The translations under genes and the position numbers were made by a program. From Archaeoglobaceae archaeon (GTDB lineage: Archaea; Halobacteriota; Archaeoglobi; Archaeoglobales; Archaeoglobaceae), in contig JANXEF010000005.1 in NCBI GenBank assembly GCA_025057895.1, positions 1 through 64,000 of the forward strand: a stretch of DNA of 64,000 nucleotides, in the 5' to 3' direction. Under the pieces are notes generated by a model. The model was not told the origin of the DNA. It ran no database searches and worked only from the letters and a program-made list of their open reading frames with translations. Positions 1 to 64,000 of this stretch are shown here, piece after piece. Positions within the stretch are counted from its first letter, which is position 1, and each line of letters starts with the position of its first letter.

Positions 1-353
1 CTAAATTTCAATCATGAAATGTCAATCTCTCCAAAAACTTTTAGCATTTAACCAAGCCTAAATTCGTAAAAATACCTCTATTACCATAATTCTTGGAACA
101 ACGTACTCGATACTTTTTCACTGTTTAGGTTAACCTAAATGTCTTTATTACAGAAATAATGTAATAGATTTATTTGATTTAAAAATTTAAGTATAATATT
201 ATATGTTATAAATAATAAATTTTAAACTAAAATTATAAATTTAATAATTAAAAACTTTTAATAAAAATTTTTTTAATTTTCTTATATATTAAAAATTTTA
301 TTATTTATAAAAAATTACATAAAATTCTAATATCCCAGAGTGCTAGTATTTAT
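1..353. other. AT-rich intergenic region before pyrK
   Basis: No convincing gene lies here on either strand. Bases 160-340 are almost pure A and T, far more so than the flanking genes. The stretch holds a perfect palindrome at 124-139 and a weak TATA-like element (TTACATAAAA, about 315-324) that could serve pyrK at 354. The window edge cuts off whatever gene lies to the left. Confidence 0.7.
124..139. promoter_or_regulatory. Perfect 16-bp palindrome, possible operator
   Basis: TTTAGGTTAACCTAAA reads identically on both strands. It sits about 215 bp upstream of pyrK and immediately upstream of the extremely AT-rich tract. A dimeric repressor site for pyrK or for a gene left of the window is possible. 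No regulator gene is adjacent, so its role is unknown. Confidence 0.4.
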
Positions 354-1055
354 ATGTTCGTCAGAGTTGCAAAAGTCGAGAAACACAGCAAAGATATCGC
401 TACAATACATATAAATGCGAGATTTAATGCTCTTCCAGGACAGTTTGCAATGTTATATGTTCCCGAATATGAAGAAATACCTATTAGTTTTTCCTCTGAA
501 TCATCTTTTACAGTAAAGGCAGTTGGAGAGACGACAAGAGCTCTCTTAGATACCAAAAGAGGATCTCTAATTGGTGTGAGAGGCCCCTTTGGGAGACCCT
601 TCAGGTTGAAAAATAACGCATTGCTGATAGCAGGTGGTATTGGAATTGCACCTCTTAGATTCCTATCCTATAGACTCCTAAGAAAAGGTTATAATTTTCA
701 AGTAGTATATGGTGCAAAAAATGCTGAAGAATTGATCTGGAAAGACTTTTACAACGCTGTTTACATTACGGAAAATGGTACTTATGGTATCAAGGGTACA
801 GCTGTCGATTTTGTTGAGAAAGAGTCCCTAGAAAGATATTCTGCAATATATTCTTGTGGAAAAAGTGAGTTTTTGAAAAAGCTCTATAGAATTTTTGAAG
901 AGAAATCAAAATCAAAATTTATCGAATTCTCCCTTGAGAGATATATTCGCTGTGGAATTGGAGTCTGCGGCTCTTGTGTTCTTGAAAATGGAATGAGAGT
1001 ATGTAAAGATGGCCCTGTTTTCAATATGAACGAGTTGACGATCGATGATCTCTAA
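354..1055 (+). CDS. pyrK: Dihydroorotate dehydrogenase electron-transfer subunit PyrK
   Basis: Probable FAD and [2Fe-2S] subunit that passes electrons from dihydroorotate dehydrogenase B to NAD in pyrimidine synthesis, in the cytoplasm. The 233-aa protein has the ferredoxin-reductase order: an N-terminal FAD barrel (PGQFAM, PISFSSES), a nucleotide-binding fold (LIAGGIGIAPLRF, about residue 92), and a C-terminal iron-sulfur loop CGIGVCGSC (about 200-208) with a further Cys about eight residues later. That cysteine spacing is typical of PyrK. No pyrD lies next to it here, which is unusual because the two are often adjacent; it may be left of the window. Related sulfhydrogenase gamma subunits share the fold, so the partner is inferred. 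Confidence 0.85.
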   Translation: MFVRVAKVEKHSKDIATIHINARFNALPGQFAMLYVPEYEEIPISFSSESSFTVKAVGETTRALLDTKRGSLIGVRGPFGRPFRLKNNALLIAGGIGIAPLRFLSYRLLRKGYNFQVVYGAKNAEELIWKDFYNAVYITENGTYGIKGTAVDFVEKESLERYSAIYSCGKSEFLKKLYRIFEEKSKSKFIEFSLERYIRCGIGVCGSCVLENGMRVCKDGPVFNMNELTIDDL

Positions 1056-1110
1056 AAAATGTCTAGAAGAGAGGGGAGATTTGTGACAAGTTTTAAAGTG
1101 AAGAAAAGAT

Positions 1111-1117
1111 TTTAAAA
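1111..1117 (+). promoter_or_regulatory. TATA box of the glutaredoxin-like gene
   Basis: TTTTAAAA lies centred 25 nt before the ATG at 1139, the normal archaeal spacing from TATA to transcription start. The transcript would begin at or next to the start codon (leaderless). Confidence 0.55.
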
Positions 1118-1138
1118 ACATAAATAAAGTATTTTTTC

Positions 1139-1387
1139 ATGGTTCAAATAACGATGTATGGGCTCACACGTTGTTCTCACTGCAAAAGAACAATGCAGTT
1201 TTTGACTTCTGCTAAGGTTGAATTCGAGGTCATATGGATAGACAAGCTACAAGAGGAGGAAAGAAAAAAAGTAATTGAAGAAATATATAGGATCTCAAAT
1301 AGCTATTCCGTCCCACTTGTTGTTAAAGGTGAAAAATGGGTTTTAGGATTTAACAGAGAAAAGTTAGAAGAACTCATAAAAAGTTGA
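1139..1387 (+). CDS. Glutaredoxin-like thiol-disulfide protein
   Basis: An 82-aa single-domain thioredoxin-fold protein. The redox motif CSHC at residues 12-15 follows a beta strand (MYGLTR), as in glutaredoxins of the NrdH/GrxC type. The cis-proline (SYSVPLVV, about residue 60) and a final helix are present. It probably reduces protein disulfides in the cytoplasm. The electron donor is not evident, although pyrK upstream and a CoA-disulfide-reductase-like gene at 44774 belong to the same redox sphere. The upstream TATA box suggests its own leaderless transcript. Confidence 0.8.
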   Translation: MVQITMYGLTRCSHCKRTMQFLTSAKVEFEVIWIDKLQEEERKKVIEEIYRISNSYSVPLVVKGEKWVLGFNREKLEELIKS

Positions 1388-1401
1388 AATAAAATATATA
1401 T

Positions 1402-2382
1402 TTATAAAATTATTTCTATTCCAAGCTTTTCTGCTAGTTCTTTATACCTATTCCTAATAGTAACTTCTGTGACTCCAGCTACCTCTGCAACTTCTCTTTG
1501 AGTTCTTCTTTCCCCAAGAAGAATTGAAGCAACATAGATTGCAGCAGCTGCAACCCCAGTTGGTCCTCTACCACTTGTAAGTTCTCTTTCCTCTGCTTTT
1601 TTTATTATCTCTACAGCCTTTCTCTGCACATCTCCACTTAGATTTAGCGCTGCACAAAACCTTGGCACATAGTCAGCAGGACTCGTTGGCATGAGTTTAA
1701 TTCCAAGTTCTCTTGTAATGAACCTGTAAGTCCTACCAATCTCCTTTCTATCAACTCTAGAATAAACTGCTATTTCTTCTAAAGTTCTTGGAACTCCAGC
1801 TTGTCTACATGCACAATAGAGTGCTGCAGCAACAACCCCTTCAATACTGCGTCCACGAATTAAATTCTTTTCTACAGCTTTTCTGTAAATCACCGAAGCT
1901 GCTTCTCTAACACTTTTTGGTAATCCAAGTGCAGAAGCCATTCTGTCTAGTTCACTAAGTGCAAATGCAAGATTTCTTTCAGTAGCGTTGCTTATCCTTA
2001 TTCTCCTCTGCCACTTTCTAAGTCTGAATAGTTGAGCCCTATTTCTCACAGAAATCGCTTTCCCGTAATAGTCCTTGTTGCTCCAGTCTATTATCGTTGA
2101 AAGACCCTTGTCATGTATAGTATAAGTAACTGGTGCGCCTACTCTGCTGCGTTTGTCTCTCTGCTCACTATCGAAAGCTCTCCACTCAGGACCTGCATCG
2201 ATGTACTGATCTTCGATGACGAGTCCACAGTCTTGGCAGATGAATTCACCTCTTCTATAATCACGAATAAGCCTCGGACTTCCACATTCAGGGCAAACTT
2301 CTATATCCTCTTCTCTCTCAACTTCTTTCCTTTCTACTTCTCTCTCTACCTCCTTTTCTCTTACTCTTTCTATCTCCACCAT
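1402..2382 (-). CDS. tfb: Transcription initiation factor IIB (TFB)
   Basis: Bridges TBP at the TATA box to RNA polymerase in archaeal initiation. The 326-aa protein has an N-terminal zinc ribbon (CPECGSP about 33-39 and CQDCG about 50-54), a B-finger/linker, and two cyclin-fold repeats, starting near residues 125 and 220, each with the conserved arginine- and alanine-rich helices ([27 protein letters not shown]). Its first 30 residues are an unusual Glu/Arg/Val-rich stretch ([12 protein letters not shown]). This segment is encoded over the 3' end of gar1, overlapping 65 nt in another frame. The ATG at 2382 is the only start giving the full leader; a later start would remove just the charged tail. 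Confidence 0.95.
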
Positions 2383-2608
2383 GTTCCTTCACCACAAATA
2401 GATCTTCATCAACAACTTTACTCGGTTTTACGAGAGCGTATGGGGAGACTATAGGGCCAATTATATCTACTACTGTACCTACCTCCTCCAATTTTCGGGT
2501 GACAACTCTTTCCCCAATTCTAGGGAGATTCGTTGGAGATATAGAAACCAGAAGTAGTCCAGACTTCGATACTTTCTTAGGTTTTCCTAAGAGTATCAAC
2601 TTCCTCAT
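2318..2608 (-). CDS. gar1: H/ACA RNP component Gar1
   Basis: A 96-aa homologue of Gar1, the beta-barrel protein that binds Cbf5 in the H/ACA pseudouridylation complex and regulates substrate loading and release. The core (residues 1-75) has the barrel pattern with [21 protein letters not shown], the usual Gar1 signature. The tail is a low-complexity Lys/Arg/Ser/Gly segment typical of RNA-binding extensions. Its last 65 nt overlap the start of tfb, so the two are presumably co-transcribed; a gar1-tfb pair recurs in euryarchaea from general knowledge. Nop10 (19150-19329) and an H/ACA guide RNA (14904-14963) are also in this window. Confidence 0.9.
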
Positions 2609-2827
2609 GTAATATTTAAGTTTTGCGTAAAGATATATATACTTTTCGGGAAAATGATATATAAAGATTTCGCTTTAAGTGTGTTCTCCTTAACTCGTAA
2701 TCTCTATCATAAAAAATTTTACTTAACTAAAACTTTTTGCTATTTTTAAACTTCTTCTTTGAAAAATATTTCATTGGTTTTAAAGTTTTCCTTGGTTCTT
2801 TTATTCCTTTTGAACATATTGACAATG

Positions 2828-2835
2828 CTTATAAA
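2828..2835 (+). promoter_or_regulatory. TATA box of the S6e gene
   Basis: CTTATAAA is centred about 25 nt before ATG 2857, predicting a leaderless S6e mRNA. It also argues against the longer reading frame that runs upstream through this promoter. Confidence 0.65.
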
Positions 2836-2856
2836 CTCATCGAAGAAAATTGGAAC

Positions 2857-3249
2857 ATGGAATTCAGAGTTGTGATCTCAGATCCAAAAACAGGCAAGGC
2901 GTACCAGAAAACAGTAACTGGTGCAAATGCAAATCGACTTCTCGGAAAGCAAATAGGCGATATAATAAGTGGTACAATCGCTGATCTCCCTCCAGACTAT
3001 GAGCTACAAATAACTGGTGGTTCTGACAAAGATGGATTCCCAATGAGAAAGGACATACCTGGAGCTAGTAGAAAGAAAATTTTGCTTTCGGGTGGAGTAG
3101 GTTTTAAACCAAAAGAGAGGGGTCTTAGAAAGAGAAAGATTGTTCGAGGTAGAGTTATATCGAAAGATACACTCCAGATAAACGTTAAAGTTGTAAAACA
3201 CGGTAAAGTTCTGCTCGAGGAGATCTTGAAAAAAGATGCCTCTACTTGA
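2857..3249 (+). CDS. rps6e: Small-subunit ribosomal protein S6e
   Basis: A 130-aa archaeal S6e, part of the 30S subunit. Recognisable are the N-terminal strand EFRVVISDPKTGKAYQ, the loop GGSDKDGFPMRKD and the basic segment GLRKRKIVRGR, all hallmarks of the family. The open frame extends 40 codons upstream, but that part is hydrophobic, unlike S6e, and contains the TATA box, so ATG 2857 is chosen. Its 3' end overlaps the following methyltransferase by 14 nt, suggesting co-transcription. Confidence 0.93.
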   Translation: MEFRVVISDPKTGKAYQKTVTGANANRLLGKQIGDIISGTIADLPPDYELQITGGSDKDGFPMRKDIPGASRKKILLSGGVGFKPKERGLRKRKIVRGRVISKDTLQINVKVVKHGKVLLEEILKKDAST

Positions 3250-3850
3250 CGACAAGAGACGAGCAAGAAAATTATATAAGTATTTTTCATTAATTTATGA
3301 TTATGTTAACCCTATATTTTATTCCAAAGAAATGCGTAAAAAAGTTGTAGAAATGGCTGAGCTTAACAGAGATAGCCTTGTATTAGAAGTAGGTAGTGGA
3401 ACAGGATTTACGACTGAAGAGATTGCAAAAATTGTTCCTTTAGATAATATTTTCTGTGTAGATATAACTCCCGAGCAAATAAAAAGAGCAAAAGCAAAGA
3501 TGAATGCTAAATTCGTGATTGGAGATGCAGAAAATTTACCTTTCAAAGATAAAATCTTTGATTCTGCAATATCTGCTGGAAGCATCGAATATTGGCCAAA
3601 TCCACTTAGAGGAATTGAAGAAATGGTAAGAGTGACAAAAAGTGGTGGAAAAATTGTAATTCTAGCTCCAAGAAGACCTAAAAATTCTTTGATCAGAAAA
3701 TTTGCAGAAAAAATCATGCTTTTTCCCTCAACTGATGATTGTATTACGTGGTTTAAAAAAGCTGGGCTTAAAAGCATAGATTTCGTTGAAACTGGGCCCT
3801 ACAGTTTTTGGAGTAAACTAGTATTAATAATTTCTGGAAGAGTCCCATAG
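3236..3850 (+). CDS. VTE3-like SAM-dependent methyltransferase
   Basis: A 204-aa class I methyltransferase. Motif I is VLEVGSGTGFTT (about residues 45-56), the acidic motif II follows at CVDIT, and motif III is GDAENLPF. The middle and C-terminal parts carry a distinctive series: AGSIEYWPNP, RGIEEMVRV, MLFP and WFKKAGLK. From memory this series is characteristic of plant VTE3, which methylates 2-methyl-6-phytylbenzoquinol and 2-methyl-6-solanylbenzoquinol. Archaeal relatives of VTE3 are known. A quinol or menaquinol-type ring methylation is therefore the best guess, fitting menaquinone use in Archaeoglobales; the actual substrate is unproven. It is translationally coupled to S6e and followed 5 nt later by a membrane protein gene. 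Confidence 0.75.
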   Translation: MPLLDDKRRARKLYKYFSLIYDYVNPIFYSKEMRKKVVEMAELNRDSLVLEVGSGTGFTTEEIAKIVPLDNIFCVDITPEQIKRAKAKMNAKFVIGDAENLPFKDKIFDSAISAGSIEYWPNPLRGIEEMVRVTKSGGKIVILAPRRPKNSLIRKFAEKIMLFPSTDDCITWFKKAGLKSIDFVETGPYSFWSKLVLIISGRVP

Positions 3851-3855
3851 TTTCT

Positions 3856-4839
3856 ATGAGATGGAAAGGAGCTATCCTGGGTGTATTGCTCAGTGTATTA
3901 ACAACATATATAATTTTCAAACTCACAGAAACTAATTTCACCTGGGAAATCTTGAGACGTCTCGATCCTATTTATCTATTTCTATCTTTCTTCCTACAAA
4001 CGATATTCTGGTTGCTTTGGGCTTCAAGACTGCGAAGAATTTCACACTACATGGGTTACAAAATTCCATTTAAATATTCCCTCAAAATAACTTTTTCTAG
4101 CATGTTCGTTGCAGCGATAACACCTTCATCTGCTGGAGGGGAGCCGGTAAGAATAAAAATGGTTTCAAAAAATGGAATTCCAATTGGAGTAAGTACCTTT
4201 ATCGTTCTAACAGAAAGAGTACTCGACTCAATGTTCTTTTCAATTACTTTGCCAATGTTTCTCATATTAACAGGATTTTCAATTGCTTTAGGTTTTAGAG
4301 TTGTAATATTCTTCATCATCCTACTACTCTCTTTTCTATACTTTCTTTATTTCATTTTAAAAAATGAAAATAACATAAAGCGTTTTTCATGCATACTCTC
4401 AAAAATCGTGAGAAAAAAGAGATTAGAAGAAAAGATAGAAAAAGAACTCAGGAATTTTAGAGAAGGGATTCTACAACTTTCATCTAAACCTAAAACTCTT
4501 TTACACCTTTTTTCACTAACCGCCACCATGTGGAGCGCAGGATTCATGATTCCCTCAATACTTCTGATCGCAATGAATAGCGATCCACATTATTTACTTT
4601 CATACACCTCTCAACTTATCATAGTTATAATCTCATTACTACCAATAACTCCTGGAAGCAGTGGACTCGTGGAAGCAACAATGGCATACTTATACTCCAA
4701 TTTTGTCTCTATCAGCATTCTAGGATCTTTGATAGCAATTTGGAGATTCATAACGTACCATATGAATATAATTTTTGGCGCAGTCGTGATAAACATTTCT
4801 ACAATAAGAAGATTTTTCAAAAGAAATAACCAAGAGTGA
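3856..4839 (+). CDS. UPF0104/AglD-type integral membrane protein
   Basis: A 327-aa polytopic protein with about eight hydrophobic segments, matching the lysylphosphatidylglycerol-synthase transmembrane (UPF0104) family. Conserved family features are visible: ITPSSAGGEPVRI (about residue 91) and the late motif LLPITPGSSGLVEA (about 259). Archaeal members such as AglD act in dolichol-linked sugar transfer or lipid flipping. Which lipid this one handles cannot be told. It lies 5 nt after the VTE3-like methyltransferase and probably shares its transcript. Confidence 0.8.
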   Translation: MRWKGAILGVLLSVLTTYIIFKLTETNFTWEILRRLDPIYLFLSFFLQTIFWLLWASRLRRISHYMGYKIPFKYSLKITFSSMFVAAITPSSAGGEPVRIKMVSKNGIPIGVSTFIVLTERVLDSMFFSITLPMFLILTGFSIALGFRVVIFFIILLLSFLYFLYFILKNENNIKRFSCILSKIVRKKRLEEKIEKELRNFREGILQLSSKPKTLLHLFSLTATMWSAGFMIPSILLIAMNSDPHYLLSYTSQLIIVIISLLPITPGSSGLVEATMAYLYSNFVSISILGSLIAIWRFITYHMNIIFGAVVINISTIRRFFKRNNQE

Positions 4840-4962
4840 AGATCTATCAATAGTAAAAAAACTTGAAAAAGCTTAGAAAGAAATTAAAACCATCGATAAT
4901 CTTTTTAAAAGCTTAAAAAACAATTTAAGCCCTAATTAATCCCAGATACAAAAAAGAAGATA

Positions 4963-5033
4963 TGCGCAGGCCGGGATTCGAACCCGGGCTAACGGCTCGG
5001 AAAGCCGTTGTCCTACCACTAGACTACCTGCGC
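4963..5033 (-). tRNA. tRNA-Gly (UCC)
   Basis: The minus strand folds as a cloverleaf: acceptor GCGCAGG/CCTGCGC, a D-arm with AGTGGTAG, anticodon stem ACGGC/GCCGT with loop TTTCCGA (anticodon TCC), and T-arm CCGGG-TTCGAAT-CCCGG. The discriminator base is A. CCA is not encoded and no intron is present. Confidence 0.97.
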
Positions 5034-5055
5034 TTGTTAGTTTTTTCCACCTACT

Positions 5056-5064
5056 AATTTAAAT
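5056..5064 (-). promoter_or_regulatory. TATA box of tRNA-Gly
   Basis: AATTTAAAT is centred 27 nt upstream of the tRNA 5' end on the minus strand, as expected for an archaeal tRNA promoter. Confidence 0.55.
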
Positions 5065-5149
5065 CTTTTTCGAATCTAAAAAATGGATAATTGACTAAAC
5101 ACCCATTTTAACGAAAAGTAAAAATATTTGTTATTGCTAAATCAATTCG

Positions 5150-6616
5150 ATGAGAAATTCTATTGGAAAAATACTTGGAACCGCCTCTGCTTTTGAATTT
5201 GAGTTTGCGATAACAAATCCAAAAAATGTTAGAAGAGGAAATTATATAAAAGTTTGGAATGATATAGACGGGTGGATAATAGCTCAAATCTCTGAAATTT
5301 TAGCACTAGATAATCCCAAAATTGCAGAAGTGACAAAAAAAAGAGAAGTTTTTGTAGCAAAAGCGAGAGTGATTGGTAAAAGAGAAGAGGGAAAGTTGAA
5401 GATGCCTTCAAGTCCTTTTGTACCAGGAGAGAACGTTTATATTGCAGAAGATTCTTCAATAGCAGAAACTCTTGGCTTTGAAAAAGAGGGTATTTATCTC
5501 GGTCTTCTCGGAGAAACAGGAGTTAGAGTCAATCTCAATCCAAACTCTCTCCAGAAACATGTATGTATACTTGCAAAAACTGGAAGTGGAAAAAGCTACA
5601 CAGCAGGAGTTATAATTGAAGAATTGCTTGATCGAGACATTCCTCTTTTGATTATCGATCCGCATGGGGAATATATATCGTTAAAAAGACCAAATAAAAT
5701 AAAGGATAACGAATTTGGTATTCAACCCAAAGGATATGCGGAGAAAATCGTTGTTTATGCTCCTCCTATATCCCCGTTTGCAAGAGAGGCTGACAAAATT
5801 TTATCTCTTGAAAGTAAAAATCTATCTCCAGAAGAATTGATAGAACTCAGCAATCTAAGAAGTCCTTCCGCCCAAGCCCTTCTATATCAGTCTGTGAGAG
5901 ATCTCGAAAATTACACGATTTCAGATATAATAAAAGAGCTTGAAAAAATAAAACACAATGGAAAATGGACATTAATTGGCGCTCTTTCGAAGATTGAACA
6001 ATCTGGCCTTTTTAAGGAGAGGGCAACTGATATGAGAGAGTTTTTGCATAGAGGTAAAGCAAGTTTAATAGATTTCAGAGGTATTGACCCTCCGTATCAG
6101 GCCCTGATCGTTTCACAAATAGCTTCAAAGGTTTTCGAATTGCGTAAAAGAGGGGAAGTTGAACCTGGGATAATAGTTGTCGAGGAGGCTCATAACTTCA
6201 TCCCAGAAAGAGAAAAAACAGTTGCTACGAACATATTGAGATCGATCGCAAGCGAAGGAAGAAAATTTGGCCTAGGGTTGATCGTGATCAGTCAAAGACC
6301 TGCGAAAGTTGACAAAAATGTGATTAGCCAATGTAATACTCAGATAATAATGAGAGTGACAAATCCAAACGACATAAATGCTATAAAAAAGAGTGTCGAA
6401 GGTATAACATCAGAGATGGTCAAAGAGATAAAAAGACTTGCTCCTGGTTATGCTGTACTCGTTAGTCCTGAGATTGATGTCCCAATCGTTGTTAAAGTAC
6501 GGACTAGAAAGAGTGCCTACGATGGGGGCTTTGCTACTCTAAATAAGGAAGAAAAGAGCACAGAAAGAAGGGAAAGAGAAAAGAAGGGATTTTTGAAAAG
6601 ATTGCTAAAGTTTTGA
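5150..6616 (+). CDS. herA: HerA-type hexameric DNA translocase/helicase
   Basis: A 488-aa FtsK/HerA-superfamily ATPase. The N-terminal 110 residues form a HAS-like barrel (GKILGTASAFEFEF). The ATPase domain follows with Walker A AKTGSGKSYTAG (about 142-153), Walker B IIVVEEAHNF (about 345) and a sensor/arginine region (ISQRPAKVDKNV). HerA works with the nuclease NurA, and often Mre11-Rad50, in DNA end resection. None of those genes is next to it here, so this may be a stand-alone HerA paralogue. The C-terminus is Lys/Glu/Arg-rich. An A/T-rich TATA candidate (5120-5129) lies at the right distance from ATG 5150. Confidence 0.85.
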   Translation: MRNSIGKILGTASAFEFEFAITNPKNVRRGNYIKVWNDIDGWIIAQISEILALDNPKIAEVTKKREVFVAKARVIGKREEGKLKMPSSPFVPGENVYIAEDSSIAETLGFEKEGIYLGLLGETGVRVNLNPNSLQKHVCILAKTGSGKSYTAGVIIEELLDRDIPLLIIDPHGEYISLKRPNKIKDNEFGIQPKGYAEKIVVYAPPISPFAREADKILSLESKNLSPEELIELSNLRSPSAQALLYQSVRDLENYTISDIIKELEKIKHNGKWTLIGALSKIEQSGLFKERATDMREFLHRGKASLIDFRGIDPPYQALIVSQIASKVFELRKRGEVEPGIIVVEEAHNFIPEREKTVATNILRSIASEGRKFGLGLIVISQRPAKVDKNVISQCNTQIIMRVTNPNDINAIKKSVEGITSEMVKEIKRLAPGYAVLVSPEIDVPIVVKVRTRKSAYDGGFATLNKEEKSTERREREKKGFLKRLLKF

Positions 6617-6639
6617 AAACAAGCTCTAGAAGAGATGCA

Positions 6640-7455
6640 CTATATCTTTAATCTACTAAAAAATCTGTTAAAAAGAGATAATGAGTATTTTTTCGTCTCA
6701 AAATTCCCAATGATTTCTATGTCTTCCGTTTTCAATTCAAAATTTTCCATTGCAAGTCTTATATGCCCCACCTCAAAGGGATTTATGTTCATCAGCAAAC
6801 TAGCTACGAAATCGCAAGCAACAACATCATCACTCGCAATCATAACACCATGTTTAAGTGGTTTAGGGAACATTTCAGAGAGATTTCCTGAAATTATTCC
6901 ATCTATTATTGTTATTCGTGGTTTCGTGAATTTCAGTAAATCTATTAGCTTCTGATCTATTCCAAGATGCATATAAACCGCTGGCTTCTTTAGAAAACCC
7001 ATGTTATTCTTTATACCAAGAGTCACCTTTGTTAGATGGTGAACTTTCATTTTTGGAACACTTATGAACTTATTTCTAGCTTCAAGTCCAATTTTCGCCA
7101 TTTTTACGGATTTAAGAACCTTTCCACATATTTCAACTTTCAAGAACTCATCCTCATTTAAATTCACACATCTTGCGATTTTATCAATTCCAAAAGCTTT
7201 AAAACATTCTTCTGCAGATTTTTTAAAAAATCCACCTTCTATAACACTCAAATCACATCCATACTCTTTTGCACATCTAAGAATTTCCTTTACCACAGTA
7301 GGATGAGTTATACAGCCGTTATTAGGATTATCAAATTTCAAAAAATTCGGTTTAAGAAAATGACATTTTTCAATTCCAAAAATCTCAAAAATCTTATCCA
7401 CGATTTTTCCAATTTTTTCGTAATCATCTACTTTTTCAACAAAAACCTTGGGCAT
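6640..7455 (-). CDS. DUF362 domain protein
   Basis: A 271-aa protein of the DUF362 family. Typical features are LKPNFL near residue 37, THPTVVKEIL, the motif ISVPKMKVHHLTKVTLGIKNNMG (quoted in part; about 135-155) and a late D-rich segment SDDVVACDFVASLLM. Many bacterial and archaeal DUF362 proteins carry a C-terminal ferredoxin domain; this one does not. The biochemical function is not established. It is the last gene of the purA-PHP-NUDIX-TFS-HTH/CBS operon, separated from the preceding gene by one base. Confidence 0.75.
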   Translation of the reverse strand: MPKVFVEKVDDYEKIGKIVDKIFEIFGIEKCHFLKPNFLKFDNPNNGCITHPTVVKEILRCAKEYGCDLSVIEGGFFKKSAEECFKAFGIDKIARCVNLNEDEFLKVEICGKVLKSVKMAKIGLEARNKFISVPKMKVHHLTKVTLGIKNNMGFLKKPAVYMHLGIDQKLIDLLKFTKPRITIIDGIISGNLSEMFPKPLKHGVMIASDDVVACDFVASLLMNINPFEVGHIRLAMENFELKTEDIEIIGNFETKKYSLSLFNRFFSRLKI

Positions 7456-7456
7456 G

Positions 7457-7996
7457 TTACTTGTTTGCGTTTAAACGCATTAGATCATGTTTCGTTACAA
7501 TTCCAAGAATTTTACCTCTTTCAACAACGATGACTGCTTGATTTTCAAGCAAAAGCCTTGAAATTTCTAGAACTTCAGCTTTTGGACTTATCTCTGGAAG
7601 AGGTAATTCCATTATATCTCTTACTTTTAGATCTCTCCTTCCATCATAGAAAGCCTTAAAAATCTCTCTTTCAGAAATACTCCCGACTATCACCCCTTTT
7701 TCAACAACTGGCATCTGAGATATCCCCTTATCTATCATGATCTTTGCAATCTTCGAAATTGCATCATCTGCATCTGCAATAAAAACTGGAGAATTCATAA
7801 CATCCTCCGCTCTCTTTCTGCTTTCAAATTCTTCAAAAACCTTAAGAATTTTCTTAATCAGCGATAACTTCGGATCTAGAGTTCCAGATTCTAGTTTTGC
7901 AATCAATGACTGGCTCACCCCTACGAGTTCTGCAAGTTCTTTTTGTGTAATTTTCAACCTCTTTCTTTTCTCCTTTATATCCTTTGGCTCAATCAT
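7457..7996 (-). CDS. HTH (XRE-type) regulator with paired CBS domains
   Basis: A 179-aa predicted transcription regulator. Residues 7-55 are a Cro/C1-type helix-turn-helix (ITQKELAELVGVSQSLIAKLESG). Two CBS domains follow (about 65-118 and 124-178), with the expected ends GSISEREIF and GIVTKHDL. CBS pairs usually bind adenosyl ligands such as AMP, ATP or SAM, so it may couple transcription to energy or nucleotide state. This fits its operon with purA, but the targets are unknown. It starts 2 nt after the TFS stop codon. Confidence 0.85.
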   Translation of the reverse strand: MIEPKDIKEKRKRLKITQKELAELVGVSQSLIAKLESGTLDPKLSLIKKILKVFEEFESRKRAEDVMNSPVFIADADDAISKIAKIMIDKGISQMPVVEKGVIVGSISEREIFKAFYDGRRDLKVRDIMELPLPEISPKAEVLEISRLLLENQAVIVVERGKILGIVTKHDLMRLNANK

Positions 7997-7998
7997 AT

Positions 7999-8307
7999 TT
8001 AGTTATATTCTCTCCAAGTTTTTCCACACTTCGTACATCTGAAAAAACGAACCTCACTCTCATCTGCTGCTCTTAACTGTCTCATCCACCAGTAAGCTTC
8101 CGTGTTTCCGCATACTGGACAAAGAGCTTTGGTAGTTGGTAGAGTTTGGACTCTTTCACCTTCTATAACTGGAATCTCTTCTCTGTTCAATTCAGATTTT
8201 ATTACTATCTTCTCATTTACTGCTTCTTTCTCGTAACCACATTTTCTACAAATTGCCTTTTTTCCGGAGTATCGCATAAGACTTTTACATTTTGGACAGA
8301 ATTCCAC
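7999..8307 (-). CDS. tfs: Transcription factor S (TFS), RNA-cleavage factor
   Basis: A 102-aa homologue of archaeal TFS and eukaryotic TFIIS/RPB9, which reactivates backtracked RNA polymerase by stimulating transcript cleavage. There are two zinc ribbons: CPKC/CRKC at residues 4-21 and CPVC/CTKC at about 63-95. The second carries the catalytic acidic tip DESEVRFF, preceded by QLRAADE. The start is GTG 8307, supported by a strong GGAGGTGA site at 8313-8320. This places the start inside the 3' end of the NUDIX gene (23-nt overlap). Confidence 0.94.
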   Translation of the reverse strand: MEFCPKCKSLMRYSGKKAICRKCGYEKEAVNEKIVIKSELNREEIPVIEGERVQTLPTTKALCPVCGNTEAYWWMRQLRAADESEVRFFRCTKCGKTWREYN

Positions 8308-8698
8308 GAAGTTTCACCTCCGCATCTCTGACCATCTTCTCATGATCAAAGGCGAGTCTGGGAAGCTCTCCAAGCTTAAAAAGTCTGACTTCTTTCGCAT
8401 CACTACCACTCTTCAATTCCCCACCAACTGGAATGACAATAAAACAAATGGAAACAAAATGACCTCTTGGATCTCTATCAAGCTCGGAATATACTCCAAC
8501 AAGATCAAAAATCTTTCCTTTAAGTCCTGTCTCTTCTTCAACTTCTCTTAATACAGCATTTTCCACAGTTTCTCCATATTCGACTATCCCCCCAGGCAAA
8601 GCGTAGTGATCTTTGAATGGTTCATTTTTTCTCTTTATCAGCACTATTTTTCCTTTATAGGGAATTACAGCATCGACTGTGAGAGTTATACTTTTCAT
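8285..8698 (-). CDS. NUDIX hydrolase
   Basis: A 137-aa NUDIX pyrophosphatase. The NUDIX box runs GGIVEYGETVENAVLREVEEETG (quoted in two parts: GGIVEYGETVENA and LREVEEETG; about residues 35-57) and contains the metal-binding REVEEETG. The substrate is not determinable; ADP-ribose or a modified nucleotide is plausible. An upstream in-frame start would add 18 residues overlapping the PHP gene. ATG 8698 is preferred because it forms an ATGA overlap with the PHP stop and the family fold begins there. Confidence 0.88.
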   Translation of the reverse strand: MKSITLTVDAVIPYKGKIVLIKRKNEPFKDHYALPGGIVEYGETVENAVLREVEEETGLKGKIFDLVGVYSELDRDPRGHFVSICFIVIPVGGELKSGSDAKEVRLFKLGELPRLAFDHEKMVRDAEVKLRGILSKM

Positions 8699-9321
8699 AA
8701 TTCTAAAAACTTCGCACACCACAAATACTTTTTTGCCTTTTCTATGCTCCACTCAATTCTCCCCACTTTTTCCAACCTATGCGCATCACTGCCTATGGAT
8801 ATTTTCAGTTTTCTTTCTTTACACTTTTCCAAAAAATAATCAGGAGGACATCGATGATTCGAGTTCAATTCAAGAGCTATACCAAGTTCTTCGAGTTTAT
8901 CTAGAAAAATATCTTCTAACTCACAGTTTCTAATAAATTCAAACATAGTCGATAATAGGTGACCAACGACATGAACTTCGTTGTTTTCAATACATTCAAT
9001 AATTCTTTCAAAATAATTATGTGCATCTTCATGAACTGAGATTACAATCAGCTCAAAATCGAAATCCGGTAAAAAAATCTCCCCAAAGTTGTTTATTCCA
9101 CACTCTATTCCACTATATATTTTCAATCCATAGATTTCCCTAGCAAGTTCTATTTCTTTCTCCCTCATCCTTGCCTTCTTCTCGTCAAGTCCAAAACTGA
9201 GCTCAATGGAGTGATCAACAATTGCTATTCGCTTGATTCCACGCTCTTTAGCCTTTTTTGCAATTTCCTGGACACTTGCATTTCCGTCAGAGTAATTTGA
9301 ATGTATATGAAAATCAAACAT
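8695..9321 (-). CDS. PHP-domain metal-dependent hydrolase
   Basis: A 208-aa PHP-superfamily protein. Metal-ligand motifs are in order: DFHIHSNYSDG (residues 3-13), IVDHS (about 33), GIEC (about 72), HEDAH (about 95), GHLL (about 119), LELNSNHR, and GSDAHR near residue 178. It is a stand-alone phosphoesterase-type enzyme, such as a histidinol-phosphatase or nucleotide phosphatase relative. The substrate cannot be read from the sequence. The ATG overlaps the purA stop by one base, so it is translationally coupled to purA. Confidence 0.82.
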   Translation of the reverse strand: MFDFHIHSNYSDGNASVQEIAKKAKERGIKRIAIVDHSIELSFGLDEKKARMREKEIELAREIYGLKIYSGIECGINNFGEIFLPDFDFELIVISVHEDAHNYFERIIECIENNEVHVVGHLLSTMFEFIRNCELEDIFLDKLEELGIALELNSNHRCPPDYFLEKCKERKLKISIGSDAHRLEKVGRIEWSIEKAKKYLWCAKFLEL

Positions 9322-10331
9322 CAGAGCTTTTCTCTTCTCAGATCTATTATTTGCTTTATCTCTGGTCCCGTAGAGATCAGAGTTACAGGAACTCCAACTT
9401 CATTTTCAACCTGTTCTATGAACTCCTTTGCTTTAATCGTAAGCTTTTCCCACTCCTTAATTCCATAACATTCTCTGTCAAACTTGTCAATTCCGGTGAT
9501 CGCTACCTGAGTCGCTCCATTGACCATTGCAGAATACTTTGCAAGTTTTCCATCCCAATAACCGACTCTCCTTCTTCTACCTGTAACAGTGCCGTATTCA
9601 ACTATTCCGAGTTTTTCAGCTTCTTCAACCGGCATCTCTGTCGGAAAAGGCCCTGAACCAACTCTAGTAGGAAAACACTTGAAAACTACAATGACATCAT
9701 CTATTCTTGTTGGTCCAACTCCTACATCAGAGGCAATGGCAGAAGCTGTTGTATCCTTCGAAGTCACATATGGATAAGTTCCATAGTATAGACTCAAGGC
9801 AAATCCCTGACTGCCCTCAATGAGCACGAAATCACCACTGTATAGAGCTTCATTTATTTCGAGCGAAACATCTGTTAGATAATCCTTTAGTTCTGGAACT
9901 TCTTTAGCTTGCTTTGCAATTCTACATACTCTATCCACGTTTGCTGGTCCACAACCAGTGCCAGTTGTTCCAATTTTTCTGAGATTGTCCTGTGTCCTGT
10001 CGATTTCACAATGTTTTTGCTCTATTATTGCACACCTATAATCCACTCTCGCTCTATCTGCAACCTTCAAAAGTTCTACTTCTTTTAGAAAGATTTCTGG
10101 GTTCACTAGAACACCGGCACCGATGAGAAGTTTTGCTTTTTTGTAAACAAAACCAGAAGGGATCATCCTAACTCCAAATTTCTGACCTTCTATCTCGACC
10201 GTATGTCCCGCGTTTGGTCCCACACCTCCTCTCGCAATTATTCTTGGCTTGTCAGAGTTTGCAATGTGTGCAACGATTTTTCCTTTACCCTCATCTCCCC
10301 AAAAGCCACCAACAATCACAGTTGCAGGCAT
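9321..10331 (-). CDS. purA: Adenylosuccinate synthetase (archaeal short form)
   Basis: Converts IMP, aspartate and GTP to adenylosuccinate, the first committed step to AMP. The 336-aa length matches the compact archaeal PurA, about 90 residues shorter than bacterial enzymes. Motifs present are [12 protein letters not shown] (residues 8-19, P-loop and catalytic Asp), GVGPNAGHT (about 36-44), [20 protein letters not shown] and the base-recognition region GIDKFD. It heads a six-gene operon; a TATA-like TCAATAAAC lies about 25 nt upstream of the ATG. purP at 15721 supplies the preceding purine steps. Confidence 0.95.
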
Positions 10332-10378
10332 AAAATTTCATCTGTTGGATTGTTTATTGATTTTGCGTTTCTAAATCT

Positions 10379-12742
10379 TTATAACTTAAGCAGCAAAGAG
10401 TTAATAACAACACTCACGCTGCTTAAACTCATAGCCAGAGCTGACCATTCTGGTCTGAACTGTATTCCAAAAGCCAAATACATTAATCCAGCTGAAAATG
10501 GAATCAAGGTTACATTATAAACAATCGCCCAGAAAATATTCTGCTTTATCTTTGACATAATCTTTTCGCTGAGCTTTATTGCTTTAAGAATGTCTTTTAA
10601 CTCATTTCTCATCAAAACTATATCTCCAGATTCGATTGCTACGTCTGCTGCATTACCAAAAGCTATGCCAACGTTAGCTTGTGCAAGCGCAGGAGCATCG
10701 TTTATTCCATCCCCCACAAAAACCACTATTTCTCCTCTTTCTTGTAGTTTTCTTACAATTTTTGCTTTTTCTGTTGGTAAAATTTCCGATTCAACAAAAT
10801 CTAAACCAAGAAGATTTGCAACCGAGTTAGCAACATTTTTGCTATCTCCGGTTACAATTCCTACTTTTTTATGTTTCTTTATTTCTTTGATTAAACTAAA
10901 AGCATCTTCTCTCACCTTGTCTGAAATTCCGATTATTCCATATACTCTAAAATCAATTGAAACAATTATAGCAGTCTTACCTTCTTGCTCAAATTCTCTT
11001 ACTTTATCTAGAATTTTATCTTCAATTTCTACACTCTCCTCGAACATCATCCTTGCATTCCCTACCACAACTTTTTGTCCATTTATGAGACCTTTTATAC
11101 CCTTTCCCGGAACGATTTCAACCCCATGCACATCTTTGAAGTTCAGATCTAATTCAGTAGCTTTTCTGACAATCGCTTCCCCTAAAGGATGCCCAGAATA
11201 TCTCTCGAGCGATGCAACTATTGATAAAAGTTCTTTTTCTCCGAGTTCAAAGCTTATAACATCTACAACTTCTAGTTTTCCTGTTGTAAGCGTTCCTGTT
11301 TTGTCGAAAAGAATAAAACTTGCTTTTTTCAATATTTCTAGAGCAGATGCGTTTTTAACAAGAATCCCTAACTCTGCTCCCTTTCCCAATCCAACAACGA
11401 GTGCAGTTGGAATAGCAAGCCCAAAAGCACAAGGACAGGCAATAACAATAACGCTTAAAAAAGTTGCAAAAGCGAACACAAGTGATTTTTCTACCAAAAA
11501 ATACCAGAATAAAAATGAAAATATTGCAATAGTCAAAACCATTGGAATGAACAAGTAAACAAACTTATCAGCTAAATTCTGAATTCTTGGCCTTGAAAAC
11601 TGGGCTTCTTCGACTATACGTACTATCTGAGACAATAGAGTCTCTTTTCCTACCTTCTCTGCTTTTACCTTCAAAAAAGAACTTTTGTTTATCGTTCCAC
11701 CATAAATCCTGTCACCAACTTTCTTGAATTTGGGTATAGACTCCCCAGTAATCGATGATTCTTCGACGTAGCTTTCACCATCCAAAACTATTCCATCAAC
11801 TGGAAATCTTTCTCCAGGCTTAGTGATCACGATATCTCCTACTAGAATCTCACTCGTTGGTACTTCTATCTCTCTACCATTTCTTAAAACTATTGCCCTT
11901 TTAGGTTGTAAACTCATGAGTCTTCTCAAAGAATTCCAACTCTTTTCTCTCGCTCTCTCCTCGAGAAGCTTCCCAAACAAGAGAAAAACTATAAGAAAAA
12001 CACTCGCCTCGTAGAAGTTAAAATCTTTATAAAAAACTCCAAAAGTTGCGAGAAAACTAGTAAGGTAGGCAGAACCTATACCAATAGAATACATAACTTC
12101 CATAGTTAAAAATCGCACTCTTAAAGAGCTATAAGCTCTTGAAAAGATTTCTCTTCCAGAATAAATTATCGCAGATGTTGCGAGAATGAACTCGAGAAAG
12201 ATTACTTCGTGGAAAAAAAACCTGAGGAAAAATATTATTATTCCAATTGTTATAGATACCACTAAACACGATTTCAATTTTCTAATTCTCTTCTCACTCA
12301 ACTCTTTTTCCAGTGTATACTCTTTTTCTTTCAATCTCAATAACTTTAAACCAATTTTATCTATCTCTTCCAACATTTCATCTTTTGAAACTTTCAAAGG
12401 ATCATAAACAATTCTTACCTTTCCGACCGTGATACTTTTTTCTATTATTCCTGGAAGTAAGTCCAATCTTTTTTCAATAGCCTCTACACACGTAGAGTTG
12501 TTCATTCCCTCTATTTCTAAAGTAATTTCTCTTTTTTCTCTTAACACATGGTAACCTGAATCCTCTATCACCCTTACAATTTTAGAAACACTTATCTTTG
12601 ATTCATCAAATTTGACAAAAACCAAAGCAGAGTTGAAATTCACCAACACATCCCTAACACCTTCTAGTCTTCTCAAACGATCTTCAATAATCTTTGCACA
12701 CATTGAACAACTCATACCAGTCACAGTTAGTTTAACCTCCAC
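10379..12742 (-). CDS. copA: Copper-transporting P1B-type ATPase CopA
   Basis: ATP-driven Cu(I) exporter of the inner membrane. From the N-terminus: an HMA domain with GMSCSMC, a second HMA domain in which the first Cys of CxxC is replaced (GMNNSTC), six or more membrane helices flanking the A-domain (ITGESIP), the ion site CPC (IACPCAFGL), the phosphorylation motif DKTGTLT, HPLGEAI (the P1B HP motif), and GDGINDAP. Counted from GTG 12742 the protein is 787 aa; a TTG at 12754 would add four residues. GTG is chosen because CATAAAAG lies about 25 nt upstream. No copper regulator gene is adjacent. Confidence 0.93.
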   Translation of the reverse strand: MEVKLTVTGMSCSMCAKIIEDRLRRLEGVRDVLVNFNSALVFVKFDESKISVSKIVRVIEDSGYHVLREKREITLEIEGMNNSTCVEAIEKRLDLLPGIIEKSITVGKVRIVYDPLKVSKDEMLEEIDKIGLKLLRLKEKEYTLEKELSEKRIRKLKSCLVVSITIGIIIFFLRFFFHEVIFLEFILATSAIIYSGREIFSRAYSSLRVRFLTMEVMYSIGIGSAYLTSFLATFGVFYKDFNFYEASVFLIVFLLFGKLLEERAREKSWNSLRRLMSLQPKRAIVLRNGREIEVPTSEILVGDIVITKPGERFPVDGIVLDGESYVEESSITGESIPKFKKVGDRIYGGTINKSSFLKVKAEKVGKETLLSQIVRIVEEAQFSRPRIQNLADKFVYLFIPMVLTIAIFSFLFWYFLVEKSLVFAFATFLSVIVIACPCAFGLAIPTALVVGLGKGAELGILVKNASALEILKKASFILFDKTGTLTTGKLEVVDVISFELGEKELLSIVASLERYSGHPLGEAIVRKATELDLNFKDVHGVEIVPGKGIKGLINGQKVVVGNARMMFEESVEIEDKILDKVREFEQEGKTAIIVSIDFRVYGIIGISDKVREDAFSLIKEIKKHKKVGIVTGDSKNVANSVANLLGLDFVESEILPTEKAKIVRKLQERGEIVVFVGDGINDAPALAQANVGIAFGNAADVAIESGDIVLMRNELKDILKAIKLSEKIMSKIKQNIFWAIVYNVTLIPFSAGLMYLAFGIQFRPEWSALAMSLSSVSVVINSLLLKL

Positions 12743-12843
12743 GATGGTATACAATTTTCGAAACTTTTATGATTTTTGCTCGCAATCGAACATTTGACTA
12801 AAAATCAGAAATCCTTTTCTTCATTTAATGATATTCTGAATTC

Positions 12844-13416
12844 ATGAAAGTCGTTTGGAGTGTAAGCCATGGTGAATTTAGCATTGGAGATTACTACTAT
12901 TTTTCAAAACTGAGGAAAATAGCCGAAAATGAGGGATTAGAAATGAAAGAAGAGAGAGTTTTTAAGAAGCTTGAATTCCATGATTTGATCGTTTTTAACT
13001 ATCCAGAAATAAAATTTAGTGCAAAAGATATCGCAAAGATAAGAGAGTGGATAAAAATTGGAAAAAAAGTTATTTTTACAGGTTATTATTCTAATATTGA
13101 TAGAGTAGCGGAGAACATTAACAGAGTGACAAGACATTTTGGACTTAGAATAAACTACGACCTCATAAGGGATGAAAAAAGGAATATCGGTGACGATATG
13201 TTTCCAATTGCGAAATGTGGAAATTTAGAAGTTTTAATGCCTTGTTCTGCATCTGTAAATGGTGGAAAAAGCTTTGTAGTTGGTAAAGATACATTTGGAG
13301 CAGTAGAAAACAATGTTCTAGTTCTTGGAACCTGCGTTTTTTGGGATAACTACTCTATTGACTTTGTAAATAATCGAGAATTTGCTATTAGAATTCTGAG
13401 AGGTGAATTCCCATGA
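12844..13416 (+). CDS. GIFT/class-I-glutaminase-fold-like protein, function unknown
   Basis: A 190-aa protein I cannot assign to a characterised family. Its layout resembles GIFT-type (IFT52-like) or DUF4350 domains: an N-terminal strand WSVSHGEF, a helix, LEFHDLIVFNYPEIKFSAKD, an edge IREWIKIGKKVIFTG (about residue 75) and a late LGTCVFWDNYSI. No catalytic Cys-His-Glu triad is evident. It overlaps trmY by four bases (ATGA), so the two are translated together. A TATA-like CATTTAATGA precedes the ATG by about 25 nt. Confidence 0.6.
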   Translation: MKVVWSVSHGEFSIGDYYYFSKLRKIAENEGLEMKEERVFKKLEFHDLIVFNYPEIKFSAKDIAKIREWIKIGKKVIFTGYYSNIDRVAENINRVTRHFGLRINYDLIRDEKRNIGDDMFPIAKCGNLEVLMPCSASVNGGKSFVVGKDTFGAVENNVLVLGTCVFWDNYSIDFVNNREFAIRILRGEFP

Positions 13417-14018
13417 GAGGATTCCTAATCATTGGAAACGAAGCTGTAACAGAACCTTTCAATCTGAGCGATCTACCTGGAGCAGGAAGAATGGATGTTT
13501 TATGTAGGTGTGTATCTCAAGCTCTTTTTCTATCTCATTCTATGAGGAGAGATGTGGAAGTTTATCTTCTTTTACTTGGAAAACCAAACCCGCCAAAGGT
13601 TATAAAAATATCAAGCAATGAGCTACGTAGAATGTCACCGGATGAGAGAAACATAGGAGGTCATATTAGAAAAGCAGTAGGTTTCAAAATTTCAAAGGAT
13701 TGGGTTGAAACTAATTCAGGAATTTTTGTTGCAAAAAAGAACATTGAAGAGCTACTAGATGAATTGTCTTCCAGTTACACCATTTGTTATCTACGCGAAG
13801 ATGGTGAAAGTATAAGAAACGAAATTTATTCGATTAAAAATCCACTTTTCATTGTTGGAGATCACATAGGAGTTAAAAAACAAGAAGAAGACATCATTCT
13901 CTATTATGCAGTTAAAATTCTAAGTGTTTCGAAACTCTCGCTAATGGCAGAACAATGCATAACTATAGCGCATTACGAGCTTGATAAACATTATCACGAA
14001 AATTTTATTAGCATCTAA
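13413..14018 (+). CDS. trmY: tRNA pseudouridine-54 N1-methyltransferase TrmY
   Basis: A 201-aa SPOUT methyltransferase that methylates pseudouridine 54 in the tRNA T-loop to N1-methylpseudouridine, the archaeal substitute for ribothymidine. Family signatures are FNLSDLPGAGRMDVLCR (residues 17-33), RRDVEVYLLLLG, and the SAM knot region FIVGDHIG near residue 146. The N-terminal start at ATG 13413 gives the full family length. It forms a two-gene unit with the GIFT-like protein upstream and fits the RNA-modification theme of this region. Confidence 0.92.
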   Translation: MRGFLIIGNEAVTEPFNLSDLPGAGRMDVLCRCVSQALFLSHSMRRDVEVYLLLLGKPNPPKVIKISSNELRRMSPDERNIGGHIRKAVGFKISKDWVETNSGIFVAKKNIEELLDELSSSYTICYLREDGESIRNEIYSIKNPLFIVGDHIGVKKQEEDIILYYAVKILSVSKLSLMAEQCITIAHYELDKHYHENFISI

Positions 14019-14032
14019 GTGTAACTCTTCAA

Positions 14033-14099
14033 GGGGCGCTGTGATTAGCATTGGTAACTATCCCGCCGCCGATGTAATTCATTATATTTTTGGCGCCCC
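14033..14099 (+). ncRNA. Candidate small structured RNA, tRNA-like without anticodon arm
   Basis: A GC-rich island between two convergent genes in an AT-rich genome. GGGGCGC (14033-14039) pairs perfectly with GCGCCCC (14093-14099), a 7-bp terminal helix like a tRNA acceptor stem. Inside are a D-arm-like hairpin (14043-14062) whose loop region reads AGCATTGGTAA, a single-stranded CCGCCGCC, and a small hairpin at 14073-14086 with TTCA in the loop. No anticodon arm or canonical T-arm is present. A TATA-like AATTTTATTA (14001-14010) is about 27 nt before the first G, and a T-rich run follows. No C/D or ACA box is evident. Function unknown. Confidence 0.5.
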
Positions 14100-14103
14100 C
14101 AAA

Positions 14104-14490
14104 TCACTGTTTTTCCTTTAGCAAGATGGCATTTATTATGCCTTCCTGGCTTGGTCTGTTTGTAACCTTAGCCTTTCCAATAGAGGTTGTTATTATCGCC
14201 CCTTTTGTTATCACACCATGGCGCACATAGTGAACATTGGCTGGATTTTCTGCAACCCCTTTTATCTCAGCTCTTACTACTTTTTTTTGCTCTGGATCGT
14301 ATACATTTGCATATTTGTCAGCAAAAAGTCTTATTTTATAAATTCCCCCTCTTATTCTATCTTTTTTAACTTTTCTATCACCAACCGTAGTCATCACTTG
14401 TTCTCCACCCAGTTCATACTTCCTCTTTTTCCTGTGTGGCCTATAAAGACCGCCAGTAGATTTTCTTCTACTTCTTCCCTGAAATATCAT
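14104..14490 (-). CDS. rps8e: Small-subunit ribosomal protein S8e
   Basis: A 128-aa archaeal S8e of the 30S subunit. The N-terminus FQGRSRRKSTGGLYRPHRKKR (quoted in part: GRSRRKSTGG, RPHRKKR) is the family signature, followed by KYELGG and late motifs VHYVRHGVITKGA and TSRIGKA-like TSIGKAKVTNRPSQEG. It is transcribed away from RNase P RNA; a GGTGAAC site precedes the ATG. Both promoters may share one TATA element near 14520-14529. Confidence 0.94.
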   Translation of the reverse strand: MIFQGRSRRKSTGGLYRPHRKKRKYELGGEQVMTTVGDRKVKKDRIRGGIYKIRLFADKYANVYDPEQKKVVRAEIKGVAENPANVHYVRHGVITKGAIITTSIGKAKVTNRPSQEGIINAILLKEKQ

Positions 14491-14518
14491 AAGTTCACCA
14501 CTTTATCCCATCTCACTC

Positions 14519-14529
14519 GCCTTAAAGAT
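14519..14529. promoter_or_regulatory. TATA element between divergent S8e and RNase P RNA genes
   Basis: GCCTTAAAGAT reads as a TATA-like CTTAAA toward RNase P RNA (about 30 nt before 14556) and as CTTTAAGG toward S8e (about 30 nt before its ATG). It is the only A/T-rich core in the 65-bp gap, so it may drive both directions. Confidence 0.4.
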
Positions 14530-14555
14530 TTTATGCATTGAGACTCATTCGATTA

Positions 14556-14806
14556 GGGAGTGGTGGTGGACGGCTGACCGAGAGGAGGAAAGTCCCCCCA
14601 CCCATAAAAAGGCGGGTCTCGTAAGAGATATCTCCGAGAGGAGATCTAGTGGGAACAGAAAAAATCCCGGTAGAGGGAAATGCGATGAAGCCGAAAGGCT
14701 TAGATCACCTCTACTGGTTGAAAAATCCTACTAGCCGCCGGGTGCAACGCTTTGCGGCTTAGACTGATGCCGTCTGAACAAAAGGGGGCTTATTACCACC
14801 ACTCCC
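14556..14806 (+). ncRNA. rnpB: RNase P RNA
   Basis: Catalytic RNA of RNase P, which trims tRNA 5' leaders. The ends pair as a 12-bp P1 helix (GGGAGTGGTGGT with ACCACCACTCCC). The conserved core is recognisable: GAGGAAAGTCC near 14585 (CR-I), ACAGAAA near 14655 (CR-II), GATGAAGCC..GGCTTAGAT, and a 3' segment with AACAAAAGGGGGCTTA (CR-V region) just before the closing P1 strand. About 251 nt long, somewhat compact for an archaeal type-A RNA. It is GC-rich relative to the genome, as structural RNAs of thermophiles are. Confidence 0.95.
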
Positions 14807-14903
14807 TACATCAGGAAAATCATTTGACAGAGTAACAGCTTTAAATCATCGATATTTTGATTTTGTACTAATCATAATTTAAAAATTTTGAAAAGATTTG
14901 AAA

Positions 14904-14963
14904 AATTGTAGCCCATCCGGTGGAATCTCCATCATATTTTCAGGAGACGCATGGCGGATGGGC
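14904..14963 (-). ncRNA. Box H/ACA pseudouridylation guide RNA
   Basis: On the minus strand a single hairpin has every archaeal H/ACA feature. A 9-bp lower stem (14955-14963 with 14911-14919) leads to an internal pocket, CCATGCG on the 5' side and TTCCAC on the 3' side. A 5-bp upper stem (14943-14947 with 14926-14930) is capped by a K-loop made of CTGA and ATGATG, the L7Ae-binding D/C motif. ACA lies at 14909-14907, exactly 16 nt after the upper stem. The predicted target is GUGGAA-UN-CGCAUGG, with U modified. A TATA-like TTTAAT (14985-14990) is at the right distance upstream. It would act with Cbf5, Gar1, Nop10 and L7Ae. Confidence 0.8.
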
Positions 14964-15068
14964 AAAAACTCTTCGATTTTAGAAATTAAAAATTTTTGGG
15001 TACTAGAAAAAATTGGATTTCAACTAATTAGAAATTATTTTAAAACTAAAATCTCCAACCACTCGTCG

Positions 15069-15764
15069 ATGAAGATAGGATGCTGTGGATTTCCCATAGC
15101 AATGGAGAAGTACTTTGAGATCTTTGAAGTTGTAGAGGTTCAAAAAACTTTTTATAAGCCCCCAAACCCAAAAACTGCCAATAAATGGAGAGAGAGGGCT
15201 CCAGAGAATTTTGAATTCACTGTAAAAGCCTGGCAAGTGATAACCCATCCGCTTTCAAGTCCGACTTATAGAAAAACAGAGTTGAGTTTAAGGGATGCAG
15301 GATTCTTTAAACCTATAAAAGAGGTATTTGAAGCTTGGAACATAACAAAAGAGATTTCAAAGGTTTTAAAAGCTAAATTTATCCTCTTTCAGACTCCCAG
15401 AAGTTTCAAAGAAAGAGAAGAGAACATAAAAAATATGAAAGAGTTCTTCAACACGATTGAAAAAAATTTCATATTTGGTTGGGAACCGAGAGGCTGGAGA
15501 AATGAGACTGTCAAGAGAGTTTGTCAAGAACTTTCTTTAATACACGTCGTTGATCCATTCGAAAACTCCCCAACTTGGGGTGAGTTGAAATACTTTAGAG
15601 TCCATAAAAACCACAGTGAGGAAGAGATATATTCATTAATTAATAAAGCAGACTATATCATGTTCAACAACCCTTTTATGTTGAGAGATGCTGAAAAATT
15701 AAAGAAGAGGAGGGACGAAGTTGAGGGAAAGAATTATAGAAATTCTAAAAAATTATCATTCTAA
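15069..15764 (+). CDS. DUF72 family protein
   Basis: A 231-aa TIM-barrel-like DUF72 protein of unknown biochemical role. The start GCCGFPI (residues 4-10), then EVVEVQKTFYKPP, the motif PENFEFTVKAWQVITHP (about 45-61), FQTPRSF and FGWEPRGW are family signatures. The frame opens 57 codons upstream, but that part crosses the H/ACA RNA and has no DUF72 similarity, so ATG 15069 is used. ATTTTAAAA (15037-15045) is a fitting TATA box. Its end overlaps purP by 44 nt. Confidence 0.85.
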   Translation: MKIGCCGFPIAMEKYFEIFEVVEVQKTFYKPPNPKTANKWRERAPENFEFTVKAWQVITHPLSSPTYRKTELSLRDAGFFKPIKEVFEAWNITKEISKVLKAKFILFQTPRSFKEREENIKNMKEFFNTIEKNFIFGWEPRGWRNETVKRVCQELSLIHVVDPFENSPTWGELKYFRVHKNHSEEEIYSLINKADYIMFNNPFMLRDAEKLKKRRDEVEGKNYRNSKKLSF

Positions 15765-16788
15765 TAAAATAAAAATAGGGACCTTAGGTAGTCACTCCGC
15801 TCTGAACATTCTTCGTGGGGCAAAAGACGAGGGTTTTGAAACAATTTGTGTCTGTAAAAGCAAGGATGTCAAAATTTACAAGAATTTCGGTGTAGCAGAT
15901 AGAATAATCGAAGTTGAAGATTTCAACGAGTTATTGGACGAAAGTATCCAGAATTTCTTAAGAAATGAAAACACGATTCTAATTCCACACGGTTCTTTTA
16001 ACGCATATATTGGCAAACTTGAAAATCTAAATGTACCGATTTTTGGTAACAGAAAACTAATGGAATATGAAATAAGTAGAGAAAAACAAAGAGAGTGGTT
16101 CCTAAAAGCTGGAATAAGAATACCAAAAACTTTTAGTTCCCCTGAAGATATAGACAGATTATGCATCGTGAAGTATCATGGTGCTAAAGGTGGAAGAGGA
16201 TACTTTCTTACTTCTTCACCACAAGAATTCAAAGAAAAGGGAGAAAAGATGGTAAAAATGGGTTTGGTAAATGAGAGCGAACTTAAGAAAGTCGAGATTC
16301 AAGAATACATCATTGGTGCAAACATTTACTTTTCATTTTTTTATTCTCCAATAAACGAAAGGATAGAACTGATCTCAGTAGATAGAAGATATGAACATGT
16401 AGATGGGTTGGGCAGAATTCCAGCAAAAGAGCAGTTAAAAACAGATATAGAACCCACATATACTGTAATAGGGAACTTCCCTCTCGTTTTACGTGAAAGT
16501 CTTTTGAGAGAAGCTTTTAATACGGCAGAAAGGATAGTTGAAGTATCCAAGGAAATAGCCTACCCTGGAATGGTTGGTCCTTTCTGCATTGAAACAATCT
16601 TCAACGAGAGGGCCGAGCTGATAGTCTTTGAGATTTCAGCGAGAATCGTTGCAGGAACAAATGTAGGAATTCCAAGCTCACCTTATTCCTATATTCTATT
16701 TGGAGAAAACATGTATATGGGAAGAAGAATTGCAAGAGAAATAAAGATTGCAATCGAAAAAGATATGCTTACTGAAGTCATTTACTGA
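15721..16788 (+). CDS. purP: FAICAR synthetase PurP
   Basis: Archaeal ATP- and formate-dependent enzyme converting AICAR to FAICAR in purine synthesis, replacing the bacterial PurH transformylase. The 355-aa protein has the ATP-grasp layout: GTLGSHSALNILRGAKDEGF (quoted in part: GSHSALNI, GAKDEGF; about 20-38), a central YHGAKGGRGYF nucleotide loop (about 155) and FEISARIVAGTNVG (about 306). It starts at TTG 15721. No ATG is available, and a strong GGAGG at 15709-15713 sits 7 nt upstream, inside the DUF72 gene. It pairs functionally with purA. Confidence 0.93.
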   Translation: MRERIIEILKNYHSNKIKIGTLGSHSALNILRGAKDEGFETICVCKSKDVKIYKNFGVADRIIEVEDFNELLDESIQNFLRNENTILIPHGSFNAYIGKLENLNVPIFGNRKLMEYEISREKQREWFLKAGIRIPKTFSSPEDIDRLCIVKYHGAKGGRGYFLTSSPQEFKEKGEKMVKMGLVNESELKKVEIQEYIIGANIYFSFFYSPINERIELISVDRRYEHVDGLGRIPAKEQLKTDIEPTYTVIGNFPLVLRESLLREAFNTAERIVEVSKEIAYPGMVGPFCIETIFNERAELIVFEISARIVAGTNVGIPSSPYSYILFGENMYMGRRIAREIKIAIEKDMLTEVIY

Positions 16789-16790
16789 TC

Positions 16791-17666
16791 ATGAATCTCG
16801 ATGAGGCGATTGAAAAGACTTTAAAAGCTGGAGAAATCTTGAAAAAGGTGATAAAAGAAGTAGAGGAGAAAGTAGTAGTAGGAAAAAAAATTCTTGATAT
16901 CGCGGAGTTCATAGAAAATAGAATAACAGAACTTGGAGCTAAACCTGCTTTTCCATGTAACATATCAATAAACAGCGATGCAGCACATTTCACACCAAGA
17001 AGAGGTGATGAGAGAGTATTCAAGATGGGAGATCTTGTGAAGATTGATGCAGGAGCCCACATAGATGGCCATATTGCAGATATGGCTATTTCAATTGATC
17101 TTGGCGAAAACGAAAAACTGATTAAAGCCTGTAAAGATGCTGTCTTCAATGCAATCGATTCAATAAAAGATGGAGTCAATACTGCGAAGATCAGTAAAAT
17201 AATAGAAGAAACTATAAAGAAATACGGTTTTAAGCCTGTGGTGAATCTTTCAGGTCACGGTTTGATGCCTTATTTAGCTCATGCCCCACCAAACATTTAC
17301 AACTACGCAACTCAAAGAGGTGTTGAACTGAAAGAGGGGATGATAATAGCTATCGAACCATTTGCAACAAATGGTGTTGGAAGAGTAGCAGAAAGAGGAG
17401 AATGCGAAATTTACAGCCTTGTAAATCCAAAACCTGTTAGATTGAAAGCTATGAGGGAAATAATTTCAGAAATCTCAGAAAAATTCAGAACTTTGCCATT
17501 TGCGAAGAGATGGATAAACAAATCCGAGCTTTTAATATCAAAACTCGTTCGCGAAGGTGTTTTTAGAGAATATCCTGTATTGTCTGAGGTTTCTAAAGGA
17601 TTTGTGAGCCAATGGGAACATACAGTTATCGTGGAAAAAGATTCAGCAAGAGTGGTCACATTTTGA
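16791..17666 (+). CDS. map: Methionine aminopeptidase, type II
   Basis: Removes the N-terminal methionine from new proteins. The 291-aa M24 metalloprotease has the pita-bread motifs: CNISINSDAAHFTP (His about residue 64), KIDAGAHIDGHIADMA with the metal-binding aspartates (about 84-98), SGHGLMPYLAH (about 155), EPFAT (about 189) and a C-terminal QWEHTVIV with the last Glu. The length and inserted helical region identify the archaeal/eukaryotic type II. It follows purP by 2 nt and converges on the next gene with an 11-nt overlap. Confidence 0.94.
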   Translation: MNLDEAIEKTLKAGEILKKVIKEVEEKVVVGKKILDIAEFIENRITELGAKPAFPCNISINSDAAHFTPRRGDERVFKMGDLVKIDAGAHIDGHIADMAISIDLGENEKLIKACKDAVFNAIDSIKDGVNTAKISKIIEETIKKYGFKPVVNLSGHGLMPYLAHAPPNIYNYATQRGVELKEGMIIAIEPFATNGVGRVAERGECEIYSLVNPKPVRLKAMREIISEISEKFRTLPFAKRWINKSELLISKLVREGVFREYPVLSEVSKGFVSQWEHTVIVEKDSARVVTF

Positions 17667-18351
17667 TAAATCTACTAAGAATGTCTCCGTAATAAAGGTG
17701 TAGGAGCAGAATTATGATTGGATGCTGCAACAAATAGATTTTAAGTGAGTGTCTTCCTAGAAAACTCACGAATCCACCTCTATATTGTGATTTTCTAAGC
17801 CTAACTTTTTTCCCCGTATAGATTCCGAGCAGTAAAATTCCAAACCAAGGAAGCAAAGGATAATAATCGAGCGTATTAAAGTCCTCAGGTACTATACCGA
17901 GCCAGAAGAAGTGGTTAATTGGAAATCTGAATTGCTGAATGTAAAAGCCAAATAATGTAAAGCTCATTCCAAAAAAGATGCAAAGATTTTCTTTCCTAAT
18001 AAAAGGGAATACTAGTAAGGATGAAAGTGCAAAGAAATGAATTATTCCAAAAACAACATATTTCTCTGGAATTAAAATATAAGTCATTGTTGTTATCGAA
18101 AAGGCTATTGTTGCTAACTTAAGAGCTCTCTTTAATAAATGTAACTCGTTTTTGAATGCATAACTCATCGTAAAACCTGAGATGAATACGAACATGGCAC
18201 CAATGAATCTTGGAAAAAGATAAAAGAATAAACCTTCGAGTTCTATTTTTCCAACATAGCTCGCGTCAAAGAAAAGATGGAATATTAGCATGAGTATGAC
18301 TGCAAATCCTCTAGCAAAATCGAGCTGCCAGTATCGATTTTTTTCAGGCAT
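17656..18351 (-). CDS. Heparan-alpha-glucosaminide N-acetyltransferase-like membrane protein (DUF1624)
   Basis: A 231-aa polytopic membrane protein. The N-terminus RYWQLDFARGFAVILMLIFH matches the start of the DUF1624/HGSNAT-like membrane acyltransferase family, with HLFFDASYVG following. About six to seven hydrophobic helices are visible. Family members move acyl groups across membranes onto sugars, but the substrate here is unknown. It is the last gene downstream of PAC2, 17 nt apart, and overlaps map convergently. Confidence 0.7.
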   Translation of the reverse strand: MPEKNRYWQLDFARGFAVILMLIFHLFFDASYVGKIELEGLFFYLFPRFIGAMFVFISGFTMSYAFKNELHLLKRALKLATIAFSITTMTYILIPEKYVVFGIIHFFALSSLLVFPFIRKENLCIFFGMSFTLFGFYIQQFRFPINHFFWLGIVPEDFNTLDYYPLLPWFGILLLGIYTGKKVRLRKSQYRGGFVSFLGRHSLKIYLLQHPIIILLLHLYYGDILSRFIKM

Positions 18352-18368
18352 GATTAAAAATAAGAAAA

Positions 18369-19148
18369 TTATCTAAAATATCTCAAATCCTCATCACTTC
18401 TCCATTGCTGTACTGCTAGTTCCTGCATTTCCTTTATTTGAGCTATTATCTTCTCCATTTCTTTTGCTCTTTCTTCAAGAGCTTCAAACGAGATCTTTAG
18501 GTTTAAAATCTTCGATAAAACAATGAGAACTGCTTTAGCACTCTTTGGATCTACCATATAGCCAGAAGTGACCCCCATCAGACATACAGCTTCAATGTTT
18601 TCAAGCTTTGAAAGCCCGAGCAAAAGTCCTGCAGCACCAATTATCCCTCCTCCCGGCTCTCCTGGCTCAAATCTTACTCCATAACGTTTCATTTCTTCAA
18701 CAAGATCCTTTAAATTTGAAGCCCCTACGACATATGGCTCCTCAACGAGTCTTCCAACTCCATAGCCCCCAAGAGTATAGATTCTCTTAACTCCAAAGCT
18801 TTTTGCAATCTCTATGTATGCATTGACCAACTCAAAATGTCCCTCATTGCTAATACTCTGAAAATCACCAACAAGGATCAGCAGATCTGGTGAAACTGAG
18901 TTAGATTTCCATGCATAAACTTCGTTTCTTGGCATCCTTATAGTTCCATCCTCGAGTACCATCACCTGTGGTGGGAAGTGATGGGAATATATCTCTACAA
19001 CTTTTTCTGCGTTTAGTTCTCTAACAAGATGATCTGCAACCAATTTTCCAACATGTCCTATTCCAGGAAGACCTTCTATAAAAATTGGATCTTTTAACTT
19101 ATATTCCCTGGGATCTTTTAGATAACGCACATCTACCCTTTTTATCAT
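18369..19148 (-). CDS. PAC2 family protein (proteasome assembly chaperone-like)
   Basis: A 259-aa protein of the PAC2 family, homologous to eukaryotic proteasome-assembly chaperone 2. Family motifs seen are FIEGLPGIGHVGKLVADHL (about residues 24-42), YSHHFPPQV, LILVGDFQS, TLGGYGVG (about 144) and GGIIGAAGLLLGL. The last 40 residues form a predicted coiled coil. A role in proteasome assembly is inferred from family membership only. It starts one base after the nop10 stop; the aIF2alpha-nop10-PAC2 order is conserved in euryarchaea from general knowledge. Confidence 0.85.
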   Translation of the reverse strand: MIKRVDVRYLKDPREYKLKDPIFIEGLPGIGHVGKLVADHLVRELNAEKVVEIYSHHFPPQVMVLEDGTIRMPRNEVYAWKSNSVSPDLLILVGDFQSISNEGHFELVNAYIEIAKSFGVKRIYTLGGYGVGRLVEEPYVVGASNLKDLVEEMKRYGVRFEPGEPGGGIIGAAGLLLGLSKLENIEAVCLMGVTSGYMVDPKSAKAVLIVLSKILNLKISFEALEERAKEMEKIIAQIKEMQELAVQQWRSDEDLRYFR

Positions 19149-19149
19149 C

Positions 19150-19329
19150 TCACCACCTTCTCAAAAAGAAACTTTTCTCCTTTCGGAGCATTCTTCTGTA
19201 TTTTCCATAGGGGTCCTCAGGAGAAAATTTTGGAGGAATCGATGTTAATGTTTTTTCTTTACATCTTTGACAGATCTCTCCCAACGTGTATTCCTGACAT
19301 TTTGGACATTTCCTGATCAAAGATTTCAT
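19150..19329 (-). CDS. nop10: H/ACA RNP protein Nop10
   Basis: A 59-aa protein, short enough to be missed by length-filtered gene calling. It begins MKSLIRKCPKC and has a zinc ribbon CPKC..CQRC (residues 8-23). The Nop10 signature PPKFSPEDPYGKYRR follows (about 32-46), then a basic C-terminal helix. Nop10 binds Cbf5 and helps shape the pseudouridylation active site. Its ATG overlaps the aIF2alpha stop (ATGA) and its stop is one base before PAC2, so it is inside a tightly packed operon. The presence of gar1 and an H/ACA guide RNA in the same window supports the assignment. Confidence 0.93.
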   Translation of the reverse strand: MKSLIRKCPKCQEYTLGEICQRCKEKTLTSIPPKFSPEDPYGKYRRMLRKEKSFFLRRW

Positions 19330-20147
19330 ATTGCCTCCCTTACAAAGTTACTCTCTCCACCGAGTTTTTTAACAAGTTTTGATACATTGGTTACGATCTT
19401 TTTCAAAGCGTTTTCTGCAACTTTGTAGTCTTCAGCCTCAACCACAACCCTGTATTTTGGTGCACCAATGTAATAAACTTCCAAAGAGACTGCTTCATCA
19501 GTCTTTAAGTCTTGAAATACCCTCTTTATTCTTTCTACACCATCAGAGTGCAGAAATTTTATTTCAAAATATCCTCTAACTTTGACCTTCTTTGGTTTTA
19601 TATTCTCTCTTGCAATCTCTGCCATGGTTTTGGCAAATTCTTCTCCCACTAATTTTGCTAAAACTTCATATCCTTCACTAGCAACCTCATCGAATGCGGA
19701 GTAAACAGAATCATATTCTTTTAGCAATTTTTTGCCTAATTTTAGAACTTCTTCTTTGCTCAAATTGAGTTTGTTTCCAACGATTTCGAGCCATTTAAAA
19801 GCACTCATTTCATTTTTCCATTGGCGGATTTTTTCTCTCTTTTGCCTCTCATTAACATCCTTTATCGATAAATCGATATGTCCTCTCTTTGGATTTACAC
19901 TTAAAACCTTACAAACAACCTTTTGTCCTTTTTTAACGTGTTCTCTTATGTCTTTGATCCAGCCTGATGCAACTTCACTTATGTGAACCATGCCCTCTTT
20001 GTTTTCATATTCATCGAGAGAGGCAAATGCTCCAAAATCCAAAACCCTTGTTACTGTTCCGATCACTATTTCACCTACAGACGGATATCCACTTCTTCTT
20101 ATGACCAATCTCTCCTGTAGTTCGCTCTCTCGTTTTTCATCTTTCAT
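19326..20147 (-). CDS. eif2a: Translation initiation factor aIF2, alpha subunit
   Basis: A subunit of the heterotrimeric factor that brings initiator tRNA to the ribosome. The 273-aa protein has an N-terminal S1/OB fold (GYPSVGEIVIGTVTRVLDFGAF, quoted in part: GEIVIGTVTRVLDFGAF; KEGMVHISEVA; RGHIDLSIKDV), a helical middle domain, and a C-terminal alpha/beta domain (VRGYFEIKFLHSDGVERIK). ATG 20147 gives a slightly long N-terminus (MKDEKRESELQERL) before the conserved RRSGYP. A TATA-like ACTTAAATTC lies about 30 nt upstream. L44e and S27e, which often precede this gene in archaea, are not here. Confidence 0.93.
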   Translation of the reverse strand: MKDEKRESELQERLVIRRSGYPSVGEIVIGTVTRVLDFGAFASLDEYENKEGMVHISEVASGWIKDIREHVKKGQKVVCKVLSVNPKRGHIDLSIKDVNERQKREKIRQWKNEMSAFKWLEIVGNKLNLSKEEVLKLGKKLLKEYDSVYSAFDEVASEGYEVLAKLVGEEFAKTMAEIARENIKPKKVKVRGYFEIKFLHSDGVERIKRVFQDLKTDEAVSLEVYYIGAPKYRVVVEAEDYKVAENALKKIVTNVSKLVKKLGGESNFVREAI

Positions 20148-20321
20148 CTCTTTTTACTTATTTTCACGATGAATTTAAGTTTTCTCTAAATACGTTTTTG
20201 AAAATTTAATTAACAAACAATATAATTAAAATTTTAAAAATATTCTTGAGTTCACTTGGATATACCAAAAATTTTTGTTATGGTTGGTCAATCTAAAAAT
20301 AAAATAATAGGGGTGACGAAA

Positions 20322-21506
20322 ATGTTTCGAGGTATCGATTTCTACGAAATAGACGAACTCCTAACTGAAGAGGAGCGCTTGATAAGGAATTCTGTTCGTG
20401 AATTTCTGGAAAAGGAAGTCGTTCCAGTCGTTGTTGAGGCTTGGCATAGAGAAGAACCAATAAATTTCAGAGAAATTGGTAGAAATTTTGGAAAAATTGG
20501 AATGTTAGGCACTTTTATTCCTGAAGAATACGGATGCCCTGGAATGAACTATACTTCTTTTGGCCTAATTTGTCAAGAGGTTGAAAGAGTAGATAGCGCT
20601 TTGAGAAGTTTTGTTGCAGTCACTTCAGGACTCGTTATGTTTCCAATCTGGAAATACGGAAGTGAAGAACAGAAAAGAGAATACCTTCCAAAACTCGCAA
20701 AAGGAGAAATAATCGGTTGTTTCGGTATGACTGAACCAAACGTTGGTAGTGATCCAGGAAGTATGGAGACAACTGCGAGAAAAGAGGGCAATCAATGGAT
20801 TCTAAATGGAAGTAAAACATGGATAAGCGAAGCGGGAATTGCAGACGTTGCAATTATCTGGGCAAAAGATGTAAGCGATGGAAAAATAAAGGGTTTTATT
20901 GTTGAAAAAGGGATAAAAGGATTCAAACAATCTAAGATAACAAGAAAGGGCTCAATGAGAGCTGGAGATGTAGGAGAATTATATTTAAAAGACTGTAAAA
21001 TCCCAGAAGAGAATAGACTACCAAAAGCCGTTGGGTTGAGAACTGCTCTGAGCTGTTTGGATCAAGCGAGATTTGGAATTTCTTGGGGAGCAATTGGTGC
21101 AGCAATGGATTGTTATGAAACAGCTTTAAATTATTCAAAGAACAGAAAACAGTTTGGAGCGCCGATTGCTTCCTATCAGCTGATTCAAGCTAAGCTCGTG
21201 AATATGTTCACTGAAATAACTAAAGGACAACTCGTAGCATGGCGTTTAGGGAGACTCATGGATGAGGGAAAAGCAACTCCAGAACAGATCTCGTTCGCGA
21301 AAAGAGATAACGTTCGTTTAGCGAGATTTTGTGCTAAAACAGCCAGAGAAATTCTTGGAGCAAATGGAATAAGCCTTGATTATTCTCCGATAAGGCATAT
21401 GGCAAACATAGAGAGTGTTTACACTTACGAAGGTACAGACGAAATTCACACGCTAATACTTGGTAGACATATAACAGGAATCCAAGCATTCAAAAGAGAA
21501 CTATGA
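20322..21506 (+). CDS. Glutaryl-CoA dehydrogenase-like acyl-CoA dehydrogenase
   Basis: A 394-aa flavin acyl-CoA dehydrogenase closest by eye to glutaryl-CoA dehydrogenase. Supporting stretches are ERVDSALRSFVAV (about 78-90), CFGMTEPNVGSDPGSMET, DQARFGISWGAIGA, NRKQFGAPIASYQLIQ and the C-terminal TYEGTDEIHTLILGRHITG. The Tyr-Glu pair and the Glu/Arg/Ser set match residues reported for decarboxylating enzymes, so glutaryl-CoA to crotonyl-CoA is likely. This fits anaerobic benzoate or lysine breakdown. ATG 20322 follows GGGGTGA; an upstream start would add 22 atypical residues. No electron-transfer flavoprotein gene is adjacent. Confidence 0.82.
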   Translation: MFRGIDFYEIDELLTEEERLIRNSVREFLEKEVVPVVVEAWHREEPINFREIGRNFGKIGMLGTFIPEEYGCPGMNYTSFGLICQEVERVDSALRSFVAVTSGLVMFPIWKYGSEEQKREYLPKLAKGEIIGCFGMTEPNVGSDPGSMETTARKEGNQWILNGSKTWISEAGIADVAIIWAKDVSDGKIKGFIVEKGIKGFKQSKITRKGSMRAGDVGELYLKDCKIPEENRLPKAVGLRTALSCLDQARFGISWGAIGAAMDCYETALNYSKNRKQFGAPIASYQLIQAKLVNMFTEITKGQLVAWRLGRLMDEGKATPEQISFAKRDNVRLARFCAKTAREILGANGISLDYSPIRHMANIESVYTYEGTDEIHTLILGRHITGIQAFKREL

Positions 21507-21583
21507 CATTCATAGAACTTTTTTAGAGAAAGAAAGATTTTATAATCGTAGTGCTTATAAGTTGAAATGTTCCTATTAGAAAA

Positions 21584-21593
21584 GTTTATATAC
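21584..21593 (+). promoter_or_regulatory. TATA box of the trp operon
   Basis: GTTTATATAC is a near-ideal archaeal TATA box. Transcription would start about 25 nt downstream, at 21613-21616, coinciding with an ATG at 21615. Two further TATA-like elements upstream (TTTATAATCG near 21539 and CTTATAAG near 21554) could be extra promoters or regulatory sites. Confidence 0.65.
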
Positions 21594-21614
21594 TCAATAA
21601 GAGTAAATTCTTTT

Positions 21615-21647
21615 ATGAAAAGAACAGGTGATGGCTTTTGGATTTGA
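21615..21647 (+). other. Possible leader peptide overlapping the trpC start
   Basis: A 10-codon frame MKRTGDGFWI begins exactly where the TATA box predicts the mRNA 5' end and ends with TGA at 21645-21647, inside trpC. It contains one Trp codon, eight codons after the ATG. Ribosomes stalled at that codon would cover the trpC start. No attenuator hairpins are visible, and a short frame like this can occur by chance. Confidence 0.25.
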
Positions 21648-22290
21648 AGATGCTATAAAAGTAAAGAATAAGAATGCAGTGATCGGAGAAGTAAAGTGCT
21701 ATTCACCCACATTCGGCGATTTGCTTTTTGGTAGAGATCCAGTAGAGATTGCAAAAATATATGAAAAATGTGGATGTGTAGCGATTTCCTACATAACTGC
21801 TAGCTCTTTCAGAGGAGATTTGAAAACCCTTAAAAAGATCTGCAATGAAGTCAGTCTTCCAGTTTTGAGAAAAGATTTCGTTAAAAGCAAAGAAGACATC
21901 GAAAAAACATGTGAAAGCGAAGCCAAAGCTCTTTTATTGATTGTAAGAATTCTCAAAGAAAAGACACCAGAATTTATTGATATCTGTTTTGAACATGAAA
22001 TTGAGCCAGTAGTCGAAATATTCAACGAGAGAGACCTTAATTTTGCCAAAAATACAAAAATCGTACTGATAAACAACCGTGATATATTCAATCCATATGA
22101 CGTCAGCATAGAAAGGACTACTAGAATTGCTCCAAAAGTAAGTAAAACCAAAATAAGCGGTAGTGGAATAAATAAAATTGAGGATCTTCACATCCTGAAA
22201 TTTGTAGATGCTGTTTTAATTGGAACTTCTTTTATGCTTGCCGAAAAAACAGAGGATTTCGTAAGAAGTTTTGTTGAGGCGAAGCTATGA
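21628..22290 (+). CDS. trpC: Indole-3-glycerol phosphate synthase
   Basis: Closes the indole ring in tryptophan synthesis. The 220-aa TIM barrel is a short archaeal form. Motifs in order: IGEVKCYSPTFGDL (catalytic Glu and Lys, about 20-33), PVLRKDF (about 76), EPVVEIFNERD (about 125), INNRD (about 146), ISGSGI (about 172; Ser-Gly-Ser instead of the usual Ser-Glu-Ser) and VDAVLIGTSFM. The start is GTG 21628 or ATG 21631. AGGTGAT overlaps the start rather than preceding it, so initiation may be unusual. It heads trpC-D-E-G-F-B-A. Confidence 0.9.
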   Translation: MMAFGFEDAIKVKNKNAVIGEVKCYSPTFGDLLFGRDPVEIAKIYEKCGCVAISYITASSFRGDLKTLKKICNEVSLPVLRKDFVKSKEDIEKTCESEAKALLLIVRILKEKTPEFIDICFEHEIEPVVEIFNERDLNFAKNTKIVLINNRDIFNPYDVSIERTTRIAPKVSKTKISGSGINKIEDLHILKFVDAVLIGTSFMLAEKTEDFVRSFVEAKL

Positions 22291-23258
22291 TAGAAGCTTT
22301 ATTTGGAAAATTAGATATGGAAAAAGCATATGAACTTGCCTTGATACTTCCAGAACTTGATGATATTGAGATATCCGCAGTACTGACAGCTCTTGAGTTT
22401 AAAGGTTATGATTCGGAAGTCTTGGCAGGATTTGCAAAAGCAATTCTCGAAAGATCTCGAGTCAATCTTGGAAGAGTTTTTGACACGTGTGGTACTGGAG
22501 GAGATGGTTTTTCAACAATAAACGTTAGTACTGCCGTTTCTATTGCAATATCGAATTTTACACAGGTTGCAAAGCATGGAAACAGGGCTATAAGTTCCAA
22601 AAGTGGCTCAGCAGATGTACTAGAAAAACTTGGTATTAAAATCGAGTTACCTTTTGAAAAAACGAGATATTTGATTAGAGATACAAATTTTGCATTCCTA
22701 TTTGCTCCTTATTATCATAAAAGTTTTTCAAAGGTATCCGAAGTTAGAAAGAAGCTAAAATTTAGAACGATTTTCAACGTTCTTGGACCTCTAGTTAATC
22801 CAGCAAATCCAGAAAGACAAATAATAGGAGTATCTAATAAAAAGTTATTATATTCAGTTGCTGAAGTTATGGAGATTTTGGGTAGGAGAGGACTCGTTTA
22901 CCACGGTAGTGGGATTGACGAGGTTAATCCAAGTGATAAAACTACTGTGATTTCCATCGAAAACGGAATTGAGAGAATAACTTTAACTCCAGAAGATTTT
23001 GGAGTCAGAAGGACTGAAATTATCCCCTGCAAAAATAGTTTTGATTCTGCAGAAAGGATTAGAGCAGTCTTCGCAAACAAGGGAACTGAAGAAGATAAAA
23101 ATCTGATTGCAGTAAACTTTTCTTTAGCCTTGTTTGCAATTGGCTACGAAGATTTAAAAGAGAACGTTTCGATCTTTAACGAAAAAGTCGAACTTGGAGA
23201 TTTTAGAAAAAAATTAGAGGAGATAGTATGCAGAAGCATGAATTTGTCGAGCCAGTGA
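22287..23258 (+). CDS. trpD: Anthranilate phosphoribosyltransferase
   Basis: Transfers phosphoribosyl from PRPP to anthranilate. The 323-aa protein shows the class III phosphoribosyltransferase signatures DTCGTGGDGFSTINVST (about residues 68-84), KHGNRAISSKSGSADVLE (about 97-114), APYYHKSF and FNVLGPLVNPA. Coupled to trpC by an ATGA overlap; its 3' end overlaps trpE by 31 nt. Confidence 0.96.
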   Translation: MIEALFGKLDMEKAYELALILPELDDIEISAVLTALEFKGYDSEVLAGFAKAILERSRVNLGRVFDTCGTGGDGFSTINVSTAVSIAISNFTQVAKHGNRAISSKSGSADVLEKLGIKIELPFEKTRYLIRDTNFAFLFAPYYHKSFSKVSEVRKKLKFRTIFNVLGPLVNPANPERQIIGVSNKKLLYSVAEVMEILGRRGLVYHGSGIDEVNPSDKTTVISIENGIERITLTPEDFGVRRTEIIPCKNSFDSAERIRAVFANKGTEEDKNLIAVNFSLALFAIGYEDLKENVSIFNEKVELGDFRKKLEEIVCRSMNLSSQ

Positions 23259-24463
23259 AACTGTATTCAGTAATAAGAGATGAGAAATTTCCATTTATCC
23301 TTGAATCTGTTGAAAAAGTGAGGAACGCAAGATATACTTATCTTTCCTTCAATCCACTCTACGTAGTAGAGATAGACGACAGATTGATAGTCGATGGAGA
23401 AGTCATTTCAAAAGTATCCGATCCTTTTGAAGCTTTAAAAAATATCCATGTAAGAAATATGCTTGTTGGATACATTTCATACGACTCTGTTCTAAGTTTC
23501 ATAGGGAAAAAAGTTGAAGAAAAAACTTGCTTTGCTTGTTATGATGGTTACTTCGTCTATGATCACTATCTTGGCAAACTATTCAGTCATAACATCGAAA
23601 AAGCTGAGAAGATTGTAGAAAAAGCTAAAAAAGAAGAAATAAACTTTAAAGAAGGTGGTGCCAACATCTTGAAACAGGAAGATAGAGAATATTTTGAAAG
23701 AATCGTTTTAAAGGCAAAGAAGTTCATAGAAGAGGGAGAAGTTTATCAACTCGTGCTTTCACGTGAGTACCAAATAAAAAGCGATTTCGATCCATTCGAA
23801 ATATATTTAAGGCTAAGAGAGCTAAACCCCAGCCCTTACATGTTTCTACTCGAGTTCAATAAGTCTCTAATAGGTTCTTCTCCTGAAACTATGGGAAGAG
23901 TTGATGGCAGAATTTTTAGAATAAATCCTATTGCTGGAACTGCAAAGAGAATCGAAGGAAAAGAAGAGCATATAATCGAAAAACTCCTAAGCGATGAAAA
24001 AGAGAGAGCCGAACACGTTATGCTCGTTGATTTAGCGAGAAATGATGCTAGAAAGGTATGTAAAGCTGGAAGTATTAAAGTTGAGCGTTTCATGGATATA
24101 AATACATATCCAAGTGTCATTCACATAGAGAGCGAAGTAGTTGGTGAACTGAAATCAAGTGTGACACACTTCGATGCTATGAAAGCATCTTTTCCAGCAG
24201 GAACAGTTACAGGAGCACCGAAAAAGAGAGCTGTTGAACTTATATATAAGCTTGAAAAATCAAGGAGAAAAATCTATGGTGGAGCTGTCGGTTACTTTTC
24301 CAAATCGACTTCAGATATGGCTATTGCGATAAGAATGATTGAATTCGATGGTATCTGCAAAGTGAGAGCAGGTGCAGGAGTTGTGGCAGATTCCAATCCA
24401 GAAAAAGAGTACTTTGAGACTGAAAACAAGATTGCCAAAGTTTTAAAAGCGGTGGGATTATGA
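23228..24463 (+). CDS. trpE: Anthranilate synthase component I
   Basis: Makes anthranilate from chorismate with TrpG. The 411-aa chorismate-utilising protein has PFILES near residue 13, resembling the LLES tryptophan-binding feedback site. Catalytic motifs follow: GEVYQLVLSREY, NPSPYMFLLEF, PIAGTAKR, MLVDLARNDARKV, FPAGTVTGAPKKRA and YGGAVGYFS, ending with RAGAGVVADSNPEKEY. Feedback inhibition by tryptophan is therefore likely. The start overlaps trpD by 31 nt. Confidence 0.95.
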   Translation: MQKHEFVEPVKLYSVIRDEKFPFILESVEKVRNARYTYLSFNPLYVVEIDDRLIVDGEVISKVSDPFEALKNIHVRNMLVGYISYDSVLSFIGKKVEEKTCFACYDGYFVYDHYLGKLFSHNIEKAEKIVEKAKKEEINFKEGGANILKQEDREYFERIVLKAKKFIEEGEVYQLVLSREYQIKSDFDPFEIYLRLRELNPSPYMFLLEFNKSLIGSSPETMGRVDGRIFRINPIAGTAKRIEGKEEHIIEKLLSDEKERAEHVMLVDLARNDARKVCKAGSIKVERFMDINTYPSVIHIESEVVGELKSSVTHFDAMKASFPAGTVTGAPKKRAVELIYKLEKSRRKIYGGAVGYFSKSTSDMAIAIRMIEFDGICKVRAGAGVVADSNPEKEYFETENKIAKVLKAVGL

Positions 24464-24996
24464 TAATCGTTATAGATTGCTATGATTCCTTTGTTTACAA
24501 CCTCGTTGAATATATCTCGATTTTTGATAAAGTCAAGGTTTTGAGTAAGGAAAAAGCAACAGAAGCTAAAAAAATTAACTTTGATGGAATTGTTATTTCT
24601 CCCGGACCAGGGAAGCCTGATAGAGACCTTCAGTTTCTCTTTGATTTTAAAGTACCAGTTCTTGGCGTATGTTTAGGGCATCAGATCATAGCAGAGGTCT
24701 TTGGAGGAAAAGTCGATAAAGTGAAACCAATTCACGGAAAATCTTCGACCATAACTCATGATTCAGAAGGTATTTTCAAAAATGTGAGAAACCCATTGAA
24801 AGTCGGAAGATATCACTCACTCGCTGTCGTTGAAGTTCCAAAAGGTTTTAAAGTAACTGCAATGAGTGAAGATGGTGTGATAATGGGAATAAGAAAAGAA
24901 TTAATCGAGGGTGTGCAGTTTCATCCCGAGAGCATTTTGACAGAGGATGGATTAAGGATGATCAGAAATTTCGTTATGATTTGCCATGATCATTAA
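24460..24996 (+). CDS. trpG: Anthranilate synthase component II (glutamine amidotransferase)
   Basis: Supplies ammonia from glutamine to TrpE. The 178-aa class I amidotransferase has the catalytic triad in order: nucleophile Cys in GVCLGHQ (about residue 70), and His with Glu in GVQFHPESI (about 153-161), plus ISPGPGKP forming the oxyanion strand. Slightly shorter than bacterial TrpG. The start overlaps trpE by ATGA and the end overlaps trpF by 11 nt. Confidence 0.95.
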
Positions 24997-25579
24997 AATT
25001 TGTGGTATAAAAAATATCAGAGAACTCGAGATAGTCGAAAAATACGCAGATTTTGGTGGAGTAGTTGTTAAAAGCGAGTCTAAAAGATGTATAGCACTCG
25101 AAAAAGCAAAAGAAATAATTTCAAACTCTAAAATCCCAATTTTTGTAGTTTCAACGTCTGAAAAGTTGTTAGATTGGCAAGAAATAATTGCAAAGACGGA
25201 ATGTGATCTTGTACAAATTCATGGAAAAATGAAAGTTGAAGATTTTGAAAGAATCAGAGAAGAAGTTATTGTTATGAAAGCTTTCATCGTAAAAAATCTC
25301 GGAATTTTTGAGGAGATTAAAAGTTATAGGCCGCATTACATCTTGCTAGACTCTGGATGTGGAAGCGGAAAAGTCCATGACTGGAGTGTCAGCAGAGAGG
25401 TTGCAAAACGTTATCCTATAATCCTTGCGGGAGGACTCAACAAAAACAACGTTATACATGCAATCGAGTTCGTAAAACCTTTAGGAGTTGACGTTTCGAG
25501 CGGGGTTGAAAAAAATGGATTTAAAGATGAGAATTTAGTTTCAGAATTTGTTAAGGTGGTTAAAAATGCGTTTTGGTGA
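24986..25579 (+). CDS. trpF: Phosphoribosylanthranilate isomerase
   Basis: Converts phosphoribosylanthranilate to CdRP. The 197-aa TIM barrel has the active-site Cys in IIKICGIKN (residue 6), [19 protein letters not shown] (general acid Asp about 116) and the phosphate loops [13 protein letters not shown] and VDVSSGVE. It lies between trpG and trpB with overlaps on both sides. Confidence 0.94.
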
Positions 25580-26714
25580 ATTTGGAGGGAGATACGTTCC
25601 AGAAATACTAATTCCACCACTAGAAGAACTCGAAAAAGCATACAAAAAATTCAAAAATGATGATGAGTTCAAGAAAGAGCTCGATTACTATCTCAAAAAC
25701 TTTGCTGGAAGACCAACACCACTCTACTTAGCAAAAAATCTAAGCAAAGAGTTGGGAATGAAATTATATCTAAAGAGAGAGGATTTATTACATGGAGGGG
25801 CACATAAGATAAACAACACTGTTGGTCAAGCCTTACTAGCCAAGTTTATGGGAAAAAACAGAGTGATAGCCGAAACTGGGGCTGGACAGCATGGTGTAGC
25901 AACTGCAATGGCTTCAGCACTACTTGGATTGAAGTGCAGAATTTATATGGGTGAAATCGACTATGATAGACAGAGAATGAACGTCTTTAGGATGCAAGTC
26001 CTTGGAGCTGAAGTAGTTGCTGTAAAAAGTGGAAGCAGAACACTGAAAGATGCTATTAACGAGGCTCTTCGCGACTGGGCTGAAAGTTTTGAAAAAACAC
26101 ATTACCTCATTGGCTCAGTTGTTGGACCACATCCATTTCCAACGATCGTTAGAGATTTTCAATCTGTAATAGGTTTAGAAGTAAAAAAACAGATTTTAGA
26201 AGCTGAAAATTCTATGCCAGACGTAATAGTAGCTTGTGTTGGTGGTGGAAGCAATGCAATAGGAATTTTCTATCCTTTCTTAGAAGAAGATGTTCGTCTT
26301 ATTGGAGTAGAGGCTGGAGGAGAGGGTATAGAAACTGGAAAACACTCTGCTTCTCTGGCAGCTGGTGGTAAAGGTATCCTCCATGGTATGCTCTCTTATT
26401 TTCTCCAAGATGATGATGGGATGATTGTTGATACTCACAGTATCGCAGCTGGACTCGATTATCCAGGCGTTGGTCCTGAACATGCTTTTTTGAAAGATTC
26501 AGGAAGAGTCGAATACAGTTTTGTTACAGACAAAGAAGCTATAAAAGCCTTCTTAAGACTTTCAAAACTCGAAGGTATAATTCCCGCATTGGAGAGTGCT
26601 CATGCTTTGGCATATCTCGAAAAGGATGAAAGATTAAAAGGTTCAACCGTCATAGTGAACCTTTCTGGGAGAGGAGACAAAGATCTTAGTATCGTTATGG
26701 AGGCGATGAAATGA
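25566..26714 (+). CDS. trpB: Tryptophan synthase beta chain
   Basis: Joins indole to serine using PLP. The 382-aa protein starts [13 protein letters not shown], the canonical TrpB1 N-terminus; an 18-nt longer frame is rejected. The PLP lysine is in [10 protein letters not shown] (about residue 80). The phosphate loop is VGGGSNAIG (about 226), and [16 protein letters not shown] and [13 protein letters not shown] are typical of the classical enzyme that pairs with TrpA. GGTGG precedes the ATG within the trpF 3' end (14-nt overlap). Confidence 0.96.
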
Positions 26715-27442
26715 TTTCGAAATCCCTCATCGTATTCTTACCTGCCGGATATCCTAGTAAAGAGAGAACACTCGAATTCATGCTTTCTGCAAACGCTGAT
26801 ATCTTCGAAATCGGTATACCTTTCAGTGACCCCATTGCTGATGGAGAGACAATCCAAAATGCATATTTCAAAGCGCTCAGTTCAGGTTTCAGGGTTGATG
26901 ATGTCTTCTGGATAGCAAGAAGATTTTTGGAAATAGACGAGAGAGATTTAATCCTTATGAGCTATTTCAATCCTATATATCGCCATGGCTTAAAAAAATT
27001 CGTTGAAAAAGCTTATGGAAGCGGTTTCAAAGCAATACTTGTAGTTGATTTGCCTTTCGATGAAGCTGGGGAATTTTTCGATATATGTAGAGATTTTGGA
27101 ATAGGAAACATTTTCTTAGCAGCACCGAATACAAGTGAAGAGAGGTTAAGGATAATAGACGAGTTGTCTACTTTCATTTATCTCGTCTCGACCTATGGTG
27201 TAACAGGAGAAAGAGAGAAAGTTTCGGAAATAGCTTTTAAAGCCTTAAATAATGCGAAAAAGGTTTGTAAAAAGCCAATAGCGGTTGGCTTTGGGGTTTC
27301 AAAAAAGAACCATGTAGATGAACTTTTTAAAGCAGGGGCTGATGGAGTTGTTGTAGGTAGTGCAGTAGTTAAACTTATCGAGGAATGCGGCGAAAGAGCT
27401 GAGAAGGAAATAGCAAAATTTACTTCTAAACTTAAAAATTAG
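26711..27442 (+). CDS. trpA: Tryptophan synthase alpha chain
   Basis: Cleaves indole-3-glycerol phosphate and channels indole to TrpB. The 243-aa TIM barrel has the catalytic Glu in [14 protein letters not shown] (Glu about 34, Asp about 45), the strand [22 protein letters not shown] and phosphate loops VGFGVS and GVVVGSAVV. Last gene of the operon, coupled to trpB by an ATGA overlap. The next gene is convergent, 18 bp away. Confidence 0.95.
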
Positions 27443-27460
27443 ATAAAAATAGACTTCCGC

Positions 27461-27934
27461 CTATTCTATATCCATTAACTCGAATTCCCATACACAAAAA
27501 TAATCTCTAATCTCTGGAGGTGCATATATACATCTAACTTCTATTCTATAATCTACCTCCTTAGCAAAAGCTCTGAACTCCCTCAAGTGCATTTCTCTAC
27601 AAGGAAATATTCTTCTTCCCATTTTTATTCTCGCACTTTGCGGAAGACAGTCTTTCACCCTTATTCTCAAAACTTTTCCCAATTTTTCGAATTCGTAATT
27701 CAAAATTCTACACCATGGAAAATACTTTATTGCTTTTTCAAAGCCTTCAAGTCCTCTTTCCTCTACTTTAAATCTCTTTTTTATTTCTCTTGCACTTCTA
27801 CTTCCAATTTCCTCCCAGATCTTTTCGTTCAGCTTTACTGCAGCTTCTAGACCAAATGTATCTTCAACAGCTAGAAACCAAAGAGCATCAACGAGTCTTA
27901 ACTGTCTAAGTAAAAATTCTTCATATTCTGACAT
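27461..27934 (-). CDS. DUF6125-like protein
   Basis: A 157-aa protein whose pattern (LRQLRLVDALWFLAVEDTFGLEAAVKLNEKIWEEIGSRSAREIK, quoted here only as its parts LVDALWFLAVEDTFG and KLNEKIWEEIG) recalls the DUF6125 family found in archaea and anaerobic bacteria. Conserved cysteines occur in PWCRILNY, KDCLPQS, FPCREM and VRCIYAPPE, which might bind a metal or form an active site. The function is unknown. It stands alone between trpA and the PUA gene. Confidence 0.6.
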   Translation of the reverse strand: MSEYEEFLLRQLRLVDALWFLAVEDTFGLEAAVKLNEKIWEEIGSRSAREIKKRFKVEERGLEGFEKAIKYFPWCRILNYEFEKLGKVLRIRVKDCLPQSARIKMGRRIFPCREMHLREFRAFAKEVDYRIEVRCIYAPPEIRDYFCVWEFELMDIE

Positions 27935-28134
27935 GATCTCAGTTCGGTAATTCTCCTATAAATATTTTATACTCCTGAAAACTTTTTCAATTTCTTTAAA
28001 AATGATTTTAGAAGTTGAAAGAGACCTCTTTTTCTGTTTAAAAACACTTTCTTGTCAAAAAAAACTAGGAAAAAATTTTAGGATTGCTATGGACAGATAA
28101 GAAAATTTAAAAAATAACTTGAAAAAGGATATAC

Positions 28135-28611
28135 GTGCAGAGAAGAAAGTTGAGGAAGAAGGAAGAAAAAGAGATAAGTAGGGAAGTGAAAGAGACTGCA
28201 GGAGTTAGCATTGAAGGTGATATGGAGATACTAGAATTTGGAGAAGTGAAAATAATACTTGTGAACAATAAAGCTTTTCTTTTGGAGTTTGGTGGAAGAC
28301 ATTATGTCTCAGTATACGGTGCAATAAAGTTGAAGCCAGAAAAATATGAAGTAACTGTGGATTCTGGAGCTGCTGATTTTATAATGAACGGTGCAGATGT
28401 TATGAAGCCAGGTATTTTTTATGCAGATCCAAGGATAAAAAAAGATAACTTTGTATACGTTACTGTAGGGGCAAAAAAAATCCCAATCGCAGTAGGAGTA
28501 GCACTTTGCAACATGGAAGAAATGAAAGGAAAGGGAAAGGCTGTTAAAAATATTCATCATGTAAAAGACAAGATTTGGATGTATTTGCTTGAAAATGGAT
28601 TTCTTTCTTGA
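28135..28611 (+). CDS. PUA-domain RNA-binding protein (MCT-1-like)
   Basis: A 158-aa archaeal protein with a basic N-terminal region (QRRKLRKKEEKEI) and a C-terminal PUA domain (about residues 70-150: YEVTVDSGAADFIMNGADVMKPGI quoted in part as VTVDSGAADFI and GADVMKPGI). The domain order resembles MCT-1/DENR-type and archaeal DUF1947 proteins, which bind structured RNA or ribosomes. The start is GTG 28135. TTTAAAAA (28105-28112) about 26 nt upstream suggests a leaderless message. Confidence 0.8.
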   Translation: MQRRKLRKKEEKEISREVKETAGVSIEGDMEILEFGEVKIILVNNKAFLLEFGGRHYVSVYGAIKLKPEKYEVTVDSGAADFIMNGADVMKPGIFYADPRIKKDNFVYVTVGAKKIPIAVGVALCNMEEMKGKGKAVKNIHHVKDKIWMYLLENGFLS

Positions 28612-28755
28612 AAAATCTATAAATTAATCTATTAAAATTAAAAAATTTTTGGAAAAGCCACTAATTGACTGTAAGATGTATAGAAGTTTTTAAGGCTAAA
28701 AAAGCTGTTTAAGAATTGTAGTAAAACTTTAAATCCTAAGACGACTTCTCTTTAT

Positions 28756-28989
28756 ATGGCACTCGGATTTGTGCTTATCAAGATAGCTCCTGGAAAAGAG
28801 AGAAAAGTTTATGACAGGATAGCGAATATAAAAGAGGTTGAGGAACTTTATCCTTTGTTTGGTGAATACGATTTAATTGCAAAAATAGTCGTAAGGGATT
28901 TTGAAGAGTTGAGCGACATCGTAGTGAACAGAATAAGAACAATAGACGGGGTTGTTGAAACTAAAACGCTCACGGGGGCAAAGTTCTAA
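28756..28989 (+). CDS. Stand-alone Lrp/AsnC ligand-binding (RAM) domain protein
   Basis: A 77-aa protein consisting only of the AsnC_trans_reg (RAM) domain, with no DNA-binding helix-turn-helix. The pattern VLIKIAPGKERKVYDRI, GEYDLIAKI and IDGVVETKTLTG is typical. Such SraA-like domains bind amino acids and may regulate by forming mixed oligomers with full Lrp proteins. TAATG joins it to the ACT-domain gene, pointing to a joint amino-acid-sensing unit. ACTTTAAATCC lies about 26 nt upstream of the ATG. Confidence 0.85.
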   Translation: MALGFVLIKIAPGKERKVYDRIANIKEVEELYPLFGEYDLIAKIVVRDFEELSDIVVNRIRTIDGVVETKTLTGAKF

Positions 28990-29648
28990 TGATTCGCGGT
29001 TTAAGAATTGTCGCAGAAAATAAAACAGGGGTTTTAAGGGATCTAACGAAGATAATTGCTGATGAGGGTGGAAACATACAGTATGCACAGAGCTTTCCCA
29101 TTCGCTTCGGTGAGCATAGCGGAAGAGCGCTTGTTTACTTTGAAATCGAAAATGGGAATTTTGAAAACATGTTGAAAAAGATAAGAAAACTTGAATCTGT
29201 CCTAGAAGTCGAAGAAGAAAAGCCTTTTGAGCAGGTTTATGGGAAAAGGGTTATCATACTCGGTGGAGGAGCTCTGGTTTCTCAAGTAGCAATAGGTGCG
29301 ATAAGTGAAGCGGATCGACATAATTTACGTGGAGAGAGAATAAGTGTCGATACCATGCCTGTGGTTGGAGAAGAAGAGATTGCTGAAGCTGTAAAAGCTG
29401 TAGCAAGACTTCATAGAGCAGAAGTTCTTGTCCTCGCAGGAGGCCTAATGGGAGGAAAAATTGCAGAAGAGGTAAAGATGCTCAAAAAGAAGGGAATTAG
29501 GGTCATCTCTTTAAGCATGTTCGGTAGTGTCCCAGAAGTGAGCGACATAGTAGTCAGCGATCCGGTGATGGCAGGAACAATAGCAGTTATGCATGTCAGC
29601 GAAAGAGCAAAGTTCGACATAGAGAGGGTTAGGGGAAGAAGGGTCTGA
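28989..29648 (+). CDS. ACT-domain regulatory protein (DUF5612-like)
   Basis: A 219-aa protein. Residues 1-75 form an ACT domain (RIVAENKTGVLRDLTKIIADEGGNI, quoted in part as ENKTGVLRDLTKI), a small-molecule-binding fold often sensing amino acids. Residues 85-219 form a second alpha/beta domain with glycine-rich strands (VIILGGGALVSQVAIG, LVLAGGLMGGKIAEEV) resembling DUF5612. A regulatory role in amino-acid metabolism is inferred from the ACT domain and the adjacent RAM protein. It ends 41 bp before tRNA-His. Confidence 0.75.
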   Translation: MIRGLRIVAENKTGVLRDLTKIIADEGGNIQYAQSFPIRFGEHSGRALVYFEIENGNFENMLKKIRKLESVLEVEEEKPFEQVYGKRVIILGGGALVSQVAIGAISEADRHNLRGERISVDTMPVVGEEEIAEAVKAVARLHRAEVLVLAGGLMGGKIAEEVKMLKKKGIRVISLSMFGSVPEVSDIVVSDPVMAGTIAVMHVSERAKFDIERVRGRRV

Positions 29649-29660
29649 GAAAAAGGAGAT

Positions 29661-29668
29661 TTTATATG
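29661..29668 (+). promoter_or_regulatory. TATA box of tRNA-His
   Basis: TTTATATG is centred about 25 nt before the tRNA 5' end. Confidence 0.55.
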
Positions 29669-29689
29669 TCGCGTGATCTTTTTTAAAAT

Positions 29690-29762
29690 GGCCCGGATGG
29701 GGTAGCGGCTATCCTCTGGGACTGTGGATCCCAGGAGGCGGGTTCGAATCCCGCTCCGGGCC
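29690..29762 (+). tRNA. tRNA-His (GUG)
   Basis: A cloverleaf with anticodon stem TGGGA/TCCCA and loop CTGTGGA (anticodon GTG), and T-arm GCGGG-TTCGAAT-CCCGC. The extra 5' G at position -1 that identifies tRNA-His is encoded at 29690 and faces C73. U8 and the other invariant bases then fall in register. CCA is not encoded and no intron is present. Confidence 0.96.
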
Positions 29763-29872
29763 CTATTAATAATGTTTAAGCAGAAACAAAAAAATTCAAT
29801 GTTTTAATCTGGGTCAAGTTAAAAAATTTAACTGTTTTTTGGGAAAAAGATTGAATAATACATTCATACAGA

Positions 29873-29882
29873 ATTTATAAAC
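29873..29882 (+). promoter_or_regulatory. TATA box of serS
   Basis: AATTTATAAA-type sequence centred about 23-26 nt before ATG 29900, implying a leaderless serS mRNA. Confidence 0.55.
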
Positions 29883-29899
29883 TCAGAGATTACATCAGA

Positions 29900-31261
29900 A
29901 TGATGTGGAGCATAATAAAGGCGTTAAGAGAGAATCCATTGATTCTATATGACTCACAGAAAAAGCGTGGTTTTAGCACTGAAATCGTGGATAGAGCTAT
30001 AGATCTCGATAGCAAATGGAGGGAGATGTTAAAAGAAGCAAACATCCTTCGAAAAAAGAGAAATGAGCTTTCAAAACTCTTGAAGGAAAAAAAAGATGAA
30101 AAAATAATTGAAGAAGCAAAGATCTTGAGTGATAAAGTCAAAAAAGCTGAAGAAGATTTAAAAGCCATCGAAAAAGAACTAGAAAAAATTTTGCTTTCCA
30201 TTCCAAACATTGCCCATGAATCCGTACCAATAGGCAAAGATGAGAACGAAAATGTTGCAATTCGATACTGGGGTAAAGCAAAAGTTTACTTCGAAGAAGT
30301 TGATAAATTCTTGAAAATTACGAATGGGAAGGCAAGTTATGAAATCAGTGATTACAGACCAATCAGCCATGCAGATGCTGTTGAGCTTTTTGGCTGGGCA
30401 GATATCGCAAGAGCTGGGAAAGTAGCAGGTTCAAGGTTCTACTATCTATACGACGACTTATTATGGCTTGACTTTGCCCTAACATTATATGCAATGGATT
30501 TCCTGGCAAAGAATGGTTTTAAACTCGTTTCTCCTCCCTTCATGCTAAGAAGAGAAGCATATGAAGGTGTGACAGCTTTTAGCGATTTTGAGGAGGTTAT
30601 ATACAAAATAGATAGTGAAGATCTACATCTAATAGCAACAAGCGAACATGCGATCGCAGCTATGCACATGAACGAGACCTTAGAAGAGAACGAATTACCA
30701 CTTCTCTACGCGGGTTTTAGTCCATGTTTTAGAAGAGAGGCAGGAGCTCATGGAAAGGATACGAAAGGAATTTTCAGAGTACATCAGTTCAACAAAGTTG
30801 AACAGTTCGTCTTTTGTTTACCTGATGATAGCTGGAAATGGCACGAAAAACTAATTGAAAATGCAGAAAAACTTTGGCAAGGGTTAGGTATTCCTTACAG
30901 AGTGGTAAACATCTGTACTGGTGATTTAGGCGTTGTAGCTGCGAAAAAATACGATTTAGAAGCTTGGATGCCATCTCAAGGTACATACAGAGAAATGGTC
31001 TCATGCAGTAACTGCACTGATTGGCAGAGTTACAGATTGAAAATTAGATATGCTGAAAAGAGGGGTTTCCCGAGTAAAGGCTTTGTACACACTCTTAACT
31101 CAACTGCAATTGCTACGACGAGAGCTATAACAGCAATAATAGAGAACTATCAGCTTGAAGATGGGAAACTAGAGATTCCCAAAGTACTTAAAAAATACCT
31201 TGAAAATATAGATTCCGCACCAAAAGATTTCATTATACCAAAAAACGCTCAAAAGGCGTGA
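29900..31261 (+). CDS. serS: Seryl-tRNA synthetase (common class II type)
   Basis: Charges tRNA-Ser. The 453-aa protein has an N-terminal antiparallel coiled-coil arm (about residues 30-100: WREMLKEANILRKKRNELSK quoted as its first 20 residues) and a class II catalytic core with motif 2 (FSPCFRREAGAHGKDTKGIFRVHQF, quoted in part as FRREAGAHGKDTKG) and motif 3 (NSTAIATTRAITAIIENYQ). It is the standard form, not the rare methanogen type. ATG 29900 and 29903 are both possible. Its last 29 nt overlap the convergent peptidase gene. Confidence 0.96.
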   Translation: MMWSIIKALRENPLILYDSQKKRGFSTEIVDRAIDLDSKWREMLKEANILRKKRNELSKLLKEKKDEKIIEEAKILSDKVKKAEEDLKAIEKELEKILLSIPNIAHESVPIGKDENENVAIRYWGKAKVYFEEVDKFLKITNGKASYEISDYRPISHADAVELFGWADIARAGKVAGSRFYYLYDDLLWLDFALTLYAMDFLAKNGFKLVSPPFMLRREAYEGVTAFSDFEEVIYKIDSEDLHLIATSEHAIAAMHMNETLEENELPLLYAGFSPCFRREAGAHGKDTKGIFRVHQFNKVEQFVFCLPDDSWKWHEKLIENAEKLWQGLGIPYRVVNICTGDLGVVAAKKYDLEAWMPSQGTYREMVSCSNCTDWQSYRLKIRYAEKRGFPSKGFVHTLNSTAIATTRAITAIIENYQLEDGKLEIPKVLKKYLENIDSAPKDFIIPKNAQKA

Positions 31262-32315
31262 GAATTTCGCAATCACTTTTTCTTATCAAGACAACATCTT
31301 CGACTCTAACACCACCAATTTTCTTGTAATAAAGCCCAGGCTCAACTGTGACAACCATCCCACTTTTTAGAGTTACATCGATTTCGCCCATTCTTGGCTC
31401 TTCGTGGACTTCAAGACCAATACCGTGTCCTGTGGAGTGTACAAATCCTTCTCCTTTTCTTGTCTCATAGCCATGGCTCTTAAAGGTATCTTTTACTGCA
31501 TTGTGTACATCTTTGCCATTAACACCTTCCTTTAGCATTGAAAAAGCAATTTTCTGTGCTTCTAAAACTGCTGAAAGCATTTCCAAAAGTTCAGCATCAT
31601 CTTTTAGAATTATTGTCCTTGTAAAATCCGCATAATATCCTCGCTTGTTTTTCGGAAAAACATCTATAAGCAGATGATTCTCTATTTTTCCTCTTCCAAG
31701 CTCGTGGGGATCAGCAGAGAGTTTTCCAGAAACGCATATGGTATCTTCTGCTAAAAGTCCACTTTTCCATAGCTCTCCTTCCAATAGTGTTCTAACTTCC
31801 TCGCATAAAAGTTTATGAGTGCGTAAAAAATCCAAGATCTTTGGAAAAACTTCGATGATCTTTAGACAATTCCATCTTATTTCAGAAATTTCTTGTGCAT
31901 TCTTTATCGCTCTGAGTTTGAGAAAAGGATTCTCAACAACTTCAACTTCAAAGTTATCTTTCAATGAGAACGCAAAAAAAGCAGGAAAATCGCTGGGAAT
32001 CATCACTTTTTTTGCTCTCCCTTCTTTTAATATTTCAACGAGAATTTTAGCTATTACTTTTCTTGAGTCACCAATTTCCCTGAGTTTCTGCTCATAATCG
32101 AGCATTTCATAACTTGCAACTTCCTTCACTCTGCTTTCCCTAATAGCTCTACCAAGCTCCATTTCTGGTAAGAGCAAAAGTTCTGTTCCATCGATTCCGA
32201 GAAGGTAAAACATCAAAGAAGAGCTACGAAACTTTGTTGCATAGAAAAAATTTGCGTTTCCTGACTGCATCACAAAAAAGTCTGCAGATTTCTCTTTGAG
32301 AATCTCAATTACCAT
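31233..32315 (-). CDS. Xaa-Pro aminopeptidase family (M24B) peptidase
   Basis: A 360-aa two-domain protein. The N-terminal creatinase/prolidase-like domain is followed by a pita-bread metalloprotease domain. The dinuclear metal ligands appear in order: IDVFPKNKRGYYADFTRTI (two Asp), HSTGHGIGLEVHEEP (His), VTVEPGLYY (Glu) and VRVEDVVLI (Glu). It probably releases proline-containing N-terminal residues or cleaves Xaa-Pro dipeptides in peptide recycling. It overlaps serS at the 3' end and MaoC by a few bases upstream. Confidence 0.9.
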   Translation of the reverse strand: MVIEILKEKSADFFVMQSGNANFFYATKFRSSSLMFYLLGIDGTELLLLPEMELGRAIRESRVKEVASYEMLDYEQKLREIGDSRKVIAKILVEILKEGRAKKVMIPSDFPAFFAFSLKDNFEVEVVENPFLKLRAIKNAQEISEIRWNCLKIIEVFPKILDFLRTHKLLCEEVRTLLEGELWKSGLLAEDTICVSGKLSADPHELGRGKIENHLLIDVFPKNKRGYYADFTRTIILKDDAELLEMLSAVLEAQKIAFSMLKEGVNGKDVHNAVKDTFKSHGYETRKGEGFVHSTGHGIGLEVHEEPRMGEIDVTLKSGMVVTVEPGLYYKKIGGVRVEDVVLIRKSDCEILTPFERFLV

Positions 32316-32761
32316 AAAAGAATTCTAACCCATCCACCTACAACTTTTTTATCACCAACTTTGCACTCAACTCTTATCTTATACCTATTCTTTTCTTTTT
32401 CAACTATCTCACATTCAACTCTCACAATATCTCCTATACGAACTGGAGCTAGATAGTTAAAACTCGTTTCAAGTAGTACAACTATGCCTGGAAGTGTTGC
32501 TACAGCATTTGAGACTAAACTCGTAGTCAGCATTCCATGAACAACTCTTCCAGCAAACTTTGTTTTTTTTGCAAAATTCTCATCAAAATGAATTGGATTT
32601 AGATCTCCAGAAATGAGACCAAAAAGTTGAACATCAACCTCACTTATTTTCTTAGAGAGCGAAAATTTAAAACCAACATCGATTTGCGCAGATGTTTTCT
32701 TGAATTCTATAAAATCTCCACCAAGTTTCTTGTAAAGATTCATCAGCTCAGAAAAGTCCAT
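32309..32761 (-). CDS. MaoC-like (R)-specific enoyl-CoA hydratase
   Basis: A 150-aa hot-dog-fold protein. The hydratase-2 motif is complete: GLISGDLNPIHFDENFAKKTKFAGRVVHGM (key parts GDLNPIHFD and FAGRVVHGML, about residues 49-76), with catalytic Asp and His. It likely hydrates enoyl-CoA esters and fits the fatty-acid or aromatic catabolism of the window. The frame extends to a TTG at 32776, but ATG 32761 follows a TTTTTAAATC TATA box at leaderless distance and starts the family-like sequence. Confidence 0.85.
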   Translation of the reverse strand: MDFSELMNLYKKLGGDFIEFKKTSAQIDVGFKFSLSKKISEVDVQLFGLISGDLNPIHFDENFAKKTKFAGRVVHGMLTTSLVSNAVATLPGIVVLLETSFNYLAPVRIGDIVRVECEIVEKEKNRYKIRVECKVGDKKVVGGWVRILLW

Positions 32762-32795
32762 ATGATCATTTATCAAAAAAGATTTAAAAATTTTT

Positions 32796-33425
32796 CTACT
32801 TCTTCGCTTTCTTCATCTTTAGCTTTTTCAGCCTTATTATATTCTCTCTATCCATTTCCTCAAGCTTAAAAGCTATAAACCTTGCAAGCTCGTTCATTCT
32901 AGGAATAACTCTATATTCTAGAGCGTTAACCCTTCTTTTAGTCCTCTCTATCTCTTCTAGAAGTTTCCTTATAGTTGTTTCTATCTCCGCAACTTCAAGA
33001 ATTGAATCAACGAGTTCTTCGTAAGCAGTAACTGCTTCATCAACCCTAATACTTGTGCTAAGAATTCCATAAGGCTTTTCGATTGCTTTTCTCGCAACTT
33101 TTTCTCTCTTTATCACTGGAACTACGACACCCATTATGCTCTTTCTCTTCAAAGTAAAACTTGGTTGAATTTGGCAACAAGATAAAGCTATAGAGCGTAA
33201 AGCTGTGAATCCATCCACTGCCATTGCAATCAAAAGCTTTTGTTGTGCTTTCTTATAATTTTCGACCATTTTCTGGATTGCAACCTTTGCTTCTTCAAGA
33301 AGCTCTCTGAACTCCATTATCAATCCATCTCTCTTCATCTTTAGTAGAGAATGTCCACGAACTGCCATTCTTATTCTTCTTCTTAGTTTTATTAGTTCCA
33401 TTCTTGTCGGTTGAACCTCTGCCAT
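32796..33425 (-). CDS. atpD: A-type ATP synthase subunit D
   Basis: Central-shaft subunit that rotates within the A3B3 head. The 209-aa protein has long N- and C-terminal helices forming a coiled coil (TRMELIKLRRRIRMAVRGH, quoted as 19 residues; C-terminal ALEYRVIPRMNELARFI) and the conserved LKMKRDGL. Last gene of the ATP synthase operon, 17 bp after atpB. Confidence 0.94.
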   Translation of the reverse strand: MAEVQPTRMELIKLRRRIRMAVRGHSLLKMKRDGLIMEFRELLEEAKVAIQKMVENYKKAQQKLLIAMAVDGFTALRSIALSCCQIQPSFTLKRKSIMGVVVPVIKREKVARKAIEKPYGILSTSIRVDEAVTAYEELVDSILEVAEIETTIRKLLEEIERTKRRVNALEYRVIPRMNELARFIAFKLEEMDRENIIRLKKLKMKKAKK

Positions 33426-33442
33426 TTCTATCCCTCAAAAAA

Positions 33443-34828
33443 TTAAGAAGATGCTCTCTTCTTATAAGCTGGATGATACTTCTCGATATACTTCTTCTCT
33501 ATTTTTGTTAACTCTCTTTCTGGGAGCATCGAAAGCAGTTCCCAACCAAGATCTAGTGTTTGATCTATGTCTCTATCTTCATATTTACCCTGATTCACAA
33601 ATCTTCGCTCAAACTCATCGGCGAATTTCAAGAAAAGTCTATCCCTCTCACTCAAAGCTTCCTCACCAACTATCGCAACCAAACCGCGCAAATCAACACC
33701 TTCAGCATATGCAGCGTACATTTGATCATTCCACTGCCTGTGATCATCTCTCGTCATTCCCGGACCAATTCCTTCTTTCATCAGCCTGCTAAGAGATGGT
33801 AGAACGTTTATAGGTGGATAAATGCCCTTTGCGTGCAGTTCTCTGCTTAAAACTATTTGTCCCTCAGTTATATAACCCGTGAGATCTGGAATCGGATGGG
33901 TTATATCATCCGCTGGCATTGTCAGAATAGGGAATTGAGTAATTGTTCCCTTCCTACCATGAATTCGTCCAGCTCTTTCGTAGATTGTTGCTAGATCTGT
34001 ATACATGTAGCCTGGATAACCTCTTCTACCTGGAACCTCTTCTCTTGCAGCACTTATTTCTCTGAGCGATTCGCAGTAGTTTGTCATGTCAGTAAGAATT
34101 ACTAAGATGTGATAGTCATAGGTATAGGCTAGGAACTCAGCAGCAGTCAATGCCATTCTTGGAGTTATTAATCTTTCAATCGCTGGATCCTTCGCGAGAT
34201 TTAGGAAAACTACTGCTCTTTCTAGAGCTCCGGTTCTCTCAAATTCTTTCATGAACTGATAAGCTTCTTCATAAGTGATTCCCATAGCAGCAAAAATGAC
34301 AGCAAATTCTTCTGCCTGTCCACGAACTTTTGCTTGACGAGCGATCTGTAAGGCGATATCATTATGTGGCAAACCACTACCGCTGAAAATTGGTAATTTC
34401 TGACCACGAACAAGTGTGTTCATACCATCGATCGCCGATATACCTGTCTGTATGAATTCTCTTGGATACTTCCTCGCATATGGATTTATCGCAGAACCAA
34501 CGATTGGAATTCTCTCCTCAGGAATTATTGGTGGTCCCCCGTCTATTGGCTCTCCTGAACCACTCAGGATTCTCCCGAGCATATCTTTTGAACAGCTAAG
34601 CTTTACTATGTCTCCAGTAAAACGAACACTGCAAGTCTTATCAACCCCTCTCGTCCCTTCAAACATCTGCACAACTACTATGTTTTTTGATGTGTCGAGC
34701 ACTTGTCCTTTTCTAACAGAGCCATCAGGCAAAGTAACTTGTACAAGCTCACCATAAGCAACTGGCTTTGTCTTTTCAACAAAAACTAATGGTCCTGCAA
34801 CTTGGGTAATTGTCTTATACTCTTCCAT
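33443..34828 (-). CDS. atpB: A-type ATP synthase subunit B
   Basis: Non-catalytic nucleotide-binding subunit alternating with A in the head. The 461-aa protein has family motifs [22 protein letters not shown] (key part [15 protein letters not shown]), which replaces a true P-loop, then [25 protein letters not shown] and [20 protein letters not shown] (20 residues). A GTG at 34834 would add two residues; ATG 34828 with GGGGTG upstream is preferred. It overlaps the end of atpA. Confidence 0.95.
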
Positions 34829-34830
34829 AC

Positions 34831-36561
34831 TCACACCCCTAGATTTGCCTTTATCTTTTCAATCGCCTTGCTCATCGCAGTCTTGTAGTCAGCTTCGAGC
34901 TTGCTTCTCATGAATTCATCGAACCCCTCAACCTTTTCTATCTCATCATAAGTTTTACCAACTTCAAGGGCTTTGTAGAACAAGCCATTAAGCATTTTTA
35001 TTGCCCTCAACATATCATACTGTTTTCTGATGTCACAATAGCTATCGACTTCATGATAAGCATGTTGGGCAAGATAAAATTCCCTTATTATCCTAGCGAC
35101 GAGCAAAAGTACTCTTTGCGATTCAGGTAAAGCATCGCTACCTACAAGCATAACTATTTCTTGCAATGTTGCTTCTTCTTGTAGAACACTCATTGCCCAT
35201 ATTCTAAGTTCATTCCAGTCTGGAGCAATATTCTTTTCATACCACTCCGCGAGTGTTCCTGTATAGAGACTATAACTTATGAGCCAATTTATTGCTGGAA
35301 AATGCCTTCTTCCAGCGAGCTTTGCATCGAGTCCCCAGAAAGACTTCACAATCCTCAAAGTGTTCTGAGTAACTGGTTCACTGAAATCTCCACCAGGTGG
35401 TGATACTGCTCCAACAACACTAACACTACCAATTTCTCCGCACAAAGCTCTAACTCTACCAGCTCTTTCGTAGAACTCTGCAAGTCTTGAAGCTAGATAA
35501 GCTGGATAACCTTCCTCCCCTGGCATCTCTTCAAGTCTTCCTGAGATCTCTCTCATAGCTTCCGCCCATCTACTCGTTGAATCTGCTTGCAAAGCGACGT
35601 CGTAGCCCATGTCTCTGAAATATTCTGCAATCGTGATTCCAGTATAAACGCTAGCTTCTCTTGCAGCTACCGGCATATTGGAAGTGTTAGCCACAAGAAC
35701 TGTTCTGAGCATCAGTGGCTTTCCGGTTCTTGGATCAATGAGCTCGGGGAACTCTTCTAGAACCTCTGTCATCTCGTTCCCTCTTTCTCCACATCCAATG
35801 TATACGACGATGTTTGCATCGCTCCACTTTGCAAGCTGATGCTGCATCACAGTTTTTCCACTGCCAAAAGGTCCTGGAATAGCTGCAGTTCCACCCTTTG
35901 CGATTGGAAAGAACGTATCAAAGATTCTCTGCCCTGTGATCAACGGAACTATTGGGGGCAACTTTTCGATATATGGCCTTGGAATTCTCACAGGCCATTT
36001 GTGTGCCATCTTTAGTTCTGTACCATCTTCTAGAACTGCAATCGTTTCATCAACAGTAAAGCTTCCTGAATAGATTTCCTTAATTCTGCCACTTCTAGCA
36101 GTTGGAGGAACTAAGATACGATGGACGACGACTTCTGTTTCTTGAACTTTACCAATTATCTGTCCAGCTTTTATTTCGTCACCTTTCTTTATTAGTGGCT
36201 GAAATTCCCATTTCTTTTTTTTATCAATTCCCGATGCTTCTATTCCACGACTTATGAAGTCTCCACTTACTTCTTTCAGCACTGGAAGCGGACGTTGAAC
36301 CCCATCGTAGATGTTTCCTATGAGTCCTGGACCAAGATCGACGCTTAGAGGCATTCCTGTATTAACGACTTTCTCCCCTGGTTTAACTCCGGATGTGTCC
36401 TCGTAAACTTGTATCAACACCTTTTCTCCAGCTAAACCTACGACTTCTCCCATTAGATTCTCTTCTCCAACTTTACAAAGATCATACATCCTCGCTTTAA
36501 GCCTCTCGGCAACTACGAGAGGGCCAGAGATTCTAAATATCTCCCCAACACTTACTTCCAT
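34831..36561 (-). CDS. atpA: A-type ATP synthase catalytic subunit A
   Basis: Catalytic subunit. The 576-aa protein has the Walker [10 protein letters not shown] (about residue 230), the bulge domain characteristic of A/V-type enzymes (about 110-200), the catalytic Glu region [18 protein letters not shown] (18 residues), Walker B region [19 protein letters not shown], and [11 protein letters not shown]. No intein is present: the reading frame runs unbroken through the P-loop where inteins often insert. The start overlaps atpF. Confidence 0.97.
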
Positions 36562-36854
36562 AGGTCAACACCTATCGCCTTCCTAATTTTTTCTCTAATC
36601 TCTTCTACACCTCCCGTTGCACCAACTGCAATGAAAGTTGGTTCAACCCTTTCATCTATTTCTCTACGAAGTGCAACGGGAAGCTTTTTCAAAAACTCAG
36701 GTTTTATCGCAACAACACCTATATCTCTCCTTTTCAAAACATCTTCAACAGCCTTGATCATTTCATCATCATTCTTTACTTCGTAGATTTCAACAATCCC
36801 GGCAAGCATGAAACCTGTAACGAAGTCCATATCTCCTATTACAGCCATTTTCAT
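36552..36854 (-). CDS. atpF: A-type ATP synthase subunit F
   Basis: A 100-aa shaft subunit with a Rossmann-like fold: [18 protein letters not shown] at the N-terminus and [15 protein letters not shown] in the middle, typical of AtpF/NtpG. It interacts with subunits A and D and modulates rotation. Translationally coupled to atpC (ATGA) and overlapping atpA by 10 nt. Confidence 0.93.
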
Positions 36855-37861
36855 ATTATCACCATCTGCTTTTCTAGTTCCTCATTTGGTAACTTGTGCC
36901 ATTTGCCCCAACCAAGAATTCTTAGATCGTCGACTTCTACCTTTTTAAGTATTATGTACTGCAGAACTGGCAGAATACTAAGTGGATAATTGCTCGCTCT
37001 TTTAGCAATTGCTTCAATCCAGATTCTGTCAAATTCAATCTCAGTTCTTGCTAGATCATCAACACTCGAAACTTTCCAGAACCAGAAACCCTCAAGAGCT
37101 CTTAGCATCTCATCGAAAGATGTTGTAGCAAGCTTTCTTGATTCATCTTCAGTCAACTCATAACCTCCAGGAACTATGCGTGCTATTATATCTTCTGCAG
37201 TATCTCCTTCTGCTTTGAGTCTTAGAAGAGTTTTCACATTTCTAAGATCAATTTCCATCTTTACAAAGTTCAAAAAGACTTTAGTTTCGATATCCTCTGC
37301 CTTGATCGATATCAGAGCCTTGTAATAACTCTTCCAAAGCTGATCTTCAATAAAACTCAGCGATGTTGAGCCAAGCTTTGACAAGGCCTCATGATAAATC
37401 GTACCTTCGAACTCTTTTATTATTTCGTTTATATCCTTCGTAAGGAGTGATTTAAGATATTCAGAACTTAACTCTCCTGCAGGAACTAAAGTATCTTCTA
37501 CAACCTCATTAGGCAAATTCGCGTTCTTACCCCTAAGTATGTTTATCAGATTCCAAACGTCCCATCTTCGTAAATATTGGCCGATTAGAATTTTTGGATT
37601 TCCAAAAGATACGCTATAAATCTTCCTGTAAGTTTTGGCCAAATTGGTGAAGAGAGCATAATCTAGAAGTTTTGGACCAGTGTATTTGTAAGCTATTTCG
37701 TCAATTTCTTTTTTGTATTCTGTTTCTTCGAGAAAACGCATTATCTCGTCAAAATCCATGTTTAAAAGCTTTCTGAAGTCTTCTGCTTTCAAAAGTTTAC
37801 TCTTCATAACCTTCGTCCTTGCTACGATGTAGGCGTAGGCAGCCTTTGTACTTGAGAACAT
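36851..37861 (-). CDS. atpC: A-type ATP synthase subunit C
   Basis: A 336-aa helical subunit (V-type d homologue) that sits on the proteolipid ring and couples it to the shaft. Typical motifs are YAYIVARTKVMKSKLL, YLRRWDVWNLINILRG and FVKMEIDLRNVKTLLRLKAE (20 residues). A GTG at 37870 would add three residues; ATG 37861 is preferred because GGGTGAT lies just upstream. Confidence 0.92.
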   Translation of the reverse strand: MFSSTKAAYAYIVARTKVMKSKLLKAEDFRKLLNMDFDEIMRFLEETEYKKEIDEIAYKYTGPKLLDYALFTNLAKTYRKIYSVSFGNPKILIGQYLRRWDVWNLINILRGKNANLPNEVVEDTLVPAGELSSEYLKSLLTKDINEIIKEFEGTIYHEALSKLGSTSLSFIEDQLWKSYYKALISIKAEDIETKVFLNFVKMEIDLRNVKTLLRLKAEGDTAEDIIARIVPGGYELTEDESRKLATTSFDEMLRALEGFWFWKVSSVDDLARTEIEFDRIWIEAIAKRASNYPLSILPVLQYIILKKVEVDDLRILGWGKWHKLPNEELEKQMVII

Positions 37862-37866
37862 TGCTA

Positions 37867-38433
37867 TCACCCAAACAGAACTTTTGCTACCTCATTAAGT
37901 CTCTTTTCATAGAGTTGGATAAGAAGTTCATCAAAAGTGAGGTTTATCCTCACCTCCCCACCCGGATCCTCGAGCACAATACCACCGAGTACGGAAATAT
38001 TACCAGCTATCTTAAGACTGAGCTTTAACTCCTTTAGAATCTCTTTTACAATTTTCTCGTCTTCCTTTCTTACATAAAGTTTCATGTTATGCTTAGCATT
38101 TTTCTCAATGATTGCTTTAAGGATACTTTTCCTCGTCTTTTCATCCATATCTACTATTTTTTGTTTTAGAAGTGTAAAAACTTCATCGGTTATCTTCTTC
38201 TGTTTTGCAAGCATTAACCGCTTCATTTCCAAGTTGAGACTCGATATCTCCTGCTTTCTTAAAGCTTCCCCCTCTTTTTCTGCTTCCTCCTTTGCTTTTT
38301 TTAACAAAGTTTCTGCTTCCGTTTTTGCTTCCAAAATTATTTTCTCAACTTCTTTTTTCGCCTCCTCTTCTATTTTCTTAACCTCTTCATTTCCCTTCAT
38401 TGTTATTTCTCTCAGCACTGCTTCAAGAGACAT
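37867..38433 (-). CDS. atpE: A-type ATP synthase subunit E
   Basis: A 188-aa peripheral-stalk subunit. Residues 10-80 form a strongly charged coiled coil (EVKKIEEEAKKEVEKI, AKTEAETLLKKAKEEAEKEG, 20 residues), which pairs with subunit H. A globular C-terminal domain contains GGIVLEDPGGEVRINLTFDE. A TTG at 38445 would extend it four residues; ATG 38433 is chosen because GGGTGA precedes it. Confidence 0.92.
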   Translation of the reverse strand: MSLEAVLREITMKGNEEVKKIEEEAKKEVEKIILEAKTEAETLLKKAKEEAEKEGEALRKQEISSLNLEMKRLMLAKQKKITDEVFTLLKQKIVDMDEKTRKSILKAIIEKNAKHNMKLYVRKEDEKIVKEILKELKLSLKIAGNISVLGGIVLEDPGGEVRINLTFDELLIQLYEKRLNEVAKVLFG

Positions 38434-38437
38434 CTTT

Positions 38438-38686
38438 TCACCCAAAAGCGAACATCAATATGAAGCTTATGACTAAGCCAAAGATTACGATGGTTTCTGG
38501 AATAACTGTGAAGAGTAAACCGATTCCAAGAAAGCCTCTGTCCTCAGCAATAGCTCCAACTGCTGCTGCTCCAATTCCACTCTCAGCAAAACCTGCACCT
38601 ATACCAGTCAAACCTACTGCTAGACCTGCACCAATTGCAGCACAACCTTTTATGAAAGCTTCATCTCCAATCAAAGCCTCAACCAT
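38438..38686 (-). CDS. atpK: A-type ATP synthase proteolipid subunit K, copy 1
   Basis: An 82-aa membrane-ring subunit with two helices. Helix 1 is glycine- and alanine-rich (AIGAGLAVGLTGIGAGFAES, 20 residues); helix 2 carries the ion-binding Glu in VIPETIVIFG (about residue 65). The protein is identical to copy 2 at 38885-39133. ATG 38686 with an excellent GGAGGTGA site is preferred over a longer frame. The last two codons differ silently from copy 2, marking the edge of the repeat. Confidence 0.93.
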   Translation of the reverse strand: MVEALIGDEAFIKGCAAIGAGLAVGLTGIGAGFAESGIGAAAVGAIAEDRGFLGIGLLFTVIPETIVIFGLVISFILMFAFG

Positions 38687-38699
38687 TCTATTCACCTCC
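38445..38699 (-). repeat. 255-bp perfect direct repeat, copy 1 (atpK cassette)
   Basis: Identical base for base to 38892-39146. The unit starts in the last codons of the preceding gene (GGAGGTGAATAG, which also serves as the ribosome site) and covers nearly all of atpK. The copies are 447 bp apart, with orf66 between them. Confidence 0.95.
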
Positions 38700-38888
38700 A
38701 ACCAATGCATCTATCCACTTTACAGTGTCACCAAACTCGTATCCAAAAAGTAAGATTAAGATTGCAATACTTGCACCAATAGCAAGCCTCAGTGTGGAGA
38801 TTAGCCAGTAATATTTTACAAATCTCTCCACGTTTTTATCGCTTCCAAGTTCCTCTGCAATCCTTGATATCAATTTTTCTCCAATCAT
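38688..38888 (-). CDS. Unknown small membrane protein between the two atpK copies (orf66)
   Basis: A 66-aa protein with no family I recognise. The N-terminal 25 residues are charged (GEKLISRIAEELGSDKNVER). Then there is one strong membrane helix (about 32-52, RLAIGASIAILILLFGYEFG), and a short tail ends in VGGE. The ATG overlaps the stop of atpK copy 2 by four bases (ATGA), and its own stop lies inside the leader of atpK copy 1, so it is translated within the ATP synthase operon. Its codons for GGE-stop double as the Shine-Dalgarno sequence of the next gene. It could be an assembly factor or extra stator/ring subunit; this is inference from position only. Confidence 0.7.
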   Translation of the reverse strand: MIGEKLISRIAEELGSDKNVERFVKYYWLISTLRLAIGASIAILILLFGYEFGDTVKWIDALVGGE

Positions 38889-39133
38889 CCGAAAGCGAAC
38901 ATCAATATGAAGCTTATGACTAAGCCAAAGATTACGATGGTTTCTGGAATAACTGTGAAGAGTAAACCGATTCCAAGAAAGCCTCTGTCCTCAGCAATAG
39001 CTCCAACTGCTGCTGCTCCAATTCCACTCTCAGCAAAACCTGCACCTATACCAGTCAAACCTACTGCTAGACCTGCACCAATTGCAGCACAACCTTTTAT
39101 GAAAGCTTCATCTCCAATCAAAGCCTCAACCAT
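38885..39133 (-). CDS. atpK: A-type ATP synthase proteolipid subunit K, copy 2
   Basis: Protein identical to copy 1: 82 aa, two membrane helices, ion-binding Glu in VIPETIVIFG. It follows atpI with only one base between the atpI stop and its ATG, and GGAGGTGA within the atpI 3' end serves as the ribosome site. Only the last two codons differ from copy 1 at the DNA level. Upstream in the transcript, it may be the ancestral position. Confidence 0.93.
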   Translation of the reverse strand: MVEALIGDEAFIKGCAAIGAGLAVGLTGIGAGFAESGIGAAAVGAIAEDRGFLGIGLLFTVIPETIVIFGLVISFILMFAFG

Positions 39134-39146
39134 TCTATTCACCTCC
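38892..39146 (-). repeat. 255-bp perfect direct repeat, copy 2 (atpK cassette)
   Basis: Partner of 38445-38699 in the same orientation with no mismatches. It includes the final codons of atpI, the ribosome-binding site and the atpK coding sequence up to its last few codons. Confidence 0.95.
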
Positions 39147-41225
39147 CTCATCTATAAATTTCCTCACCCTTCCAAAGGGCGTATATTCCTTTCCACCACC
39201 CTCAAAAAACTTAGTAAAAAACTCTACGTAGTGCAAACGCAGTGACTGCAAACCAGGATCGAGAATACCAAGAAGGAAGTTGACTCCATGACCAAGTAGC
39301 ATTACTATTATTGCCAATGGGAAAATTGCCATTCCTGGTTCAAGAGCTACTTTGATCGAAAGATAATTTATGACAAAAGCGATATAAACTGAAGATAGTC
39401 CAATGGCTAGGAGTCGAGCATAACTGATTGTCTGACCAAGCCAAGTTAGCAGTTCCACTGCCATTATAACTCCAAAAACACCCATCTTAGGAATCTCTGC
39501 TTTGAGGAATATCAGGAACCAAATCACAATTAAAGGTAATGCTACTAGATAGAAGTAATTCAATCCTGCTTCCCAACCGTTTACTAACCCGGGGATCGGC
39601 AATGGAACAGCTCTTGCCTCTTTAACAGTATTTTCGAAAACATAGAGATTCTCAGGCAAGATTTTTCCGAAACCATCATGCGGTGGAGAAGTGAATATGC
39701 CTAGATTATAAGAGAATCCAAATATTATACAAAAGAGTCCAAGAATTCCAGAAATCCAGCAACCTTTCTCAAGAATTGCTTCCTTGATACCATGTTCAAT
39801 GTAAACGTTGTAAAAACCCATTGAAAAGCCCCAAAGCATCTTTATCATACCTATTATCAAGACTATAAAGAGTAGAACCTTTACCCCAAATTCTTCGACA
39901 CGATCGAACAATGGATGTCCATGGTTGAAATCATAGAGTCCAACCAATAAATCACCGAAAAAGTGGGCTTCATTTGGATTTTTGATGCCTGGAACAATGA
40001 AAGGACCAAAGAATTCACCATAGATGAAGCCAAAGATAATTGAAACTATACCACTCGCTAGTCCAATGTTCAAAAGCTTTTGCCATCCATCTGTTTTGAA
40101 AATTCTTTTGAGATAGAGCGAAAGAACGACAATGAGCAATCCATAACCAATGTCTCCAAGCATCAAACCGAAGAATATTGGGAAGAAGATTGCCATTATG
40201 AAAGTTGGATCGATTTCCTTGTACTTAGGGACAGCATAAGTTTTCGATAAAATTTCAAAATTCTTTATAAAATTTGGATTTTTTAGTTTTGTAGGTGGTA
40301 TTTCATGTTCATCCATGTCCAATTGTTCAACAATCAAATTTCTGCTCCCTACTTCTTTTTTGAATCTATCAATTTCTTTTTCAGGAACATAACCTACCAA
40401 AACGAATGTGTGCTTTGAAGTAAGAGCTTTCAGAGGCAATTCAGCTTTTTCCACTTCCATAGAAAGATGTTCTTCGATCGCAAGGATTAATTCCGATTCT
40501 TTTACTTTTAATTCCTCGATATCTGCCTCAAGCTTACCCTTTTTTGTTATGAGCTCATCTTTAGTCTTTTCAATCTCTGCAATTCTTGAATCAATTTCCA
40601 TATCTGGCACTGAAAGTTCCTTGAATGCATATTCCTGTAAAACCTTAAAAAATTCTTCTCCATACTCTGCTTTTACAAAAACTGCGATGACAAAAAGATC
40701 TTCGTATTCTTTAATGATTAGATCGAAATCACTTGTTATTTTCTTCAGCTCTTCAGTCGGATCTTTTTTTATCAATCCAACGAAGCATCTGATGGATTTG
40801 TAGTCTTTTAGAAGTTTTGTTGGTACTCCAATTATTTTCAGTGGTTCAAGATTCGATATTTCGGTTTCAATCGACTTAAGAGTCTCGTTGATTCTTCTGA
40901 TCTCTTCCAATTTAGCTCCAATTTGTTCCTGATATTCCGAGAGTTTTGCGCTCAATTTCTCCTCAATGTCTGCCTTTCTGAACTTTTTCTTAACTGAGAT
41001 CCTAGAAGGATCGAGTTTCAGATAAGAAATGTAGCTTCTGATCTGCAGGAGAGTCCTAGAGATATGTCCGGCTTTTTCAAAAGGTACACCAATCTTGAAA
41101 TGTTCATCCTCAACTGGGTTTTCTATGTGGAGCATGTTTAGTTTGTAGAGAATCTCAGATGTGGCTGCAAGTTGCTCTTTTGATCCAATAATTGCAATTT
41201 TAACCATTTTTTCCGGCTTAAGCAT
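39135..41225 (-). CDS. atpI: A-type ATP synthase subunit I (a-subunit)
   Basis: A 696-aa stator subunit. The N-terminal half (about 1-330) is soluble and partly coiled-coil; the C-terminal half has seven to eight membrane helices forming the ion half-channels against the K ring (FGLMLGDIGYGLLIV, SYARLLAIGLSSVYIAFV with the essential Arg, and GHGVNFLLGILDPGLQSLRLHYVEF quoted as GHGVNFLLGILDPGLQSLRL). It starts at ATG 41225, overlapping atpH by 8 nt. Confidence 0.95.
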   Translation of the reverse strand: MLKPEKMVKIAIIGSKEQLAATSEILYKLNMLHIENPVEDEHFKIGVPFEKAGHISRTLLQIRSYISYLKLDPSRISVKKKFRKADIEEKLSAKLSEYQEQIGAKLEEIRRINETLKSIETEISNLEPLKIIGVPTKLLKDYKSIRCFVGLIKKDPTEELKKITSDFDLIIKEYEDLFVIAVFVKAEYGEEFFKVLQEYAFKELSVPDMEIDSRIAEIEKTKDELITKKGKLEADIEELKVKESELILAIEEHLSMEVEKAELPLKALTSKHTFVLVGYVPEKEIDRFKKEVGSRNLIVEQLDMDEHEIPPTKLKNPNFIKNFEILSKTYAVPKYKEIDPTFIMAIFFPIFFGLMLGDIGYGLLIVVLSLYLKRIFKTDGWQKLLNIGLASGIVSIIFGFIYGEFFGPFIVPGIKNPNEAHFFGDLLVGLYDFNHGHPLFDRVEEFGVKVLLFIVLIIGMIKMLWGFSMGFYNVYIEHGIKEAILEKGCWISGILGLFCIIFGFSYNLGIFTSPPHDGFGKILPENLYVFENTVKEARAVPLPIPGLVNGWEAGLNYFYLVALPLIVIWFLIFLKAEIPKMGVFGVIMAVELLTWLGQTISYARLLAIGLSSVYIAFVINYLSIKVALEPGMAIFPLAIIVMLLGHGVNFLLGILDPGLQSLRLHYVEFFTKFFEGGGKEYTPFGRVRKFIDEGGE

Positions 41226-41547
41226 GTCCCATCATCCCTACAAACTCCTTATACAACAACTCCACTGCCTTTTCAGTGTTCTTCTTCCCTTTGAGCTCGA
41301 ATTCAGCTATTTCTTTGATCTTTTTTGCCTTTATTTCTTCTTTTTCCCTCTCTATCAACGCTTTAAATTTATCGATGGTCTCTTTTTTAATTTTCAGTGA
41401 CTCCACTTCCGCATCACTCAAAATTTTCTTTGCTTCGAGTTTAGCGTTTGCAACAGCTTTTTTTCTCTGTTCCTCGGCATTCTTGATCATCTCCTCAATT
41501 CTAGCCTCAGCTTCTTTAATTTGCTTGAGAATTTCTGTTTTCTCCAT
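41218..41547 (-). CDS. atpH: A-type ATP synthase subunit H
   Basis: First gene of the operon: a 109-aa, almost entirely coiled-coil peripheral-stalk subunit (EILKQIKEAEARIEEMIKNA, 20 residues) that pairs with subunit E. A GTG start three codons upstream is possible; ATG 41547 is preferred because GGTGG lies just before it. The message would have a leader of about 25-30 nt from the TATA box near 41601. Confidence 0.88.
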   Translation of the reverse strand: MEKTEILKQIKEAEARIEEMIKNAEEQRKKAVANAKLEAKKILSDAEVESLKIKKETIDKFKALIEREKEEIKAKKIKEIAEFELKGKKNTEKAVELLYKEFVGMMGHA

Positions 41548-41596
41548 GCTGACCACCCTGTACAGACTAAAGTCATTGATCTGCTACTCCAATTAC

Positions 41597-41606
41597 ATTT
41601 AAACTT
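41597..41606 (-). promoter_or_regulatory. TATA box of the ATP synthase operon
   Basis: On the minus strand AGTTTAAATG lies about 53 nt before the atpH ATG. It predicts a start near 41575 and a short leader carrying the GGTGG ribosome site, unlike the leaderless neighbours. Confidence 0.5.
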
Positions 41607-41734
41607 TGTTGTTTTTTTTAGATTTAGATTAATAATTTGAATTTCTAATCAAAAGATAAATCGACTTGGTACTTTGTACTGTTTTTGCAACAAAAAGATA
41701 TAAAAATTTAAAAATTTTGAAGTTTAAAGCATCT

Positions 41735-42289
41735 ATGCCTCACAGGTTCAAACACGAGAATGCATGGATTCTCGATTCTGAAGAAAGAAAGAAATTCTTT
41801 AATCCTGAGAAAGTTCTCGGGATATTAGAAGGGTTTAGAATTAGAAAAGAAGTTGCTTTCGATATTGGAGCAGGAACTGGTTATTTAACAATTCCACTTG
41901 CTAAAATGTTCAAGAGGGTTTACGCTGTAGAGATCAGCTTTGAAATGGCAAAAATCCTCAGAAAAAGGCTAGAAGAGGAAATGATTAAAAATGTTGGTAT
42001 AATAGTAACAGATAAACCTCCAGAGATTGAATTCTCGATAGATCTCGTTGTTTTTTCAGATGTACTCCATGAAATGGAGAATCCAAAAAATTATCTTCTT
42101 TGGGCTAAAAGATCCAATTTCATCCTTGTTGCTGAATGGAAAAAAATTCCAACCGATTTCGGACCTCCAATTGAAGACAGAATTTCACTTGAAGATTTAC
42201 TAACCTTATCCGAGGGATTTGATGTACTAAGAGTAGAAGAACTGCCATATCATTACGTTTTTCTTCTAAAAACAATAAAAAAGAAATGA
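41735..42289 (+). CDS. Class I SAM-dependent methyltransferase
   Basis: A 184-aa protein. Motif I AFDIGAGTGYLTIPLA (about residues 36-51), motif II VYAVEIS and a later DLVVFSDVLHEMENP (about 107-121) define a small class I methyltransferase. The substrate is unknown. An upstream frame would add 23 residues, but a TTTAAAAAT TATA box at 41706-41714 places the transcript start at ATG 41735. It ends back to back with the prefoldin gene with no intervening base. Confidence 0.8.
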   Translation: MPHRFKHENAWILDSEERKKFFNPEKVLGILEGFRIRKEVAFDIGAGTGYLTIPLAKMFKRVYAVEISFEMAKILRKRLEEEMIKNVGIIVTDKPPEIEFSIDLVVFSDVLHEMENPKNYLLWAKRSNFILVAEWKKIPTDFGPPIEDRISLEDLLTLSEGFDVLRVEELPYHYVFLLKTIKKK

Positions 42290-42640
42290 TTATCCAGCCT
42301 GCTGACCGAGAAGTGTTTGAATCTTTTTCTGTAATTCTGCAAACCTTTCTCTCAATCTTTCTTCTTGTCTTCCCAAAGTTTTGATCCTTATATCAAAACT
42401 TTCCGATTTTTCTGTGAGTTCTTTAATCACTTTATCCTTGCTTTCTCTAACAAGAATGCCTCCGACTGTCTTATATATGGAAGTGTTTTCATCAGCCTTC
42501 TGTAGTTCATCGAGTGCTTGCTTTGTTTCTTCAAGCAAAGCTTCGAGTTGAGCTCTCTGAGTCATAACCAGTTGTAACTGTTGCTGAACTTGTTGCAACT
42601 GTGCAATCAGATTCTGTACTTGAGGAGGTAACTCACTCAT
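42290..42640 (-). CDS. pfdB: Prefoldin beta subunit
   Basis: A 116-aa subunit of the archaeal hexameric chaperone that delivers unfolded proteins to the thermosome. It is dominated by two coiled-coil helices (PPQVQNLIAQLQQVQQQLQL, 20 residues, and the C-terminal RQEERLRERFAELQKKIQTL) around the hairpin strands VGGILVRESKDKV. Its ATG overlaps the pcc1 stop. The pcc1-prefoldin pairing recurs in euryarchaea. Confidence 0.93.
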   Translation of the reverse strand: MSELPPQVQNLIAQLQQVQQQLQLVMTQRAQLEALLEETKQALDELQKADENTSIYKTVGGILVRESKDKVIKELTEKSESFDIRIKTLGRQEERLRERFAELQKKIQTLLGQQAG

Positions 42641-42849
42641 ACCAACACCTCGATTTCTTTACACATCTTAATCAACCTCAACCACGAATTCAATGCAGCT
42701 CTCAAATCCGAAATCGAATTCGCGCATACTTCCAGTCTCAGAAATCCTCCAGATTGATAAACTTTTGCGCTACTTATCGAAGTAATCTCTTCAGGCTTCA
42801 ATGCCTTTAGAATTTCTTCACTATACTCCAAATCGATTACTGCCTTCAA
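42637..42849 (-). CDS. pcc1: KEOPS complex subunit Pcc1
   Basis: A 70-aa subunit that dimerises the KEOPS complex, which makes the universal t6A37 modification on ANN-decoding tRNAs. The short alpha/beta pattern with ILKALKPEE and a C-terminal helix DLRAALNSWLRLIKMC matches Pcc1. It starts at TTG 42849, the only in-frame start near the end of sufB, with which it overlaps by four bases. Overlap with prefoldin on the other side implies a single transcript. Confidence 0.88.
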   Translation of the reverse strand: MKAVIDLEYSEEILKALKPEEITSISSAKVYQSGGFLRLEVCANSISDLRAALNSWLRLIKMCKEIEVLV

Positions 42850-43931
42850 AGAGCATCCCTCATTTCTTCTATAGCCTTGTCTATAGCTATTTTCAGAATT
42901 TCAGGTAATCCTTTTACTTCTACTTCCATGAAACCACGGACAATTGCTGATACGGCTTCATCTCTGCTCATACCTCTCGACATGAGGTAAAATATCTCCT
43001 CTTCCGCAATTTTACCAATAGCAGCTTCATGACTCAACTCTAAGTTTGGACGTTTAGCTATTAACTCAGGAATAGCTATTATTTCACCATTTTCCGATAA
43101 AATCAACCCCTTGCATTCTAAATGTCCTTTCACACCCCCAGATTCACCTATTATCTGACCTCTTGTAATAACTTTGCCACCTTTGCTGATCGTCCTTGAT
43201 ATTATTTCCGCAATAGCTCCTTCTTCCCTAAGAAAAGCCCTGGAACCGGAATCTACAGTTGAACCATCTAGAGCCACGATTACATTGCTGAAGATTACTC
43301 TCGCATTCCTGTTCACATATGCTGTAGGATACATTTGGACAATCTTAACAGGATTCATGAGAATGTAGTTGCTTATAAAAGTCCCATTTTCTTCTATTAG
43401 AGCGCCACTTCTTGGACGAACTTCGATTTTGTTGTGCCAGCTGTGTATCATGGTGAAAGTGAGCTTTGCATTTTTCTTTACAAAAAATTCAGATATGCCA
43501 ATGTGCAACCCAATCGCAGCTGGATGAGAAGTGCAGCCTGTAATGATGTTCAATTCGGAGTTTTCTTCGGCAATGATTATGTTGTGTACTTTCTGCTTTT
43601 TGACTCTGTGAAGATACAAACACGCTTCAACTGGAATCTCTACCTTAACGTTTGGTGGAGCTCTTATGAAATAACCATTCACATCTTCTGCATCCGCTTC
43701 CTTTGTAAATTCATCTTGCTCTCTGTTCACCAATTTCCAAAAATAATCTTGGACCCAATCGTATTTTTTCATAGCATCTCTAATACTCATAACTTCAACT
43801 CCTCCGTAAAAAGTGGCAACAGTGCTTACCTCTTGATCTCTCTGTAGAAAGGTTCCTGAACGCTTTAGAGGATCGAACTCTATTCCAATCTCTCTCAGTT
43901 TATCCTTCTCTAAATCATATCCTTCAGACAT
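42846..43931 (-). CDS. sufB: Fe-S cluster assembly scaffold SufB/SufD (SmsB)
   Basis: A 361-aa SufB/SufD beta-helix protein, the scaffold partner of SufC in iron-sulfur cluster assembly. Typical motifs are GCTSHPAAIGLHIGISEFFV (20 residues), HSWHNKIEVRPRS, DSGSRAFLREEGAIAEI and LSHEAAIGKIAEEEIFYLMS (20 residues). Only one SufB/D paralogue is present, as in the minimal SufBC (SMS) system proposed as ancestral. GTG 43943 would add four residues. The end overlaps pcc1, the start overlaps sufC by 22 nt. Confidence 0.92.
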   Translation of the reverse strand: MSEGYDLEKDKLREIGIEFDPLKRSGTFLQRDQEVSTVATFYGGVEVMSIRDAMKKYDWVQDYFWKLVNREQDEFTKEADAEDVNGYFIRAPPNVKVEIPVEACLYLHRVKKQKVHNIIIAEENSELNIITGCTSHPAAIGLHIGISEFFVKKNAKLTFTMIHSWHNKIEVRPRSGALIEENGTFISNYILMNPVKIVQMYPTAYVNRNARVIFSNVIVALDGSTVDSGSRAFLREEGAIAEIISRTISKGGKVITRGQIIGESGGVKGHLECKGLILSENGEIIAIPELIAKRPNLELSHEAAIGKIAEEEIFYLMSRGMSRDEAVSAIVRGFMEVEVKGLPEILKIAIDKAIEEMRDAL

Positions 43932-44650
43932 TTTGCTAAACACCCCTCATAACCGTTTTTCCTTATCTGATTTAGTATATCCTTCGGGTCTCCTAAGCAG
44001 GCAATCATACCATTGTAGAGGATGACCCCATAATCAGCGCTCACATAGTCTAGAATGTGTCCTTGATGTGTTATCATTATTCCAGCCTTCTCTCGATCAT
44101 CTTTATCTCTTTCAAGCAGTTCACTTATTGCCTGTCCTACGATCGCGATGTTTTCGAGATCTACTCCACTATCTGGTTCGTCTAGGAGAACAAAATCAGG
44201 ATTCATCAACATTAGCTGAAGTATTTCCGATCTTTTGACTTCTCCGCCAGAGAATCCTAGATTTAATGATCTGTTCAGATGTTCTCTCATCTTTAACTTT
44301 TCTGCCAATTTCAATATCATCTCTTCTCTACCCGAAAGCTTTGCACAATGCTTGAGTATATCAATGAGCTTTACACCACCGATCTTTGGGGGACTTTGAA
44401 AAGTCATACCTATACCAAGCTTTACCCTTTCGTTGGTTGGCAATTCTGTTATATCTGTTTTCTTGAAAATTATTCTTCCACCTACAATTTTGTATGCAGG
44501 ATTTCCTATTATTGCGTTTAAAAGTGTTGACTTTCCACTTCCATTTGGACCAAATAATGCGAAAGTTTCACCTTTTTTAATATACAAATTCACATTCTTC
44601 AGAATTCTTTTTCCATCAACCTCAACACTAAGATTGACGATGCGTAGCAT
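43910..44650 (-). CDS. sufC: Fe-S cluster assembly ATPase SufC (SmsC)
   Basis: A 246-aa ABC-type ATPase that energises SufB. It has Walker A FGPNGSGKSTLLNAI (about residues 34-48), the Q-loop GMTFQSPPKI, signature NLGFSGGEVKRSEILQ (about 139-154), Walker B LLDEPDSGVD and the H-switch MITHQGHIL. A TATA-like TTTTTAAAC (44669-44679) lies about 24 nt upstream of the ATG. Confidence 0.95.
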   Translation of the reverse strand: MLRIVNLSVEVDGKRILKNVNLYIKKGETFALFGPNGSGKSTLLNAIIGNPAYKIVGGRIIFKKTDITELPTNERVKLGIGMTFQSPPKIGGVKLIDILKHCAKLSGREEMILKLAEKLKMREHLNRSLNLGFSGGEVKRSEILQLMLMNPDFVLLDEPDSGVDLENIAIVGQAISELLERDKDDREKAGIMITHQGHILDYVSADYGVILYNGMIACLGDPKDILNQIRKNGYEGCLAKCLKDMI

Positions 44651-44773
44651 ATCTAAAATTCCTCTTTACGTTTAAAAAGCTTTAGAGGTTTTTCTCACAT
44701 AAAAATAGACAAAAAGTTTTTATCTCGAATAAAATTGCGAAAGATTAAATACACTCTTTTTTTACTTTTTACT

Positions 44774-46081
44774 ATGAAGGTTTTGATCGTAGGTGGTGGA
44801 GCTGCTGGTATGACTGCTGCATCAAGAGTGAAAGCAATGAAACCTGAATGGGATGTAAAAGTTTTTGAAGAAACTAATTTTGTTAGCCATGCTCCCTGTG
44901 GAATTCCCTATGTTGTTGAAGGGATTAGTAAAGCGAATAATCTCATGTACTATCCGCCTGAGTTCTTTAGACGAGAAAGAGGTATAGATTTGCATATCAA
45001 TGCAAAGGTTATAGATGCGGGAGAAGGATATTTGAGAGTCATAGAAAATGGAAAAGAAAACAAATACGAATGGGATAAACTTCTAATTGCAACTGGAGCC
45101 TCACCAAGATTACCAAAAGTAAAAGGAATTGAACTCGATGGAATTGTTACAGTTCGTCATCCCGCAAACGCTGAAAAATTGAAGGAAAAGGTTAATGAAG
45201 CAAATAGAATCGTGATCGTAGGTGCTGGTTATCTCGGTGTTGAAATGGCAGAAGCTGTTTCAGCAATAGGAAAAAAAGCTATTGTTCTCGAATTCCTTGA
45301 TCAACCACTACCAAATCTCGATAAAGAAATTGCAGAAATTGTCAAAGCTGAAATGGAAAAAAAGGTTGAATTAAGATTGAATGAAGGAGTTAAAGCCTTT
45401 GAAGGAAAAAACAAAGTGGAAAGAGTTATAACAGACAAAGGCAGTTATGAATGTGATCTTGCAATCGTTGCAACTGGAGTAAGGGCGAACATTGAAATTG
45501 CGAAGATGTTGGGTTGCAGAATAGGTGAAACAGGAGCAATATGGGTAGATGATAAAATGCAAACGAACATTGAAAACGTTTTCTCTGCTGGTGATTGTGT
45601 TGAGACAAAACATTTGATCACAGGAAAAAAAGTATGGATACCCCTAGCTCCAACTGCGAACAAGATGGGCTATGTTGCAGGCGTTAACATAGCTGACGGA
45701 TATCTTGAGTTCCCTGGAGTTCTCGGAACTCAGTTGACAAAATTCTTCGACCTCGAAATAGGTTCTACGGGGCTAAATGAAAAGAGTGCCAAATCCGAAG
45801 GGTTCAAAGTTAAAGCAACTGTCATCAAAGCAAGAACAAGAGTTCATTACTATCCAGGGGGAAAAGAGTTGACGCTTAAGGTAGTTGCAGACAGCGATGG
45901 TAGAGTATTAGGTGCACAAGCTGTAGGGGGCGAAGTTGCCATGAGAATCAATATTTTTGCAGCAATGATACAAGCAGGTTTCAAAACAAAAGATATCTTT
46001 TTCTCTGACCTAGCATATGCTCCGCCTTTAACCCCTATTTGGGACCCCATAATCGTTTCTGCAAGAACCTTGAAATTCTAA
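44774..46081 (+). CDS. CoA-disulfide reductase / NADH oxidase family flavoprotein
   Basis: A 435-aa flavoprotein of the pyridine-nucleotide disulfide oxidoreductase family with a single active-site Cys (FVSHAPCGIPYVVEG, about residue 41), the hallmark of CoA-disulfide reductases, NADH oxidases and related persulfide reductases. FAD binding: VLIVGGGAAGMTAASR at the N-terminus and FSAGDCVE (about 275). NAD(P) binding: IVIVGAGYLGVEMAEAV (about 154). A C-terminal dimerisation domain is present (VLGAQAVGGEVAMRI). The exact substrate (CoA-disulfide, oxygen or persulfide) is not decidable. GATTAAATAC 26 nt upstream makes ATG 44774 the leaderless start. Confidence 0.85.
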   Translation: MKVLIVGGGAAGMTAASRVKAMKPEWDVKVFEETNFVSHAPCGIPYVVEGISKANNLMYYPPEFFRRERGIDLHINAKVIDAGEGYLRVIENGKENKYEWDKLLIATGASPRLPKVKGIELDGIVTVRHPANAEKLKEKVNEANRIVIVGAGYLGVEMAEAVSAIGKKAIVLEFLDQPLPNLDKEIAEIVKAEMEKKVELRLNEGVKAFEGKNKVERVITDKGSYECDLAIVATGVRANIEIAKMLGCRIGETGAIWVDDKMQTNIENVFSAGDCVETKHLITGKKVWIPLAPTANKMGYVAGVNIADGYLEFPGVLGTQLTKFFDLEIGSTGLNEKSAKSEGFKVKATVIKARTRVHYYPGGKELTLKVVADSDGRVLGAQAVGGEVAMRINIFAAMIQAGFKTKDIFFSDLAYAPPLTPIWDPIIVSARTLKF

Positions 46082-46244
46082 TATAAATTTTTTATTATTT
46101 TTAAAATTAATTGTTCTTCCTAAAATTGCTCTTTTGGTTTTATTTTTATCTAAGAGTAGAAAAGTCGGTAATTTTAAAGATTTTCCAGCTATAATATATA
46201 AAAAATAGAATCCAATTACTCTAGACGAAAGATTTTAAAAGAGA

Positions 46245-46317
46245 TGGGCTCGCCCGGATTCGAACCGGGGACCTCCGCCTCGTCAAGGCGACGTCATAAC
46301 CTCTAGACCACGAGCCC
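46245..46317 (-). tRNA. tRNA-Val (GAC)
   Basis: The minus strand has acceptor GGGCTCG/CGAGCCC, D-arm GTCTAGAGGTTATGAC, anticodon stem TCGCC/GGCGG with loop TTGACGA (anticodon GAC), and T-arm CCCGG-TTCGAAT-CCGGG. The discriminator base is A. A TATA-like TTCTTAAG (46340-46347) lies 26 nt upstream. Confidence 0.96.
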
Positions 46318-46433
46318 TTTAAGCAACTGTTCCTAATGACTTAAGAATTTTACGGTTTGCCCTTGGAAATCCTCAAGTAGGGGAGTGATCTCCTAAAACA
46401 AAATAAACAAAAAATTTTCTAAGAACTCAAATC

Positions 46434-47294
46434 ATGGAAATAATCCCAATCGCATTTGACTCGATGGGAGTTAGAAGTATGGCGACTTTCCTGAAAACAA
46501 AAGACTTAGGTATCTCTATAGACCCAAGTGTGAGCTTAGCTCCCTACAGATTTGGTCTACCACCTCACAGAGTAGAGATAGAAAAGATGAGCGAAAAGTG
46601 GGTAGAGATAAAAGGATTTGTAAAAAATAGTGAACTCGTGATAATTACTCACTACCATTACGACCACTATAATCCAGAGGAAGTCGAAATCTTCGAAGGT
46701 AAAAAACTTCTAATTAAACATCCCAGAGAAAAGATTAACAAAAGCCAGATGAATAGGGCAGACTATTTCCTCAATAAATTGAAGGATCTAAGACTCGATT
46801 TTGATTATTGTGATGGAAAAAGCTATGAGTTCGGTAACACAGTCATTGAAATTTCGAAACCAGTTTTTCATGGCGAAAATCAAAAACTTGGGTTTGTATT
46901 GGAATTATTCGTTTCTAGTGGAAAAAAAAGCTTTCTTTTCTCATCAGATGTTGAAGGGCCTTTGCATGAAGATCAAACTAATTTCATCCTTGAAAAAAAG
47001 CCCGAAGTCGTTTTTATAGATGGTCCAATGAGCTACATGCTCGGCTATCGTTTTTCCAGAAGTTTACTCGAAAAAGCCATAAGTAATCTGAAAAAAATTA
47101 CAGAAGTTTCCAAGGTACTAGTTATTGACCATCACTTGCTAAGGGACTTAAATTGGAAAATTGTTGTTTCCGATCTGTTAAACTATGCAGAACAGTTTTC
47201 AACCAAAGTACAATCTGCTGCAGAATTTTGTGGGATAAAAGAAAATCTACTTGAAGCAAGAAGAAGAGAACTTTACAAGAAAGAGCAAATTTGA
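46434..47294 (+). CDS. Metallo-beta-lactamase-fold protein, UPF0282 family
   Basis: A 286-aa protein with MBL-fold metal motifs: [11 protein letters not shown] (about residues 71-81), FHGENQKLG (about 148), SSDVEGP (about 181) and [10 protein letters not shown] (about 230). The beginning, [15 protein letters not shown], and [17 protein letters not shown] are typical of UPF0282, an archaeal group of unknown activity. It may be a hydrolase, possibly of RNA or a small molecule. No operon partner. Confidence 0.85.
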
Positions 47295-47457
47295 AAACTT
47301 TTATTAGATTTGTAGCATCGGTGCTCGTAGTCCCTTCTTTTGTTTTTCTTTACATTAATTCATAGCTCACACATTTTTTCATGTTTCTCGCTGCTGCATC
47401 TTCCGATATTCGCAGTTATTACTTAGCCAGAACTATTTTTTTAATCCAAAAAGCGAA
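47295..47457. other. Intergenic region without a clear gene
   Basis: Between UPF0282 and the small membrane ORF. Two short hairpins can form (AGCA-TCGG-TGCT at about 47312-47323, and CTGC/GCAG at about 47394-47417). There are no C/D or ACA boxes. The sequence AACTATTTTTTTAATCC just before 47458 could be a TATA region for the next ORF. Confidence 0.4.
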
Positions 47458-47693
47458 ATGCTTCTATTTTTCCTCGTGGCTCTTCTAGCTTGTCTCACAG
47501 TTACATTAGGAAGCTTCGGAAAATTTACAAAAAGAAAAAAATTCTTGATGCTACAAACAGAACTTTTTTGATCATAATAGATCTCCTAACACTCTACACA
47601 CCACATAAGGAGATTGCAACACTTATTGCTCCAATTCTGCTTCTTCTAGTACTACTAGGAATTTATCAGGCTCAAAAAGTTCTATACCAATGA
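47458..47693 (+). pseudogene. Small membrane protein gene, apparently frameshifted
   Basis: The ATG at 47458 opens a hydrophobic frame (LLFFLVALLACLTVTLG) that stops at TGA 47569. The -1 frame continues with another hydrophobic stretch (IATLIAPILLLLVLLGIYQA) to 47693. Joining them gives about 79 residues with two or three membrane segments. A slip or error in the A7 run (47535-47541) or the T6 run (47564-47569) would restore one gene. The second part alone could start at TTG 47490, but no ribosome site precedes it. I do not recognise the family. Confidence 0.35.
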
Positions 47694-47754
47694 TCGAGAC
47701 GGCTTGAAAATTTTGAAAGATAAAGTTTTTAAGTTAAAGATATAGCACTTGCAA

Positions 47755-48618
47755 ATGCTCAACAAGATGATTCTCCAAAACGTGAGATTCGAGGAGAGGA
47801 GCATTCTTGTGAATGGAGATGTTATGATCGGACAGAAATCAAGAGTTGATTATGGAATCATTGGTAATAAAATCATCGCAGGCGAAAAAGTTGTAATAGG
47901 TGGTGATTTAATATGTGAAGAACTTCGAATTGACTCTTTTTCAACGATTTCTGGAGACGTTACTTCAAAAGCCGATGCTTATATAGGAGAATTCGTTTCG
48001 ATCGATGGAAAACTCACTGTTTTTGGTGACCTCGAAATAGGTAGGAATGTCAGGATTAAAAATGGATTCGAGGCTAGAGGTTTGATAACAATTCAAAATC
48101 CTGCTTCAATTGTTTTTTTCCTCCTACTCTACCTAATGCTCCTCTTTAGGATGGGAAAAACTGAAGAAGTTCCAAAGATTGAGGAGGAAATAAATCCATC
48201 TCTCATCGTACCTGAAAAATGTTTTATCGATGCAACAAAGATTTCGACGACAAAAGATGCAGACATATATGACAGCAGAATTCTTGGAACTCTAAAAGCG
48301 AGGGACATATATATAAGTAAGAGTGAAGTCTTCGGGAATCTCAGGGGCAGAGAAGTAATAGTCGATTCTAGCACGGTTCATGGCTATGTAAAGGGAAAAT
48401 TCGTTTACCTCATCAACTCTAGTGTTGTAGGAACCTATGTTAAAGGTAGCAGGGTTTATATTGAAAAAGGTTGTATCGTAGATGGGGGAATAATAGCTGA
48501 AGAAGGTGTATGGATTCGTGATTCGATAATACTAAAAACTGACATTGGTGAGGAAAGTGGAGTGGAACAAAGAGAAGTTCAAAAAGATGTTTCCAACTCT
48601 ATACTCGGAAATGGGTGA
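47755..48618 (+). CDS. Bactofilin-like polymer-forming protein with internal membrane segment
   Basis: A 287-aa protein built of short hydrophobic repeats typical of right-handed beta-helix bactofilins (GDVMIGQKSRVDYGIIG, GDLEIGRNVRIKNGFEAR, VFGNLRGREVIVDSSTVHGY, GSRVYIEKGCIVDGGII). Unlike standard bactofilins it has a hydrophobic stretch in the middle (about residues 117-133, SIVFFLLLYLMLLF) followed by an acidic linker. This splits the helix into two blocks, perhaps on opposite sides of the membrane or as a membrane anchor. ATG 47755 is preferred over TTG 47749. The end overlaps DUF2095. Confidence 0.65.
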   Translation: MLNKMILQNVRFEERSILVNGDVMIGQKSRVDYGIIGNKIIAGEKVVIGGDLICEELRIDSFSTISGDVTSKADAYIGEFVSIDGKLTVFGDLEIGRNVRIKNGFEARGLITIQNPASIVFFLLLYLMLLFRMGKTEEVPKIEEEINPSLIVPEKCFIDATKISTTKDADIYDSRILGTLKARDIYISKSEVFGNLRGREVIVDSSTVHGYVKGKFVYLINSSVVGTYVKGSRVYIEKGCIVDGGIIAEEGVWIRDSIILKTDIGEESGVEQREVQKDVSNSILGNG

Positions 48619-48817
48619 AAGATTGATACCGACGGTCATCGACCATCTGGAGGTTTGCAAAACTCTAGAAGAAGCAGTCGAAATAATTAACTTCTTCGAA
48701 AAAAGAGGAGAGATTAGCAGAGAATATGCCTCTTTTTTGAGAAACAACGTATCTCTTCTCAATAGTCTTATAGGAAAGAGAAAACGTGGAGAATACGAGT
48801 CCAGAGGACTACTATGA
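48557..48817 (+). CDS. DUF2095 family small protein
   Basis: An 86-aa archaeal protein resembling DUF2095: VEWNKEKFKKMFPTLYSEM, then IDHLEVCKTLEEAVEIINFF and a basic tail. Function unknown. GTG 48557 is preferred because GGTGAGGA sits just upstream; TTG 48545 would add four residues. The gene begins inside the bactofilin-like gene and ends with an ATGA overlap with the GTPase gene, suggesting a joint role or at least coupling with it. Confidence 0.7.
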   Translation: MEWNKEKFKKMFPTLYSEMGERLIPTVIDHLEVCKTLEEAVEIINFFEKRGEISREYASFLRNNVSLLNSLIGKRKRGEYESRGLL

Positions 48818-49968
48818 TAGAGATTGGAATAGCTGGAAAACCAAATGCTGGAAAATCAACTTTCTTCAAAGCTGCAACTCTTGCCGATGCGGAGATAGCT
48901 AACTACCCTTTCACAACTATAAAACCCAACATTGGAATTGCCCATGTTCGCGTAAAATGTGTTTGCAATGAACTTGGGATTCAATGTGAAAAATGCGTTG
49001 AAGGTTGGCGTTTCATTCCTATAAAACTCATAGACGTTGCAGGTCTTGTACCGGATGCCCACAAAGGAAGAGGACTCGGAAATGAATTTCTTGACGATCT
49101 AAGGCAAAGTGAGGGTATAATACATGTCGTAGACTCATCAGGAGCTACAGATGAAAACGGAAACGAAATAGGTATTGGAGAAAGGGATCCAATCGAAGAT
49201 ATAAAATTTCTGCATCATGAACTTGATATGTGGATATATGGAATCCTCAAAAGAAACTGGGATAAAATAGTGAGAAAAGCAAAAGCTGAGAAAAAAGAAA
49301 TAAAGTTCATAACAGAAGCTCTTGCTGGACTTAGATTTGATGAATTAATGGTTAGAGAGGCTTTTAAAGGTATTGAAGATATTCAAAAGTTGAAAGATGA
49401 TGAATTGGTAGAAATTTCACGAATTTTGAGAGAGAAAAGGATTAAAATGGTGATCTCCGCAAACAAAGCAGATAAAGCTCCGAGAGACTTCATTGAAAGA
49501 CTCAAGAAAATTGGTGCAATACCCACTTCTGCAAATTATGAACTTGTGCTGAGAACTGCTGCAAAGTCAGGATTCATAAAGTATTTACCTGGTGATTCAA
49601 GTTTTGAAATCAGAAAAGAGTTGAATGAAAAGCAAAAAAAAGTACTTGAAAGAGTTAAGGAGTTTCTTTTTGAGTTCAAATCAACTGGTGTTCAAGAATT
49701 AATTAACAAACTTGTTTTTGATGTCCTTGGCTATATAGTTGTATACCCTGTCGAAGATGAGGTTAAATTCACAGATTCAAAAGGAAATGTTCTTCCAGAT
49801 GCTTTTTTGGTTAAAAAAGGTACAAATTCGAGAGATCTTGCTTTCAAAATACACACAGAAATTGGGAAAAAGTTCATATATGCTGTAGATGCAAAGAGAA
49901 GGATTCGTATTGCTGAAGACTACGAGCTGAAGAACAACGATGTTGTCAAAATAGTTTCAGGTGCTTAA
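48814..49968 (+). CDS. Obg/YchF-like GTPase with TGS domain
   Basis: A 384-aa translation-associated GTPase. G1 is IAGKPNAGKSTFFKA (residues 5-19), the switch region NYPFTTIKPNIG, G3 DVAGLVPDAHKGRGLGNEFL (20 residues), and G4-like SANKADKA. The C-terminal TGS domain is present (about 310-384: VVYPVEDEVKFTDSKGNVLP, 20 residues). It matches the archaeal/eukaryotic Ygr210-type branch of the YchF/OLA1 family, thought to act on ribosomes. Coupled to DUF2095 upstream; 12-nt convergent overlap with trm1. Confidence 0.88.
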   Translation: MIEIGIAGKPNAGKSTFFKAATLADAEIANYPFTTIKPNIGIAHVRVKCVCNELGIQCEKCVEGWRFIPIKLIDVAGLVPDAHKGRGLGNEFLDDLRQSEGIIHVVDSSGATDENGNEIGIGERDPIEDIKFLHHELDMWIYGILKRNWDKIVRKAKAEKKEIKFITEALAGLRFDELMVREAFKGIEDIQKLKDDELVEISRILREKRIKMVISANKADKAPRDFIERLKKIGAIPTSANYELVLRTAAKSGFIKYLPGDSSFEIRKELNEKQKKVLERVKEFLFEFKSTGVQELINKLVFDVLGYIVVYPVEDEVKFTDSKGNVLPDAFLVKKGTNSRDLAFKIHTEIGKKFIYAVDAKRRIRIAEDYELKNNDVVKIVSGA

Positions 49969-50988
49969 GACTTTAATAATTTCTTTAATATCTGCATCTG
50001 TTTTCACAAAGTAACCACAGTAATGAACCGAAGATGCGATAAAACCATTTTCTTTAAGCTTTTCCACGAACTTCGATGTAGAAGGCACAGGCTTTGAAAT
50101 ATGACTACATATTTTTGGAAGGCTGTATGCAAGTGGATAATCGATTTCTTTTTGAATTTTAAGCAAAAAATCTCTGATCTTTCTTTCAGACCTTTGAATC
50201 ATTTTCTGAATGAAATCTACATCTTTAAGCTCTCCGAGCCATAAAGGACCAATCAATACCATTTTATCCCCACAATGACAAATCTCTGCATTATCTCCAA
50301 ATTTAAGTATTTTCTTTGAAAAACAAGTCTTACAAAAAGCTATGTAACCAATTTTTTCAATCGTTTTCATTACTTCAGAACTTGATTTCTTCATTACTAC
50401 ATGGACTCGATAGTAATGTTCTTTCACCCAACAGATGAGAGGATAAACAGCTTTATCAAATCTTAACGCTGTTCTTGCGATAAAACCAAGAAGAGTACGT
50501 AGACCAATTTCATGTGGAACATCTGTTTTTAAAACAAAAGCAGAGTACTTTCGCAATCCAGCAGAACTTTTACAGCAAAGAGCTTCGAGATCTGTAGCAG
50601 TTACACTTAAAAACTTGGTATGGGTACAAGCCGATTCTATGAAATTTGCTGGGCTGCCAAATGGATCTATGTCTACGTGTTCGAATTTTTTCATCCTCGA
50701 AAGGATCGATGCATCCATACAAAAAATTTCTGCCTCGATTCCATTCATTTCCAGGTTCTTTTTTATAGTTTTCACAGCTTTTGGATTTACATCGTTAAAG
50801 GATGCTTCGCAATCTGCTTCAAGAATTGCCCTTATTCCACGAACTCCTGTTGCTGATAAGGCATCTAGAATTTTGTGTCGACCCATTACAGAAAAGACTA
50901 ACATGTCCAAATCGCGGCAAAAACGCATTCTTGGATTGTAAAAAGCATTTTCAACCACTATCTTTGCTTTTCCTTCAATCACGAACAT
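49957..50988 (-). CDS. trm1: tRNA (guanine-26) dimethyltransferase Trm1
   Basis: Makes N2,N2-dimethylguanosine at tRNA position 26. The 343-aa protein has the SAM motifs LSATGVRGIRAI (about 44), NPKAVKTIKKNL, and the Trm1 catalytic DIDPFGSPANFIE (about 106-118). CSA-like TATDLEAL, a Cys cluster (CKTCF..CHCG, about 219-242) and a C-terminal winged region are present. Slightly short for the family. ATG 50988 overlaps the THEP1 gene by 14 nt. Confidence 0.92.
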   Translation of the reverse strand: MFVIEGKAKIVVENAFYNPRMRFCRDLDMLVFSVMGRHKILDALSATGVRGIRAILEADCEASFNDVNPKAVKTIKKNLEMNGIEAEIFCMDASILSRMKKFEHVDIDPFGSPANFIESACTHTKFLSVTATDLEALCCKSSAGLRKYSAFVLKTDVPHEIGLRTLLGFIARTALRFDKAVYPLICWVKEHYYRVHVVMKKSSSEVMKTIEKIGYIAFCKTCFSKKILKFGDNAEICHCGDKMVLIGPLWLGELKDVDFIQKMIQRSERKIRDFLLKIQKEIDYPLAYSLPKICSHISKPVPSTSKFVEKLKENGFIASSVHYCGYFVKTDADIKEIIKVLST

Positions 50989-51475
50989 ATATTCTCACAA
51001 TTTCATTTAAAACAGTGTTTCTGTTTCTCTCGTCGATGACATAAACTTTAAAATCTCTCCTTATTCTTTCTATGAGCGGATGATTGAATCTATAGTGAAC
51101 AGTAAAGAGAAGATTTTCTCTCTCAATCAAGTCCTGAACAATAGAGACGAATTTTTTACTCTTTAACTCCATTGGCCCAACTTCATCGAGTATCAACAAC
51201 TCGCCATCTAAATCGAGTTTATCCAAAAAAATATCGAAATTCTCAACTAGCACCTCATATTTTCCTACCATTATCTTACCTCCTCCAACTCTCGCAAGTT
51301 GAGCTGAAAGGTTTGATACCAGATCGATTAATTTAAAACCAACTCTAACTCCTTTCTCTCTTTCTTCTACTGTTATAAAGCCCGAAATCTTCATTCTAGA
51401 TTTTAATGCCTCATAAACTTTTATACATAGTGTTGTTTTTCCTGTTCCTGGTCTTCCCGTCACCGCAATACGCAT
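50975..51475 (-). CDS. THEP1-type nucleoside-triphosphatase
   Basis: A 166-aa P-loop NTPase. Walker A is VTGRPGTGKTTLCIKV (residues 5-20) and Walker B LLILDEVGPMELKS (about 94-107). The pattern matches the archaeal THEP1 family, kin to human cancer-related NTPase, which hydrolyses several NTPs in vitro. The biological role is unknown. It precedes trm1 in a two-gene unit. Confidence 0.88.
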   Translation of the reverse strand: MRIAVTGRPGTGKTTLCIKVYEALKSRMKISGFITVEEREKGVRVGFKLIDLVSNLSAQLARVGGGKIMVGKYEVLVENFDIFLDKLDLDGELLILDEVGPMELKSKKFVSIVQDLIERENLLFTVHYRFNHPLIERIRRDFKVYVIDERNRNTVLNEIVRIYVRD

Positions 51476-51588
51476 GCATTCGTTTGGACTTTTAGCATTT
51501 AACGCTTCTCAAAATTAATCCAATTAATCCGTAACAAATAGAAAACCTTTTAACTTCAAAACTTCATAAGAATTAATAGGGTGGTAAA

Positions 51589-52884
51589 ATGAAAGAACTA
51601 TTAGGAGACATTTTTGACAAACCGGAGCCGTTAAAGGGAATAAGAGTTCTTGAAGTGTGCAGCGTTGTTCTCGGACCAGCAGCAGCGGATTATTTGGCAG
51701 AGTTTGGTGCAGAAGTAATAAAGTTCGAAGCTAGAAGAGGGGACCAGATGAGATATGTAACACCATATGCCTATTTCTACAAAAATCTCTCCCCAGGTCT
51801 ACTCGAACAGAACCACAACAAATATTGGGTTGGAATGCATTTTGGACACCCTAAGGCAAGGGAGATTTTTTATAGATTTGTCAGAAAAAGCGATGTAGTT
51901 ATAGATAATCTAACTCCTGGAAGACTTGCAAAATGGAATTTGAGCTACGATAAGTTAAAAGAAATAAACCCCAAAATCATCCAACTCCACGTCTCTGGAT
52001 TTGGAAGTTGGGGGCCATTCACTGGCAGAACTTCTTACGATGCCATTGCACAGAGTGAAGGTGGACTTGCCTACATTACTGGTCTAGAAGGTAGAGTTCC
52101 ATTGAAATCTGGAGTTTGGATTGCAGACTGGACTACTGCTCTAGCTTGTGCGATTGCGATTGTAGCTGCGTTGAATTACAGAGAAAGAACAGGTGAGGGA
52201 CAGTTCATCGACATATCACAAGTTGAAACGGTTATTCGTTACTTGGACTGGACATGGTTATATGTTTATCTTACTGGAAAGAACAGAGAAAGAGCGGGAA
52301 ATAGAGATTTAGCAATTTGTCCATCTGATCTATTTGACTGCAAAGATGGGTGGGTAGCTATCTGTGCTTTCGCTGAAGAAGAGTTCAAGGGATTATGCGA
52401 AGCGATGGGGAGAAGAGATCTCTATGAAAAATTCGCGGATCCGCTTTTAAGGTTAAAAGATGAAAATGCAAGACTAATAATTTCAGAGATTGCAAAATGG
52501 GCTAAAGAAAAAACAGTAGCAGAAATTGAAAGACTCGCCTTGAAATATGGTTTCTCTGCCTACCACGTGATCGATGTAGAGGAAGCCTACAACAGTGAAC
52601 ATTTTAGAGAAAGAAAGGCAATTCAAGAATACGAAGATCCTCTTTATGGTTTTCTCGTTGAACCGTGCTATCCGCCAAGAATGGAAACTCCCTCAAGGTT
52701 GAAATGGGGTGCAAGACCGATGGGTTTTGACAACGAACACGTTTTGGCGAGAGTGCTGGGTTTGAGCATGGACGAGATTGAGAAGTTATATGAAGAAGGG
52801 GTTATATACAAGTGGAATCCCGCTGTCCCTCCACAGTGTCCGCCAAAGGATTGGGATGGAAAGAGGGGGTTGAAATATCCATGA
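51589..52884 (+). CDS. CaiB/BaiF family (class III) CoA-transferase, subunit 1
   Basis: A 431-aa class III CoA-transferase. Family signatures include [26 protein letters not shown] (quoted in part: [20 protein letters not shown], 20 residues), [20 protein letters not shown] (20 residues), SFDAIAQ-like [17 protein letters not shown] with the probable catalytic Asp (about residue 152), and [11 protein letters not shown]. It swaps CoA between acyl chains. A partner gene follows 10 nt later, as in BbsEF-type heteromeric enzymes for aromatic acids. GGGTGG precedes the ATG; CCTTTTAAC is a possible TATA box. Confidence 0.88.
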
Positions 52885-52894
52885 GGTGAGAAAC

Positions 52895-54259
52895 ATGGAA
52901 GATAAAATAGTTGGTTTTGCAATTGAACCCGAGTACGCAAAGTTCATTCATTCAATTACAAACCCTTCAGACGTTTTTGGGAAACCTGAAGCCCTAGATG
53001 ACATGGTTGTTCTAGATTTAAGTTATGGGAATTTTGCAGGTCTTGTTGCATCTTCCTTCCTAGCCGAACTTGGTGCAGAAGTGATAAGAATTGAACCTCC
53101 AAGTGGTGATATTGCGAGGAAAATGACTCCAGAAGGGATCATGATCGGAGATTCAGGACTTGGATATATCGTTGAAGCGAGAAATAAGTACCAAATAACT
53201 CTGAACATAGAAAAAGAAGAAGGTAGAGAGATTCTGAAAAAGATGGTTAAAAAATCTGATGTTCTGATCGAGACTTTTAAGCCGGGTTACATGGAGTCTC
53301 TTGGTATTGGTTATAAACAGCTAAATGAAATAAATCCCTCACTAATCTACTGCGCAATAACTTCCTTTGGACAATTCGGAAAAGATGCAGAGAAATACGG
53401 AAAAATGAGTAGTTACGACTTGATCGATCAGACAAGAGGAGTTGTGATGAGTGTCACAGGTGAACCAGAATTAGATCCGGAGATACCAAAAGAGTTTAAG
53501 AAGCCTCTAAAAGCAGGAAACTGGATGGGATGGTACGTAGGAGGAATGTGGGCTGCTTTTGGAATTCTTTTAGCAAGTTTTCACAAGAGAAAGACCGGAA
53601 AAGGACAGTTCATCGATGTATCCCCCTGTGAGGGTTTGATGTCAATTGCGAATTATCTAATGCAGTATTATCACCTAACAAAAATGGAAAAAGAGGCAAA
53701 GAAAATGGTGCGGGCTGGAAATTTCGATTATGCGGTATTCCCTTACACTTATGTTAAATCAAAGGATGGCTATGTATTCATGTCTGGTTTCACAGATCCT
53801 AATTGGGCTGCGCTTTGCGAAATAATGAATCGCCCAGATCTACAGAAACAGTATCCAACGATAAGAGAAAGACTTAATCCCTACAACCAGCCCAATATCC
53901 AAAAGGAGATAGAGAAATTCACGAGTAAGCTGAGTTCTGAAGATTTGCTAAAAATCGTTCTTGAATATTCAAAGAGACCTGACAAAAAGGGTACAGTTGT
54001 TACTGGTCGCTTGAACTCACCAAAAGAAGTATTGGAGATCGAACACTTCAAAATCAAGGATGCTTTTGTCGAAAGAAAGGATCCGCATTATGGCAAGGTT
54101 CTCGTACAGAATTCGCTTTTTAGATTCATGTCGAGAACTCCTGGAAGAGTAAAGTGGATCTGCAGACCAATAGGGGCCGACAACGAGTTCATTTATCTGA
54201 AATATCTTGGACTAGGCAAAGAAAAACTCAAAAAATTGAAGGAAAATGGTGTAATCTAA
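52895..54259 (+). CDS. CaiB/BaiF family (class III) CoA-transferase, subunit 2
   Basis: A 454-aa paralogue of the preceding gene. It shows [53 protein letters not shown] (19 residues), [18 protein letters not shown] with the candidate catalytic Asp (about residue 173) and [12 protein letters not shown]. Both proteins end with related segments ([14 protein letters not shown] here, [14 protein letters not shown] in the first), pointing to an old duplication and a heteromeric enzyme. The substrate is unknown. ATG 52895 has GAGGTGAG upstream. It overlaps the end of the convergent acetoacetyl-CoA synthetase gene by 4 nt. Confidence 0.88.
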
Positions 54260-56220
54260 ATTTCTTTTTGCAATTCTTTTGCAATTTTTTCGAAATAATC
54301 AAGGCTTTCAGGATTTATCAGTGCACCTCTATTAGTTACAGGCTTTCCGTGGATTATGTTCCTGACTGCTATTTCTACTTTTTTCATGTTAACTGTGTAG
54401 GGAATGTCAGGAGATTCAATTATGAGCGAAGGGACATGTCTTGGAGACGCTTTCTTTCTTAGTTCTTCCTTGATCTTCGTCTTGAGCTCTTCAGTGAGTT
54501 TATATCCTGGTTTCAACTTCACAAAAAGGATAAGCCTTTGGTCACCTTTCCAATCCTGAGAAGTTGCAAGCGAGTCAGCAATTTCTGGTAATTTTTCAAC
54601 AACATTGTAGATTTCTGCAGTTCCTATTCTAACTCCAGAAATCTTTAGTGTTGCATCTGAACGTCCCAAGAAAGTTATACCTCCTGTTTTTGAATGGAAA
54701 ATCACATAATCTCCATGTCTCCATACGTTTTTACCTTTCTCCGCATAGAAATCAAAATAGGTTTCACGGTATTTTTTGAAATCTTTATCCTTCCAGAAAT
54801 AAATTGGCATAGAGGGTGAAGGCATTTCGCAAACTAGTTCTCCTGGTTGATCATAAACTGGATTAGCATTTTCATCATAAGCAAATACTTTCATAGCAAG
54901 AGCGGGTGCTTGAAGTTGTCCTGCATAAACTGGAAGAGTTGGAGATCCAGCACAGAAGCAACCATTTATGTCTGTCCCACCAGATATCGAGTTAAACCAC
55001 AGATCTCTTTTGAGGTTTTCGTAAACCCATCTGAAACCTTCTGCAGAAAGTGGTGATCCAGTTTGAGAGATTTCCTTCAGCGATTTAAGCTTGAACTCAT
55101 CTTTCGGCTTAGCTCCAGCTGCTATCAAAGCATAGATATAGCTCGCAGAACAGCCAAAAATAGTTATTCCTTCTTCATCCATGAATTTGAACATTGTCCT
55201 CCAGTCAGGGAATAGTGGGTTTCCGTCATAAATTGCAATAGTAGCTCCAGTTGCTAGAGAACTCATCAACCAATTCCACATCATCCAGCTCGGAGATGTT
55301 ATATAGCTTATTACGTCTTTTTTCTTCAAATCAGTATGAAGGATTAGTTCTTTTAGATGGTTTAAGAGAACTCCTCCAACAGACTGTACCATGCACTTTG
55401 GTTTACCGGTCGTACCTGAACTGAACATTATGTAAACTGGCTCATTAGCTTCTACTTGTTCGAACTTTAGCTCCTTGTTTTCTGATGCAAAATCATTCCA
55501 GAGTTCTGCATTCGGAATATGAGATACTTCAGGTTCTCTTTTCATGTAAGGAAAGACTACAACTTTTTCAAGAGAAGAGACTGATTCAGCAACTGTTTTA
55601 ACGTTTGAAGTGAAGTCATAACCTTTACCCTTGTAAAGATAACCATCAACTGTGAAAAGAATTCTAGGTTCAAGTTGCCCTATTCTGTCAACAACCGCAT
55701 TTGCTCCGAGTTCAGTTCCACAAGAGCTCCAAGTAGCTCCAACAGTTGTTGTGGCAAGCATTGCAATACAAGTTTCGGGAATATTTGGCATATAAGCACA
55801 AATTCTGTCTCCTGGCTTAATTCCGAATTCTCTCAAAGCATTGGAAAGATAGCCCACCTGTTCTCTCAGTTCTTGGTAACTCAATGCTCTTCTAACTCCA
55901 GCTTCATTTCTAAAAATGAAAGCTGTCCCGTCTTTATGCCTTAATAGGTTCTCTGCAAAGTTTAACTTTGCACCAACAAACCACTTTGTTCCTGGGAATT
56001 TTTTTAGATCCTCAACAACTCTTGTAAACTTCCTAGAATATATTACTCCGCTGAAGTCCCAAAGTGCATTCCAGAACTCTTGAATATTTTCAATCGACCA
56101 GTTGTATAAATCTCGATAGTTTCGTATTCCAGTTCCAAATTTCTGATTGACATAAGCAATGAATCTACTCATGTTTGCATCACGAACGATTTCTTCTGAA
56201 GGTTTCCACAGCAAATCCAT
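54256..56220 (-). CDS. Acetoacetyl-CoA synthetase
   Basis: Activates acetoacetate with ATP and CoA. The 654-aa acyl-adenylating enzyme is recognisable by its ACS-like N-terminal domain ([18 protein letters not shown]-like region, about 30-50), the AMP motif [19 protein letters not shown] (about 263-281), [23 protein letters not shown] (key part [13 protein letters not shown]) typical of acetoacetyl-CoA synthetases, [20 protein letters not shown] (20 residues) and a C-terminal [11 protein letters not shown] with the catalytic Lys. It may serve ketone or acetone degradation. CATATATTTTG lies about 23 nt upstream of ATG 56220. Confidence 0.9.
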
Positions 56221-56308
56221 GTTTTACTCTACATTTCAAAATATATGATCTTTGCGGTTTTGATCACAACAAAATCGAAAAAACTTTATACTTTAGAAAT
56301 AAGGAAAG

Positions 56309-57985
56309 ATGATGACAATCGAAAAGTATTTGCCACCAAAAGAGTTGTGGCCTGAGTTCAAAATTTCAAAAGAACTATATGAGAGTCTTCCAGAAAAACT
56401 AAACCTTGCTGAAGAGATTCTAGATAAAAATTCCATAAAACACAGGAACAGGGTTGCAATTTACTTTGAGGATAAGAAGTACACGTATAGGGAAGTTTCA
56501 GAGTTGTCAAACAGAGTTGCATCAAAACTCGTTGAGATTGGTGTTCAGCCATTAGATAGGATTGCAATAAGGTTTTCAAATGTTCCTGAAGCTGTAATTG
56601 CAAACTTTGCAATAATTAAAACTGGTGCAATCCCGGTGACACTGCATCCGAGATGGAGTAAAAAAGAAGTCTTACATGTTCTTAACGATAGCGGTGCGAA
56701 GTTCGTTTTCACTCAGCAAACCTTACTTCAAGAAATCGAAACAGTAAGAGGAGAGCTGAAATTCTTGAAAAATATAATACTCGTCGGAGAAGAGAAATTC
56801 GCCAACGAAAAGGGTTATGTTAGCTTTGAAAAATTGGTAAAAGAGGGAGATAAAAAATTCAAACCAGTAAAGGTGGAAAAAAATTCTCCTTCAGTACTTC
56901 TATACACTTCAGGTACGACTGGGCTGCCAAAAGGGGTTGTTCACTTTTTACCAGGTATTTTAAACGTTGTTATAAATGTTGGAAGATTTGTTTGGAAACT
57001 CAACGAAAACGATGTCCTTGGTAGTGCAGCACCAATAAGCTTTGCTCTTGGATATGGTGGGCTTGCAATGATACCCTACTACTTCGGAAGTGCAATTTCT
57101 CTGATGCGTCAGCCAGATCCAGAATACGTTTTTTCGATGATCGAAAAACATGGAGTCACAGTTCTTTCAATGGCTCCGACGTGGTATAGAAAAACCCTTC
57201 CAACAGTAACCCAGCTGATGGAAAAATACGATATAAGCTCTGTGAAGCTCTTTACTGGTGGTGGAGAAGCCTTTGGAGCTGACACAATCCGAGAATGGTA
57301 TGAAAAGACAGGGCACATGATAGCCGAAGGCTTTGGAGCTACTGAGCTTTTCTACATCTCAATCTCGAATGCTGTAGCCCCAAGACCAAAACCAGGTTCA
57401 ATAGGGATGCCAGTTCCAGGGGTTGAAGTAACGATTCTTGATCCTGAAAATCTTAAACCGATAAAAGAGCCAAACAAACCAGGATTGTTGCTCATAAAGG
57501 CTCCCTGTGGAACTGTTTACTGGAACCCATATGCTGAAGATGGAAAACTACTCAAAAAGATGGAAAAAGATGTGCTATTCAAATCCGTAGCTCTTGGAGA
57601 TCTAGCCTATTTCGACGAAGAAGGACATATATGGTTTGCTGGAAAAGGGGAGGATATAATAAAGAGTTCAGGATATAGAATAGGTGCAGACGAGGTAGAA
57701 GTTGCAATTCTAAGTCATCCAGCAGTTGATGATGCTGGAGTTGTAGGAGTTCCACACCCGGTAAGAGGAGAGGATGTTGTTGCATTTGTTGTTTTGAAAA
57801 AAGGATTCGAAGCAAATGAAGAGACAAAAAAGAATATCTATGAACATCTAAAGACCAATCTTGCAGTATATAAATTACCTAGAGATATAATTTTTGTCGA
57901 GCAACTACCAAGACACCTAACAGGAAAACTTTTGAGGAGAGAGTTGAAAGAGACAGCGAAGAAACTTTACAAACCAAAAGATTGA
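56309..57985 (+). CDS. AMP-forming acyl/aryl-CoA ligase (2-aminobenzoate- or benzoate-CoA ligase-like)
   Basis: A 558-aa ANL-superfamily ligase. Motifs are LLYTSGTTGLPKGVVHF (A3, about 197-213), EGFGATELFYIS (A5, about 343), LGDLAYFDEEGHIWFAGKGE (20 residues; A7), DIIKSSGYRIGADEVE (A8) and LPRHLTGKLLRREL with the catalytic Lys. The overall pattern resembles 2-aminobenzoate-, benzoate- and related aryl-CoA ligases, which start anaerobic aromatic degradation; a medium-chain acyl substrate is not excluded. TTTATAC about 23 nt upstream supports ATG 56309. It is divergent from acetoacetyl-CoA synthetase. Confidence 0.8.
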   Translation: MMTIEKYLPPKELWPEFKISKELYESLPEKLNLAEEILDKNSIKHRNRVAIYFEDKKYTYREVSELSNRVASKLVEIGVQPLDRIAIRFSNVPEAVIANFAIIKTGAIPVTLHPRWSKKEVLHVLNDSGAKFVFTQQTLLQEIETVRGELKFLKNIILVGEEKFANEKGYVSFEKLVKEGDKKFKPVKVEKNSPSVLLYTSGTTGLPKGVVHFLPGILNVVINVGRFVWKLNENDVLGSAAPISFALGYGGLAMIPYYFGSAISLMRQPDPEYVFSMIEKHGVTVLSMAPTWYRKTLPTVTQLMEKYDISSVKLFTGGGEAFGADTIREWYEKTGHMIAEGFGATELFYISISNAVAPRPKPGSIGMPVPGVEVTILDPENLKPIKEPNKPGLLLIKAPCGTVYWNPYAEDGKLLKKMEKDVLFKSVALGDLAYFDEEGHIWFAGKGEDIIKSSGYRIGADEVEVAILSHPAVDDAGVVGVPHPVRGEDVVAFVVLKKGFEANEETKKNIYEHLKTNLAVYKLPRDIIFVEQLPRHLTGKLLRRELKETAKKLYKPKD

Positions 57986-58018
57986 TTTTTATTATAATTT
58001 TATTTTAAGGTAATCTCT

Positions 58019-59050
58019 ATGGTAGAACTACTCGCTCCGGGTGGAAGCTTAGAGATGGTGAGAGCGGTCCTAAGTTCAGGAGCAGATAGTGTTTTCGTAG
58101 GCGCTCTAGGTTTCAGTAGAAGAAGCGGTTATGAACTAAGACACGAGGAGGTCAAAAAAGCAATTGAAATAGCTGGAGAAATGGGAAAAAAGATATACAT
58201 CGCGATGAACGCTATAATCGACAGAAATTTGATTCCAAAATTGATTGAGAGAAGGGTTGCAGATTATGCAAAATGGGGTGCGAATGGAATAATAGTCAAG
58301 ACCCCCGAGTTCATGAAAGAAATCAGCAAGAATTTTCCAGAAATCGAAGTAATCGCAAGTGTTGGTTGTCACATAGATAGCAAAGAAAAAATAGATTTCT
58401 TCAGTAATATGGGGGCAACTACAATCGTTTTTAGTACTGAACTTAGAAGAGAGCTTGAAAAAATTGGATTTCTCAGTAATTATGCACACAACCTTGGACT
58501 GAAAACTGAAGTTCTAATCACTGGTACAGCCTGTTACAAAGGAGTCGGAAACTGTAACTTTTTCAGCTATTTTGCAAAGGCTTTTGAAAAAATAGAACTC
58601 ATAGACTCTGACGGAATGGTGGTTGAAAAAGTATTTGGAAACCCAGAAATGGGTGGAGGTTGTTACAGGCCGTGTCTTTACATCGAAGATCCTGTAGTAG
58701 AGAGACTAGTGCCAAAAGATGTTTTGGAAGAGATGAAAAATGAAAAAATCCTAAATGAGAGATTTATGCTTGCAAGAGAGATTCCAACGCTTCTAGATAT
58801 GGGTATCGACATCTTGAAAATCCAAGGAAGAGAGTATCCAGTAGAAATCATCGCTTCGATAGTAAAGGCTTTTAGAGATCTAATAGATAATTGTCTCAGC
58901 AAGAGAACAGAGTTCTTAGAACAAAAAGTATTTTTGATTGAAAAGCTAATGGAGGAAATCCACAAGAGAAGAATGATTTACACTGGAAATCTGCGAGAAA
59001 AGCTTTATGAAAAACTCGGTTTGAAAGTTCCGGTTTTGGATAGCTACTAA
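58019..59050 (+). CDS. Peptidase U32 family protein
   Basis: A 343-aa TIM-barrel U32 protein. It begins ELLAPGGSLEMVRAVLSSGA with VFVGALGFSRRSGYE, the standard U32 opening. Cysteines in GTACYKGVGNCNFF (about 172-183) and GGGCYRPCLY (about 218) match the positions that hold an iron-sulfur cluster in UbiU/UbiV and RlhA/TrhP-type members. U32 enzymes mostly hydroxylate RNA or quinone precursors without oxygen rather than acting as peptidases. The substrate here is unknown; quinone or RNA modification are possibilities. Confidence 0.8.
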   Translation: MVELLAPGGSLEMVRAVLSSGADSVFVGALGFSRRSGYELRHEEVKKAIEIAGEMGKKIYIAMNAIIDRNLIPKLIERRVADYAKWGANGIIVKTPEFMKEISKNFPEIEVIASVGCHIDSKEKIDFFSNMGATTIVFSTELRRELEKIGFLSNYAHNLGLKTEVLITGTACYKGVGNCNFFSYFAKAFEKIELIDSDGMVVEKVFGNPEMGGGCYRPCLYIEDPVVERLVPKDVLEEMKNEKILNERFMLAREIPTLLDMGIDILKIQGREYPVEIIASIVKAFRDLIDNCLSKRTEFLEQKVFLIEKLMEEIHKRRMIYTGNLREKLYEKLGLKVPVLDSY

Positions 59051-59112
59051 TTATTTAACAACTTAACATATTTCCATATGGTATTTTATATCTTTAGAAG
59101 TAAGTAAGGGCA

Positions 59113-60402
59113 ATGACTCTCGAAGCTTTGAGAGATATAGCTAAGAAAATACTCGGTTCTAAGAGCATAGATAAGAAATTCGTTGAAGAAATGATAAAAG
59201 ATATTCAAAGAGCACTTATCAAAGCTGATGTCAACATAAAACAGGTAAAAGAGATCAGCGAAGCAATAAAAAAAAGAGCTCTCAACGAGGAGATTCCCGA
59301 ATATTTTAATGCAAGAGAACACGTTTTAAAGATCGTATACGATGAGCTCCTGAAAGGAGTAGGGGAGGGAATAGAGATATCTCTAAAAAAGTCTAGGATA
59401 ATGCTTGTCGGCTTGCAAGGAAGTGGGAAAACAACAACAGCTGTAAAAATTGCAAAATACTTCAAAGATCGAGGTCTAAAAACAGCAGTAGTTGCAGGCG
59501 ATACTTGGAGACCCGCAGCTTTTGAACAATTAAAACAGCTAGCTGAAGCGAATTCAATTGCCTTCTACGGATACAAAGGTCTAAGTGCAATTGAAGTTGT
59601 GAGAAGAGCTCTTGAAATTGCAAAAGAAGAAGTTATCATCATCGATACAGCCGGAAGACATGCACTCGAAAAAGAACTAATCGAGGAAATGGTTTCTATT
59701 GCAAAGATTGCAAATCCTGAATACAAATTCCTAGTACTCGATGCTGCTATTGGACAGCTTGCGAGTAAAGAAGCTAAAGCTTTTCACGATGCAATCGGGA
59801 TCAATGGAATCATAATAACAAAATTCGATGGAACTGCGAAAGGTGGGGGAGCACTTTCTGCTGCAAGAGAGATAGGAATTCCAATTGCATTCATAGGTAC
59901 AGGAGAAAAAGTGGAGGACTTTGAGAAGTTCGATCCTGAAAGCTTTTTATCAAGAGTTCTTGGAATGGGAGATCTAAAAAGTCTTCTAGAGAAAGTTGAA
60001 AGAGTTACGAGAGAAGAAGAGCTAAATGCAGAGACATTCTTAAAGGGAACTTTTACTTTAAAGGATATATACAAGCAGATTGAAGCTATGGGCAAACTTG
60101 GTCCTTTGAAGAAGGTTTTTGAAATGATCCCGATGATGGGTTTAAAGGTTGGAGATGACGTTGTAGAGATGACTGAGGAAAAAATGAAGAAGTTCAAGGT
60201 CATCATGGATTCCATGACTGAGCAGGAGCTTTTGAATCCAAAGATAATCGACGGCTCAAGAATTCGCAGAATTGCAATTGGAAGTGGGACCTCACAACAA
60301 GAAGTTAGGGAACTTCTTAGATATTACGATACCGTGAAGAACGTGATGAAGAAGATGAAAAAAGGAAAAATACCGATAAAAGGTTTTAAATTCGGAATAT
60401 GA
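59113..60402 (+). CDS. srp54: Signal recognition particle protein SRP54
   Basis: GTPase of the signal recognition particle, which binds signal sequences and 7S RNA. The 429-aa protein has the N-domain (residues 1-90), a G-domain with GLQGSGKTTTAVKIAKYF (about 99-116), DTAGRHALEKEL, TKFDGTAKGGGAL and GTGEKVEDFEKFDPESFLSR (20 residues), and a short methionine-rich M-domain (about 300-429: MGKLGPLKKVFEMIPMMGLK, 20 residues). GTATTTTATATC at about 59080-59091 is a good TATA box. The stop overlaps rnhB. Confidence 0.96.
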   Translation: MTLEALRDIAKKILGSKSIDKKFVEEMIKDIQRALIKADVNIKQVKEISEAIKKRALNEEIPEYFNAREHVLKIVYDELLKGVGEGIEISLKKSRIMLVGLQGSGKTTTAVKIAKYFKDRGLKTAVVAGDTWRPAAFEQLKQLAEANSIAFYGYKGLSAIEVVRRALEIAKEEVIIIDTAGRHALEKELIEEMVSIAKIANPEYKFLVLDAAIGQLASKEAKAFHDAIGINGIIITKFDGTAKGGGALSAAREIGIPIAFIGTGEKVEDFEKFDPESFLSRVLGMGDLKSLLEKVERVTREEELNAETFLKGTFTLKDIYKQIEAMGKLGPLKKVFEMIPMMGLKVGDDVVEMTEEKMKKFKVIMDSMTEQELLNPKIIDGSRIRRIAIGSGTSQQEVRELLRYYDTVKNVMKKMKKGKIPIKGFKFGI

Positions 60403-61019
60403 TTGCTGGAATTGACGAAGCCGGTAAGGGCTGTGTTATTGGTCCACTGGTAGTTGTAGGAGTTGCTTGTGATTGTGAGGATTGCTTGAAGAGGATCAAA
60501 GTAAGAGATTCAAAAAAGTTGACAAAAAAAAGAAGAGAAGAACTTGCAGAGAAAATCATAAAAATTGCAAAGATCGAGATTGTGAAGATAAATGCAGAAG
60601 AGTTAGATAAACTCATGGAAGCAAAGACTTTGAACGAAATTTTAAAAGAAACATATGAATATATTATAAAAAAACTTAAACCATCTATCGTTTTCTTAGA
60701 CAGCCCTGACGTAAAGCCGGAAAGACTTGCAAATTATCTAAAATCAGCTACAGGTGTAAAAGTTGTAGCTGAGCATAAAGCTGACGAAAAGTATCCGATT
60801 GTATCTTCGGCTTCGATAATAGCGAAAGTTGAGAGAGACAAAGAAATAGAAAGACTTAAAGAGGAATTTGGAGATTTTGGAAGTGGATATGCTAGCGATC
60901 CAAAAACCATCGCATACTTAAAAGGACAAAAAGAGATTCCCTCCTTTGTCCGTAAGAAGTGGAAAACCTTAAGAAAGATGACTCAAAAAGAGCTCCATAA
61001 TTTCTTCAGAACTCCTTGA
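60399..61019 (+). CDS. rnhB: Ribonuclease HII
   Basis: Removes ribonucleotides from DNA and RNA primers from hybrids. The 206-aa archaeal RNase HII has the catalytic acids in IAGIDEAGKGCVIGPLVV (Asp 5, Glu 6), FLDSPD (about 105) and HKADEKYPIVSSASIIAKVE (20 residues, with Asp about 126), plus the C-terminal VRKKWKTLRK. It is coupled to srp54 by an ATGA overlap. Confidence 0.95.
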   Translation: MIAGIDEAGKGCVIGPLVVVGVACDCEDCLKRIKVRDSKKLTKKRREELAEKIIKIAKIEIVKINAEELDKLMEAKTLNEILKETYEYIIKKLKPSIVFLDSPDVKPERLANYLKSATGVKVVAEHKADEKYPIVSSASIIAKVERDKEIERLKEEFGDFGSGYASDPKTIAYLKGQKEIPSFVRKKWKTLRKMTQKELHNFFRTP

Positions 61020-61082
61020 AATTTCTAAGGATAAAATAGTCTTATTGCATTTAAGGAATTAAAATCAACAGGTGAGATTTTT

Positions 61083-62657
61083 ATGGAAATCTTGATATAC
61101 TCATTAAATTTAATGGGAATGATGAACGAAATAACTCTACCATACAAGACCCGATCCATCTGTCCTGAATGTCTTTCTATCATCGATGCAGAAATTTATG
61201 CTGAAAACAGTAGAGTTATGATAAAGAAGATTTGTAAAGAGCATGGAGAGTTTGAAGACGTTTATTGGGGTGATTTTGAGCTTTTCAAATTTGCTTCCAA
61301 ATTTGCGAAGGATGGAAAAGGAATAGAGAATCCAATAACAAAGAAGGGGACTTGTCCTTTCAGTTGTGGACTCTGTGGAAATCATAAAAGCCACACAGCT
61401 TTACTAAACATAGTACTCACGAATCGCTGTGATCTGGCATGCTGGTATTGTTTCTTTTATGCAAAAAGAGTTGGTTATGTATATGAGCCAAGCATTGAGC
61501 AGATAAGAGAAATGGTTAGAATAGCTAGGCAAATAAAACCAGTTCCATGTAATGCTGTTCAGTTGACTGGTGGTGAACCGGCTTTGAGAGAGGATCTAAT
61601 GGAAATAATAAAGGTTATCAAAGAAGAAGGTTATGAACACGTACAATTAAACACCAATGGAATTAGACTCGCAAGAGAAGAAGGTTTTGCAGAAAAGATA
61701 AGAGAAGCTGGTGTTAACACTGTATATTTGTCCTTCGATGGTGTTGATGAGAGAGCAAACCCAAAGAATTACATGGAGATTCCAACGATTCTTCAAAATT
61801 GCAGAAAAGCTGGACTTGGAATAGTCCTTGTCCCAACAATAATAGGAAGTGTTAACGATGACCAGCTCGGCGAAATAATAAGATTCGCAGCTAGAAACAT
61901 TGACATAGTTAGAGGGGTAAATTTTCAACCTGTAAGTCTCGTAGGAAGTATGCCTAAAAAAGAGAGAGAGAAGTACAGGATTACAATTCCAGATTGCCTA
62001 AAAATGATAGAAGAGCAAACAAACGAGGAGATAACCAGATACGATTTCTATCCAGTGCCAAGTGTTGTTCCGATTTCAAAATTCGTCGAAAATATAACAG
62101 AAAAGCCACAATACGAGCTAACAGCACATTTTGCCTGTGGAATGGCAACTTATGTCTTTGTCGAAGATTCAAAACTTATTCCAATAACGAGGTTCATCGA
62201 CATCACTGGACTTCTCGAATTCATTTCTAGAAGAGCAGAAGAGATCAAAAAGAGTAAGATAAAGTCTCTTAAAGCTTTGAAAGACCTTATTGATCTAAGA
62301 AAGTTCATAGATTCATCCAAAGCCCCAAAAGGAATCAGTGTGGCTAAAATTTTATTCAATATCCTCTTTAGACATGATTACTCAGCTCTTGGGGAATTTC
62401 ACAAGAGAACCCTGTTCATCGGGCTCATGCACTTCCAGGACTTATACAACTATGACATAGCAAGGGTTGAGAGATGTGAAATCCACTACGCAACTCCAGA
62501 TGGAAGAATAATTCCGTTCTGCACGTTCAACGTAATACCAGAGATATATAGAGACAAGATACAAGAACAGTTTGGAATTCCGATATCAAAATGGGAAAAT
62601 AAGACAGGAAAGAAGCTAAAAGACGATATCTACAGAGTCATAAGAAGACCACGATGA
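61083..62657 (+). CDS. Radical SAM protein of the tetraether-lipid synthase (Tes) type
   Basis: A 524-aa radical SAM enzyme. An N-terminal Cys-rich part (SICPECLS about 28, GTCPFSCGLCGNHKS about 89-103) precedes the radical SAM cluster NRCDLACWYCFF (CxxxCxxC, about 118-129), followed by LTGGEPALRED and STNG-like LNTNGIRLA. This layout matches the MJ0619/Tes family, which joins lipid tails of archaeal diethers into tetraethers; MJ0619 was earlier proposed as a pterin methylase. Tetraether lipids are expected in Archaeoglobales. AGGTGA lies upstream of ATG 61083. Confidence 0.82.
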   Translation: MEILIYSLNLMGMMNEITLPYKTRSICPECLSIIDAEIYAENSRVMIKKICKEHGEFEDVYWGDFELFKFASKFAKDGKGIENPITKKGTCPFSCGLCGNHKSHTALLNIVLTNRCDLACWYCFFYAKRVGYVYEPSIEQIREMVRIARQIKPVPCNAVQLTGGEPALREDLMEIIKVIKEEGYEHVQLNTNGIRLAREEGFAEKIREAGVNTVYLSFDGVDERANPKNYMEIPTILQNCRKAGLGIVLVPTIIGSVNDDQLGEIIRFAARNIDIVRGVNFQPVSLVGSMPKKEREKYRITIPDCLKMIEEQTNEEITRYDFYPVPSVVPISKFVENITEKPQYELTAHFACGMATYVFVEDSKLIPITRFIDITGLLEFISRRAEEIKKSKIKSLKALKDLIDLRKFIDSSKAPKGISVAKILFNILFRHDYSALGEFHKRTLFIGLMHFQDLYNYDIARVERCEIHYATPDGRIIPFCTFNVIPEIYRDKIQEQFGIPISKWENKTGKKLKDDIYRVIRRPR

Positions 62658-63166
62658 GGGCTCTTTTTGTTGGTAGATTCCAGCCCTATCATCTAGGACA
62701 TCATGAAGTCGTGAAGATTATCCTCGAAGAAGTGGATGAGCTAATCATCGGTATTGGTAGTGCACAAGAAAGTCATACGATAGAGAATCCATTTACAGCA
62801 GGAGAAAGAGTTTTGATGATTTCAAGAGCAATAGAAGAACTTGGAATAAGAAAAAAGGTTTACATAATCCCTTTAGAAGATATATACCGCAATAGTCTTT
62901 GGGTTTCTCATGTTTGCTCGATGGTTCCTCCATTCGATGTCGTTTACACGAACAATCCACTCGTTTATCGCTTATTCAAGGAAGCTGGATTTAAGGTTTT
63001 AAAAACAACTATGATCAACAGAACCGAGTTTCACGGGACCGAAATAAGGAGAAAAATGTTAGAAGGAGTAGAATGGGAAAAATTCGTTCCAAAAGCAGTT
63101 ATAGAAGTAATAAAAGAGATTGGTGGGATAGAAAGGATAAGGGAGATCTCTGGTAAAGATTTCTGA
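62654..63166 (+). CDS. nadM: Nicotinamide-nucleotide adenylyltransferase
   Basis: Makes NAD from NMN and ATP. The 170-aa archaeal-type enzyme has the nucleotidyltransferase motif FVGRFQPYHLGHHEV (residues 5-19), IGIGSAQESHTIENPFTAGE (20 residues), and the ISxxxxR-like FHGTEIRRKML near residue 125. It overlaps the radical SAM gene stop by ATGA. Confidence 0.94.
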   Translation: MRALFVGRFQPYHLGHHEVVKIILEEVDELIIGIGSAQESHTIENPFTAGERVLMISRAIEELGIRKKVYIIPLEDIYRNSLWVSHVCSMVPPFDVVYTNNPLVYRLFKEAGFKVLKTTMINRTEFHGTEIRRKMLEGVEWEKFVPKAVIEVIKEIGGIERIREISGKDF

Positions 63167-63182
63167 CCTATTTTAAAGGAAT

Positions 63183-63650
63183 ATGGAATCTGAAAAAAAT
63201 AAAAGTAATAAAACTCAATTTGGTTTCTCTATTCACTGGGAAGGGTTATACTTCAACGTAGAAGGAGATAAAAAAATCAGAAAAGCTTTCTTTTCAAAAG
63301 AACCATTTTTTTCTTACAAAACCTCTGCGTTAACAGAAAAGATAGAAAAATATTTTAAAGGTGAAAAAGTTAACTTCAAACTAAAATTTGATCTCGAATT
63401 GCCAAGATTTACAAAAAAAGTTTTAGAAAAAGTTCTAGAAATTCCTTATGGGAAAACAAGAAACTATGGAGAGATTGCAGAAGAGCTCCAGACATCCCCA
63501 AGAGCAATAGGACAAGCTTTAGCAAAAAATCCAATTGTCGTTCTAATTCCATGCCATAGAGTGATTTCAAAGAGTGGTATCGGTGGTTACTCTTATGGAG
63601 TAAGAATAAAGAAGGCCTTGCTAAGACTCGAGGGTGTTGATATCTTTTAA
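63183..63650 (+). CDS. ogt: Methylated-DNA--protein-cysteine methyltransferase
   Basis: Suicide DNA-repair protein removing alkyl groups from O6-alkylguanine. The 155-aa protein has the acceptor Cys in LIPCHRVI (about residue 119) and the DNA-binding helix LQTSPRAIGQALAKNP with the arginine finger, preceded by IPYGKTRNYGEIAE. The N-terminal 75 residues are poorly conserved, as in the family. The end overlaps hel308 convergently by 30 nt. Confidence 0.94.
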   Translation: MESEKNKSNKTQFGFSIHWEGLYFNVEGDKKIRKAFFSKEPFFSYKTSALTEKIEKYFKGEKVNFKLKFDLELPRFTKKVLEKVLEIPYGKTRNYGEIAEELQTSPRAIGQALAKNPIVVLIPCHRVISKSGIGGYSYGVRIKKALLRLEGVDIF

Positions 63651-64000
63651 TACTTTTTCTGCAGTTTTTTCACCGAGCAACTTTATCACTTTTGCAGCGT
63701 TAGCAACAATTTCTTCCTTTTTCTTTATTCCAGCATTGAAAAGTCTTCTTGCTCTTACTCTGCCTATATTTCTTATAGAAACCAGTTCAAGAAGTTCTTC
63801 CTTTACTCCATAACGAATTCTTGTTTCTATATTCTGGAAGTTCTTTCCAAAATCGTTTGCAATTCTTGACAGAGCATGTGCAATCCATTCAGCAGTTTCG
63901 CATATTCTTCTAAGATCTCCAGGTGCTATAGAAAATGTATCACAGATTCTATTTTCATCTACCTCGTTGATCCACTCGTAAAGACAAAGAGCAGTCTTGA
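63621..64000 (-). CDS. hel308: DNA helicase Hel308, C-terminal part (cut by window end)
   Basis: Partial. About 126 codons of the minus-strand frame are visible before the stop at 63621. The pattern TALCLYEWINEV, PGDLRRICETAEWIAHALSR (20 residues) and RIRYGVKEELLELVSIRNIG (20 residues), then GRVRARRLFNAGI, matches the ratchet (domain 4) and helix-hairpin-helix (domain 5) of Hel308, a 3'-5' Ski2-like helicase that remodels stalled replication forks. The catalytic domains lie beyond the window. Confidence 0.92.
   Translation of the reverse strand, partial: KTALCLYEWINEVDENRICDTFSIAPGDLRRICETAEWIAHALSRIANDFGKNFQNIETRIRYGVKEELLELVSIRNIGRVRARRLFNAGIKKKEEIVANAAKVIKLLGEKTAEKVLKDINTLES

Follow-up and report, generated by a model that had tools for sequence, protein, structure and literature searches.

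A hairpin with H/ACA architecture upstream of DUF72

Does the short stretch just upstream of a DUF72 gene in an uncultured member of the Archaeoglobaceae encode a guide RNA, and, if so, which residue would it direct to modification? The window analyzed here comprises 64,000 nucleotides of contig JANXEF010000005.1, and the original prediction had placed a box H/ACA guide RNA with a K-loop on its minus strand. This prediction is strongly supported by fold, conservation, covariation and a promoter-like element, and we regard it as confirmed that the element is a real one-hairpin box H/ACA small RNA gene with a K-loop. The features of the region are as follows (window coordinates; pairing and invariance refer to the copies in related genomes described below).

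14558..14804, plus strand: archaeal RNase P RNA (RF00373, 141.7 bits)
14907..14963, minus strand: box H/ACA hairpin, lower stem through ACA (fold and covariance-model match)
14955..14963, minus strand: 5′ strand of the lower stem, GCCCAUCCG (91.9% paired in 51 distinct rows; compensatory changes in 5 pairs)
14950..14955, minus strand: 5′ guide GCCAUG (invariant, 52/52; complementary to 16S CAUGGC after U1004-G)
14948..14949, minus strand: CG, facing UU 14924-14925; forms two GA-stem layers at the pocket mouth and is not guide
14943..14947, minus strand: 5′ strand of the upper stem, UCUCC (100% of cells paired; compensatory changes in 4/5 pairs)
14931..14942, minus strand: K-loop UGAAAAUAUGAU (layers U-U, G-A and A-G, followed by the loop; putative binding site of L7Ae)
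14926..14930, minus strand: 3′ strand of the upper stem, GGAGA (covariation of stem pairs)
14924..14925, minus strand: UU, pocket-mouth layers, not guide (variable: UU, AA, UC, CC and others)
14919..14923, minus strand: 3′ guide CCAC(C), pairing with 16S (G)GUGG (CCAC invariant, 52/52)
14911..14919, minus strand: 3′ strand of the lower stem, CGGAUGGGC (pairing and covariation over 51 rows)
14907..14909, minus strand: ACA box, 14 nt from the tenth stem layer (ACA in 52/52)
14984..15000, minus strand: BRE/TATA-like promoter, CCCAAAAA TTTTTAATT, 21-37 nt upstream of the hairpin
15069..15764, plus strand: DUF72 gene from its likely true start (MKIGCCGF at 15069)

Read along the minus strand from 14963 to 14907, the hairpin RNA gene has the form GCCCAUCCG CCAUGCG UCUCC UGAAAAUAUGAU GGAGA UUCCAC CGGAUGGGC U ACA. 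It consists of a 9-bp lower stem, a 7+6-nt internal loop and a 5-bp upper stem closed by a CUGA/AUGAUG K-loop, and the ACA box lies one base past the lower stem and 16 nt from the 5-bp upper stem, all of which agrees with the parts originally described. Its folding energy of -26.7 kcal/mol compares with a mean of -14.7 kcal/mol for dinucleotide shuffles (z = -4.35), and none of 200 shuffles folded as well. The final G of the 5′ strand (GCCCAUCCG) is able to open for target pairing, and the fifth C of CCAC(C) either forms part of the lower stem or reaches the next G of the target to pair with it.

Genomic context and promoter-like element

The open frame of DUF72 begins at 14898 and runs across the RNA, whereas the Pfam DUF72 match starts only from residue 69 of that frame. 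The stretch from 14898 is likely to be a spurious extension, judging from the reading frame and its probable start at 15069; the overlap of the element with an upstream extension of this frame, as pointed out originally, is therefore real. On the other strand, the TATA-like box TTTTTAATT (14992-14984) precedes the hairpin by 21-29 nt and corresponds to the element that had been reported about 26 nt before the 5′ end. The same position is A/T-rich upstream of the 52 copies, in which A-rich residues occur at -34/-33 and T/A-rich residues at about -29 to -24 (85-96% A+T there). Such boxes fit an independent archaeal promoter, and the 5′ end of the RNA would then lie at or just before the hairpin.

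Together with the RNase P RNA, a gene for ribosomal protein S8e (14104-14490, minus strand) is found in the neighborhood of the guide RNA. In six related loci, by contrast, the sequence up to about 1.5 kb from the guide revealed no RNase P RNA. The genes for Cbf5, Nop10 and L7Ae were all found in the genome from which the window comes. The one for Nop10, an H/ACA protein (19150-19329, minus strand; PF04135, 76.7 bits), is part of the window and about 4 kb away from the guide; on visual inspection it is flanked by an aIF2 alpha-like gene (19326-20147) and a PAC2-family-like gene (18369-19148).

Distribution and covariation in Archaeoglobi

A nucleotide search of 40 relatives revealed clear copies in six other genomes, and when 84,980 species genomes were scanned with a pattern, 20 stretches matched, 19 of them labeled Archaeoglobi and one Kuenenia. 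The Kuenenia stretch (L066) has neither the stems nor the ACA box and was judged a chance match. Named carriers include Geoglobus, Ferroglobus, Archaeoglobus and 'Ca. Mnemosynella'. With a covariance model made from 20 copies, exactly one match per genome was found in 51 of 59 Archaeoglobi genomes. In a 295-genome sample of the phylum, a single copy with identical guides occurred beyond this class (L118, G170:C56:32864-32937), which could reflect horizontal transfer, contamination or old retention. Viral contigs gave no matches. It should be noted that the absences from the model search are soft, as several genomes are incomplete and the filters were stricter. No model match was obtained in four near-complete Archaeoglobi genomes (G054, G025, G018 and G006). 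One of these, G054, lacks a match and yet keeps the 16S target site discussed below (L125).

Conservation of the stems in related genomes had been named as a check on the original prediction, and the model search bore it out: the stems are kept in the 51 genomes and covary, and none of 500 shuffles did as well. Over 51 distinct sequences, 95.0% of stem cells are paired. Changes on both sides of a pair occur at 9 of 13 pairs, in 55 cells compared with 16.7 in shuffled alignments (0/500), and the covariation score is 0.279 compared with 0.131; no shuffle (0/500) reached any of the five observed measures. The K-loop strands are likewise conserved, with GA on the 5′ side in 51 of 52 copies and UGA on the 3′ side in all 52. 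In two copies the apical part is longer than the usual K-loop (L007:1447-1528 and L118:501-574). As read from its sequence, the helix inserted in the loop of L007 can turn the K-loop into a K-turn; archaeal H/ACA RNAs are known to carry either a K-turn or a K-loop (PMC7991803).

Pocket register and the 16S rRNA target

Productive archaeal guides have 10 stacked GA-stem layers from the pocket mouth to the G-A pairs of the K-turn or K-loop, with the ACA box at 14-15 nt (PMC4652768). The register assumed originally has 8 layers and ACA at 16 nt, closing the pocket at a U-A pair, two layers too low. When two layers (G-U and C-U) are added, the count becomes 10, the ACA box lies at 14 nt and the guides become GCCAUG and CCAC. 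The 10 layers are then made up of five canonical pairs, U-U, G-A, A-G, G-U and one mismatch, and it is the published 10-layer rule (PMC4652768) that places the CG at 14948-14949 in the stem. At the pocket mouth the window copy has a G-U and a C-U opposition, and its stem is not fully Watson-Crick; relatives replace the G-U layer by G-A or G-C.

In this register, GCCAUG and CCAC pair with GUGG-[U]-G-CAUGGC in helix 34 (h34) of 16S rRNA through 10 of 10 Watson-Crick pairs, with no mismatch or wobble. When the ten guide letters were shuffled and matched against 16S and 23S rRNA, none of 1000 shuffled guides reached 10 pairs. Among the four registers tried, a perfect 16S/23S match was obtained in the 10-layer register only, at 16S position 1004. 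The ten guide letters are invariant in all 52 copies, whereas most of the extra letters counted in the original register vary. Since no 16S or 23S gene was found in the MAG that contains the window, which is incomplete, the target was read in relatives rather than in the same genome; it is identical in all 14 retrieved archaeal 16S genes that cover the site, including three from the window's genus. Counting along the E. coli 16S rRNA (1541 nt) puts the target U at 1051, with about U1052 as the value in standard E. coli numbering, and the site in h34 is next to C1054 of the decoding center.

Two further matches were considered and dropped. One, obtained with 9 layers at 23S position 30 (10/12 pairs), is non-contiguous; the other, the 16S site CCUGGAA-U-C-CGUA, was briefly the best candidate and was abandoned after the 10-layer register gave 10/10 pairs.

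The best-surviving alternative, which we nevertheless consider very improbable, is an H/ACA guide that works in the 8-layer register (CCAUGCG/UUCCAC), with GUGGAA-U-N-CGCAUGG, the target proposed originally, or, by shorter pairing, 16S CCUGGAA-[U]-C-CGUAGUAA as its substrate. This register is close to the energetically simplest fold, and the 16S CCUGGAA-[U]-C site offers it 5+4 contiguous pairs, one G-U included. However, when the 16S and 23S rRNAs of relatives were compared with the proposed target, 9 of 13 positions matched at best, and a wobble-tolerant pattern of it gave no recurrent stable-RNA match in seven genomes, so that this part of the original prediction did not hold. A geometry of 8 GA-stem layers with ACA at 16 nt has moreover been reported as non-productive (PMC4652768). 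The letters that this register needs also vary among relatives: across the 52 copies, position C18 of A4 is C in 45 and A in 7, U66 is altered in 9 and U67 in 13, with G19 invariant. On the other hand, the first G of GCCAUG is invariant although it is unused in the 8-layer register, and the 10-layer target needs it.

It is less probable still that the main target is an RNA other than rRNA (for example, a tRNA or mRNA) and the 16S match coincidental; archaeal H/ACA RNAs have been suggested to have targets outside the ribosome (PMC4652768), but a conserved, perfect 10-pair match at the published Af190 position, which 0 of 1000 shuffles equaled, argues against coincidence. A hairpin that arose by chance or acts in cis (such as a terminator or the 5′ leader of DUF72) would suit an intergenic element that overlaps an open frame, but it has practically no probability left and is already refuted by the comparative data: neighboring genes differ between the four loci compared, so the element is not the leader or terminator of one operon, and yet the copies retain the guide letters, the ACA box and the K-loop, accompanied by the upstream TATA element.

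We have high confidence in the 10-layer reading: a class-wide H/ACA gene with a promoter-like element that, judging from sequence comparison, would guide pseudouridylation of a U in 16S h34 and would be the ortholog of Afu-190. Because the mechanism of H/ACA RNAs is known, the steps may be proposed by analogy. L7Ae would bind the K-loop, and Cbf5, Nop10 and Gar1 the stems and ACA box; the pocket strands would pair with GUGG-[U]-G-CAUGGC in h34, leaving U-G unpaired, and Cbf5 would isomerize the exposed U (U1004 in A. fulgidus) to pseudouridine.

The pocket-mouth layers vary across the family (G-U, G-A, G-C or a plain mismatch), while the guides, the spacing of 10 layers and the 14-nt distance of ACA are fixed. 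We tentatively suggest, although we would stop somewhat short of even confidence, that the register in the Archaeoglobi family is set by the distance in stacked layers and not by pairing. If this is true, the 10-layer rule would gain support from the comparison of natural sequences.

Relationship to Af190 and other archaeal guides

Rfam searches at gathering and permissive thresholds revealed no H/ACA family above threshold on the element, and the sub-threshold matches were chance-like; only RNase P RNA and tRNA exceeded gathering scores. A single-contig genome of 2,178,400 bp, the size of A. fulgidus DSM 4304, contains one model match (L101, G040:C1:220966-221023), whose guides are the same as those of the window element, and the target U is position 1004 of the 1492-nt 16S rRNA of this genome. 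In the part of PMC4652768 that cites Tang et al. 2002, Af190 is given as the A. fulgidus guide for 16S S1004. Af190 has been reported as a stable small RNA directing pseudouridylation (PMC4652768). Given that the target number agrees exactly and that the genome has a single match, the window element is very probably the ortholog of Afu-190. Its original description as unannotated is correct as far as Rfam is concerned, where no family matches, but not for the literature, which already has the A. fulgidus counterpart Af190 (PMC4652768). The RNA is almost certainly a guide; it is genuine but not new in kind, its counterpart having been described in Archaeoglobus fulgidus.

Our data extend the range of a guide RNA from the single species in which it was described to almost an entire archaeal class and supply a covariance model where Rfam families give no match. 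They predict a pseudouridine in 16S h34, beside the decoding center, throughout Archaeoglobi, and illustrate how a naive pocket assignment that is two layers off hides the true target.

Compared with known systems, Af190/Afu-190 and the window element share the kind of RNA and the target U (S1004), whereas the window copy, from an uncultured relative, differs in its stem sequences from the A. fulgidus counterpart. The Pyrococcus H/ACA sRNAs represented by RF00058, RF00060, RF00064 and RF00065 (PMC4652768) likewise have a lower stem, pocket, GA stem, K-turn or K-loop and ACA box; none of these four families reached threshold on the window element. Pa19 of P. abyssi targets 16S S1017. The idea that Pa19 guides modification of the same U was not kept, as a rough numbering based on ac4C1028 (PMC7005279) would place S1017 a few nucleotides upstream. 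Finally, Hvo1 and Hvo2 of Haloferax volcanii show the archaeal H/ACA architecture and, after refolding, follow the 10-layer rule (PMC4652768), but their targets are in 23S rRNA, unlike the 16S target of the window element.
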